Positions 1 through 31,562 of a stretch of DNA of 31,562 nt are shown one piece after another. The translations under genes and the position numbers were made by a program. The stretch comes from a virus. The DNA lies in IMG/VR virus record IMGVR_UViG_3300043436_002838, positions 1 through 31,562 of that record, one strand, 5' to 3'. Each line of letters begins with the position of its first letter. Positions within the stretch are counted from its first letter, which is position 1. The notes under the pieces were generated by a model, which was not told the origin of the DNA, searched no databases, and saw only the letters and a list, made by a program, of their open reading frames with translations.

Positions 1-69
1 GACCTTATACCTAACAATCCTGCAAGTGTAGATGCTGTTGGAGCAATTGTTGCAAGTTATAACGTATAA
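1..69 (+). CDS. 3' end of a gene cut by the window edge
   Basis: Frame 1 is open from the first base and ends in TAA at 67-69, giving 22 residues that finish with VGAIVASYNV. The peptide is too short to identify. It runs in the same direction as the fibre genes that follow, so a virion protein is a reasonable guess only. Confidence 0.6.
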   Translation, partial: DLIPNNPASVDAVGAIVASYNV

Positions 70-124
70 AGTTATTTTTAATTAATTAAATAAATTATTT
101 TAATTTAATATACAATTAATTTTA

Positions 125-151
125 TCACAAATATTTTTTTTAAATTTGTGA
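125..151 (+). promoter_or_regulatory. Candidate promoter inside an inverted repeat, upstream of the fibre genes
   Basis: The 106-base gap before the first complete gene holds TAAATTTG (141-148), an exact match to the Bacteroidota -7 box TAnnTTTG, 27 bases before the ATG at 176. The arms TCACAAAT (125-132) and ATTTGTGA (144-151) are perfect inverted repeats, and the second overlaps the box. No clear -33 TTTG is visible. The sequence TAAATTTGTGACATAA (141-156) recurs with two changes in the minus-strand promoter at 22776-22791. The rest of the gap is plain AT-rich DNA. Confidence 0.5.
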
Positions 152-175
152 CATAATGTATTAAAAAACAATAGT

Positions 176-802
176 ATGGCAATACAAAATAGACAAATTG
201 GATGGTCACAAGAATCCAATTTATTATGGCAAATATTAAAACAGATTAATAAATTAACCTCTGTTATTTTTGGATTAAAAGAAGCAGCTACACCTAAATA
301 CAAGGTGTACACAGCTTTATTAACACAGAGTGGTGGAGATGATCTACAAGCGTATTATGGTGGAGAATCTTTAACAATAGGAGTTACTTATAGAATAACA
401 CAAATAGATGATGGAGATTTTACTAATGTGGGAGCTCCTAACAATAATTTAGGTACATATTTTGTAGCAACAGGAACTACACCTAATTGGGGAACTTTAG
501 GGGAGAATGTTTTAGAATACAACACAGGAGCTCCAGTAGTAACAGTATTAGAAAATACTATTGGGAATATTTGGTTTGAATACCAGAATACAGGTTCTTA
601 TGCTGTATGGTCAAATAGTTTATTTACTATAGATAAATCAACGATGGTAGTAGGAGGTCCTACTTGGGATGGTGGTACAGGGTATTTTTCTTGTGGATTT
701 GATGGAGATAGTTTGGGACTTATTATTAGTCGTGATTTTTCAAATAGTTATTTAAATGATAATTTAAAAAATACTTTTTTAGAAATAAGAGTATACAACT
801 AA
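176..802 (+). CDS. Tail-fibre/adhesin-type structural protein with QIGWSQESNLLW anchor
   Basis: 208 residues. Residues 1-30 (MAIQNRQIGWSQESNLLWQI and on) form a module that recurs at the start of the next two genes at 816 and 2158, so it is probably the part that docks to the tail. The rest is Gly/Thr/Asn-rich and looks like beta-structure. It contains DFTNVGAPNNNLG and VLENTIGNIWFEY, which I believe recur in phage structural proteins of this kind. There is no enzyme motif, signal peptide or membrane segment. The start is the first ATG, in an A-rich leader after the promoter at 141. The role as a receptor-binding or fibre-tip component is inferred from modular architecture and neighbours. Confidence 0.65.
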   Translation: MAIQNRQIGWSQESNLLWQILKQINKLTSVIFGLKEAATPKYKVYTALLTQSGGDDLQAYYGGESLTIGVTYRITQIDDGDFTNVGAPNNNLGTYFVATGTTPNWGTLGENVLEYNTGAPVVTVLENTIGNIWFEYQNTGSYAVWSNSLFTIDKSTMVVGGPTWDGGTGYFSCGFDGDSLGLIISRDFSNSYLNDNLKNTFLEIRVYN

Positions 803-815
803 TAAATAAAAACAA

Positions 816-2141
816 ATGGCAATATTAAGCAAACAAATAGGTTGGTCACAAGAGAGTAATCTTTTATGGGAACTTTTGAAGAAAGTGGACAGACTTAATG
901 GAATTGTTGCATCTGGTAATCAGAATACAGCCATTACATTTGCTCCTTCTACATCACAAGATGCTTTTGGAAGATTAAGAACATCTTCTCCACTTACACT
1001 ATTTGATTCTAGCCATAGGTTTGATGATAATGATCTTTGGTCTACAGCTACAGCCACTAGTGGTGCAGCTGTATTTAATGTATCTCAAGGACTTGTAGAT
1101 TTGAATGTTACAGCAGCTTCTGGATCTTCTGTTATAAGAGAAACAATTAAAGTGTTTTCATACCAACCTGGTAAAAGTCTTCTTGTTCTTAATACATTTG
1201 TAATGTCTTCTGCTAAAACAGGACTTACACAACGTGTTGGATATTATGGACAAGGTAATGGTTTTTATTTAGAACAAGTGAATAATCAAGTTCAGTTTGT
1301 TCAAAGATCTTCTGTAACTGGATCTATTGTAAACACTCCTGTTTTACAAGAAAATTGGAATGGTGATAAGTTAGATGGGACAGGTCCTTCAGGAATTACA
1401 CTTGATCTTACTAAAGCACAAATACTTTGGGCAGATTTTGAGTGGTTAGGAGTGGGTTCTGTAAGAATGGGATTTATTATTAATGGACAATTCATTCTTT
1501 GTCACACATTCAATCATGCTAACATTATATCTTCTACATATATTACAACTGCTTCATTACCTTTGCGTTATGAAATATTTAATACAGCTGGTACAACTGG
1601 AGCATCTACATTAAAACAAATATGTTCTACAGTGATATCAGAAGGTGGATATGAACTTAGAGGTATTCAACAAGCAGTTGCTACACCCATCACTGCACCA
1701 AGAACATTTGCTGTAGCTGGTACATACTATCCAATTATATCTATAAGACTTAAGAGTACAAGATTAGATGCTATTGTTATTGCAACAGCTATCTCTATTT
1801 TAGGAACAGGTAATGGTAAAAACTACCAATGGAGAGTGGTTAATGGTGCTGTAACTAGTGGAGGAAGTTGGGTACCTGCTCCTGGTGATTCTTCTATTGA
1901 ATACAATCTTACAGGAAGTAGTGTTACAGGTGGTAGAATCTTAGCTAGTGGATTTGTTAACTCTTCTAACCAAGGATCTCCAAGTATAAATATTCTTAAA
2001 GAGGCTCTTTTTGCTAATCAGTTAGAAAGAAATGGATTAACAGGAACAACTTTTGAACTTGTTATAGAAATGGCTGTAGGTACAACCTCTGGTGGTGAAG
2101 GTGCTTTTGCTTCTATAGATTGGGAAGAAATTAGTAGATAA
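816..2141 (+). CDS. Large tail/adhesin structural protein with DAFGRLR domain
   Basis: 441 residues. The N-terminal anchor (MAILSKQIGWSQESNLLWEL) matches those of the genes at 176 and 2158. From about residue 50 there is a long beta-rich region with DAFGRLRTSSPLTLFDS, then NWNGDKLDGTGPSGITLDL and WADFEWLGVGSVRMGF. This set resembles virion proteins of many aquatic phages (family knowledge, not searched). The last ~140 residues form another Gly/Ser/Thr-rich module. No catalytic motif is seen. The gene lies 13 bases after the previous stop and 16 before the next start, so the three anchor-bearing genes are probably co-transcribed. A structural role is fairly safe; the position in the particle is inferred. 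Confidence 0.7.
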   Translation: MAILSKQIGWSQESNLLWELLKKVDRLNGIVASGNQNTAITFAPSTSQDAFGRLRTSSPLTLFDSSHRFDDNDLWSTATATSGAAVFNVSQGLVDLNVTAASGSSVIRETIKVFSYQPGKSLLVLNTFVMSSAKTGLTQRVGYYGQGNGFYLEQVNNQVQFVQRSSVTGSIVNTPVLQENWNGDKLDGTGPSGITLDLTKAQILWADFEWLGVGSVRMGFIINGQFILCHTFNHANIISSTYITTASLPLRYEIFNTAGTTGASTLKQICSTVISEGGYELRGIQQAVATPITAPRTFAVAGTYYPIISIRLKSTRLDAIVIATAISILGTGNGKNYQWRVVNGAVTSGGSWVPAPGDSSIEYNLTGSSVTGGRILASGFVNSSNQGSPSINILKEALFANQLERNGLTGTTFELVIEMAVGTTSGGEGAFASIDWEEISR

Positions 2142-2157
2142 ATAAAAAATTAATAAA

Positions 2158-2310
2158 ATGGCAATAGGAAATAAACAGATAGGATGGAGTCAAGAGAGTA
2201 ATCTCTTATGGGATATATCAAAACAACTTGATAGGCTATTGAATGTTTTATGTACAGGACCATGTCCCACCACTACAACCACTACTACTACACTAGCATT
2301 ATACAAATAA
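2158..2310 (+). CDS. Stub adhesin: anchor module plus Thr run, no distal domain
   Basis: 50 residues. MAIGNKQIGWSQESNLLWDI is the same anchor as in the genes at 176 and 816. After a short helix-like stretch and TGPCP comes a run of eight Thr, then LALYK and TAA. The leader AATAAAAAATTAATAAAATG resembles those of its neighbours. The gene looks like the anchor and linker of a fibre whose distal domain is missing, either a decayed relic or a short capping subunit. The repetitive ACC/ACT/ACA codons are prone to slippage or recombination. The high similarity of the anchor supports it being a real coding sequence. Confidence 0.7.
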   Translation: MAIGNKQIGWSQESNLLWDISKQLDRLLNVLCTGPCPTTTTTTTTLALYK

Positions 2311-2329
2311 ATTAAAACCAAACTACATA

Positions 2330-3346
2330 ATGAAAGAATTGAAATTTATCCAGGCTTGCCCAAGCGATTTATATTATACATGGCAAGTAAATCTTTGGAT
2401 GGAGAGTCTAAAAGAGATAGGACATTCTGACAAAGCAATCAATCTTATATTCACTCCTAAAGGAAGAGAGAATAGAGATAAATGGAAACAGATAGAAGAG
2501 TTGTATCCAGAAGCTGAGTTCCACTTCTATGGGGATGAAGATAATTTGGGTCGATTAATAGGAATATATATTCCTGTACTTAGACCATATGTTCTTTGGA
2601 GACATTTCAAATTACACCCAGAGCTAAGTGATTGTGCTATATTCTATTGTGATTCTGACATTCTATTCATGAAAGATTTTAATGTAGATCAGTTTTTAGA
2701 AGATGATGTAAACTATCTATCAAACACAAACAGTTATATCAATGCTAGTTATTTTGATAGCAAGATTAATCAAGTGTTACCAGAGAAACTAGAAGAATAT
2801 AAAACTAGAGATGTTCTTGCTGAGACAGCAAGTGTTGTAGGAATAAGTAGAGAAATAGCTGAAGCTAACAATCATCATTCAGGGGGAGCACAATATTTAT
2901 TAAAGAATATAAATGCTGAGTTTTGGAGTAAGGTGATGAATGATTGTATTCTTATTAGAACCTATTTACAGAAAGTGAATAGAGAGTTCTTTAAAGATGA
3001 AAACTCAGGGTTTCAAAGTTGGTGTGCAGATATGTGGGCTGTTCTTTGGAACATTTGGTTTAGAGAACAAGAAACTAAAGTGGTGAGAGAATTAGATTTT
3101 GCATGGGCAACAGACCCTATCACAAAATTGGATACCCACACCATCTTTCATAATGCAGGGATAGTCTCTGAAACAGGAAATGGTTATCCTGCCTTTTACA
3201 AAGGAAAATATCACATGGGAGCTGATCCAACAAAAGATCCTAACCTAGACATGATTCTTAACAACGAACAATCAAAAAAATATTGCACGTGGTTCTATGC
3301 AAATAAACTAAATGAACTAAAACAAAAATATAAACTTAATTATTAA
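2330..3346 (+). CDS. Glycosyltransferase-like protein (GT-A type, DxD)
   Basis: 338 residues. Residues 105-116 read FYCDSDILFMKD, with a DxD (D108, D110) as expected for a metal- and sugar-nucleotide-binding GT-A glycosyltransferase. HHSGGAQY (183-189) and a Trp-rich stretch (about 228-246) may form the acceptor side. The start MKELKFIQACPSDLYYTWQV suits a nucleotide-binding fold. No membrane segment is seen. It sits inside the tail-fibre block and points the same way, so modification of phage fibres or of the host surface is possible. The fold call rests on motifs; donor and acceptor are unknown. Confidence 0.6.
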   Translation: MKELKFIQACPSDLYYTWQVNLWMESLKEIGHSDKAINLIFTPKGRENRDKWKQIEELYPEAEFHFYGDEDNLGRLIGIYIPVLRPYVLWRHFKLHPELSDCAIFYCDSDILFMKDFNVDQFLEDDVNYLSNTNSYINASYFDSKINQVLPEKLEEYKTRDVLAETASVVGISREIAEANNHHSGGAQYLLKNINAEFWSKVMNDCILIRTYLQKVNREFFKDENSGFQSWCADMWAVLWNIWFREQETKVVRELDFAWATDPITKLDTHTIFHNAGIVSETGNGYPAFYKGKYHMGADPTKDPNLDMILNNEQSKKYCTWFYANKLNELKQKYKLNY

Positions 3347-3351
3347 ATAAA

Positions 3352-4137
3352 ATGGCAACAAACAAACGTGACTTAAAAGCGTATTCTCGCTTTGATGGAA
3401 CTGGTAGAATCGTACCAGGAAGCACTGTGCTTAGACGTAACAAACCTAAGAATGGTAATTGGAAAGAAGTACAAGCTTATGAATGCTGCTCACCTGATCT
3501 AAACACTTCATATAGATGTTGTATAGCAATACAAGCTATTGCAGATGTTGAAAGTGGACAGTATGGTTTCACATTACAGGTTAGAAATGGAGGACCTAAT
3601 TTAACAGGAAGTATTCAATGGACACCTACAGTGAGTGAGAGTTTTTCTCTTGAAGCTGATGGAAATGATTATGATTTTGAATATGACTTAGAAGGTTTAA
3701 TCCCTCACACTGTTTATTTATGTATAAACAATCCTTCTCAAATTAAAGATTTTGAAATTGGGTTTGGTCCTGGTAATTCTGTAACAATAAGTAATCTTTA
3801 TCAACTAGAAGGTATTGATGAATGGGATGGTGATGATATGGCATTTACATCTTTAGATTTTACAGGTATCACTACAATGACACAGTTATATAATACAAAT
3901 ACAGGATTGCAACATATAAACATTACAGGTTGTGTAAACTTGGATGATGTTGAGCTGGATAATAATGATTTAACAGAAGCTTCTGTAAATCATGTTCTAA
4001 TTACACTTGATGATAATGGATTAACTGGTGGAATTGTTGATCTTACTGGAGGTACTAATTCTGCACCATCTGGTCTAGGTTTAGCAGCTCAAGCTAGTCT
4101 TGTAATAAAAGGATGGGTTGTATTTGTTAACCCTTAA
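3352..4137 (+). CDS. Adhesin with second anchor type (AYECC) and LRR-like C-terminus
   Basis: 261 residues. Residues 1-46 (MATNKRDLKAYSRFDGTGRI to AYECC) form an anchor shared with the gene at 4292 and different from the QIGW anchor. The middle (about 60-160) looks like a beta-sandwich. The C-terminal third has leucine-rich-repeat-like units (LTSLDFTGI, LQHINITGCVNLDDVELDNN) and ends with PSGLGLAAQASLVIKGWVV, a layout common in phage adhesins. There is no catalytic motif. A receptor-binding role is inferred from anchor plus repeat architecture and from its place in the fibre block. Confidence 0.65.
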   Translation: MATNKRDLKAYSRFDGTGRIVPGSTVLRRNKPKNGNWKEVQAYECCSPDLNTSYRCCIAIQAIADVESGQYGFTLQVRNGGPNLTGSIQWTPTVSESFSLEADGNDYDFEYDLEGLIPHTVYLCINNPSQIKDFEIGFGPGNSVTISNLYQLEGIDEWDGDDMAFTSLDFTGITTMTQLYNTNTGLQHINITGCVNLDDVELDNNDLTEASVNHVLITLDDNGLTGGIVDLTGGTNSAPSGLGLAAQASLVIKGWVVFVNP

Positions 4138-4149
4138 AATTTAAATATC

Positions 4150-4290
4150 ATGTCAATAAAAAAAGTAACCCCAGAAGAAAAAGCAATTAGAGATGCTCAA
4201 GATAAAAGAGTTTCTGATTATATAAAAGAAGGCAAGACTCTTGAAGAAGCTAGAGCTCTTGTTTTAGCTAACAAACAAACAACTAATTAA
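4150..4290 (+). CDS. Small charged protein, unknown function
   Basis: 46 residues starting MSIKKVTPEEKAIRDAQDKR, rich in Lys and Glu and probably helical throughout. It fills the gap between the two genes that share the AYECC anchor and ends one base before the next ATG-proximal sequence. The leader (AAATTTAAATATCATG) is A/T-rich like the others. There is no recognisable domain. It could be a small fibre chaperone or an accessory protein, but nothing in the sequence shows this. Confidence 0.6.
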   Translation: MSIKKVTPEEKAIRDAQDKRVSDYIKEGKTLEEARALVLANKQTTN

Positions 4291-4291
4291 A

Positions 4292-4528
4292 ATGGCAACA
4301 AATAACAGACCCTTAAAAGCATACGTTAGATTTGATGGTACAGGAAGAATCATTCCAGGAAGCTTAATCCTTAGAAAGAACAAGCCTAAGGTGGGTAAAT
4401 GGCAAGAGATTCCAGCATACGAATGCTGTAATCCTACTACATCAACAACGACAACTGTTGCTCCTACTACTACAACTAGTACTACAGTAGCACCAACAAC
4501 AACTAGTACGACAACACCAGCTCCTTAA
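4292..4528 (+). CDS. Stub adhesin: AYECC anchor plus Thr-rich TTTTVAP repeats
   Basis: 78 residues. Residues 1-46 match the anchor of the gene at 3352 at most positions (MATNxRxLKAYxRFDGTGRI, then AYECC). Residues 49-78 are almost only Thr with Ser, Val, Ala and Pro in TTTTVAP-like units. The protein then stops, so there is no distal domain. It is the second anchor-plus-linker stub in this block (see 2158). Thr/Ser/Pro linkers are flexible and are typical O-glycosylation substrates in other systems. Whether it is functional, a recombination acceptor or a decayed fibre gene cannot be decided here. Confidence 0.7.
   Translation: MATNNRPLKAYVRFDGTGRIIPGSLILRKNKPKVGKWQEIPAYECCNPTTSTTTTVAPTTTTSTTVAPTTTSTTTPAP
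4436..4525 (+). repeat. Thr-codon-rich imperfect repeat
   Basis: About 90 bases made mainly of ACA, ACT and ACG codons with recurring GTTGCTCCT/GTAGCACCA (VAP) units. Low complexity of this kind is prone to slippage and to recombination between paralogues; a shorter version lies at 2269-2295 in the other stub gene. Confidence 0.75.
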
Positions 4529-4530
4529 TT

Positions 4531-4947
4531 ATGGCACTAAAATCCCTATTTCCAGATGACATGATGAAATCATCAGCATCTGAAGGCTTAACGTTAGAAA
4601 GCATAGCTGCTAAGCTTACTTACTTCCATGAGCAATTACATCTGACTCACTGGCAAACAACTAGCTATGCAGAGCATCAAGCCACAGGAGCATTGTACGA
4701 TTATGTACATGACTTCAAAGATGGACTAATTGAAAAGATTATGGGATATACAGGTAAGAGACCTGCTCCATATAAAATAGAACCTCTTACAAACTGTACA
4801 GCTATACAATGTGTTACAGATCTTCTATCTTTTGCATCTGCTTTAAAGATGTATGGTGAGAAGAATTCTTTCCATGATGTATGTAATCTTGCAGATTCAT
4901 TATCTGGGGAAGCGGCTAAGACAAAATACTTATTAACATTATCATAA
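4531..4947 (+). CDS. Ferritin/Dps-like phage protein (DUF5856-like)
   Basis: 138 residues, predicted mostly helical. FHEQLHLTHWQTTSYAEHQA (about 32-51) has the spacing of the first two ferritin-fold helices: E34, H40-W41, E48-H49. H-W-x-x-x-x-x-x-x-H/E is the typical Dps-like pattern, and the second half has further helices with Asp/Glu. From memory it fits DUF5856, a short ferritin-like family in Bacteroidota phages. Iron handling or a structural four-helix role are both possible, and metal binding is not shown. It follows the stub gene by 2 bases and shares TAATG with the next gene. Confidence 0.55.
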   Translation: MALKSLFPDDMMKSSASEGLTLESIAAKLTYFHEQLHLTHWQTTSYAEHQATGALYDYVHDFKDGLIEKIMGYTGKRPAPYKIEPLTNCTAIQCVTDLLSFASALKMYGEKNSFHDVCNLADSLSGEAAKTKYLLTLS

Positions 4948-5231
4948 TGGAGATAAACAGAAAACATTTTCCTAAGGTGATGCAAGACAATGATGAAGTT
5001 TTTCTTGCACACCTAGAGGGTGTTATAAGTTCTGTTGATGAACTCTGTAGTCTTGAGATAACAAAAAATCCTGACAACTATAGATTTAGAATAGCAGCCA
5101 GTCTTCCTATGTATAACAACATGCTTATAGAAGAGATATTAAAGTTTTGTAATATGTTTAAAATAAAACTTGATATGAGTAAATCAATTAAAACAACGAG
5201 TGTAATAACATTCGAAATAAACTTAAATTAA
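4947..5231 (+). CDS. Small phage protein, unknown function
   Basis: 94 residues. The start overlaps the previous stop in TAATG, suggesting translational coupling to the ferritin-like gene. The pattern of alternating hydrophobic residues (FRIAASLPMYNNMLIEEILK) and a beta-like C-terminus suggest a small alpha/beta fold. There is no signal peptide, Cys cluster or known motif. It lies within the virion gene block, just before the repeat fibre gene. Confidence 0.6.
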   Translation: MEINRKHFPKVMQDNDEVFLAHLEGVISSVDELCSLEITKNPDNYRFRIAASLPMYNNMLIEEILKFCNMFKIKLDMSKSIKTTSVITFEINLN

Positions 5232-5237
5232 AATATT

Positions 5238-6113
5238 ATGCCTACATTTATAAAACCAGGATTCTGGGAAAAAACAAAAAAAGGATATGACTATTGGTTA
5301 AACCTTGATCTTTTAATAGCAAACACTATTCCTCCATCTAGCATAGCTACATTAGGAAATTCTTTGTATTCAACAAACCCTGCTACTAGTAATTTTAGTA
5401 ATGGTTATGGTGTATTTTTTGGTTTAAATGCTGGTCAAAATGCAACAAATGCTAGTTTTTCAAATTTTATAGGGTATTATGCTGGTCAAGAAGCTACTAA
5501 TGCTAGTTATTCAAACTTTTTAGGGTCTGGTGCTGGTAATGGGGCAAGTGGTGCTAATCACTCAAACTTTTTAGGTAATAATGTAGGAAGTCTTGCAACT
5601 AATGCATTTAGTTCAAACTTTCTAGGTCGAAATGCAGGATTTAATGCTACTAGTGCTAATAGCTCAAACTTTCTAGGTGAATCTGCTGGTAGAAATGCTA
5701 CTAGTGCTAATTCTTCAAATTTCCTTGGTGCTAGTGCTGGATTTAATGCAACTAATGCTTTTCTTTCAAATTTCTTAGGTCAAAATGCTGGTTTTGGTGC
5801 AACTAGTGCTAACAACTCAAACTTTTTTGGTGAATCTGCTGGTAATAATGCAACTACTGCTAATAACTCAAATTTCTTAGGTAGAGAAGCTGGTATGAAT
5901 TCTACTGGTAATAATGTAAACGCATTTGGTGTTCAAGCTCATAAAGGAGGAACATTATCAGGACAAACTGTATTTTCTAATACATCTCTTCCTTCTTATG
6001 CAAATAGGGCAGCAGCTGTAGCAGCTATCACTGTAGCATTAGGAGCTGTAGCAGGAAATACATATTTTTACTACAATCAAACCACCTTTGCTATTGAAGG
6101 TGTAAGACTTTAA
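5238..6113 (+). CDS. Repeat-containing tail fibre protein
   Basis: 291 residues. After a ~55-residue head (MPTFIKPGFWEKTKKGYDYW and on), residues 60-224 hold ten tandem 17-residue repeats with consensus NFLGxxAGxxATxAxxS. The regular Phe-Leu-Gly and Ala-Gly spacing fits a beta-roll or beta-helix fibre, as in trimeric autotransporter heads and some phage fibres. The C-terminal ~60 residues (NAFGVQAHKGGTLSG onward) break the repeat and end in YFYYNQTTFAIEGVRL, perhaps a trimer tip. No enzyme motif is seen. Repeat-number change is an obvious route to length variation. The structural role is likely; oligomeric state and target are unknown. Confidence 0.7.
   Translation: MPTFIKPGFWEKTKKGYDYWLNLDLLIANTIPPSSIATLGNSLYSTNPATSNFSNGYGVFFGLNAGQNATNASFSNFIGYYAGQEATNASYSNFLGSGAGNGASGANHSNFLGNNVGSLATNAFSSNFLGRNAGFNATSANSSNFLGESAGRNATSANSSNFLGASAGFNATNAFLSNFLGQNAGFGATSANNSNFFGESAGNNATTANNSNFLGREAGMNSTGNNVNAFGVQAHKGGTLSGQTVFSNTSLPSYANRAAAVAAITVALGAVAGNTYFYYNQTTFAIEGVRL
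5415..5910 (+). repeat. Ten tandem 51-bp coding repeats
   Basis: Imperfect 51-bp units each encode one 17-residue fibre repeat. The TCAAACTTTCTAGGT-like core (Ser-Asn-Phe-Leu-Gly) is the best conserved part at the DNA level. This is a protein repeat, not a CRISPR: there are no spacers. Confidence 0.8.
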
Positions 6114-6132
6114 TCAATAAATAAATAAAATC

Positions 6133-6363
6133 ATGAAAATCACATTTGAAACACCAAAAGAAATTGTAATTGTACAAGAATTAAAAAGAACTTTTGAAGA
6201 AATTACAATTGAAGAAGTTGTAGATAACCCTTCTAGAAAAGAAGTTAAAGCTTTTGCAAGAGAGTTAGGTCAATTAATTTTATGGCAAAACGAAGAATAC
6301 GATGCTATTGGTCAATGGACTGATGCAGATGTAGTAGCTAGAGTTAATGAGTTGTTAAAATAA
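6133..6363 (+). CDS. Small acidic phage protein, unknown function
   Basis: 76 residues with many Glu. It begins with a beta-like stretch (MKITFETPKEIVIVQEL) followed by helices (KEVKAFARELGQLILWQNEE, DADVVARVNELLK). The start is the ATG after a TCAATAAATAAATAAAATC leader. No motif is known to me. It is the first gene after the repeat fibre and could assist fibre assembly, but this is positional inference only. Confidence 0.6.
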   Translation: MKITFETPKEIVIVQELKRTFEEITIEEVVDNPSRKEVKAFARELGQLILWQNEEYDAIGQWTDADVVARVNELLK

Positions 6364-6366
6364 AAA

Positions 6367-6398
6367 TTTGTATATATAAAAAACATTATATACATTTA
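6367..6398 (+). promoter_or_regulatory. Candidate Bacteroidota-type promoter
   Basis: TTTG (6367-6370) is followed after 20 bases by TACATTTA (6391-6398), one base from TAnnTTTG. An inverted repeat GTATATA / TATATAC (6370-6376, 6387-6393) lies between and overlaps them. The next ATG is at 6426. Spacing is right but the -7 box is imperfect. Confidence 0.35.
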
Positions 6399-6425
6399 CT
6401 GTTAATTTTAAAACCAATTTACATT

Positions 6426-6656
6426 ATGGCACAGTATGATCCTAACAAACGTTACACATGGACTCCTGAAGACACATTTACATTAACAGGACAACAGTTT
6501 GGATTAATCCTTAACATGGTTAGAGCTTATTTATCATCAGAAGAAGCTGCAAGGTTTCAATTGATGATTCAAACTAATCAAGTGATTGAAGAATTAATGG
6601 TTAAAGGTGTAGAAGCTGACATCATTAAGGAAGTGGAAGCTCCTGAAGCAGAATAA
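6426..6656 (+). CDS. Small phage protein, unknown function
   Basis: 76 residues. It begins MAQYDPNKRYTWTPEDTFTL and continues with two helices (GLILNMVRAYLSSEEAARFQ and a Val/Glu-rich one) and an acidic tail ending EAPEAE. I recognise the general type from Bacteroidota phages but no function is assigned. Its candidate promoter is at 6367-6398, and a hairpin follows the stop at 6662. Confidence 0.6.
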   Translation: MAQYDPNKRYTWTPEDTFTLTGQQFGLILNMVRAYLSSEEAARFQLMIQTNQVIEELMVKGVEADIIKEVEAPEAE

Positions 6657-6661
6657 TTAAC

Positions 6662-6690
6662 ATACCTGTTGGGAGACGAATAACAGGTGT
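6662..6690 (+). promoter_or_regulatory. Hairpin between genes
   Basis: ATACCTGTT (6662-6670) pairs with AACAGGTGT (6682-6690) across an 11-base loop: nine pairs with one G-U. No T run follows, so it is not a classic terminator. A second short stem, TTCTC (6707-6711) with GAGAA (6715-6719), would bury the ATG of the next gene (6713). Together they look like a leader that could control translation or processing. Confidence 0.45.
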
Positions 6691-6712
6691 TCTCGAACAA
6701 AAGCTCTTCTCT

Positions 6713-6919
6713 ATGAGAATATACGAACCAAAAAATAGAATAGATGTTATAACGCCAAAGGGAGATGGCTCAATCATGTTTATTACCGATTATGGTTATG
6801 AAACTGATACCATCTATACAATAATAATTAATCAAACTGGAGAATTATGGCAATATACCCATAAGGATCTTATTGTTAAACCTAATATAACATTTAAACG
6901 CTATGGCAAAAATAATTAA
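6713..6919 (+). CDS. Small protein, probable beta-barrel, unknown function
   Basis: 68 residues. The pattern suggests five or six short beta strands (GSIMFITDYGY, TIYTIIINQTGELWQY), as in an SH3-like or OB-like barrel. The ATG at 6713 lies in the small stem described at 6662-6719. The 3' end overlaps the start of the Lys-rich gene at 6903 by 17 bases. No function is recognised. Confidence 0.55.
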   Translation: MRIYEPKNRIDVITPKGDGSIMFITDYGYETDTIYTIIINQTGELWQYTHKDLIVKPNITFKRYGKNN

Positions 6920-7325
6920 AAAAGCACAAAACGGTGAAGAAGCTGAAAAAAAGAAAGCAAAAATGAAGAACGGTGGTTCTTTATCTGGACTTAATGCTTC
7001 TAATAAAAGAGATAAAGGTACAGATGTTGGTGGTGCTTGGACTAAAGTTCAAAACAAAACATTAGCTGGTGCTAGAGGAAAAGCTAAACTTACCAAAGAC
7101 AAACAACTTGGTGCTACAAAGATGCAAACAGGTGGATCTATTGGTTCTAAAGTGGTTCAAGAAAATCCAAGACAACAAAGAAGACTTTCTAGAATTAGAG
7201 AAACTAATCCAGAGAGAGCTTCAAAAGTTGAGAAAAGAATGGTGAGAAGAGCTGATAGAGCAATGGGTGCTAGAGGTGCTGCTTCTAGAATGAAAGCTGG
7301 TGGAAAAGTGGCTAAAAAGAAATAA
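6903..7325 (+). CDS. Lys-rich virion-type protein 1, shared N-terminal peptide
   Basis: 140 residues, strongly basic, and largely disordered by composition. The start MAKIIKKAQNG matches the N-terminal peptide of the genes at 7329, 7826 and 9068. KMKNGG, KMQTGG and RMKAGG recur at about residues 20, 76 and 130. A helix-like basic segment (PRQQRRLSRIRETNPERASK) lies between. There is no enzyme motif. Such proteins could bind or condense DNA in the head. The shared peptide could be a targeting or processing signal, by analogy with T4 internal head proteins (see findings). Both ideas are inference. Confidence 0.65.
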   Translation: MAKIIKKAQNGEEAEKKKAKMKNGGSLSGLNASNKRDKGTDVGGAWTKVQNKTLAGARGKAKLTKDKQLGATKMQTGGSIGSKVVQENPRQQRRLSRIRETNPERASKVEKRMVRRADRAMGARGAASRMKAGGKVAKKK

Positions 7326-7328
7326 GCT

Positions 7329-7823
7329 ATGAAATCTATTAAGAAAGCACAAGACGGTCTAACTACAAAAGATAGATTAGCCCAAGCAAAAGAAAATAGA
7401 AGAAAACTTGATAGTATTACAGCCATAAAAAGAGCTGAAATAGTTAGAAAAAAAGATTCTATTATACAAAGAAACGCTAACGCAAGAGGTCTTAGTGTGT
7501 CTGATTATAAAAACACAGTTAGAAAAGAATCAAAAAAACCTGATGTAGGTATTGAAACTTGTGGTCCTAACTTCAAATCTACAAAATGTGGTGTAAGTAA
7601 AGCTGCTTCAAAAGAATCAAAATCAGATTGGGGGAAGAAGAAAAATGGTGGTAAAATAACAAAAGCCAAAGATGGTAAGTGGATGCAGAAAGCTGCAGCT
7701 TCTATAAAACGTAGAGGTACTGAAGGTAAATGTACACCTATCACTAAACCTGGTTGTACAGGCAAAGCCAAAGCTCTTGCTAAAACATTCAAAAAAATTG
7801 CTGCTAAGCGTAAAGGTAAATAA
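7329..7823 (+). CDS. Lys-rich virion-type protein 2, shared N-terminal peptide
   Basis: 164 residues, very basic. It starts MKSIKKAQDG, the family peptide. A helical region (about 12-60) is followed by four Cys in two pairs, CGPNFKSTKC (82-91) and CTPITKPGC (136-144), which might bind a metal or form disulfides. KKNGGKITKAKDGKW (about 106-120) carries the internal G-G motif. The C-terminus ALAKTFKKIAAKRKGK is an amphipathic basic helix. The gene is spaced 3 bases from its neighbours, so it is co-expressed with them. DNA binding in the head is a reasonable guess, not shown. Confidence 0.65.
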   Translation: MKSIKKAQDGLTTKDRLAQAKENRRKLDSITAIKRAEIVRKKDSIIQRNANARGLSVSDYKNTVRKESKKPDVGIETCGPNFKSTKCGVSKAASKESKSDWGKKKNGGKITKAKDGKWMQKAAASIKRRGTEGKCTPITKPGCTGKAKALAKTFKKIAAKRKGK

Positions 7824-7825
7824 TC

Positions 7826-8185
7826 ATGAGAAAGATTACTAAAGTTCCAAATGGTCCTCTTATTAAGAAGAAAGGTCCATTTAAAGGAAGCACATTGAAG
7901 AATGGTGGTAAGACACCAGCTTGGCAAAGAGAAGAAGGAAAGAATCCTTCTGGTGGATTAAATGCTAAAGGTGTAGCTTCTTATAGAAGAGCTAACCCAG
8001 GATCTAAACTTAAGACAGCTGTAACCACTAAACCTTCTAAGTTAAAACCTGGAAGTAAAGCTGCTAACAGAAGAAAATCATTTTGTGCCCGAATGTCAGG
8101 GATGAAGAAAAGATTAACATCTGCTAAGACAGCAAATGATCCAAATAGTAGAATTAATAAATCACTCCGTAAATGGAACTGTTAG
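7826..8185 (+). CDS. Lys-rich protein 3 with DUF6321-like C-terminus
   Basis: 119 residues, basic. The N-terminus MRKITKVPNG is a variant of the shared peptide, and LKNGG occurs at about residues 25-29. The last ~40 residues (RRKSFCARMSGMKKRLTSAK ... NDPNSRINKSLRKWNC) match a short Cys-containing module found in many unrelated phages that I associate with DUF6321; the name is from memory. Two Cys bracket the module. The stop at 8183-8185 is followed one base later by the next ATG. Function of the family is unknown; a small virion protein is likely. Confidence 0.65.
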   Translation: MRKITKVPNGPLIKKKGPFKGSTLKNGGKTPAWQREEGKNPSGGLNAKGVASYRRANPGSKLKTAVTTKPSKLKPGSKAANRRKSFCARMSGMKKRLTSAKTANDPNSRINKSLRKWNC

Positions 8186-8186
8186 T

Positions 8187-8354
8187 ATGAAAAAGCAAAT
8201 GCTTAAACGTAAAGATGGAAGTGTTTCTCAAAGAGGACTTTGGGATAACTTGAGAAATAAAGCAGCTTATAATAAGAAAACTGGTGCTAAACCTAAAACT
8301 CCTACAAAAGTAATGTTGTCTCAGGAGAAAAAGATCAAAAATAAAGGAAAATGA
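8187..8354 (+). CDS. Small Lys-rich protein with GLWDN..KPxxPT..ML motif
   Basis: 55 residues, basic. The frame is open further upstream (to 8136), but the ATG at 8187, one base after the previous stop, gives the expected start MKKQMLKRKDGSVSQRGLWD. The C-terminal half (PKTPTKVMLSQEKKIKNKGK) matches the orphan fragment at 8976-9068 in about 11 of 19 positions. The stop overlaps the ATG of the GIY-YIG gene (ATGA). It seems to be the intact member of a pair whose second copy was beheaded by the homing gene, or the recipient of a replacement tail brought by it. Confidence 0.65.
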   Translation: MKKQMLKRKDGSVSQRGLWDNLRNKAAYNKKTGAKPKTPTKVMLSQEKKIKNKGK

Positions 8355-8974
8355 TATTAGCTATTAGTATTGAAAATAAACAAAAATACTTCTCTGAGAA
8401 ACAAAAAGGAGGAGTTATTTACAAAATTACTAATGAGATAGATGGTAAGTTTTATATAGGAAGTACAAACAATCTAATAAAAAGGTATTACACCCATGTA
8501 AATCATATAAGAACTGGTAAGAATAGTTGTGTAAAACTAATCAGAGCAGTTAATAAGCACGGAGAGAAGAACTTTAAGTTTGAGATTGTTTGTGAATGTT
8601 CTACTGAAGAGATTCTTAAAACAGAACAAGAATATATTGACAATTTAAAACCGCACTATAATGTAGCTAAAATTGCTGGTAGTAATCTTGGAATAAAGAG
8701 AACTGAAGAAGTTAAACTCAAAAAGTCAGCTTCTCAGAAGGAAAAGTGGAAAGATGAAACTTATAGAACTAAACACTTAAACAACTTATCAAAGAATTGG
8801 AAATCTGGTTCTAATCATAAAATGGCTAAACTTACAGAAGAACAGGTTATTAAGATTAAGAAACAACTAGCAAATGGTCTTCTTCCTAAACAGGTTGCAG
8901 ACAGTCTAAAAGTAAGTTATCACTCTGTGAAGGATATTCATAGAGGCAAAAGTTGGAAACACATTATAATATAA
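8351..8974 (+). CDS. GIY-YIG homing endonuclease
   Basis: 207 residues. The nuclease domain is at about 20-105: VIY (22-24) and YIG (35-37) form the GIY-YIG motif. R45 in LIKRYYTH, a Glu in TEQEYI and a final PHYNV complete the usual pattern. The middle is a basic linker. Residues 161-205 (LTEEQVIKIKKQLANGLLPK, then VADSLKVSYHSVKDIHRGKSW) form a helix-turn-helix of the NUMOD/IENR type that reads the target site. It starts inside the stop of the upstream gene (ATGA). It sits between two related Lys-rich coding segments, as expected for a mobile gene that entered this locus. No intron boundaries were found around it. Confidence 0.85.
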   Translation: MILAISIENKQKYFSEKQKGGVIYKITNEIDGKFYIGSTNNLIKRYYTHVNHIRTGKNSCVKLIRAVNKHGEKNFKFEIVCECSTEEILKTEQEYIDNLKPHYNVAKIAGSNLGIKRTEEVKLKKSASQKEKWKDETYRTKHLNNLSKNWKSGSNHKMAKLTEEQVIKIKKQLANGLLPKQVADSLKVSYHSVKDIHRGKSWKHIII

Positions 8975-8975
8975 A

Positions 8976-9068
8976 CTTAACATCAGAACTAACAAAGGAT
9001 CTGGTAAGAAACCTACAGCTGCAATGCTGAAACAAGAACGTAAAATTAAATCTAAAACTAAGAAATAA
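8976..9068 (+). pseudogene. Beheaded paralogue of the 8187 gene
   Basis: Immediately after the GIY-YIG stop, the frame beginning CTT AAC ATC at 8976 encodes NIRTNKGSGKKPTAAMLKQE and on to KSKTKK, ending in TAA (9066-9068). It matches the C-terminus of the 8187 gene (PT..ML.QE.KIK.K). There is no start codon upstream: an in-frame stop lies at 8967-8969, inside the nuclease gene. Codons differ between the copies at many third positions, so this is not a recent tandem duplication. It overlaps the next ATG (TAATG). Confidence 0.7.
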
Positions 9069-9634
9069 TGAAAACAATAAAAAAAGCTCAAACTGGAGCT
9101 AAGGTTAAAAAACCTACTACAGAAAAACCTAAAATAGCACCAAAAAAACCTAAGACTGTTTCTCAGAGAATTGGAGACACAACATTAAGAGATATTAAAA
9201 ATGCTAGTGAAGATGGTCTTCAACTTGCTACACTTGGAGTTTATGGTAAAGTGAAAAAAGCTCTTGGAGGTGAATATAAATATAAAAAAATAGGAGAAAA
9301 AAAATATGGTGGTAAAGTTACCAAAGCTAAAAATGGTAAATCATTTCCTGATCTTAACAAAGATGGAAAGATTACAAAAGCAGACATCCTTAAAGGACGT
9401 GGTGTTATAGCTAAGAAAGGTGCTACAGTTAAGAAAGCTCAGATGGGTGGATTTGTTTCAAATGAATTTGCAGCAAAATCTATATCTAAACCTAAAATTA
9501 AAAGTAAACCTAAATTTATAGACAGTCCAATCAAAACTGTTAAATCTAAAAATATAAATGCGTTTCAAGGTAAAAAAGGTATGCTTGCTAAATCAGGAGT
9601 TTCAATGAAAAAATGTAGATATGGCTGCAAGTAA
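9068..9634 (+). CDS. Lys-rich virion-type protein 4 with EF-hand-like loop
   Basis: 188 residues, very basic. It starts MKTIKKAQTG, the family peptide. KYGGKVTKAKNGK (79-91) and VKKAQMGG (121-128) repeat the G-G motif and the N-terminal peptide internally. D95-L-N97-K-D99-G-K-I-T-K-A-D106 is a full DxNxDGxxxxxD calcium-loop pattern, as in dockerins and single EF-hands. The C-terminus has two Cys (KKCRYGCK). The start shares TAATG with the orphan fragment upstream. It is probably a virion protein, with Ca2+ binding predicted from the loop only. Confidence 0.65.
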   Translation: MKTIKKAQTGAKVKKPTTEKPKIAPKKPKTVSQRIGDTTLRDIKNASEDGLQLATLGVYGKVKKALGGEYKYKKIGEKKYGGKVTKAKNGKSFPDLNKDGKITKADILKGRGVIAKKGATVKKAQMGGFVSNEFAAKSISKPKIKSKPKFIDSPIKTVKSKNINAFQGKKGMLAKSGVSMKKCRYGCK

Positions 9635-9788
9635 ATCAATGACTTCTGGCAAAGCTAAGAAATCTGGTAAGCCTAGAATGGCTCCAAAGGTAGCTCCTCC
9701 TAACCCTATCAACGGTAATTATATGAAGGAAGCTGGTGATCGAGGTACTAAAAGACCTTTGTTCAAAAGAAAACGTATATCAAAATAA
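9621..9788 (+). CDS. Small Lys/Pro-rich protein ending the late block
   Basis: 55 residues, starting MAASKSMTSGKAKKSGKPRM and ending in TKRPLFKRKRISK. It overlaps the previous gene by 14 bases in another frame. Its composition matches the Lys-rich block, but it lacks the N-terminal peptide. PPNPINGNYMKEAG is probably a small folded piece. The TAA at 9786-9788 comes just before the terminator. No function is recognised. Confidence 0.6.
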   Translation: MAASKSMTSGKAKKSGKPRMAPKVAPPNPINGNYMKEAGDRGTKRPLFKRKRISK

Positions 9789-9790
9789 TA

Positions 9791-9811
9791 AAGCCCTCAC
9801 TTAGAGGGCTT
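9791..9811. terminator. Bidirectional terminator between convergent blocks
   Basis: AAGCCCTC (9791-9798) and GAGGGCTT (9804-9811) form a perfect 8-bp stem with a 5-base loop. On the plus strand it runs into TTTTTT; on the minus strand the stem is followed by TTATTATTTT. It separates the plus-strand late genes from the minus-strand block. The stop codon of the minus-strand gene (9797-9799) lies inside the stem. Confidence 0.85.
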
Positions 9812-10441
9812 TTTTAATTTACTTCCCCATGTAGAAACATGAGAACAATGATCTAAATAATATATCCATTCTTCAGAAAGGGTTTCACTAGTCAGATACC
9901 AAGGAACATGTTTAATACAATATGGTTTGTCTAGTCTTACAGCATCATAAGAAAAGGGAGAATTAGGTCTGTATAGTGCAAACGTTGTGTCTATATGAGC
10001 ATCCCATCCATGAACTGTTCTCTTTGTCCAATACTTAGATTCATGTTGGTAAACATCTCTTCCTATTTCTGTATCAGGAAGATCGTCTATCTCTAAAGAG
10101 AATCCCACTTTAAAAGCATCTGTATTATTCAATACATCAAACATTTTATCTAACCAATCATTAGGTACTCCTTCATAAGAACAATCAGGATCAGCTAATA
10201 TGAAATACTGCTTTCTTACGTCAGAGTATTTATGATTCCAAGCGTTCTGAGCACTACCATTAGATTTTACATAGTCTACCTCTTCATCAGTGGTCTTATA
10301 CCATTCCAATAGTTTTGGATAAGTTGAATCGTGATCCACTATTAATATTCTATTTATCCTAGGTTCTTTTCTTAAAAACTCCACTGTATCCTTCAAAGAA
10401 GATAGTAGGTTTCTATTAACTATTATTGCGTTTACTAACAT
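9797..10441 (-). CDS. Glycosyltransferase family 2-like protein
   Basis: 214 residues. The N-terminus has the GT2 nucleotide-binding layout: IIVNRN (6-11), RILIVDHDST (31-40) and ILADPDC (81-87), with the D84-P-D86 metal site. The rest has HGWDAHIDTTFALYRPNS and ends basic. No transmembrane segment is seen. It overlaps the gene at 10416-11186 by 26 bases, and its stop is within the terminator. It may modify phage DNA, virion proteins or host surface sugars; nothing in the sequence decides this. Confidence 0.65.
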   Translation of the reverse strand: MLVNAIIVNRNLLSSLKDTVEFLRKEPRINRILIVDHDSTYPKLLEWYKTTDEEVDYVKSNGSAQNAWNHKYSDVRKQYFILADPDCSYEGVPNDWLDKMFDVLNNTDAFKVGFSLEIDDLPDTEIGRDVYQHESKYWTKRTVHGWDAHIDTTFALYRPNSPFSYDAVRLDKPYCIKHVPWYLTSETLSEEWIYYLDHCSHVSTWGSKLKKPSK

Positions 10442-11186
10442 AATCTTTTAGCATTTGTGCGTAGTCTTTATTCCAATGAGGATTAAGATGAACATCACCT
10501 GTAGGAATCTTTCCTGTCTTTCTTAAACTTTCAATATACTCACTGTGTCTTTGTATGATGTTAGGTCTACCTGGAACATCAGTTCCTTGTCCTGATTGAT
10601 GATAACCTCTACCTCCCCACATATAAAACCAAGAAGCTTCTGAATCAGGCATCTTTACATCCATTACATGTTGTCTACCTAGAGCATGTATCTTAGTAAC
10701 TAATGTCATATCTCCTCCTGCATTCTCAATAGGACTCTTACCTATTTGCTCCCACACCTTTTTACTATATACAATTCCTGAGTTACCAATACCTTTTATA
10801 GCTGTTATACTTGGTTCATTATAGAATACACCAGTTTCCCAATGGATAATATTTGTATCTTCTTTCCAGTGTTTTGCAATATTAAATAGATGATTAGACA
10901 TAGCTACATCATCATCATCCCATACAGCAATAAGTTCACCAGAACATCTCTCTATAGCATAGTTTTCTTTATCTCCTATAGTGGAGAATGTTTCATCTAG
11001 ATTAAAGATTTTTATCTCTGGATGATCATACACTAACTTCTGTAAAGGGTAGTCATTAACTATAATAAGTTCTTTCTTACCTGGATACTCCTGAATGAGG
11101 AAGCTTTGTATTGCTTCCTCCAGAGTATCTACTCTTCCATAAGTGATACATTTGCAACTAATGAAAGGATATTTTTTATTTTCCAT
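10416..11186 (-). CDS. Glycosyltransferase family 2 (GT-A) protein
   Basis: 256 residues. PFISCKCITYGRVDTLEEAI (7-26) and KKELIIVNDY (37-46) are the usual N-terminal GT2 strands. ELIAVWDDDDVAM (84-96) holds the acidic metal-binding motif (D90-D93). A later ENAGGDMTLVTKI supplies the probable catalytic-base region. No membrane helix is seen, so it is a soluble transferase. It is followed by a second GT with a 26-base overlap, so the pair probably acts in one pathway. Donor and acceptor are unknown. Confidence 0.75.
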   Translation of the reverse strand: MENKKYPFISCKCITYGRVDTLEEAIQSFLIQEYPGKKELIIVNDYPLQKLVYDHPEIKIFNLDETFSTIGDKENYAIERCSGELIAVWDDDDVAMSNHLFNIAKHWKEDTNIIHWETGVFYNEPSITAIKGIGNSGIVYSKKVWEQIGKSPIENAGGDMTLVTKIHALGRQHVMDVKMPDSEASWFYMWGGRGYHQSGQGTDVPGRPNIIQRHSEYIESLRKTGKIPTGDVHLNPHWNKDYAQMLKDYVSKRNNS

Positions 11187-11187
11187 A

Positions 11188-11907
11188 TTAGTAAATGTGT
11201 ATTATGTTATTAAAACATTCTTTGCTTCCATTAAAATTTAATAATGGTATATATTTATTATTTTTATTCATGTTTTTTAATTTTATTTCTAAATTATATA
11301 TAGTGTCTGAGTCTCCTTCAATAATTTTTAATACATTGTAATTATAAGGCATTTCTTTTTTAGTTTTAAATCTTAAACCAATAGGTACAAAAGTTCTTCC
11401 TATTTTATAAAATTTTTCTGTTTCATTATAACATTCTATAATATAAAGTTTAAATGATTCAAAATTTTTAGAAGTTTTACTATTTTTATACCAATTAGAT
11501 TTTGTCCATCCTGTAGGATTATTTGAATGATAATTTGAAATATTTAATTTTTTACATATAGGACATCCTCTTCCATTTAAGTGAGAATTGGCTTCTTGAT
11601 TAAATTTTCCATGAACGTTACATATAATTGTTATTTTTTTATTTGCAGATATATAATCAACTAAAGAGTAATTGTATTTAGAATTATGAATTTTATTAGC
11701 TTTATTTTTAAAATAATAATTTTTATCCAATGATGAATTTATAGATGGAGTAATTCCGTTTAGTAAATGTTGTTTTCTTATTTTACATTTTCCAAATTCA
11801 TCTTCTATTATAACATTATTTCCAACTTCTTCTAAAATATTAATAGAAGAAGATGGAAATTTTTTCTTGTACTCTTTAACAAATTTAGAAAAAGAAACTA
11901 ATCCCAT
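11188..11907 (-). CDS. Homing endonuclease: zinc module plus GIY-YIG-like (T5orf172-type) domain
   Basis: 239 residues. Residues 66-118 have the pattern NKIHNSKYNYSLVDY, then C96-x2-H99-G and GRGC115-PI-C118, a zinc-binding module common in phage homing proteins (DUF723-like). Residues 153-173 (LYIIECYNETEKFYKIGRT) match the GIY-YIG core in the T5orf172/MUG113 form, with R171 as the catalytic-type Arg. A Glu follows in NLEIKLK. The gene overlaps the end of the GroES-like gene by 10 bases and sits between it and a glycosyltransferase, so it looks inserted. It is more AT-rich than its neighbours. Nuclease activity is predicted. Confidence 0.7.
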   Translation of the reverse strand: MGLVSFSKFVKEYKKKFPSSSINILEEVGNNVIIEDEFGKCKIRKQHLLNGITPSINSSLDKNYYFKNKANKIHNSKYNYSLVDYISANKKITIICNVHGKFNQEANSHLNGRGCPICKKLNISNYHSNNPTGWTKSNWYKNSKTSKNFESFKLYIIECYNETEKFYKIGRTFVPIGLRFKTKKEMPYNYNVLKIIEGDSDTIYNLEIKLKNMNKNNKYIPLLNFNGSKECFNNIIHIY

Positions 11908-12191
11908 ATATGGACTATGTCAAATATAGAAACTAACATAACATCTTCAGTTTCTGATAAAGGTATGATTAATGTTTTATCTCTAAGAGCTGTAGGATCT
12001 ACTAACACCTCAACCCCCACCTTCAAGTCTGGATCTGTAATAGCTGTTCCTACACTGTGCACTTTCAATCTACTCATTTTCTTAAGTAGTTCTTTCTGTA
12101 AAGCTTCTTTTGTATTCTCATCTACAATAAGCTTACTCTCTTCTTTCTTTGGCATCTCTAAGTAGATGCGATTTCCTAATAACTTTGCCAT
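11898..12191 (-). CDS. GroES-like co-chaperonin candidate
   Basis: 97 residues, the length of GroES. GNRIYLEMPKKEES (6-19) resembles the first strand of GroES (GDRVLVK). VHSVGTAITDPDLKVGVEVL resembles the VxAVGxG...VKVGDxVxF region. The end, EDVMLVSIFDIVHIWD, fits the last strands (ESDILAIV). The usual Gly-Gly-Ile mobile loop is not evident; a helix-like ALQKELLKKMSRL takes that place. Phage GroES-like proteins such as T4 gp31 replace host GroES for capsid folding. The call is from pattern only, and another small beta-barrel is possible. Confidence 0.5.
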   Translation of the reverse strand: MAKLLGNRIYLEMPKKEESKLIVDENTKEALQKELLKKMSRLKVHSVGTAITDPDLKVGVEVLVDPTALRDKTLIIPLSETEDVMLVSIFDIVHIWD

Positions 12192-12193
12192 TT

Positions 12194-12472
12194 TTATCCT
12201 TTGTATTCAGTTAGTTTAATAAATTTTTGTGCGTCATCAGCATTTAGTTCAATCTCTGATTGTACAGTTTCACGAACATTCTTGTATCCCTTAAACTTGT
12301 TAGTTTTAATATCAATGTCTGGTTGTTGTGTAACTCTCTCATTGAAGTCATCTAGAATGATGATTAAACCACCTGCATCATTAGCTAATGTTCTAATGAT
12401 TTTGTTAACGTTTAAAGAAGCTAAATACTCCTTGTCGCCAATCTTGGCTGTGTAAAAAAATTGGTTTTTCAT
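12194..12472 (-). CDS. Small phage protein, unknown function
   Basis: 92 residues, starting MKNQFFYTAKIGDKEYLASL. It has an alpha/beta pattern with a hydrophobic strand GGLIIILDDF and a conserved-looking middle GYKNVRETVQSEIELNADDA. There are no Cys, signal or membrane segments. It lies 11 bases after the thioredoxin gene and 2 before the GroES-like gene, so it is co-transcribed. No function is recognised. Confidence 0.6.
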   Translation of the reverse strand: MKNQFFYTAKIGDKEYLASLNVNKIIRTLANDAGGLIIILDDFNERVTQQPDIDIKTNKFKGYKNVRETVQSEIELNADDAQKFIKLTEYKG

Positions 12473-12483
12473 ATTACTGGTTT

Positions 12484-12738
12484 TTATTTATTAATTTTAA
12501 TTTCATCTAAGATTTGATTATACATTTTCAATGGCATATTACCAGATTGTCTATGCACCTCAACTCCATCTTTTAAGAATACAAGAGTGGGTACACTTCT
12601 GATTCCATACTTTCTTGCAGTTTCTTGATCTTTTTCAATATCGATGTTTGTAACACCTTCAACACCTTCTAATGTGTGAGCTAACACTTTACATGGTCCA
12701 CACCATGTTGCACTGAATTTAAGCACTTCTATATTCAT
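12484..12738 (-). CDS. Short thioredoxin
   Basis: 84 residues. FSATWCGPCKVLA has the W12-C-G-P-C16 redox site, and RSVPT (47-51) supplies the cis-Pro. It is shorter than E. coli thioredoxin (108) and lacks the first strand and helix, as in many phage mini-thioredoxins. It may keep phage enzymes reduced or act as a processivity or assembly partner. It follows the HNH-like gene with a 4-base overlap. It belongs to the nucleotide-metabolism run with MazG, ThyX and dNMP kinase. Confidence 0.85.
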   Translation of the reverse strand: MNIEVLKFSATWCGPCKVLAHTLEGVEGVTNIDIEKDQETARKYGIRSVPTLVFLKDGVEVHRQSGNMPLKMYNQILDEIKINK

Positions 12739-13211
12739 AAGTTATATTTGATTTTTAATTGTTCACGTCTTTTATTTATCTCCTCATATCTATACATATC
12801 ATTTTCTACATTGTTATGCTCCTCTAGGGTCAAAAGTATGATATTTTCTTCATCTAGACAAGCTTCAGGATATTTTTCTTTTGCAAGAATGTGATGGAAA
12901 TATGTAGACATAGGTTCTTTTCCCAAAAATTTTCCACTAAGAGCACTCTTTTTGTCACTTTTTTTCCAGTAAGAAATAAAAAACTCAAACATTTTATGTG
13001 TTGTAAGTTTCTTTTCTATCTCTTTAGAAAGCTGTTTAGAAGTTCGTTTACTGAGTGTTTGTTTGTTATTCTGTACATTATTGAACTTTTTGTTTGAAAT
13101 ACTAGACATTCTAGTAATTAAACCCTTACCAGATGATGGTAAGGGCTTTTTAGATTTATGAGCAAAACAATATTCACTGTCTGCATTCTTTCCACAAGTT
13201 TTACACTTCAT
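12735..13211 (-). CDS. Zinc-finger HNH-like nuclease candidate (Rap/NinG-like)
   Basis: 158 residues. The N-terminus has C3-x2-C6 and C15-x2-H18, a small zinc site. A basic low-complexity linker follows. The C-terminal half has STYFHHILAKEKYPE and DEENIILLTLEEHN, an H-H...N...H arrangement like an HNH/treble-clef nuclease. The layout recalls lambda NinG (Rap), which acts on recombination intermediates, and that would suit a neighbour of recA. Sequence similarity by eye is weak. It shares one base (TAATG type) with MazG upstream. Confidence 0.5.
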   Translation of the reverse strand: MKCKTCGKNADSEYCFAHKSKKPLPSSGKGLITRMSSISNKKFNNVQNNKQTLSKRTSKQLSKEIEKKLTTHKMFEFFISYWKKSDKKSALSGKFLGKEPMSTYFHHILAKEKYPEACLDEENIILLTLEEHNNVENDMYRYEEINKRREQLKIKYNL

Positions 13212-13603
13212 TATGTGCGTGATTGATTTTTTATAGCAAAATCAATGTGATCAGTAATAGTTCTTACTCCTCCAGAAATAGGAGGAATCATTTCTTTTGC
13301 ATCATCTTTTACAAACTGACCTCCCACCATCTTACCTGTACGTTTAGAAATTACATTATATGCACTCTCTAGACATTCTGTAAGCTTCAATTCTTGCATC
13401 TCTGCTTGGATGATGATTGTAACTAATATGTCACCTAGAGCATCAATAATTTCTTCTCTATCATTATTTCTGATAGCTTCTTCTAATTCATTAACTTCTT
13501 CCCAAGTTTTATGTGCTTGAGCTATTGGTGTTCCGTTCTCTAGAATACCTTTTTGTGCTGCCCATGCTATAACAAGGGCTTCTAATTCACCGTAACTTCT
13601 CAT
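13211..13603 (-). CDS. mazG: MazG-like nucleotide pyrophosphohydrolase
   Basis: 130 residues. WEEVNELEEAI (34-44) is the EExxE motif and REEIIDALGDILV (49-61) the ExxD motif that bind Mg2+ in MazG/all-alpha NTP pyrophosphatases. It probably hydrolyses NTPs or dNTPs to the monophosphate, either to clear odd nucleotides or to lower ppGpp signalling. The C-terminus (GKMVGGQFVKDD) is typical for phage forms. It overlaps thyX by 4 bases (ATGA), so both are made from one message. Confidence 0.8.
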   Translation of the reverse strand: MRSYGELEALVIAWAAQKGILENGTPIAQAHKTWEEVNELEEAIRNNDREEIIDALGDILVTIIIQAEMQELKLTECLESAYNVISKRTGKMVGGQFVKDDAKEMIPPISGGVRTITDHIDFAIKNQSRT

Positions 13604-14265
13604 AATTTAAACGCTTTAATGGTTTGTTCGAAGGGATTTCCTTCTATTGTTTTTACTAATTCTAACATTTGTTGTGCTAATTCTCTCACTTCTTTTTGAG
13701 CATGCTCGTCATTTCTTAGTTTTTGAAAATGATAAAAACTCCTCCAATTAAACATTACATCCATTGTAATCTGACTATTCATTGTCTTAAAAAATCTAGC
13801 TGATTCTTTTGCTCTCTTTCTTCCTAATATAGGAGTTAATTCTTCAAGACATTGATGGTATAGTTCATTTCCTAAATGTGTATACCTTTCTAGAACCTCC
13901 TGCCAGTTATCCCCACTAAATACAAATTCTGAAGTAATATCTTTTAACTTTACATCTTTCCAATCTTCTGGTAAGTATGTTTTATCTTCTTTTAGTTCTT
14001 TATACCTAGCACTTTCTCCATTAATACTTACACCAATACGATGTTTTAAGAGATGAATATGTGTTGCTTGATCTACAGTTACCAAAAAATGTAAACTACT
14101 CTTCTCAAATGGTGTATGATGTCCTTCTGAAGCTAACATACGTAATAGAGCAGGAATTCTTTGTTCTTTCTCTGGTGTAATTTCTCTAGATGTAGAAGTC
14201 CATGCAGAACTTGCGTGAACTCTATCATCTCCATAATATCCAATGAGTTCTACAGTGTTTTTCAT
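13600..14265 (-). CDS. thyX: Flavin-dependent thymidylate synthase ThyX
   Basis: 221 residues, typical ThyX length. It makes dTMP from dUMP with FAD, NADPH and methylene-tetrahydrofolate. HTPFEKSSLHF (50-60) and KHRIGVSINGESARYKEL (74-91) form the active site; the signature RHRx7S has Lys for the first Arg and is one residue longer, a form I have seen in phage ThyX. The end QITMDVMFNWRSFYHF and LRNDEHAQKEVRELA complete the FAD-binding region. It lies 1 base after a membrane-protein gene and overlaps mazG. Confidence 0.9.
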   Translation of the reverse strand: MKNTVELIGYYGDDRVHASSAWTSTSREITPEKEQRIPALLRMLASEGHHTPFEKSSLHFLVTVDQATHIHLLKHRIGVSINGESARYKELKEDKTYLPEDWKDVKLKDITSEFVFSGDNWQEVLERYTHLGNELYHQCLEELTPILGRKRAKESARFFKTMNSQITMDVMFNWRSFYHFQKLRNDEHAQKEVRELAQQMLELVKTIEGNPFEQTIKAFKL

Positions 14266-14266
14266 T

Positions 14267-14503
14267 TTATTTTAAAATTAATGTTGATACTAATAATCCT
14301 ATGACACTACCAAATGCAGCACCTAATGCATATACAATCCTATCTGAAATTGTTCCAAAGGCCACCTTCTTTACATTCCAACTCCAAATTAATGAAATCA
14401 TAAATCCACACAAAAATACGCCTAAATAAAATATTTTACTAAGAAAATATGTATTAACTGCTACAAAAAATACTTGTACAAATCCTGTTAAAAATAGTTT
14501 CAT
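14267..14503 (-). CDS. Small inner-membrane protein
   Basis: 78 residues with three likely membrane segments: about 5-20 (LTGFVQVFFVAVNTYFL), 23-41 (SKIFYLGVFLCGFMISLIW) and 55-77 (IVYALGAAFGSVIGLLVSTL). The central loop WNVKKVAFGTISDRI is typical of a small phage membrane family of unknown function. It overlaps the gene at 14500 by 4 bases. It could affect the host membrane during infection, but no role is known. Confidence 0.7.
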   Translation of the reverse strand: MKLFLTGFVQVFFVAVNTYFLSKIFYLGVFLCGFMISLIWSWNVKKVAFGTISDRIVYALGAAFGSVIGLLVSTLILK

Positions 14504-14958
14504 AAGTCTTTTTCTTTTTTAAATTGTTCAAGTTCCTTAACTTTATCTTTCCAACTATCAAGCACTTCATATTCTGTTGTTTGTTTAAGAAGTGATATTG
14601 CTGTTTCTAATGCGATATACATTTTCTTGTTTTGTTCTTGAGACCATTTAACACCTAATTCAAAACCATTTTTAAAAGAAGTAGAATATAAATTTCCCTC
14701 TACATATTCATAATTATCCCAAGCATTATTTTTGGCTTCTTCAAGTGTTTCTTGTTCAGATTCTTCTTTTTCCATTTGCTCAATGTATAAACCTAAATCT
14801 TCATCTTCTTTCATAATTTCTATTAATAGTTTTTCCCTATGGTCTTTACACTCTTTACAATATAAATCATCTGTTAGTCCAGTTGTTATGATTACACTGC
14901 ATTGGTTGCAGATGGTGGCTCCTCTTCCGTTATTAAATTTGTGAATTGGCTTCATCAT
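14500..14958 (-). CDS. Zinc-ribbon protein with coiled-coil, unknown function
   Basis: 152 residues. It starts MMKPIHKFNNGRGATICNQC; C17-x2-C20 and CKEC (about 34-37) form a likely zinc ribbon. A long Glu-rich helix follows, and then FKNGFELGVKWSQEQNKKMY. The first or second ATG (14958 or 14955) may be used. It overlaps the next gene upstream by 26 bases. The type is common in Bacteroidota phages; the function is not known. Confidence 0.6.
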   Translation of the reverse strand: MMKPIHKFNNGRGATICNQCSVIITTGLTDDLYCKECKDHREKLLIEIMKEDEDLGLYIEQMEKEESEQETLEEAKNNAWDNYEYVEGNLYSTSFKNGFELGVKWSQEQNKKMYIALETAISLLKQTTEYEVLDSWKDKVKELEQFKKEKDL

Positions 14959-15196
14959 TTAAAAATTTTTTAATATCTCCTATTGTAAATATTCCTTGTT
15001 GAGTATTGTCTGTAGCATATACTTTTGTTTTGTCAGGCAATAATTTAGCCCATTCTTTTAACCATCTACTATTATTTCCTCTAAAGAACACAGGTTCAAA
15101 TATACTACCTGATATGTAAAATAATAAATCTCCATCTTCGTCTACTAACTTTTCGTGTTCAACTTTTTCTGTTAATATTCCAAATGTTGTACTCAT
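14933..15196 (-). CDS. Small phage protein, unknown function
   Basis: 87 residues, starting MSTTFGILTEKVEHEKLVDE. It has mixed strands and a Trp-containing helix (SRWLKEWAKLLPD), then IFTIGDIKKFLNDE. No motif is recognised. Overlaps on both sides (4 and 26 bases) place it firmly in the operon and support its being translated. Confidence 0.6.
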   Translation of the reverse strand: MSTTFGILTEKVEHEKLVDEDGDLLFYISGSIFEPVFFRGNNSRWLKEWAKLLPDKTKVYATDNTQQGIFTIGDIKKFLNDEANSQI

Positions 15197-15606
15197 AACT
15201 TATCTGTTATAATTAAATATCCATTCTCTTTAGTTTCAAAATCCTTAACTTTTAAATCTTTAAAACCAAAAGATGATAAAGGCATTCCAACACTGATGTA
15301 GGGACCTCCTGATGGATCAATCATACTTATCTTATCTTTAATTGATTCAACCATTCTAACATATTTATCATAAACATACTGATGTGTTTCATCATCATAT
15401 TCATGAACAACATCTTTAAATTGATTAAAGCTCATTAAACTTTGTACGTGTTTGTTGTCATTCACATACTGGTTGTATGCCTTAGTGTAGTCATTTGGCA
15501 TTCCAAATCTACAATATTTGAAGTTACCATCCCATAATACATTACCATCTTCTTGCAATGTAAAGGTGAAAATATCACCATATCTATTTTTATAAGTGTT
15601 TTTCAT
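15193..15606 (-). CDS. Phage protein, unknown function
   Basis: 137 residues, starting MKNTYKNRYGDIFTFTLQED. It has a beta-rich first 35 residues with aromatic positions and then a helical region (VHEYDDETHQYVYDKYVRMV). GGPYISVGMPLSSFGFKDLK in the last third is Gly/Ser-rich. There is no signal or membrane segment. It lies between the dNMP kinase gene (16 bases away) and the gene at 14933 (4-base overlap). Confidence 0.6.
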   Translation of the reverse strand: MKNTYKNRYGDIFTFTLQEDGNVLWDGNFKYCRFGMPNDYTKAYNQYVNDNKHVQSLMSFNQFKDVVHEYDDETHQYVYDKYVRMVESIKDKISMIDPSGGPYISVGMPLSSFGFKDLKVKDFETKENGYLIITDKL

Positions 15607-15622
15607 AAGTTTTAATTATTTT

Positions 15623-16462
15623 TCATATTATTTTTTCCTTGATTAATATTGTTTTCACTTTCTCTATAAGATCTACAATCTCTCCATCATTAATGATTTC
15701 ATAATCAAATGTAGCTTCATCTAAAGCTGTCTCACTAGGATGCAATGATTCATTATTGTTATCAGTTTCATCCCATGTCCATAGTTTGAATGTTTCAAAC
15801 CAGGTGAATCCTTCATTGATAGCCAATTCTTCCCAAACACCATCTGATAAGTCAACATAACCCATATCTTTAAGTATGGATTTAACTTTCTTATCTGAAT
15901 ATTTAGTATTATTGTTTCTAACAACTCTAATAGTGATTCCTCCTCTTTTTTTTATAGCATCCATCTCATTAGGAAATCTCATGTCTGTTATGCACCACGA
16001 AGGATATTTGATACTTACAGCAAAGTCTACTTCACCTGTATCTGATTCAATCCATGTACCATCAGCTTGTAATAGTTCTCTTTTGCTTTTATAATCAGCA
16101 AACAAAGCATTCACCCATACATTAGTATGTAATCCATCACGCATTGCTTCTGTACCAAGCTTCTGAAGAAACTCTCTTACAGACATTAAATGATTAAACT
16201 GCACATTTTCAAACACAGGAATTGCATTTAAAGGATTTGGTTTAACAATTCCCCATTCATCTCCTAATAAAGATTTCTTAAACTCTTGGTCTTCAAACTT
16301 CTCTACAGGAATACCAGTTAACAGAGAAGCTATTTGTTTTAGCTTCCCTGCAAATGATTTTTGTTCAAATACTGGTCCTTCATTAGTTAAACATATCTTT
16401 TCAATGATATCTCCAACTGTGTTTTTTCCTGAGCCCATACGGCCTGATATACCTATTATCAT
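15623..16462 (-). CDS. Deoxynucleoside monophosphate kinase (T4 gp1-like)
   Basis: 279 residues. GRMGSGKNT (7-15) is the Walker A loop. FNHLMSVREFLQKLGTEAMR is the dNMP-binding region, WCITDMRFPNEMDAIKKRGG carries the second acidic site, and HPSETALD matches the lid/C-terminal signature of gp1-type kinases. It phosphorylates dNMPs to dNDPs for phage replication, including products of host DNA breakdown. A stretch of about 40 residues (GYVDLSDGVWEELAINEGFT and on, rich in Trp) before HPSETALD is an apparent insertion. The gene overlaps the end of recA by 4 bases (ATGA), so the two are coupled. Confidence 0.8.
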   Translation of the reverse strand: MIIGISGRMGSGKNTVGDIIEKICLTNEGPVFEQKSFAGKLKQIASLLTGIPVEKFEDQEFKKSLLGDEWGIVKPNPLNAIPVFENVQFNHLMSVREFLQKLGTEAMRDGLHTNVWVNALFADYKSKRELLQADGTWIESDTGEVDFAVSIKYPSWCITDMRFPNEMDAIKKRGGITIRVVRNNNTKYSDKKVKSILKDMGYVDLSDGVWEELAINEGFTWFETFKLWTWDETDNNNESLHPSETALDEATFDYEIINDGEIVDLIEKVKTILIKEKII

Positions 16463-17535
16463 ATTTCATCAAATAAATTAGTTGGTGTTGGAACTTGTGG
16501 AACAACATCTTCTTCCACTTCTATTTCCTCTACAGGAAGATCAGCTTCGTTAATCTTAGCAATAATCTTCTCTCTTAGTTCATCATAAAACTCAGGATTG
16601 TCTACAACAAGCTGTTTGAATTCTTCTAAGTCATACTTAGTACCATCAATGGTAAATGTTTTACCATACTTACGTCCTAACTCAAACTCATCAAGAAGAT
16701 TCATCATCTCAGCAAGTTTATCAATACCTTTACCATACACTATCTCAAACTCTGATAGTCTATATGGAGGAGCCATTTTATTCTTTGTAGCTTTCACTTT
16801 AGTAATATTACCATAGTTTACATCACCATCTTTAGCTAAGGTTCTACTCACTTCTATACGAACATCTGAATAGAATTTCAATGCATGACCCCCTTGAGTT
16901 GTTGTAGGATTACCAAACATAACACCAATCTTTTCTCTATACTGAGAGATAACAATCATACATACATTGTGTGCAGATAATGCTGTCTTAAGCTTTGGAT
17001 AGGCATTGCTGTTCAATCTAGCTTTGTAACCAATTGTAGAATCACCTACATCACCATCTAATTGTCTCTTAGGGATTAATGAACTATCTGAATCGATGAT
17101 TATAAGATCAATTTCTCCAGAGTTAATTAACTCCATTGCAATGTTAAATCCTTCCTCACCACAAGCTGGTTGAGCAATTAACATTTGTGTAGTGTCTACA
17201 CCAAGTTTTTGGAAATAGCTTTTATCAACAGCATGCTCACCATCTATATAAGCCACTTTACCACCCTTAGCTTGACAAGAAGCTACAGCATGTCCACATA
17301 TTGTAGATTTACCTGTGCCCTCCCAGCCCATAAGTTCATACATCTTACCCTTAACAAATCCTCCAACACCTAATGTTTTGTAATCAAAACCAATAGATCC
17401 TGTACTGATTACATCATACTCTCCTCCTGTTTTGGAATCTAATGCTAATATGGTTCCTACACCATATTTTTTGTTCAAATTTTCCAAGACTGCATTCAGT
17501 CCTTGTTTCTCTTCTTTTGCTTTTGCTTTTGCCAT
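16459..17535 (-). CDS. recA: RecA/UvsX-type recombinase
   Basis: 358 residues, full length. GWEGTGKST (70-78) is the Walker A loop and LIIIDSD (144-150) Walker B. GEHAVD (99-104), VISQYREKIG (195-204) and GGHALKFYSDVRIEV (215-229) follow the bacterial RecA core order. The C-terminus is acidic (VEEIEVEEDVV...LFDEI), as in RecA. It forms filaments on ssDNA for strand exchange and phage recombination-dependent replication. It has its own promoter (17561-17589) behind a terminator and heads the run to the thioredoxin gene and beyond. The protein is closer to RecA than to T4 UvsX by motif order. Confidence 0.9.
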   Translation of the reverse strand: MAKAKAKEEKQGLNAVLENLNKKYGVGTILALDSKTGGEYDVISTGSIGFDYKTLGVGGFVKGKMYELMGWEGTGKSTICGHAVASCQAKGGKVAYIDGEHAVDKSYFQKLGVDTTQMLIAQPACGEEGFNIAMELINSGEIDLIIIDSDSSLIPKRQLDGDVGDSTIGYKARLNSNAYPKLKTALSAHNVCMIVISQYREKIGVMFGNPTTTQGGHALKFYSDVRIEVSRTLAKDGDVNYGNITKVKATKNKMAPPYRLSEFEIVYGKGIDKLAEMMNLLDEFELGRKYGKTFTIDGTKYDLEEFKQLVVDNPEFYDELREKIIAKINEADLPVEEIEVEEDVVPQVPTPTNLFDEI

Positions 17536-17560
17536 TTTTAATTGTTTAAATTATTGTTTA

Positions 17561-17589
17561 AATATATTAATTTTTTTTGTTATTGTCAA
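17561..17589 (-). promoter_or_regulatory. recA promoter
   Basis: On the minus strand TTGACA (17589-17584), a 17-base A/T spacer and TATATT (17566-17561) match the general sigma70 consensus. The extended TATATTTA also resembles the Bacteroidota -7 box TAnnTTTG. The ATG of recA follows 25 bases later. It is the best-formed promoter in the window. Confidence 0.75.
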
Positions 17590-17609
17590 GTTTTATGTGT
17601 CATAAACTG

Positions 17610-17623
17610 GACAAAATGTTGTC
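17610..17623 (-). promoter_or_regulatory. Palindromes upstream of the recA promoter
   Basis: GACAA-4-TTGTC (17610-17623) lies 21 bases before the -35 box, and TGTGT...ACACA nearby gives another dyad. A further hairpin, GATAGACCC with GGGTTTATC (17680-17706, one G-U), has no T run. These could be operator sites for recA; no protein is identified. The rest of the 260-base gap is AT-rich with no gene seen. Confidence 0.35.
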
Positions 17624-17734
17624 TAATTGTGTCTTATATAACACATTATGGATAATATATTAGTTACTTTCTGTAGTAAGATAGACCCCAATTTTTAGGG
17701 TTTATCTATTCATGATTGGTAATTAATTGAGGTT

Positions 17735-17766
17735 AAAAAAGCCCCAAGTTTCCTTAGGGCCTTTTT
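17735..17766 (-). terminator. Terminator upstream of recA
   Basis: On the minus strand AAAAAGGCCCTAAG pairs with CTTGGGGCTTTTT across a GAAA tetraloop, with one bulged G and one G-U, and the stem is followed by T residues. It ends transcription after the DUF5522-like gene, so recA depends on its own promoter. Confidence 0.75.
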
Positions 17767-17796
17767 CAACAATTAAAAAACAGAACAGAAATTAAA

Positions 17797-17976
17797 TCAA
17801 TTTTCATTCCTAAGAATGATATTTCCTTTTATACGTTCATTGTATGGACAGTGTCTACACTCTCCACCACAACATGGACCTCTACTTATAAGATATTCTT
17901 TAGTAAAATGCACTCTACCCTCTTCTAAGTAGTAGTCTCTATTTTCTACAAATTTTTCTTTTTTTTCTTTGTCCAT
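17797..17976 (-). CDS. Small Cys-rich protein (DUF5522-like)
   Basis: 59 residues, starting MDKEKKEKFVENRDYYLEEG. TKEYLISRGPCCGGECRHCP (25-44) has the Cys pattern C35-C36-x3-C40-x2-C43, the signature I associate with DUF5522, a small metal-binding family common in Bacteroidota chromosomes. Its function is unknown. It overlaps the start region of the 17946 gene and is the last gene before the terminator at 17735. Confidence 0.7.
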   Translation of the reverse strand: MDKEKKEKFVENRDYYLEEGRVHFTKEYLISRGPCCGGECRHCPYNERIKGNIILRNEN

Positions 17977-18137
17977 TTCTTTTTATTCATTTTAGAGGGC
18001 ACTTCAATTTCACCCTCGTTAAATAATTTTTCTACTAGTTTTAGATTTACATTCAGAAAATCTGATATAAATTCTGGTGATAGTTTTGGAAACTTTTCTT
18101 TAGCTTCATATATTAAGAGCTTGGTTTTTAGAGTCAT
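17946..18137 (-). CDS. Small basic protein, possible HTH
   Basis: 63 residues. LSPEFISDFLNVNLKLVEKL (about 19-38) has the spacing of a helix-turn-helix, and the tail is a Lys run (KKWTKKKKKNL). It overlaps the genes on both sides (31 and 32 bases) in other frames. It might bind DNA, but evidence is slight. Confidence 0.5.
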   Translation of the reverse strand: MTLKTKLLIYEAKEKFPKLSPEFISDFLNVNLKLVEKLFNEGEIEVPSKMNKKKWTKKKKKNL

Positions 18138-18384
18138 TTTGATTGAATTGCCTGACCTCCTTTGATTGTTTTACAAGCTCTCTTTCATCTTCAAATATAT
18201 ATCTATACTTAACATCTTTATATTCTTCCATGATGTATGGGTTTTCCATCTTCCTAAAGAAATTCTTATCATCTTTAGTTTCTACAGCAAGAATAATATG
18301 AGCATCTGTATATCCACATACATGTCCTTGATACTTCTTATGTACAACTAACATGTTCTTATATTTATTGAATACTGTTTCCAT
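18106..18384 (-). CDS. Small phage protein, unknown function
   Basis: 92 residues, starting METVFNKYKNMLVVHKKYQG. It has a beta-strand-like first half (GHVCGYTDAHIILAVETKDD) and a charged helix (EDERELVKQSKEVRQF). Start and end overlap the neighbours by about 20-30 bases. No motif is recognised. Confidence 0.55.
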   Translation of the reverse strand: METVFNKYKNMLVVHKKYQGHVCGYTDAHIILAVETKDDKNFFRKMENPYIMEEYKDVKYRYIFEDERELVKQSKEVRQFNQNDSKNQALNI

Positions 18385-18697
18385 TTTTATCTAAATTTAA
18401 ACTTTTTAATCTGTTCTCCACTTCAAACTCCACTTTAAGAATGAAGTTAATTTTCTCTTCAAGCTCTTGATTAATGATTCTACCTACAAATGGCATAAGT
18501 TCATCAAGATTAGTATACACTCTAGCTAAACCAAATTTAGTCTTTACTTGTTGGTATTTGAATCCAGGAATCTTTGTAAGATCATTGAATATTTGATCAA
18601 TATAAGCTAATACAGATGGTTCGTTTATATCCATTCCATAATGGCCTTCTTCTAAATAATCTACATACTTATCATTAAATTCTTTACTTGTTCTCAT
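18365..18697 (-). CDS. Phage protein, unknown function
   Basis: 110 residues from ATG 18697 (MRTSKEFNDKYVDYLEEGHY). The frame extends to a TTG at 18724, but that would lie in the promoter box at 18722-18729, so the ATG is preferred. The middle reads SVLAYIDQIFNDLTKIPGFK and KFGLARVYTNLDELMPFVGR and is helical. It overlaps the next gene by 20 bases. Function is unknown. Confidence 0.6.
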   Translation of the reverse strand: MRTSKEFNDKYVDYLEEGHYGMDINEPSVLAYIDQIFNDLTKIPGFKYQQVKTKFGLARVYTNLDELMPFVGRIINQELEEKINFILKVEFEVENRLKSLNLDKNGNSIQ

Positions 18698-18721
18698 TGG
18701 TTTTTTAATTTTATAGGGAGA

Positions 18722-18729
18722 CAAATATA
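18722..18729 (-). promoter_or_regulatory. Candidate promoter -7 box
   Basis: TATATTTG on the minus strand exactly matches TAnnTTTG, 24 bases before the ATG at 18697. No clear -33 TTTG is seen. It would start a short operon of four genes ending at the terminator at 17735. Confidence 0.5.
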
Positions 18730-18753
18730 ATTCATCTCCCTGATTAATCCTAA

Positions 18754-19227
18754 TTATTCTTCTACTATTTCCTCACCTGCCACTTCTATTTCTTCTAATG
18801 CTGGTAATTCAATTGGTGTTAGTTTTATTTCTAATAATTCAAATGCATATTCAACAGCTTTTGCTTCAGCCTCTTTTCTTGTTTTAAAATCATTTGTCAA
18901 ACCATTTACAGAAGCTCCTTGAGAAGCATCTGTCTTTTTAACATCAGATGCAATATGAAAACTATAATTATCTGCAGATACATCTGATCCTACAACTATA
19001 TGTATTCTGATATTATTCTCATCAAACACATCAAATAAACTACGAGGGTTTGAATCTATAAATATACAAAGAGTGTCATTTGGAATTCCTTGTTCTATCA
19101 TAAAATTCTTGAAGTCTTCAGGAACTGTTGTATCTCCTTTTACTGATTCAATCATTTTTTGTATAAACCATTCTCTAACTACTTCTGTAGAAAGAGGATA
19201 TTTTTTTAAAAGTTCTATTGATTTCAT
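18754..19227 (-). CDS. Acidic phage protein, unknown function
   Basis: 157 residues, starting MKSIELLKKYPLSTEVVREW. A helical first third is followed by DTLCIFIDSNPRSLFDVFDE and IRIHIVVGSDVS, a likely alpha/beta core, then a helix FKTRKEAEAKAVEYAFELLE and an acidic tail (EEIEVAGEEIVEE). No catalytic pattern is seen. It starts 2 bases after the gene at 19230 ends, so it is co-transcribed with the RecE-like gene upstream. I recognise it as a conserved type in related phages without a known role. Confidence 0.6.
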   Translation of the reverse strand: MKSIELLKKYPLSTEVVREWFIQKMIESVKGDTTVPEDFKNFMIEQGIPNDTLCIFIDSNPRSLFDVFDENNIRIHIVVGSDVSADNYSFHIASDVKKTDASQGASVNGLTNDFKTRKEAEAKAVEYAFELLEIKLTPIELPALEEIEVAGEEIVEE

Positions 19228-19229
19228 AA

Positions 19230-19433
19230 CTATTTAATTTTTGATTGTTGCTTTAACGATTTTTCTGCATCAGCCCACCAGTCTCTTTCAAAATCTAGTT
19301 CACCAAGTGGATCAAGATCTTTACAAGCATTGTATTTAATATCATACATAAGACTTGCTAAGCGACAAAACTCTGCAGCTTTTTCTTTACCTACTTCTTC
19401 TATAATAACTTCTAAGATTTCTCTGTTACACAT
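19230..19433 (-). CDS. Small helical protein, unknown function
   Basis: 67 residues, starting MCNREILEVIIEEVGKEKAA. It is predicted helical throughout and ends FERDWWADAEKSLKQQSKIK. It overlaps the gene upstream by 22 bases. No motif is recognised. Confidence 0.6.
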   Translation of the reverse strand: MCNREILEVIIEEVGKEKAAEFCRLASLMYDIKYNACKDLDPLGELDFERDWWADAEKSLKQQSKIK

Positions 19434-19990
19434 AATTCTTTTATTTTATCAAGTTCTAAAATCTCTTTTTGTTCGTCCCAACCATCCCACACTTCAAAAT
19501 CTTCTCCAATAGTTTCAACTAAATCTATTCCTAGTTTTTCTTCCCAGAAATTAACTAGATCTTCAGCTTTGTTAAAGATTCTATATTGTAGAGAGATTTC
19601 GTCTTTGTGTAATCCATTTCTAACAATTTTAACCACCTTTGGAAAAAGCTTTTGAAAGTCTGTAGATGTCTTGGAATATCTACCCTGTTTAACTAGATTG
19701 AAATCATTCTTATATTTCTGGTCAAGTTGATAAACAACAACAACATATCCATCTTCATAATCATAATCCTCAATTACAGACTTTGTTCTTTCATACTCAC
19801 TATCTAAAAACTCTCTGAACTTATCTAAGTTCTCAGGTTTAAATAATAAGTAGATAGAGTCTTTATACTGGTCTTCTCTTCTTGCATCTTTAATATATGC
19901 ATTAATAAAACCATTACCTCTAAGAGCATCTTTAGGCACCTTAAGGGTAGGCACCATAAAAATGCTAGTTATATTTTTTCTTATTTCCAT
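19412..19990 (-). CDS. Phage protein, unknown function
   Basis: 192 residues, starting MEIRKNITSIFMVPTLKVPK. A RGNGFINAYIKDARREDQYK region and YLLFKPENLDKFREFLDSEY suggest an alpha/beta fold. YDYEDGYVVVVYQLDQKY is a clear strand pair, and the C-terminus is acidic. It lies 3 bases after the RecE-like nuclease gene, so a helper role in DNA processing is possible, but no motif supports it. Confidence 0.6.
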   Translation of the reverse strand: MEIRKNITSIFMVPTLKVPKDALRGNGFINAYIKDARREDQYKDSIYLLFKPENLDKFREFLDSEYERTKSVIEDYDYEDGYVVVVYQLDQKYKNDFNLVKQGRYSKTSTDFQKLFPKVVKIVRNGLHKDEISLQYRIFNKAEDLVNFWEEKLGIDLVETIGEDFEVWDGWDEQKEILELDKIKELCVTEKS

Positions 19991-19993
19991 CCT

Positions 19994-21046
19994 CTATCCC
20001 TTGATGTTTACAATTCCATTAGACAAATAATTTTTGTGGCTTATATTCCATGTATTTGTTGTTACACACCAACTCAATGCTGCAATAAGTTCTCCTACAC
20101 CTGGATAAGTTCTTCCTTTGTGTACAAATCCTTTGTATGCATTTTCCATATCATCATCGTCCAATGTATAAATCAATGGTTGATAGTAGTTTGTGCTGTC
20201 ACATACAATAAACTTTAAGTATTCCACTCTATATCCATAAAATTCACTGTCTGGATCACTTGCTATATGCAACATTGCATAATAATATAAGTATGCTTGG
20301 ATGTATGCTCTTCTATATAGATAGTATTCTTCATAGAAGTTTTCTACACTCCATGTGCACTTAAGATCGTACGGTTTGATAACTCTTTCTTTATGATCAA
20401 TTATCACTTTATCAAGCATAGATTTAAACTGATGGCCATCGATTGTATATCCCTCCACTTGCATCTGATCAAAGATTTGATACCTAGAGCTATTAGTTAG
20501 ATTAACAATAGGTGCTGTTGTACTATTGATTCTAAGTTGTTCTACAATCTTCTCTGCCACTGATACCTCTGTAGTGTTTACTACAGTGAGATTTTGACTT
20601 CTCACCTTTCTGATTTCATTATAATAAACTTCTGCATCAGATCCAACAAACTTGTTAATCACAGCTTCATATTTAATTTTAAACCCAGAATCTTTATATG
20701 CATCTTCCAATAATTCATTCATTGGTCTTCCCACTACACCCTTTTCATCTGTAGCATCTCTTGTATGCTTATAAAGAGCTTCAACAAAATCTAACATAAG
20801 TCCTGTTGGTGTAGACACACAAGATGACATAAAGAACTTATCATCAAATAGATGAGGTTCCATAAGTAGGGTTTCAACAATTCTACCCATATTAGCAGCA
20901 GCTGTATCTTTGTCTTCTATCGTTTCATTAAGTATATACTTTCTGTAATACTTCTTTCTGTCCATTGAGAAGTCTTTCAATGAACTTGAACTATCGAGCA
21001 TCACTGCTCTATAGTTTGCTTCTGTTTTTGCTTTTCCTGTTATCAT
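19994..21046 (-). CDS. PD-(D/E)XK exonuclease, RecE-like
   Basis: 350 residues. SSSSLKDFSMDRKKYYRKYI (19-38) and MGRIVETLLMEP (53-64) match the N-terminal helices of RecE/YqaJ-type nucleases. FKSMLDKVIID holds D212, KPYDLKC gives D227-x-K229, and YIQAYLYY the Q250-x3-Y254 motif: a full PD-(D/E)XK set. It probably degrades one strand from DNA ends to load a recombinase, and a RecA is encoded 2.5 kb downstream on the same strand. No annealing protein was seen next to it. Confidence 0.75.
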   Translation of the reverse strand: MITGKAKTEANYRAVMLDSSSSLKDFSMDRKKYYRKYILNETIEDKDTAAANMGRIVETLLMEPHLFDDKFFMSSCVSTPTGLMLDFVEALYKHTRDATDEKGVVGRPMNELLEDAYKDSGFKIKYEAVINKFVGSDAEVYYNEIRKVRSQNLTVVNTTEVSVAEKIVEQLRINSTTAPIVNLTNSSRYQIFDQMQVEGYTIDGHQFKSMLDKVIIDHKERVIKPYDLKCTWSVENFYEEYYLYRRAYIQAYLYYYAMLHIASDPDSEFYGYRVEYLKFIVCDSTNYYQPLIYTLDDDDMENAYKGFVHKGRTYPGVGELIAALSWCVTTNTWNISHKNYLSNGIVNIKG

Positions 21047-21047
21047 A

Positions 21048-21338
21048 TTAATTAATTTTTATTAATTTACCATCCCACTCTTTTCCATTTAAATACAATT
21101 GACCTAACTTAGTTCTTACTGTAACACCTTTTAAAGCACTAAGTCTATCTCTAGTTGTATTTGTATTGTATCCACATGTTGTTATCTCTAACACTCTATT
21201 ATCATTTAGAATTGCTATTGTATTTCCATGTAGTCTCAATTGAGTTGAAAACTCTCCTACATACACTTCCATGTTTCTTTTTTTAAATCTCTTATTTGCA
21301 TAAAAAGCATTTACAGATTCTTCTGTTATTTTTCTCAT
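21048..21338 (-). CDS. Small phage protein, unknown function
   Basis: 96 residues, starting MRKITEESVNAFYANKRFKK. Repeated beta strands (LRLHGNTIAILNDNRVLEIT, TTCGYNTNTTRDRLSALKGV) end with LGQLYLNGKEWDGKLIKI. I recognise this as a protein type frequent in phages of many hosts, without a known role. It ends 1 base before the RecE-like gene. Confidence 0.65.
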   Translation of the reverse strand: MRKITEESVNAFYANKRFKKRNMEVYVGEFSTQLRLHGNTIAILNDNRVLEITTCGYNTNTTRDRLSALKGVTVRTKLGQLYLNGKEWDGKLIKIN

Positions 21339-21340
21339 AG

Positions 21341-21508
21341 CTATTTATAAATTAAGATTGCACTATATAATGATATTGAGCTTGTTGGACTTTCAACAGC
21401 TACTAAAGACATTGATACCACTGTCTTTACTATTTTAGTATCAATTAACTCATTTAACTCTTTCTGTATTATAAAGAGTCTTTCGTCTTCCCATATGTGT
21501 GTTTTCAT
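21341..21508 (-). CDS. Small protein, unknown function
   Basis: 55 residues, starting MKTHIWEDERLFIIQKELNE. It is helical at first, then carries a hydrophobic Val/Ser-rich half (VVSMSLVAVESPTSSISLYS), perhaps a membrane-associated segment. It starts inside the stop of the gene at 21505 (ATGA), which supports translation. Confidence 0.55.
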   Translation of the reverse strand: MKTHIWEDERLFIIQKELNELIDTKIVKTVVSMSLVAVESPTSSISLYSAILIYK

Positions 21509-21657
21509 AATTTAATTGATTTTAAACTGTCGTTCTTTCTATAAGCCATTATATCAAATGTAACTCCTGATTCTGAATTGTCTGTTCTAGTCTTATGAAT
21601 AAGTCTTCCATTCATATAGATATAACATTCATTTCCTTGTATCACTGTGTGTGTCAT
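21505..21657 (-). CDS. Small protein, unknown function
   Basis: 50 residues, starting MTHTVIQGNECYIYMNGRLI. A beta hairpin-like start is followed by SGVTFDIMAYRKND. Both ends overlap neighbours in ATGA steps, forming a coupled chain 21884 to 21341. No motif is recognised. Confidence 0.6.
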   Translation of the reverse strand: MTHTVIQGNECYIYMNGRLIHKTRTDNSESGVTFDIMAYRKNDSLKSIKL

Positions 21658-21884
21658 AATGTTTGTTTAAATGCTTCAATAATTTGAGGATAGAGTGCTC
21701 TCACCTCCCTTGGTACTCTTGAGAAAAACCATCTCACTTCTAATTCATACTGATCACCTTTGTCATCCAGTCCTTGTGGATGTATTAACCAGAAGTAATG
21801 AAATTTACCTTCATGTTCTACATGACCTTCATGATAAATTTCATTAAATGAAGGTGTCTTGTTTATTGTAATTGCGTTTTTCAT
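21654..21884 (-). CDS. Small phage protein, unknown function
   Basis: 76 residues, starting MKNAITINKTPSFNEIYHEG. HVEHEGKFHYFWLIHPQG and YELEVRWFFSRVPREVRALY are aromatic-rich strands ending in a helix. It overlaps genes on both sides by 4 bases. The family is known to me only as conserved in phages. Confidence 0.6.
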   Translation of the reverse strand: MKNAITINKTPSFNEIYHEGHVEHEGKFHYFWLIHPQGLDDKGDQYELEVRWFFSRVPREVRALYPQIIEAFKQTL

Positions 21885-22213
21885 AAGTTAAGTTTTTTTA
21901 AATCTTCATCAATTCTTTTTAAAAATGATTCTTCACCATCATCTCCTGATAGTAACCAATCCATTCTCTGTATATAAACTTGAGCTATTCTAACAGCTTC
22001 TGCAGCTTTCTTAAACTGTTCAATGGCTTCTTGAGGATATTCATAATGATATCTATCTTCTGGGTATTTATTATACCAATCATCATCATGCCAACTATTC
22101 TCTTTAAGTTCTTGTTCAGATTTAAGCTTACCATTCTGTTCAACTAGCTTATCTATATCCTCTGCTATATCAGTAAATCTATACTGTATATACTCCCAAT
22201 GTCCTCCACTCAT
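21881..22213 (-). CDS. Conserved MSGGH-type protein, unknown function
   Basis: 110 residues. The start MSGGHWEYIQYRFTDIAEDI is typical of a small protein type (MSGGHF.YKQY) found in phages and bacteria. The rest is helical and charged, with an aromatic segment WHDDDWYNKYPEDRYHYEYP. It overlaps the following gene by 4 bases. The role is unknown. Confidence 0.65.
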   Translation of the reverse strand: MSGGHWEYIQYRFTDIAEDIDKLVEQNGKLKSEQELKENSWHDDDWYNKYPEDRYHYEYPQEAIEQFKKAAEAVRIAQVYIQRMDWLLSGDDGEESFLKRIDEDLKKLNL

Positions 22214-22215
22214 AA

Positions 22216-22374
22216 TTAATTTAGTTTAATTCTATAGCTCCATCTTGATGCAGCCATATAAGTTTCAAAATAGCAATCTTGCCAATAATAAATGTTCTCA
22301 CCTGCTATAGCATCATAAAATGGTGCTCTTGTAGTTTTTACCATGGTCCACCTACTTATAAGATTCTTTATCAT
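22216..22374 (-). CDS. Small aromatic-rich protein, unknown function
   Basis: 52 residues from ATG 22374, overlapping the HNH gene's stop (ATGA); a second ATG at 22344 would give MVKTTRAPFYDAIAGENIYY. The sequence FYDAIAGENIYYWQDCYFET looks conserved in type. It probably travels with the MSGGH gene in this operon. Function is unknown. Confidence 0.6.
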   Translation of the reverse strand: MIKNLISRWTMVKTTRAPFYDAIAGENIYYWQDCYFETYMAASRWSYRIKLN

Positions 22375-22760
22375 TTTGTTTTCTTTTTAGATTGTTTCTC
22401 TTTTAATGTTTTTTTATCGTGACAACTTAGGCACAAACATTGTAAATTATCTTGTTCACAAAACAATCTCTCCACAAACTGTGGTAGGTCTTGTGCACAG
22501 TTTAATGAACCTGCAGGTAATATATGATCTACATTAATATCCTTTTCAGGAAACCATTGTCTACACTTTCTACACTGATATTCATATTTCTGACGCTTAT
22601 TAGTACCTCTATAATTTCTACGTGCATTCATTTTACATACTGATATGGGCTTCCACCATCTACTCTTCTGTCTCAAAGCACTTCTAATAAATGACCAAAA
22701 CATAGCTTCACTCATTGTACCATCACATCTTGTCTTTGGGACTAACACTCTCTTTGCCAT
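22371..22760 (-). CDS. HNH endonuclease
   Basis: 129 residues. YQCRKCRQWF gives C63-x2-C66, INVDHILPAG holds D78-H79, LFCEQDNLQCLCLSCHDKKT has N105 and C110-x2-C113-H114: a complete zinc-stabilised HNH. The N-terminus is basic and Trp-rich (SRWWKPISVCKMNARRNY). It is the first gene after the promoter at 22784 and starts a coupled operon. It could be a free-standing homing endonuclease or act on host or phage DNA; no intron surrounds it. Confidence 0.8.
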   Translation of the reverse strand: MAKRVLVPKTRCDGTMSEAMFWSFIRSALRQKSRWWKPISVCKMNARRNYRGTNKRQKYEYQCRKCRQWFPEKDINVDHILPAGSLNCAQDLPQFVERLFCEQDNLQCLCLSCHDKKTLKEKQSKKKTK

Positions 22761-22774
22761 ACTTTTATAATTAA

Positions 22775-22812
22775 GTTATGCCACAAATATAATAAAATAT
22801 TCATGGCATAAC
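22775..22812 (-). promoter_or_regulatory. Promoter box within a perfect inverted repeat
   Basis: GTTATGCCA (22775-22783) and TGGCATAAC (22804-22812) are perfect 9-bp arms 20 bases apart. The -7 box TATATTTG (minus strand, 22791-22784) lies directly next to one arm, 24 bases before the HNH gene's ATG. A repressor dimer here would block the promoter. TATATTTGTGGCATAA is almost the same as 141-156 on the plus strand. Confidence 0.6.
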
Positions 22813-22823
22813 TATATTAATTA

Positions 22824-24341
22824 TTATTTAATTGTGCTAACACGTTTGCTTATAACATCTTTCATTTGATTAAGAGTCGCAACAATGTTTCCAATTTCTA
22901 TAGCTGATATAGCTGGCATATTGAACTCATACTTCTTAGATTCAGTAGCAAATCCTTCTTTAGCTTTCTCTGTAAGAGATTCTAATTCACGAATAGCATA
23001 TTCTTCATCAAGTTGTAATGTATCAAACATTCCATCATGTAGAATTCTTGTAGCTTCTTCTCTTGGTACAGTCATAATTGGTAAATACTCATAACATCTC
23101 CCCTTGTGTGTACCAATACCAACCACCTTCATAGGATTAATAAGAACAATAACAGATTGATTACCACAACCTACATAGTGAATTTGATCAGCTGTGAAAT
23201 GAAGACCTGCAGCAGCACAATCTTGTGTACTCCAGTTACAATCTTCTTTAGGCATGCTAGTCACTTGTCCAATACGGATATCAAATGTTTTAGTCCAGTC
23301 ATCAGTGAATCTGTTTTCTTCTCTATTAGGAAGATCAAGATAAAGATCTACAAGATTACCAATCTTCTCACCATGATTTACAGGAACTGTAATTGTATAT
23401 TCATATTCTTCCACTTCTCCTGTTCCACCACAAGTTTCACACTCTTCAGTATATTCATCATCCCATTCATCATAAAATTGACCTTCTCCTTCACAATCTG
23501 GACATGTTGTAGATGTGAAAGTTTCTTCTTTGTACAACTTATCATCATGTACAAGTTTGTATTCACCATTCTCTAAGAACACTGTATACTCAGATGGATT
23601 CTTCTTCCATACAGCTTTCACTTTATTGTATGTATTACTTACGAAGTGAACTAATTCAGGAGATCCATGTAGTGTTACAACATTTCTAAGAGCTACAAAG
23701 AATCCTTGTTTAGTGATTCTGAAACTATTCTCTGTTAAGAATCTATAAAGCTCATGTGCCACTTCAGCTCTTGGGTTTAAACAACACCACATAAAGAAGT
23801 TTTTATGAGCCATATATTCATCATCTTCAATTAATGATTGTTGACTAAAACCAAACCCTTTGTAATATTTAACTCTATCTACAATTTCAATGAATCTCTC
23901 CACTAATAATTGAGGCATACTTCTAGAAGTTCCAGATAGATAAACAGTGTTACCTTCTACAACAAAATCATCTAATTCTGCTAATGTTTGAATTCCTTTT
24001 TGGATAGCTTTAAGTTTAGCAGCTTCTGCTTCTCTTTGTTTAAGGTCACTATACACCTCACTAGATGCTACAATGTTTACAATTTCCATTGCATCTTTTG
24101 CATTAGTTACAGCTTTAAAATCTTCTTCTGTTGCATTTGGTTTTGATACAACATTTCCATCTGTTAACACTACAGTGAGTGTGTCGTTAATTAATTTAAC
24201 ATTCAAATAAGGCTTTTCTGTACTTTTTGGAACTTGTTGTTCCTCTTCCATTAATTGTTCTAATTTACTTGCTACAACTTTTTCAATTGCTCTCTCTGCT
24301 GTGTTTTTAAACCAGTCTAATGATAAAAATTTGTTACTCAT
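22824..24341 (-). CDS. rIIB: rIIB-like protein with inserted zinc knuckle
   Basis: 505 residues, against about 312 in T4. The C-terminal third has the rIIB pattern: AAGLHFTADQIHYVG, SVIVLINPMKVVGIGTHKGR and CYEYLPI, like T4's GLHV...VKVHPRDVVSIP...CQYEVV. The middle (NPRAEVAHELYRFLTENSFR, then QGFFVALRNVV) aligns with T4's FLVANDIEITEDGYFYAWKV. Between these parts lies an insert of about 120 residues with C280-PD-C283-EGEG and C301-ET-C304-GGTG, two CxxCxGxG motifs as in DnaJ, probably one zinc site. It is downstream of rIIA, as in T4. T4 rII proteins counter host exclusion systems; the same use here is inferred. Confidence 0.75.
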   Translation of the reverse strand: MSNKFLSLDWFKNTAERAIEKVVASKLEQLMEEEQQVPKSTEKPYLNVKLINDTLTVVLTDGNVVSKPNATEEDFKAVTNAKDAMEIVNIVASSEVYSDLKQREAEAAKLKAIQKGIQTLAELDDFVVEGNTVYLSGTSRSMPQLLVERFIEIVDRVKYYKGFGFSQQSLIEDDEYMAHKNFFMWCCLNPRAEVAHELYRFLTENSFRITKQGFFVALRNVVTLHGSPELVHFVSNTYNKVKAVWKKNPSEYTVFLENGEYKLVHDDKLYKEETFTSTTCPDCEGEGQFYDEWDDEYTEECETCGGTGEVEEYEYTITVPVNHGEKIGNLVDLYLDLPNREENRFTDDWTKTFDIRIGQVTSMPKEDCNWSTQDCAAAGLHFTADQIHYVGCGNQSVIVLINPMKVVGIGTHKGRCYEYLPIMTVPREEATRILHDGMFDTLQLDEEYAIRELESLTEKAKEGFATESKKYEFNMPAISAIEIGNIVATLNQMKDVISKRVSTIK

Positions 24342-24344
24342 GAT

Positions 24345-24518
24345 TTATTTATTTAATATATTAATTGCTATTTCTGTTAATTTCTCTGCATCTTTTTTTA
24401 TTTTTTCGTGATGCGATTTGTTTGCAGGACTAGGATCGTTTAATCTTTCATCTGAAACTTGATCAAATATTAGATAAGTTTCAATTGCTTTAGCTAATTC
24501 TTCTTTTTTGTTACTCAT
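24345..24518 (-). CDS. Small charged protein, unknown function
   Basis: 57 residues, starting MSNKKEELAKAIETYLIFDQ and helical (HHEKIKKDAEKLTEIAINIL). It begins MSN like rIIB, 3 bases downstream. It lies after the terminator-like hairpin at 24555, so it needs read-through or a weak promoter. No motif is recognised. Confidence 0.55.
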   Translation of the reverse strand: MSNKKEELAKAIETYLIFDQVSDERLNDPSPANKSHHEKIKKDAEKLTEIAINILNK

Positions 24519-24554
24519 GATTTTTGTTATTTAGTTATTTAATGTTTAATTTAA

Positions 24555-24585
24555 AATTTGAGGTCACAATTTGCGACCTCAAATT
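24555..24585 (-). terminator. Hairpin terminator between rIIA and rIIB
   Basis: AATTTGAGGTC and GACCTCAAATT are perfect 11-bp arms with a 9-base loop. On the minus strand the stem is followed by TTTAAATT. It would lower rIIB expression relative to rIIA, or stabilise the 3' end of the rIIA message. Confidence 0.7.
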
Positions 24586-24587
24586 AT

Positions 24588-24692
24588 TTATTCTTCTTCT
24601 TCATCATCGATGAATTCACAATGCTCTAAGCACTCTGGACAGATGTCTATCTCTGGCATTTCTGAATATGCTCCACAACAATCACTATACAT
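24588..24692 (-). CDS. Tiny zinc-ribbon-like acidic protein
   Basis: 34 residues, starting MYSDCCGAYSEMPEIDICPE. CC and CPEC make a likely zinc ribbon (C5-C6, C18-x2-C21, with a later Cys), and the tail is acidic (FIDDEEEE). It begins 2 bases after the rIIA stop. I recognise the type from other phages, without a role. Confidence 0.65.
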   Translation of the reverse strand: MYSDCCGAYSEMPEIDICPECLEHCEFIDDEEEE

Positions 24693-24694
24693 AA

Positions 24695-26659
24695 TTAGTC
24701 TATTAATTGTTCAACAGTTTCTTCTGTCAACACCTCATCATTGATTCTGATGTTGTAATGTTTTAAGTCCACTCTATGTTTGTAATATTTGAAAAGATCA
24801 ATCATTACATTAACTATAGGATTATCATCTCTATAATGTCCCACTTCTTTACATAAAGGGTTTAGAAATGCTAATTTAGTTAATAATTCTCTCATTTCCA
24901 AGGCTTCAGGATACATATTCATATCAAATAAGTTATTTTCTTCAGCTACGGATAACATAGATTCTAAGAATTCTTTTGCTTGACTACTTCCTCCAGAATA
25001 ATTAGGGATAATATAATTATCACCAACATACTTAGATAGAGCGTTTAACTTATTACAAAGTTCTGTAGACACATACCCCACTTGACTACTTCTTTCAAAT
25101 ACATATCTATACTCTTCCATTAATTTCTTAATGTAATAAGCTGTGGCCATTCTTTTGAATGGTGCTGTTTTTCCTTCCATAAATGTTTCTAATGATATTA
25201 AATTGTGAATCTCTGCATCTTTCAATATAGTTAATTCTCTTTGAGAGAATGTAACCACTTCCATTTTCTGTTTGCTTATAAGACCATATAATGCATCTAT
25301 TTTTAGATAATCGTCATGGTGAGCATAAACTCTTAACTTTTTATCTTTATGCATATCTTCTAACTTATATGTAATAGGAACAAATTTACAGTTTCTACCA
25401 TCACTCCATTTCATAAGTTCTTCAGCACGTTTACCAATAACCTCTCCTTTAAGTTTAGGTTTTCTTGCTGATGATTGACCAGTGCTAGTTACAAAAGCTT
25501 TCACCTTCTTTCTAGAATCAATGAATGCTTGTGGTACTTGTAGTTCATCTAGATTTATAAAAGATGCAGACAACATATTTATAATAGATTGATATTCTTT
25601 AATAACATCTCTCCATTGATTTTTAGGATAGTTCTTCAAGTCTAATAGGTGATAATATGTTCTGATGTCAAACTTAGCAGGATTTCCTAATTTCATAGGC
25701 TTGCTTGGTTTTACAATAAACACTTTATCACTAACACCATAAATGCTTCTCAAATAATCTTTCTTGATTCCTGGCACCTTGTCTTCATAGATATACACCT
25801 TTACATCATTAGAAGCTAAAGCTTGAGGTTTCCAATACCAGTTATATCCTTTTGTAGCATCCATCATTCTCTTGTTGTTCAAATAGAACTTAGGAGAGAA
25901 GTCTTCTAATAAATAATTTTTCTTAGTAGATGTATATAATGCTGCAAAGTCAATAAGAGAAAGTCCTTCCAATTGTGGAGTTTTAATTTGAACAGTTGCA
26001 TATTCAGAAAGATCATCAATTCTAATAGACGAACCATTGAAATCAATATATTTTCCTGATTTCTCTAAGTGATTAATCATAGACTTAATATCACATCCAC
26101 TTTCAATTCCTTCGTTGTATTTATTTATAAAATAATCAGCAACATCAGATAATTTAGCTTTAATGATTTCTTTTGCCTCTTGAGTATATCTAATAGATTC
26201 TCTATTAGGAGTTGGATAGATTCCATCTGTTAGAGAAAATCTAAGAGCTATAGGAAAATCTATTCTTTTTATGCCTATTTTATCAAAATCCAATGGATAA
26301 TAAACATTATCTAAACATATGTGTAAATAGTTTACTTCAGACAATTCAGAGAATTGAAAATCAGGATGTCTAGAGATGATGAATTCATTATGAATACTGC
26401 TGTCAGATGGAACATCAAAATACACATCTTCGAAATAACAAAGTTGTTCTTTGATTTTTCTTTTAAATTGATACTGATCTTGATATTTCACTGGTACAAT
26501 CACTTTCACACCATTTCTTTCTGTTGTTGGTGTTTCATATAAAAGATCGATAGTGTTCACATCTTCTCCTTCATACATCATGTACTTACGCTCTATTCCA
26601 TCTTTTCTACATACAAAATAGAAACTAGATGAATAAGCAAGAGGTGCTTTGAAACCTAG
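24695..26659 (-). CDS. rIIA: rIIA-like protein, exon 2
   Basis: 654 residues follow the intron, giving 775 in all with exon 1 (T4 rIIA is 725). The exon starts CTA GGT TTC AAA at 26659, so LGFKAPLAYSSS joins GMMG of exon 1 to make the G2 box GMMGLGFKAPLAY of a GHKL ATPase. The open frame also has an internal ATG at 26581, but residues 122-147 upstream of it are coding and in frame. The long C-terminal part (for example IDFPIALRFSLTDGIYPTPN, RESIRYT) fits the second and later domains of rIIA. The known T4 role is membrane-associated and opposes lambda Rex exclusion; the function here is inferred. Confidence 0.85.
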   Translation of the reverse strand, partial: LGFKAPLAYSSSFYFVCRKDGIERKYMMYEGEDVNTIDLLYETPTTERNGVKVIVPVKYQDQYQFKRKIKEQLCYFEDVYFDVPSDSSIHNEFIISRHPDFQFSELSEVNYLHICLDNVYYPLDFDKIGIKRIDFPIALRFSLTDGIYPTPNRESIRYTQEAKEIIKAKLSDVADYFINKYNEGIESGCDIKSMINHLEKSGKYIDFNGSSIRIDDLSEYATVQIKTPQLEGLSLIDFAALYTSTKKNYLLEDFSPKFYLNNKRMMDATKGYNWYWKPQALASNDVKVYIYEDKVPGIKKDYLRSIYGVSDKVFIVKPSKPMKLGNPAKFDIRTYYHLLDLKNYPKNQWRDVIKEYQSIINMLSASFINLDELQVPQAFIDSRKKVKAFVTSTGQSSARKPKLKGEVIGKRAEELMKWSDGRNCKFVPITYKLEDMHKDKKLRVYAHHDDYLKIDALYGLISKQKMEVVTFSQRELTILKDAEIHNLISLETFMEGKTAPFKRMATAYYIKKLMEEYRYVFERSSQVGYVSTELCNKLNALSKYVGDNYIIPNYSGGSSQAKEFLESMLSVAEENNLFDMNMYPEALEMRELLTKLAFLNPLCKEVGHYRDDNPIVNVMIDLFKYYKHRVDLKHYNIRINDEVLTEETVEQLID

Positions 26660-26785
26660 CGGTTCTGTTAATCTCTAGTTTCCCAGAGTGTCGGACTATA
26701 TCATCACCCTATAAATAGGGGTTGGACGCTTTTTCATATGGTTACTAACCCATACTACTTCCTGTTATTAAGCAGACTTTACTGC

Positions 26786-27547
26786 TCAGGTAGTCTCTAA
26801 ACGTTCTGAAGATGTATCTTCAGCTTCGCTTTTGATTGTCATGTTAAATTCTACTACTTTATCATATTTTCTTTTAAGAAAATAAGTAGCATCACTATAC
26901 AAATAATTTACACTATCTAAAACTTCTTGTTTGTTTTCTATCCACAAAATATAATTAACCTGTGTTCTAACTTTTTCAGTTATATAAGGTTTACTTATAT
27001 TTAGACATTTTGCTATTTCTAATAAAAATTCTTTATCAGTTGAGCAAAAAGCTAATTTAAGTTTATATTGTTGTTTATGTGGTTTAAAAATACTATGATT
27101 AGTTTTTCTAATGTATTTATATTGTAACTTTTTCAATATTACACTTCCATCACCATCTAAAAACCCTCTAATAAAATGAGGTATTAAATGTTTTTCTAGT
27201 TTAGGAAAAGTCATTCCTAATTTACTTTTATTGATGTTGCATCCTAGATCAATTAGATTATTACCTATTTGATTTGATACTATATTGACACAGTGTTGAG
27301 GTTTATAACCTTTTTTAATACTTGAAGGAGTGTTGACAATATTTTTTTGTCCTCCTGCAGCTTCTCTAGATAATTCATCAAGAATGTAACCATCCTCTTC
27401 TTGAACTCCTATTCTAAAGTTAAGTTTTCTATTACCTGAAGGTTGTGATATACATCCATCAGCATATATAAAACCTAAAATATAAGCTTTGTATTCTGTG
27501 TCAATTAAATTGAAATAATTGTGATTAACTTTGTACTTGTATCCCAT
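26786..27547 (-). CDS. LAGLIDADG homing endonuclease in the intron
   Basis: 253 residues. Two LAGLIDADG helices are clear: AYILGFIYADG (21-31) and HFIRGFLDGDG (124-134), with the catalytic Asp at the end of each. One chain with two motifs folds as a pseudo-dimer and cuts a long target site. The stop codon lies in the P7 region of the intron, so the gene ends in ribozyme core sequence. It has its own candidate promoter (27568-27575). It should spread the intron into intronless rIIA genes. Confidence 0.9.
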   Translation of the reverse strand: MGYKYKVNHNYFNLIDTEYKAYILGFIYADGCISQPSGNRKLNFRIGVQEEDGYILDELSREAAGGQKNIVNTPSSIKKGYKPQHCVNIVSNQIGNNLIDLGCNINKSKLGMTFPKLEKHLIPHFIRGFLDGDGSVILKKLQYKYIRKTNHSIFKPHKQQYKLKLAFCSTDKEFLLEIAKCLNISKPYITEKVRTQVNYILWIENKQEVLDSVNYLYSDATYFLKRKYDKVVEFNMTIKSEAEDTSSERLETT

Positions 27548-27567
27548 GGTGTGTTATGTTTAGGGTA

Positions 27568-27575
27568 CAAAGATA
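27568..27575 (-). promoter_or_regulatory. Candidate promoter for the intron gene
   Basis: TATCTTTG on the minus strand matches TAnnTTTG, 20 bases before the ATG at 27547, inside the 5' part of the intron. It would let the endonuclease be made apart from rIIA. Confidence 0.4.
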
Positions 27576-27654
27576 ATAATTTAATTTAGATTTCCAAAAA
27601 TTCATCCAATATTTTTAACGTAAAATTACTTTTACGCTGGGCCTAGTTTTGTTG

Positions 27655-28017
27655 ACCCATCATACCTAATTCTGTAGCAGAATTACGTTTAGTAGATTTA
27701 CCATACTTACTAATAATGTTCTTTACATCATCAGCATCTAGACCAATACCAAAATCCTCTACAGAGAATTCATAATTATAGCTAGAATTTTCCTTAAACG
27801 CAACAATAATTGGATCTTTCACTCCAGCTCTTCTATGACTATCTAGAGCATTACTTGCACATTCTCTGATAGTTGAGCCTATATCATCTGAATACAGATT
27901 CTTACTTAACATCTGCATCAATATTTGTGCAGAATCTAAGTCTAGTGACATTCCAATTGATTCTTGTGATTGTCCTTCCACAAGAACGTTTGCTTCTTTC
28001 TGTTTTTCTAAAATCAT
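27655..28017 (-). CDS. rIIA: rIIA-like protein, exon 1 (GHKL ATPase N-terminus)
   Basis: 121 residues up to the 5' splice site; without splicing the frame would add QQN and stop at 27643. IRECASNALDSH (50-61) is the GHKL N box (E52, N56), and VEDFGIGLD (86-94) the G1 box (DxGxG). KYGKSTKRNSATELGMMG leads into the G2 box, which is completed by exon 2. The start is ATG 28017, 11 bases after the gene at 28029 ends. The protein should bind ATP like T4 rIIA and HSP90-type proteins. Confidence 0.85.
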
Positions 28018-28028
28018 TTTTCTTTAAT

Positions 28029-28310
28029 TTAAAATTGTTCTTCTCTTTTTACTAAAAATACATCTCTTGAAGATAAATCTTGATATCTTACGGTATTATG
28101 TTGTGTTACATCTTGTTCAAACATGTTTACATACCATGACCAATTTCCACTTCCTCTTTGCATTCTTTTATGACTCACTTTAAATGTTGTGCTATCTTTC
28201 TTAACTGGAAGTCTTAACACTTTTAAGTATTTTAAACTAGAATGTGCAGAGATGATAATTTCATCTCCCACTTTAATCTCATCAAGGCTCTTAATTAATC
28301 TTTGTTCCAT
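28029..28310 (-). CDS. Tandem paralogue B, unknown function
   Basis: 93 residues from ATG 28310 (MEQRLIKSLDEIKVGDEIII); a longer frame from TTG 28349 would run into the upstream gene and is not preferred. VGDEIIISAHSSLKYLKVLR matches the upstream paralogue (VGDEIMISCQSHFKYLKVLT). The rest diverges but keeps W/Y and VFLVKRE at the end. It is a probable small beta-barrel; the role is unknown. Confidence 0.6.
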   Translation of the reverse strand: MEQRLIKSLDEIKVGDEIIISAHSSLKYLKVLRLPVKKDSTTFKVSHKRMQRGSGNWSWYVNMFEQDVTQHNTVRYQDLSSRDVFLVKREEQF

Positions 28311-28321
28311 AATTTCTGTTT

Positions 28322-28651
28322 TTAAATTGTTTCTCTTTTTACTAACCAAATTTGTCTATCTTGAAGATCTTGAGAGATTCTAATGTTGTGATCTTCTGGT
28401 GTAACTATCCAAACCTTTTCTATTCTTGTGTAAGTGTTACCATTATATCCTGTATAAGTTTTTGTTAATACATCTTGTCTTGTAGAACATCTTACATTTG
28501 CATACATAGGTTGACCTGATCTCCAATGTTTCTTAGTTTTACTCATTGCAGGTGGTGTTAACACCTTTAAATACTTGAAATGTGACTGACAAGATATCAT
28601 TATCTCATCACCTACTTGTAAATCTTGAATTTCGATTAATTTATTTTCCAT
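28322..28651 (-). CDS. Tandem paralogue A, unknown function
   Basis: 109 residues, starting MENKLIEIQDLQVGDEIMIS. Shared with the downstream gene: LI, VGDEI-IS, KYLKVL-P, and the end IWLVKRE/VFLVKRE. The middle of this copy is longer. The pattern suggests an SH3-like barrel. The pair is spaced 11 bases apart and precedes rIIA. Function unknown. Confidence 0.6.
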   Translation of the reverse strand: MENKLIEIQDLQVGDEIMISCQSHFKYLKVLTPPAMSKTKKHWRSGQPMYANVRCSTRQDVLTKTYTGYNGNTYTRIEKVWIVTPEDHNIRISQDLQDRQIWLVKRETI

Positions 28652-28663
28652 GTTTTCTAATTT

Positions 28664-29383
28664 TTAAAATGGAGGATCAACTTTCACCCATAGAATAGTG
28701 TCCCCATTTGTTTCGTTTAATAATCTATTCACTTTTGCAAACACACCTTCTGTGTCCCATTCAACTCCCTTATAACTTGCAGATGCTGGATGAGAGATTT
28801 CAAATACATGGGTAAATATACCTGTGTATTTTTTGTATCTAGCAGCATCTTTTCCAAGGAATACAATTGGTACACCTAAGTGGTTTATAATTTCCTCAAA
28901 CAGATATTTAATAAATGGTTCCCATATTTCCATATGAGAGCCAGCTTTATCTTTCTCTGTTGTTAAAGCGGCATTAAGCATAAGCACTCCCTGATGAGCT
29001 AAGAAGCTTACATCTGGTTCTTCTATAATATGTAAGTTTAGCCCATCATAGAATTCTTTCTCCATAGCTCTATAAAACTGATCTAATGAAGGTTGAACTT
29101 GTTCTGTTATAGAACAACCCATAAGAAGTCCATCTGCCACTGGAGCATCATTCTTAAATGTGTGATAGGGACACATACCTACCAACACCACTTTAAGTTC
29201 ATCTAATGGTGTCTCTAAGAAACATCTCCAAACATGCATAGATATAGGAGCCACTTTCTTACCTCTCTTACTCTCTGCTTTTAGAAATGCATAAATCTTA
29301 TCACACTCTTCACTCTCTATGAATGGACGCATTCTTGCATGCCAAGAGGGATGAAATTTATCTTTAAATGTTTCCCAATTCAT
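28664..29383 (-). CDS. ung: Uracil-DNA glycosylase family 1 homologue with altered catalytic motif
   Basis: 239 residues, close to the E. coli Ung length. Family-1 features are present: HQGVLMLNAALT (130-141, with N137 for uracil), VPIVFLGKDA (171-180) and SHPASASYKG (197-206, with H198 where the catalytic His belongs). The first motif, normally GQDPYH, reads GMCPYH (69-74), so the catalytic Asp is Cys71 and Gln is Met. Codons at this site are clear (GGT ATG TGT CCC TAT CAC). The enzyme may be weak, inactive or changed in specificity. It overlaps the next upstream gene by 20 bases. Confidence 0.8.
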   Translation of the reverse strand: MNWETFKDKFHPSWHARMRPFIESEECDKIYAFLKAESKRGKKVAPISMHVWRCFLETPLDELKVVLVGMCPYHTFKNDAPVADGLLMGCSITEQVQPSLDQFYRAMEKEFYDGLNLHIIEEPDVSFLAHQGVLMLNAALTTEKDKAGSHMEIWEPFIKYLFEEIINHLGVPIVFLGKDAARYKKYTGIFTHVFEISHPASASYKGVEWDTEGVFAKVNRLLNETNGDTILWVKVDPPF

Positions 29384-29609
29384 CTTCTCTACTGTCTACA
29401 ACATTGAACATTCCTGTGATTTCAATATTACCATTTTCATATCTATAAAACTCTCCAAAATCAGTATCATCCAATCCTCTATCGATAGCTGCTCTATCTT
29501 GTCTAGTAAGTTCATGACCTGCTATTTGTTTTCTAGTTTTATTTTTCTTGTTATACTCATTGAAAAATACATCAATGGTAAGGTTTCCAATTTTAATTTT
29601 CTGATTCAT
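29364..29609 (-). CDS. Small basic protein, unknown function
   Basis: 81 residues, starting MNQKIKIGNLTIDVFFNEYN. A basic region KKNKTRKQIAGHELTRQDRA is followed by an acidic beta-like end (NIEITGMFNVVDSREDELGN). It overlaps the UDG gene by 20 bases, so they are co-translated. No motif is recognised. Confidence 0.55.
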   Translation of the reverse strand: MNQKIKIGNLTIDVFFNEYNKKNKTRKQIAGHELTRQDRAAIDRGLDDTDFGEFYRYENGNIEITGMFNVVDSREDELGNI

Positions 29610-29679
29610 CTTCTAATAATTGTTTAATTGATTCTTTACATAGTTCTATTTCGTGAGTAGGAGAACCTCCTTCTTCCAT
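29593..29679 (-). CDS. Tiny acidic protein, possibly real
   Basis: 28 residues, starting MEEGGSPTHEIELCKESIKQ. The start overlaps the stop of the upstream gene in TAATG, and the end overlaps the next start by 17 bases. This tight fit supports translation, but the protein has no known motif and chance cannot be excluded. Confidence 0.45.
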   Translation of the reverse strand: MEEGGSPTHEIELCKESIKQLLEDESEN

Positions 29680-30437
29680 TACACTTCGAATAATTCTAGT
29701 TCAACAACTGGTTTGTTAATAGGTTTGTTAACTATACCTGCAGCATCTAAGAAGAATGCATGTGCATCAATATGACCACCCATCCATAAACTTGGGTGCA
29801 CTTCTTTCATACTGAATGTAGTGAATTGATAAAGCTCCCAAAGACTATTCTCTGCACCATAATCATGCGTAGCTTTCTTAAGCTCTCTCCTGATAATGTT
29901 TAACTGTGTAGATTCAATGAATTCTTCTTCAATAATCATACGTCCTACTAGTTCAGCCTGAGCTCTTCTGTCTAATTGAATAGTCTTCATGATATCTCTT
30001 TCTTTCTGAATTCTAGTAAAAGCTTCTCCAGCATCTTTAATGTAATCTGTGATAGCTTGTGGTGTGAATGTTTGAATCTCTCCAACATGTTTATGTTTGA
30101 AAGCTCCATAATCACCACTTACACATCCATTCTCACAAATGAATATTTTAGTACCAATAGCAAATTTCAATGATAAAGATTTATCATAACTGTTCTGCCA
30201 TCCTATTTGTAACTGCATTTCAGAATCAGCTACATTTTTAATTGTGAACTTACCATTAGCAACTTTACCATCTCTTGCAGATGTATATAGTTCTTGGTCT
30301 AGGGTGAAACCTGCTTGATAAATACTCTCAAGTGTTAGGTCCATCAATTGTTCATGACTTACTGGTTTGTAAGTCTTGGTTTGTTGTGGTAGTGGTGCTG
30401 CTAGCAGCATCCCTCTTGCTGTGTTGTAATTTTCCAT
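29679..30437 (-). CDS. DUF932-like phage protein
   Basis: 252 residues, starting MENYNTARGMLLAAPLPQQT. HEQLMDLTLESIYQAGFTLD (28-47), WQNSYDKSLSLKFAIGTKIF (79-98) and ENGCVSGDY (101-109) fit the DUF932 pattern seen in phage and plasmid proteins, recalled from memory. The C-terminus is helical with an Asn/Ala-rich end. Function is unknown for the family. It is preceded by a small gene 12 bases upstream and coupled to the tiny gene downstream. Confidence 0.55.
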   Translation of the reverse strand: MENYNTARGMLLAAPLPQQTKTYKPVSHEQLMDLTLESIYQAGFTLDQELYTSARDGKVANGKFTIKNVADSEMQLQIGWQNSYDKSLSLKFAIGTKIFICENGCVSGDYGAFKHKHVGEIQTFTPQAITDYIKDAGEAFTRIQKERDIMKTIQLDRRAQAELVGRMIIEEEFIESTQLNIIRRELKKATHDYGAENSLWELYQFTTFSMKEVHPSLWMGGHIDAHAFFLDAAGIVNKPINKPVVELELFEV

Positions 30438-30449
30438 AATTTCTATTTG

Positions 30450-30665
30450 TTATAATCCTAATTCTACAAGTTTTTTGTGTAATATTGGTTTTTCTTCATC
30501 TGAAATACTATCAAAATATTCCATCAGCTCATTGAATCCATAATAGTATTTTCTAAGCTCTTGAGTAGCTCTTTGAATACCATATCCTTCATGTTGTTCT
30601 TTAGAATTACCAAAATCAATTAACTCTTGAGCTTGTTCTTCTAATTCATCTATGATATTTGCCAT
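30450..30665 (-). CDS. Small helical protein, unknown function
   Basis: 71 residues, starting MANIIDELEEQAQELIDFGN. It is helical, with a YYYGFNELMEYFDSIS segment. It lies 4 bases after the gene at 30670 ends. No motif is recognised. Confidence 0.6.
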   Translation of the reverse strand: MANIIDELEEQAQELIDFGNSKEQHEGYGIQRATQELRKYYYGFNELMEYFDSISDEEKPILHKKLVELGL

Positions 30666-30669
30666 AATT

Positions 30670-30822
30670 TTACTCTAATGTTAATTTAATTTCTCTGTTT
30701 AAAAATCTACCAAGAATAACTTCTAAGTTTTCTACACCAATACATTCAACTTCATCATTTTCTGTAGTGGATAACCACTCGATGTTATCTTGAATCTCTG
30801 TGATTAATTCTTCTATACTCAT
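30670..30822 (-). CDS. Small acidic protein, unknown function
   Basis: 50 residues, starting MSIEELITEIQDNIEWLSTT and ending NREIKLTLE. Its ATG overlaps the stop of the gene at 30819 (ATGA), which supports translation. No motif is recognised. Confidence 0.6.
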   Translation of the reverse strand: MSIEELITEIQDNIEWLSTTENDEVECIGVENLEVILGRFLNREIKLTLE

Positions 30823-30992
30823 AATTCTTTTAATATTAATTCATATTTCTTTCCATCTGAAGTTTCTATAACACCTTCATTGTTTATAGATTTTACTTTT
30901 CTGTACACTTCAGTAAAATGAATATCAAGTGATTTAGATATAGCTAATCTAAACCAATGACCAGCTGTGCTATTTAGTTTCCAACTATTCAT
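30819..30992 (-). CDS. Small protein, unknown function
   Basis: 57 residues, starting MNSWKLNSTAGHWFRLAISK. HFTEVYRKVKSINNEGVIET suggests a short barrel or RNA/DNA-binding fold. Both ends overlap neighbours in ATGA steps, so it is translationally coupled to the primase gene. Confidence 0.6.
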   Translation of the reverse strand: MNSWKLNSTAGHWFRLAISKSLDIHFTEVYRKVKSINNEGVIETSDGKKYELILKEL

Positions 30993-31562
30993 ATTAATTC
31001 TCTTTGTGTTAAATATTTCTCAATTGTCTTTAATCCATGTATGCGTGCTAAATCAGCCCAATCTTTGATTCCTTCATCTAAATAGATCCTTGGTACATTG
31101 CAATATTCAAACCCGTACTTATTTGTCACGAGTTGAGAATTCTTTACACCAGTCTCATCAGAATCAAAGCTCAATATTTGTCTATCGGAATTCTCTTTTA
31201 AGTATTCTACATTCTCTTCAGAGAAACATCCCATTCCTTCGTTTTGAACTGCACAACAACATGGGTAGATCTTTTTCATCACCATGTAATCCTTCTTACT
31301 TTTATTGATGAATGCTACATCACAATCTCTTATGTCTTCTAGTCCATCCATCATAGTAATAGGCACATTATTAGGCATCCACTTATTCTTTTTGTCTGCA
31401 AATGGTCTGTAGATCTTCCAATGTCCTTCATATAAATAACCAAATCTAAGCTCAGAATCCTTTAGAGGAAACTTCTTCTTGTTTAGATAGACAGTATCTA
31501 TTGAATATACATTGTTAGCTCTAAGATCATCTATGTCCTGATAATATCCATTCCAATAAGCT
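30989..31562 (-). CDS. DNA primase, C-terminal part (Toprim-like), 5' end outside window
   Basis: The frame is open to the window edge, adding about 61 residues before the first ATG at 31378 (AYWNGYYQDIDDLRANNVYS and later HWKIYRPFADKKNKWMP). It therefore has no start here. VAFINKSKKDYMVMKKI, ILSFDSDETG (D-x-D) and KDWADL fit the Toprim strands and metal site of phage primases. The upstream FGYLYEGHWKIYRPFAD region is typical of primases from Bacteroidota phages as I remember them. It is the most upstream minus-strand gene in view. Confidence 0.65.
   Translation of the reverse strand, partial: AYWNGYYQDIDDLRANNVYSIDTVYLNKKKFPLKDSELRFGYLYEGHWKIYRPFADKKNKWMPNNVPITMMDGLEDIRDCDVAFINKSKKDYMVMKKIYPCCCAVQNEGMGCFSEENVEYLKENSDRQILSFDSDETGVKNSQLVTNKYGFEYCNVPRIYLDEGIKDWADLARIHGLKTIEKYLTQRELI

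Follow-up and report, generated by a model that had tools for sequence, protein, structure and literature searches.

A KKAQxG peptide recurs on Lys-rich cassette proteins and a predicted cargo protein 1 counterpart of aquatic crAss-like viruses

Adenovirus and asfarvirus proteases cut basic core proteins at GG, and these core proteins are DNA-associated. In phage T4, the small head proteins IPI-IPIII have divergent mature parts and share an N-terminal peptide of ~10 residues, the capsid targeting sequence (CTS); the first 10 residues of IPIII suffice for incorporation, gp21 cuts after L/I-x-E, and the CTS is thought to allow phages to package varied proteins (PMC9026906). In the crassvirus phiCrAss001, gp45 (cargo protein 1) is located in the capsid and tail, with residues 425-552 bound to the portal inside the capsid and residues 214-245 lining the tail barrel, and most of the cargo is unresolved in its structure (PMC10172136). 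The passages of that paper covered here mention neither a KKAQxG element nor a linked cassette of basic proteins. The element described here bears on the question of how crassviruses select megadaltons of protein cargo and bring it into head and tail.

The window, a virus record of 31,562 bases (31.6 kb), covers part of a genome from an uncultured group of crassviruses with genomes of ~104-119 kb. Most of its open reading frames have homologues, often ~80% identical, in nine fully read IMG/VR relatives (104-119 kb), which places the window in the same genome group. No capsid gene was seen in the 31.6 kb of the window; all nine relatives carry the crass capsid family PF23898 (E 1e-25 to 1e-30), and the one relative scanned in detail also encodes crAss_MUZ (muzzle, E 5e-31), CrAss_Ring_1, CrAss_Ring_2 and P22_portal. 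The relatives are assigned to Crassvirales by the capsid family and by these muzzle, ring and portal proteins together with the gene order muzzle-C1-C2-RNAP, and their order muzzle-C1-C2-giant is that of other crassviruses. TerL and portal have matches in phiCrAss001 and in Cellulophaga phage phi14:2, and stronger ones in Leptolyngbya phage Lbo-JY46. The element is carried by a group of aquatic crAss-like viruses of bacteria. A host search of bacterial genome contigs returned one capsid gene with 87% identity; its contig (13.4 kb) comes from a Tissierellales MAG and may be mis-binned.

The cassette comes last among the late-strand genes and faces the early genes; where late (+) and early (-) genes converge lies a hairpin (9790..9812) that has runs of T on each strand. 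The cassette strand was the late strand in all eight relatives in which a cassette was recognized. Its proteins consist of recurring modules that are found fused or as separate genes. The first gene (6903..7325, +) encodes a Lys-rich protein of 140 aa (K+R 28%) with a leader, a GAWTKVQ module and an NPERA module; KMKNGG and KMQTGG separate modules, and the C-terminal end is RMKAGGKVAKKK. The second (7329..7823, +) encodes a Lys-rich protein of 164 aa in which a leader and a KLDSI module are followed by a KKKNGGKITKAKDGK junction and a WMQK module, the latter being a gene of its own in two relatives (G001 and G008). The DUF6321 gene (7826..8185, +) combines a VPNGPLIKK module, an LKNGG junction and DUF6321 itself (PF19846, residues 38-117, E 8e-21). 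A small basic protein of the GLW type (KRKDGSVSQRGLWDN; 8187..8354, +) has no leader, and a GIY-YIG homing endonuclease (8351..8974, +) is inserted inside the cassette. The Lys-rich protein of 188 aa at 9068..9634 (+) has a leader, an EF-hand-like FPDLNKDGKITKADILKGRGVI module, a second KKAQMGG and a conserved C-terminal MKKCRYGCK. The last gene (9621..9788, +), again without leader, encodes a small basic protein (MTxGKAKKSGKPRxAPKVAPPxPINGNYMKEA) with homologues in all nine relatives. The 6903, 7329 and 9068 proteins had no match in PHROGs, and the AlphaFold model of the 9068 family (pLDDT 49.5) suggests that this family is probably disordered.

A sequence-only reading of the window had proposed that four basic proteins, at 6903, 7329, 7826 and 9068, share one N-terminal peptide. 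All four reading frames start with ATG at these positions and begin MAKIIKKAQNG, MKSIKKAQDG, MRKITKVPNG and MKTIKKAQTG, respectively. The proposal stands for 6903, 7329 and 9068, which fit M-x-x-(x)-I-K-K-A-Q-x-G and carry the leader elements KKAQNG (residues 6-11; 6918..6935, +), KKAQDG (residues 5-10; 7341..7358, +) and KKAQTG (residues 5-10; 9080..9097, +). The 7826 N terminus is divergent: its ITKVPNG is part of the VPNGPLIKK module and resembles the leader, but whether it belongs with the others is uncertain, and it is not counted as a clear case. N-terminal copies of this module read ITKVP[ND]G or MTKVPDG in 15 of 18 instances; internal copies are mostly ITPVPNG, with the P in 27/32. When the cassette was shuffled with its composition preserved, the pattern as originally proposed (2-3 residues before I) was expected 0.00005 times per window and seen four times, and KKAQxG within the first 15 residues of the tested window open reading frames was expected 0.0015 times and seen three times. 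Beyond the leader the proteins differ, as had been claimed: BLASTP found the bodies unrelated, except for a short stretch shared by 7329 and 9068 (E 0.001). The repeat of KKAQMGG inside the 9068 protein (9431..9451, +), located after the EF-hand-like module, is conserved, with K122, K123, A124, Q125 and G127 invariant across six homologues.

The peptide is not confined to this window. A loose N-terminal regular expression applied to a first set of 86 sequences (85 loci and the window) picked out 128 distinct proteins, whose genes in many cases lie in tandem, and the wider set contains 173 distinct proteins with KKAQxG near the N terminus. Across the 173 proteins, KKAQ is encoded by 21 of the 32 possible synonymous 12-mers; it is therefore conserved at the protein level. 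Because shared modules drew almost every protein together under single-linkage clustering of the bodies, the 55 residues after the element were clustered greedily instead, giving ~79 body clusters. Among 2.9 million viral contigs, the N-terminal pattern was found in at least 119 stretches and the A/Q-swapped control KKQAxG in 17. The leader is present on 26 of 50 cassette genes; since about half of the genes lack it, it is unnecessary for cassette membership.

We compared observed AQxG counts with shuffled expectations for each compartment of the nine full relatives. AQxG was enriched in three places only: the cassette (36 observed versus 1.8 expected), a large late protein (33 versus 7.7) and the gene that directly precedes it (15 versus 1.7). 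It was not enriched in the other late genes (14/25.9), early genes (5/8.5), C2 (0/2.9) or the giant proteins (13/9.7), and the QAxG control was enriched in no compartment. Sequence comparison identifies the large AQxG-rich protein as a counterpart of crassvirus cargo protein 1. Its gene lies between the muzzle and the C2/giant genes, the position of gp45 in phiCrAss001 and other crassviruses, and a profile of 17 sequences matched the gp45 family in hhalign (E 6e-11, probability 97%) at gp45 residues 424-509, inside the portal-bound domain (425-552). A second, weaker match on the C-terminal side was collinear (E 0.0026). The profile had no match to the gp46 family, a HMMER sequence-profile search of PDB chains with the protein did not return gp45, no PHROG matched, and tblastn with the copy from G001 found no phage record. 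A conserved N-terminal region of the large protein is present in 16 of 17 relatives. The presence of the element in this protein therefore ties it to a family with a member shown inside the virion.

Two residues ahead of the Lys of KAQ, a hydrophobic amino acid is found at 161/167 of the N-terminal sites, 95/111 of the internal cassette sites and 38/61 of the gp45-like sites, against a background of 0.18-0.22. Internal cassette sites and gp45-like sites also have an extended form in common, approximately A-K-[KY]-G-[GAK]-x-[ILVF]-[KP]-K-A-Q-x-G; because the upstream A-K-K-G of cassette sites is in part the tail of the EF-hand-like module, we rely only on the hydrophobic-K-K-A-Q-x-G core. Because the same peptide is found on many different Lys-rich proteins and on the gp45-like counterpart, hydrophobic-Lys-Lys-Ala-Gln-x-Gly probably serves as a tag, for addressing or for processing, in the loading of proteins into virus particles.

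The earlier reading had drawn an analogy to T4: a signal for routing into the head, with internal G-G motifs as possible cleavage sites. The routing part has strong indirect support from the element in the gp45-like protein and from the late strand; the cleavage part was not borne out. The G-G motifs themselves exist and have a direction, with [KR]-x-G-G found 51 times and the reverse order seven times in the cassettes of the nine relatives (16-17 expected for each). A [KR]xxxGG-like element precedes internal GAWTKVQ (27/27), EF-hand (54/58), DUF6321 (37/39) and GLW (41/45) modules, compared with 0.34-0.51 of random positions in the same proteins; NPERA (5/8) and internal VPNGPL copies (0/8) fit less well. 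Fused copies keep the register of gene starts (G-G-K-I-K-K-A-Q versus standalone M-A-K-I-K-K-A-Q; fused GGKQMLKRADGS versus standalone MAKQMIKRADGS), and separate DUF6321 and GLW genes have such an element at their own N terminus in only 4/34 and 6/29 cases, respectively. From the junction counts, the register and these N termini, we conclude that G-G marks junctions and that KKAQxG marks the starts of certain modules; internal copies of the element, usually after a K-x-G-G-like stretch, likewise sit at module junctions. These features would suit a processing signal: some unrecognized protease, from phage or host, would cut at the junctions (such as behind G-[GAK], inside the element or beyond it), divide both the fused proteins and the gp45-like protein into their modules and trim N termini in the head. 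G-G at junctions is, however, expected equally of a cleavage site and of a plain linker, and no fixed residue follows the leader Gly. No peptidase was recognized among 64 Pfam-scanned proteins of G001, a set that left out fibres, one giant protein and unrecognized folds. Peptidase_S78 was found in none of the nine relatives, with control genomes giving a signal; S77 (gp21-type prohead protease) was also found in none, with no signal in the controls of the S77 or C48 searches. Avoidance of AQxG as a cleavage site in other late proteins looked strong in three genomes (0 versus 8.8 expected) and was dropped because the nine-genome count of 14 (25.9 expected) falls within the shuffle range of 11-41. 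Cleavage is possible but unsupported, and we regard processing as unlikely to be the function of the element.

Alternatively, the element could be a flexible, basic, nucleic-acid-binding spacer kept by module shuffling, with no part in routing or cleavage. Shuffling and fusion are evident, and the proteins are basic and predicted to be disordered, but nothing in a spacer calls for an invariant A-Q, the hydrophobic position, conservation despite varied codons or confinement to the cassette and the gp45 region, and we consider this explanation somewhat unlikely. AAA-rich starts are common in AT-rich genes, so a run of AAA codons after ATG might give Lys-rich proteins a chance likeness; the shuffled expectation, the swapped control and the internal copies, which are identical in sequence, already refute this as a full explanation, and it is exceedingly improbable. 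The best single reading, in which we place about half of our confidence, is that the element would be a portable cargo address acting like the T4 CTS and unrelated to it in sequence; in its favour are the link with cargo protein 1, the late-strand location and the use of one leader on many bodies, as with the CTS. Against it, multiple internal copies exceed the needs of one address, KKAAMG replaces KKAQxG at residue 37 of the gp45-like protein in about half of the relatives, and known gut gp45 proteins have K/R-rich and AFGG/AYGG motifs, not KKAQxG.

As a cargo address, the element would work as follows. The cassette would produce small, mostly disordered, basic proteins late in crassvirus infection. 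A portable hydrophobic-[K/P]-[K/R]-A-Q-x-G, also present on the gp45-like cargo protein 1, would serve as their docking signal, placed at the N terminus of single-module proteins and repeated before later modules of fused ones. It may bind a common partner in the assembling head, with scaffold, portal, major capsid protein and cargo protein 1 as candidates. The basic proteins would in this way be enclosed with the DNA, might help to condense it and may be ejected alongside it. A distinctly unlikely extension is a sorting code in which a cut at G-[GAK] would expose [K/T]-hydrophobic-K-K-A-Q-x-G as the N terminus of every module, and this peptide would load interchangeable basic and enzymatic modules into the head through the partner of cargo protein 1; if true, capsid targeting would have evolved a second time, independently, in a form acting on polyproteins.

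Like the T4 CTS, the leader is a short N-terminal peptide common to unrelated small proteins. Unlike the CTS, it is basic, recurs inside proteins and in the gp45-like protein, and contains no L/I-x-E site in the leaders examined; because that motif is absent and no relative of gp21 was recognized in the nine crassvirus relatives, by an S77 search whose controls gave no signal, the element is not a member of the T4 CTS family. The resemblance to phiCrAss001 cargo proteins gp45/gp46 consists of a gp45-like gene in the same genome position and the match to the portal-bound domain. Basic composition and GG junctions recall the adenovirus and asfarvirus core proteins, but no such protease was found and single-G leaders do not fit the GG consensus. 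An element common to cargo protein 1 and unrelated proteins offers a testable handle on cargo loading and allows the likely cargo of uncultured relatives to be listed from gene sequences; if the address works, it would also provide a ready-made tag with which to bring foreign proteins into the heads of large phages.

The papers searched, which took in only part of the subscription literature, gave no description of the peptide and no mention of DUF6321 or Lbo-JY46. Leptolyngbya phage Lbo-JY46 encodes, at the same locus as the gp45-like gene, a protein starting MKIRIIGLPKAQIG. DUF6321, the domain shared by 7826 with cyanophages and pelagiphages, occurs elsewhere on other architectures, and tblastn found similar sequence in 529 phage records.

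On the + strand at 8351-9067, a GIY-YIG endonuclease gene precedes the 3' portion of a second gene of the GLW type, the small basic module of the Lys-rich cassette. This remnant reads NIRTNKGSGKKPTAAMLKQERKIKSKTKK, and because its 5' part is missing, the arrangement suggests that insertion of the endonuclease broke a cassette gene. Downstream, the C-terminus is conserved across the 9068 family, named for the leader-bearing protein encoded from 9068: it reads K-[ST]-G-x-x-[MIV]-K-K-C-x-x-G-C (9596-9631, + strand) in the window protein and its homologues at loci L003, L008, L016, L029 and L013, and is perhaps a metal or disulfide site.

The rIIA-like gene (24695-28017, - strand) is split by a 253-aa ORF (26786-27547) that is 99% identical to an ORF in the relative G010; the flanking rIIA parts share 57% and 90% identity with that genome. 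No Rfam intron was found, and G010_37803 weakly matches an ORF annotated LAGLIDADG in the Leptolyngbya phage Lbo-JY46. The 253-aa ORF appears to be a homing element that moved recently.

Late genes on the + strand (176-802, 816-2141, 3352-4137, 4292-4528 and 5238-6113) have short N-termini in common, QIGWxxESNLLW, LKAYxRFDGTGRI and MPTFIKPGFW, with differing bodies. The same N-termini occur again in relatives and look like anchors that attach fibres to the virion.

The 13.4 kb contig L326 (JACIXZ010000023.1) is assigned to a Tissierellales MAG, and its capsid gene shares 87% identity with the crassvirus group of the window; the contig is probably mis-binned or a hint at the host.

In cargo-region proteins of three relatives (G013 68666, G011 81259 and G016 92605), variable enzyme-like segments adjoin AQxG sites. 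These segments include HExxH zincin-like motifs and, by eye, an M15-type SRHxxGxAxD...HIHF segment following GANIPKAQRG in the G016 protein.
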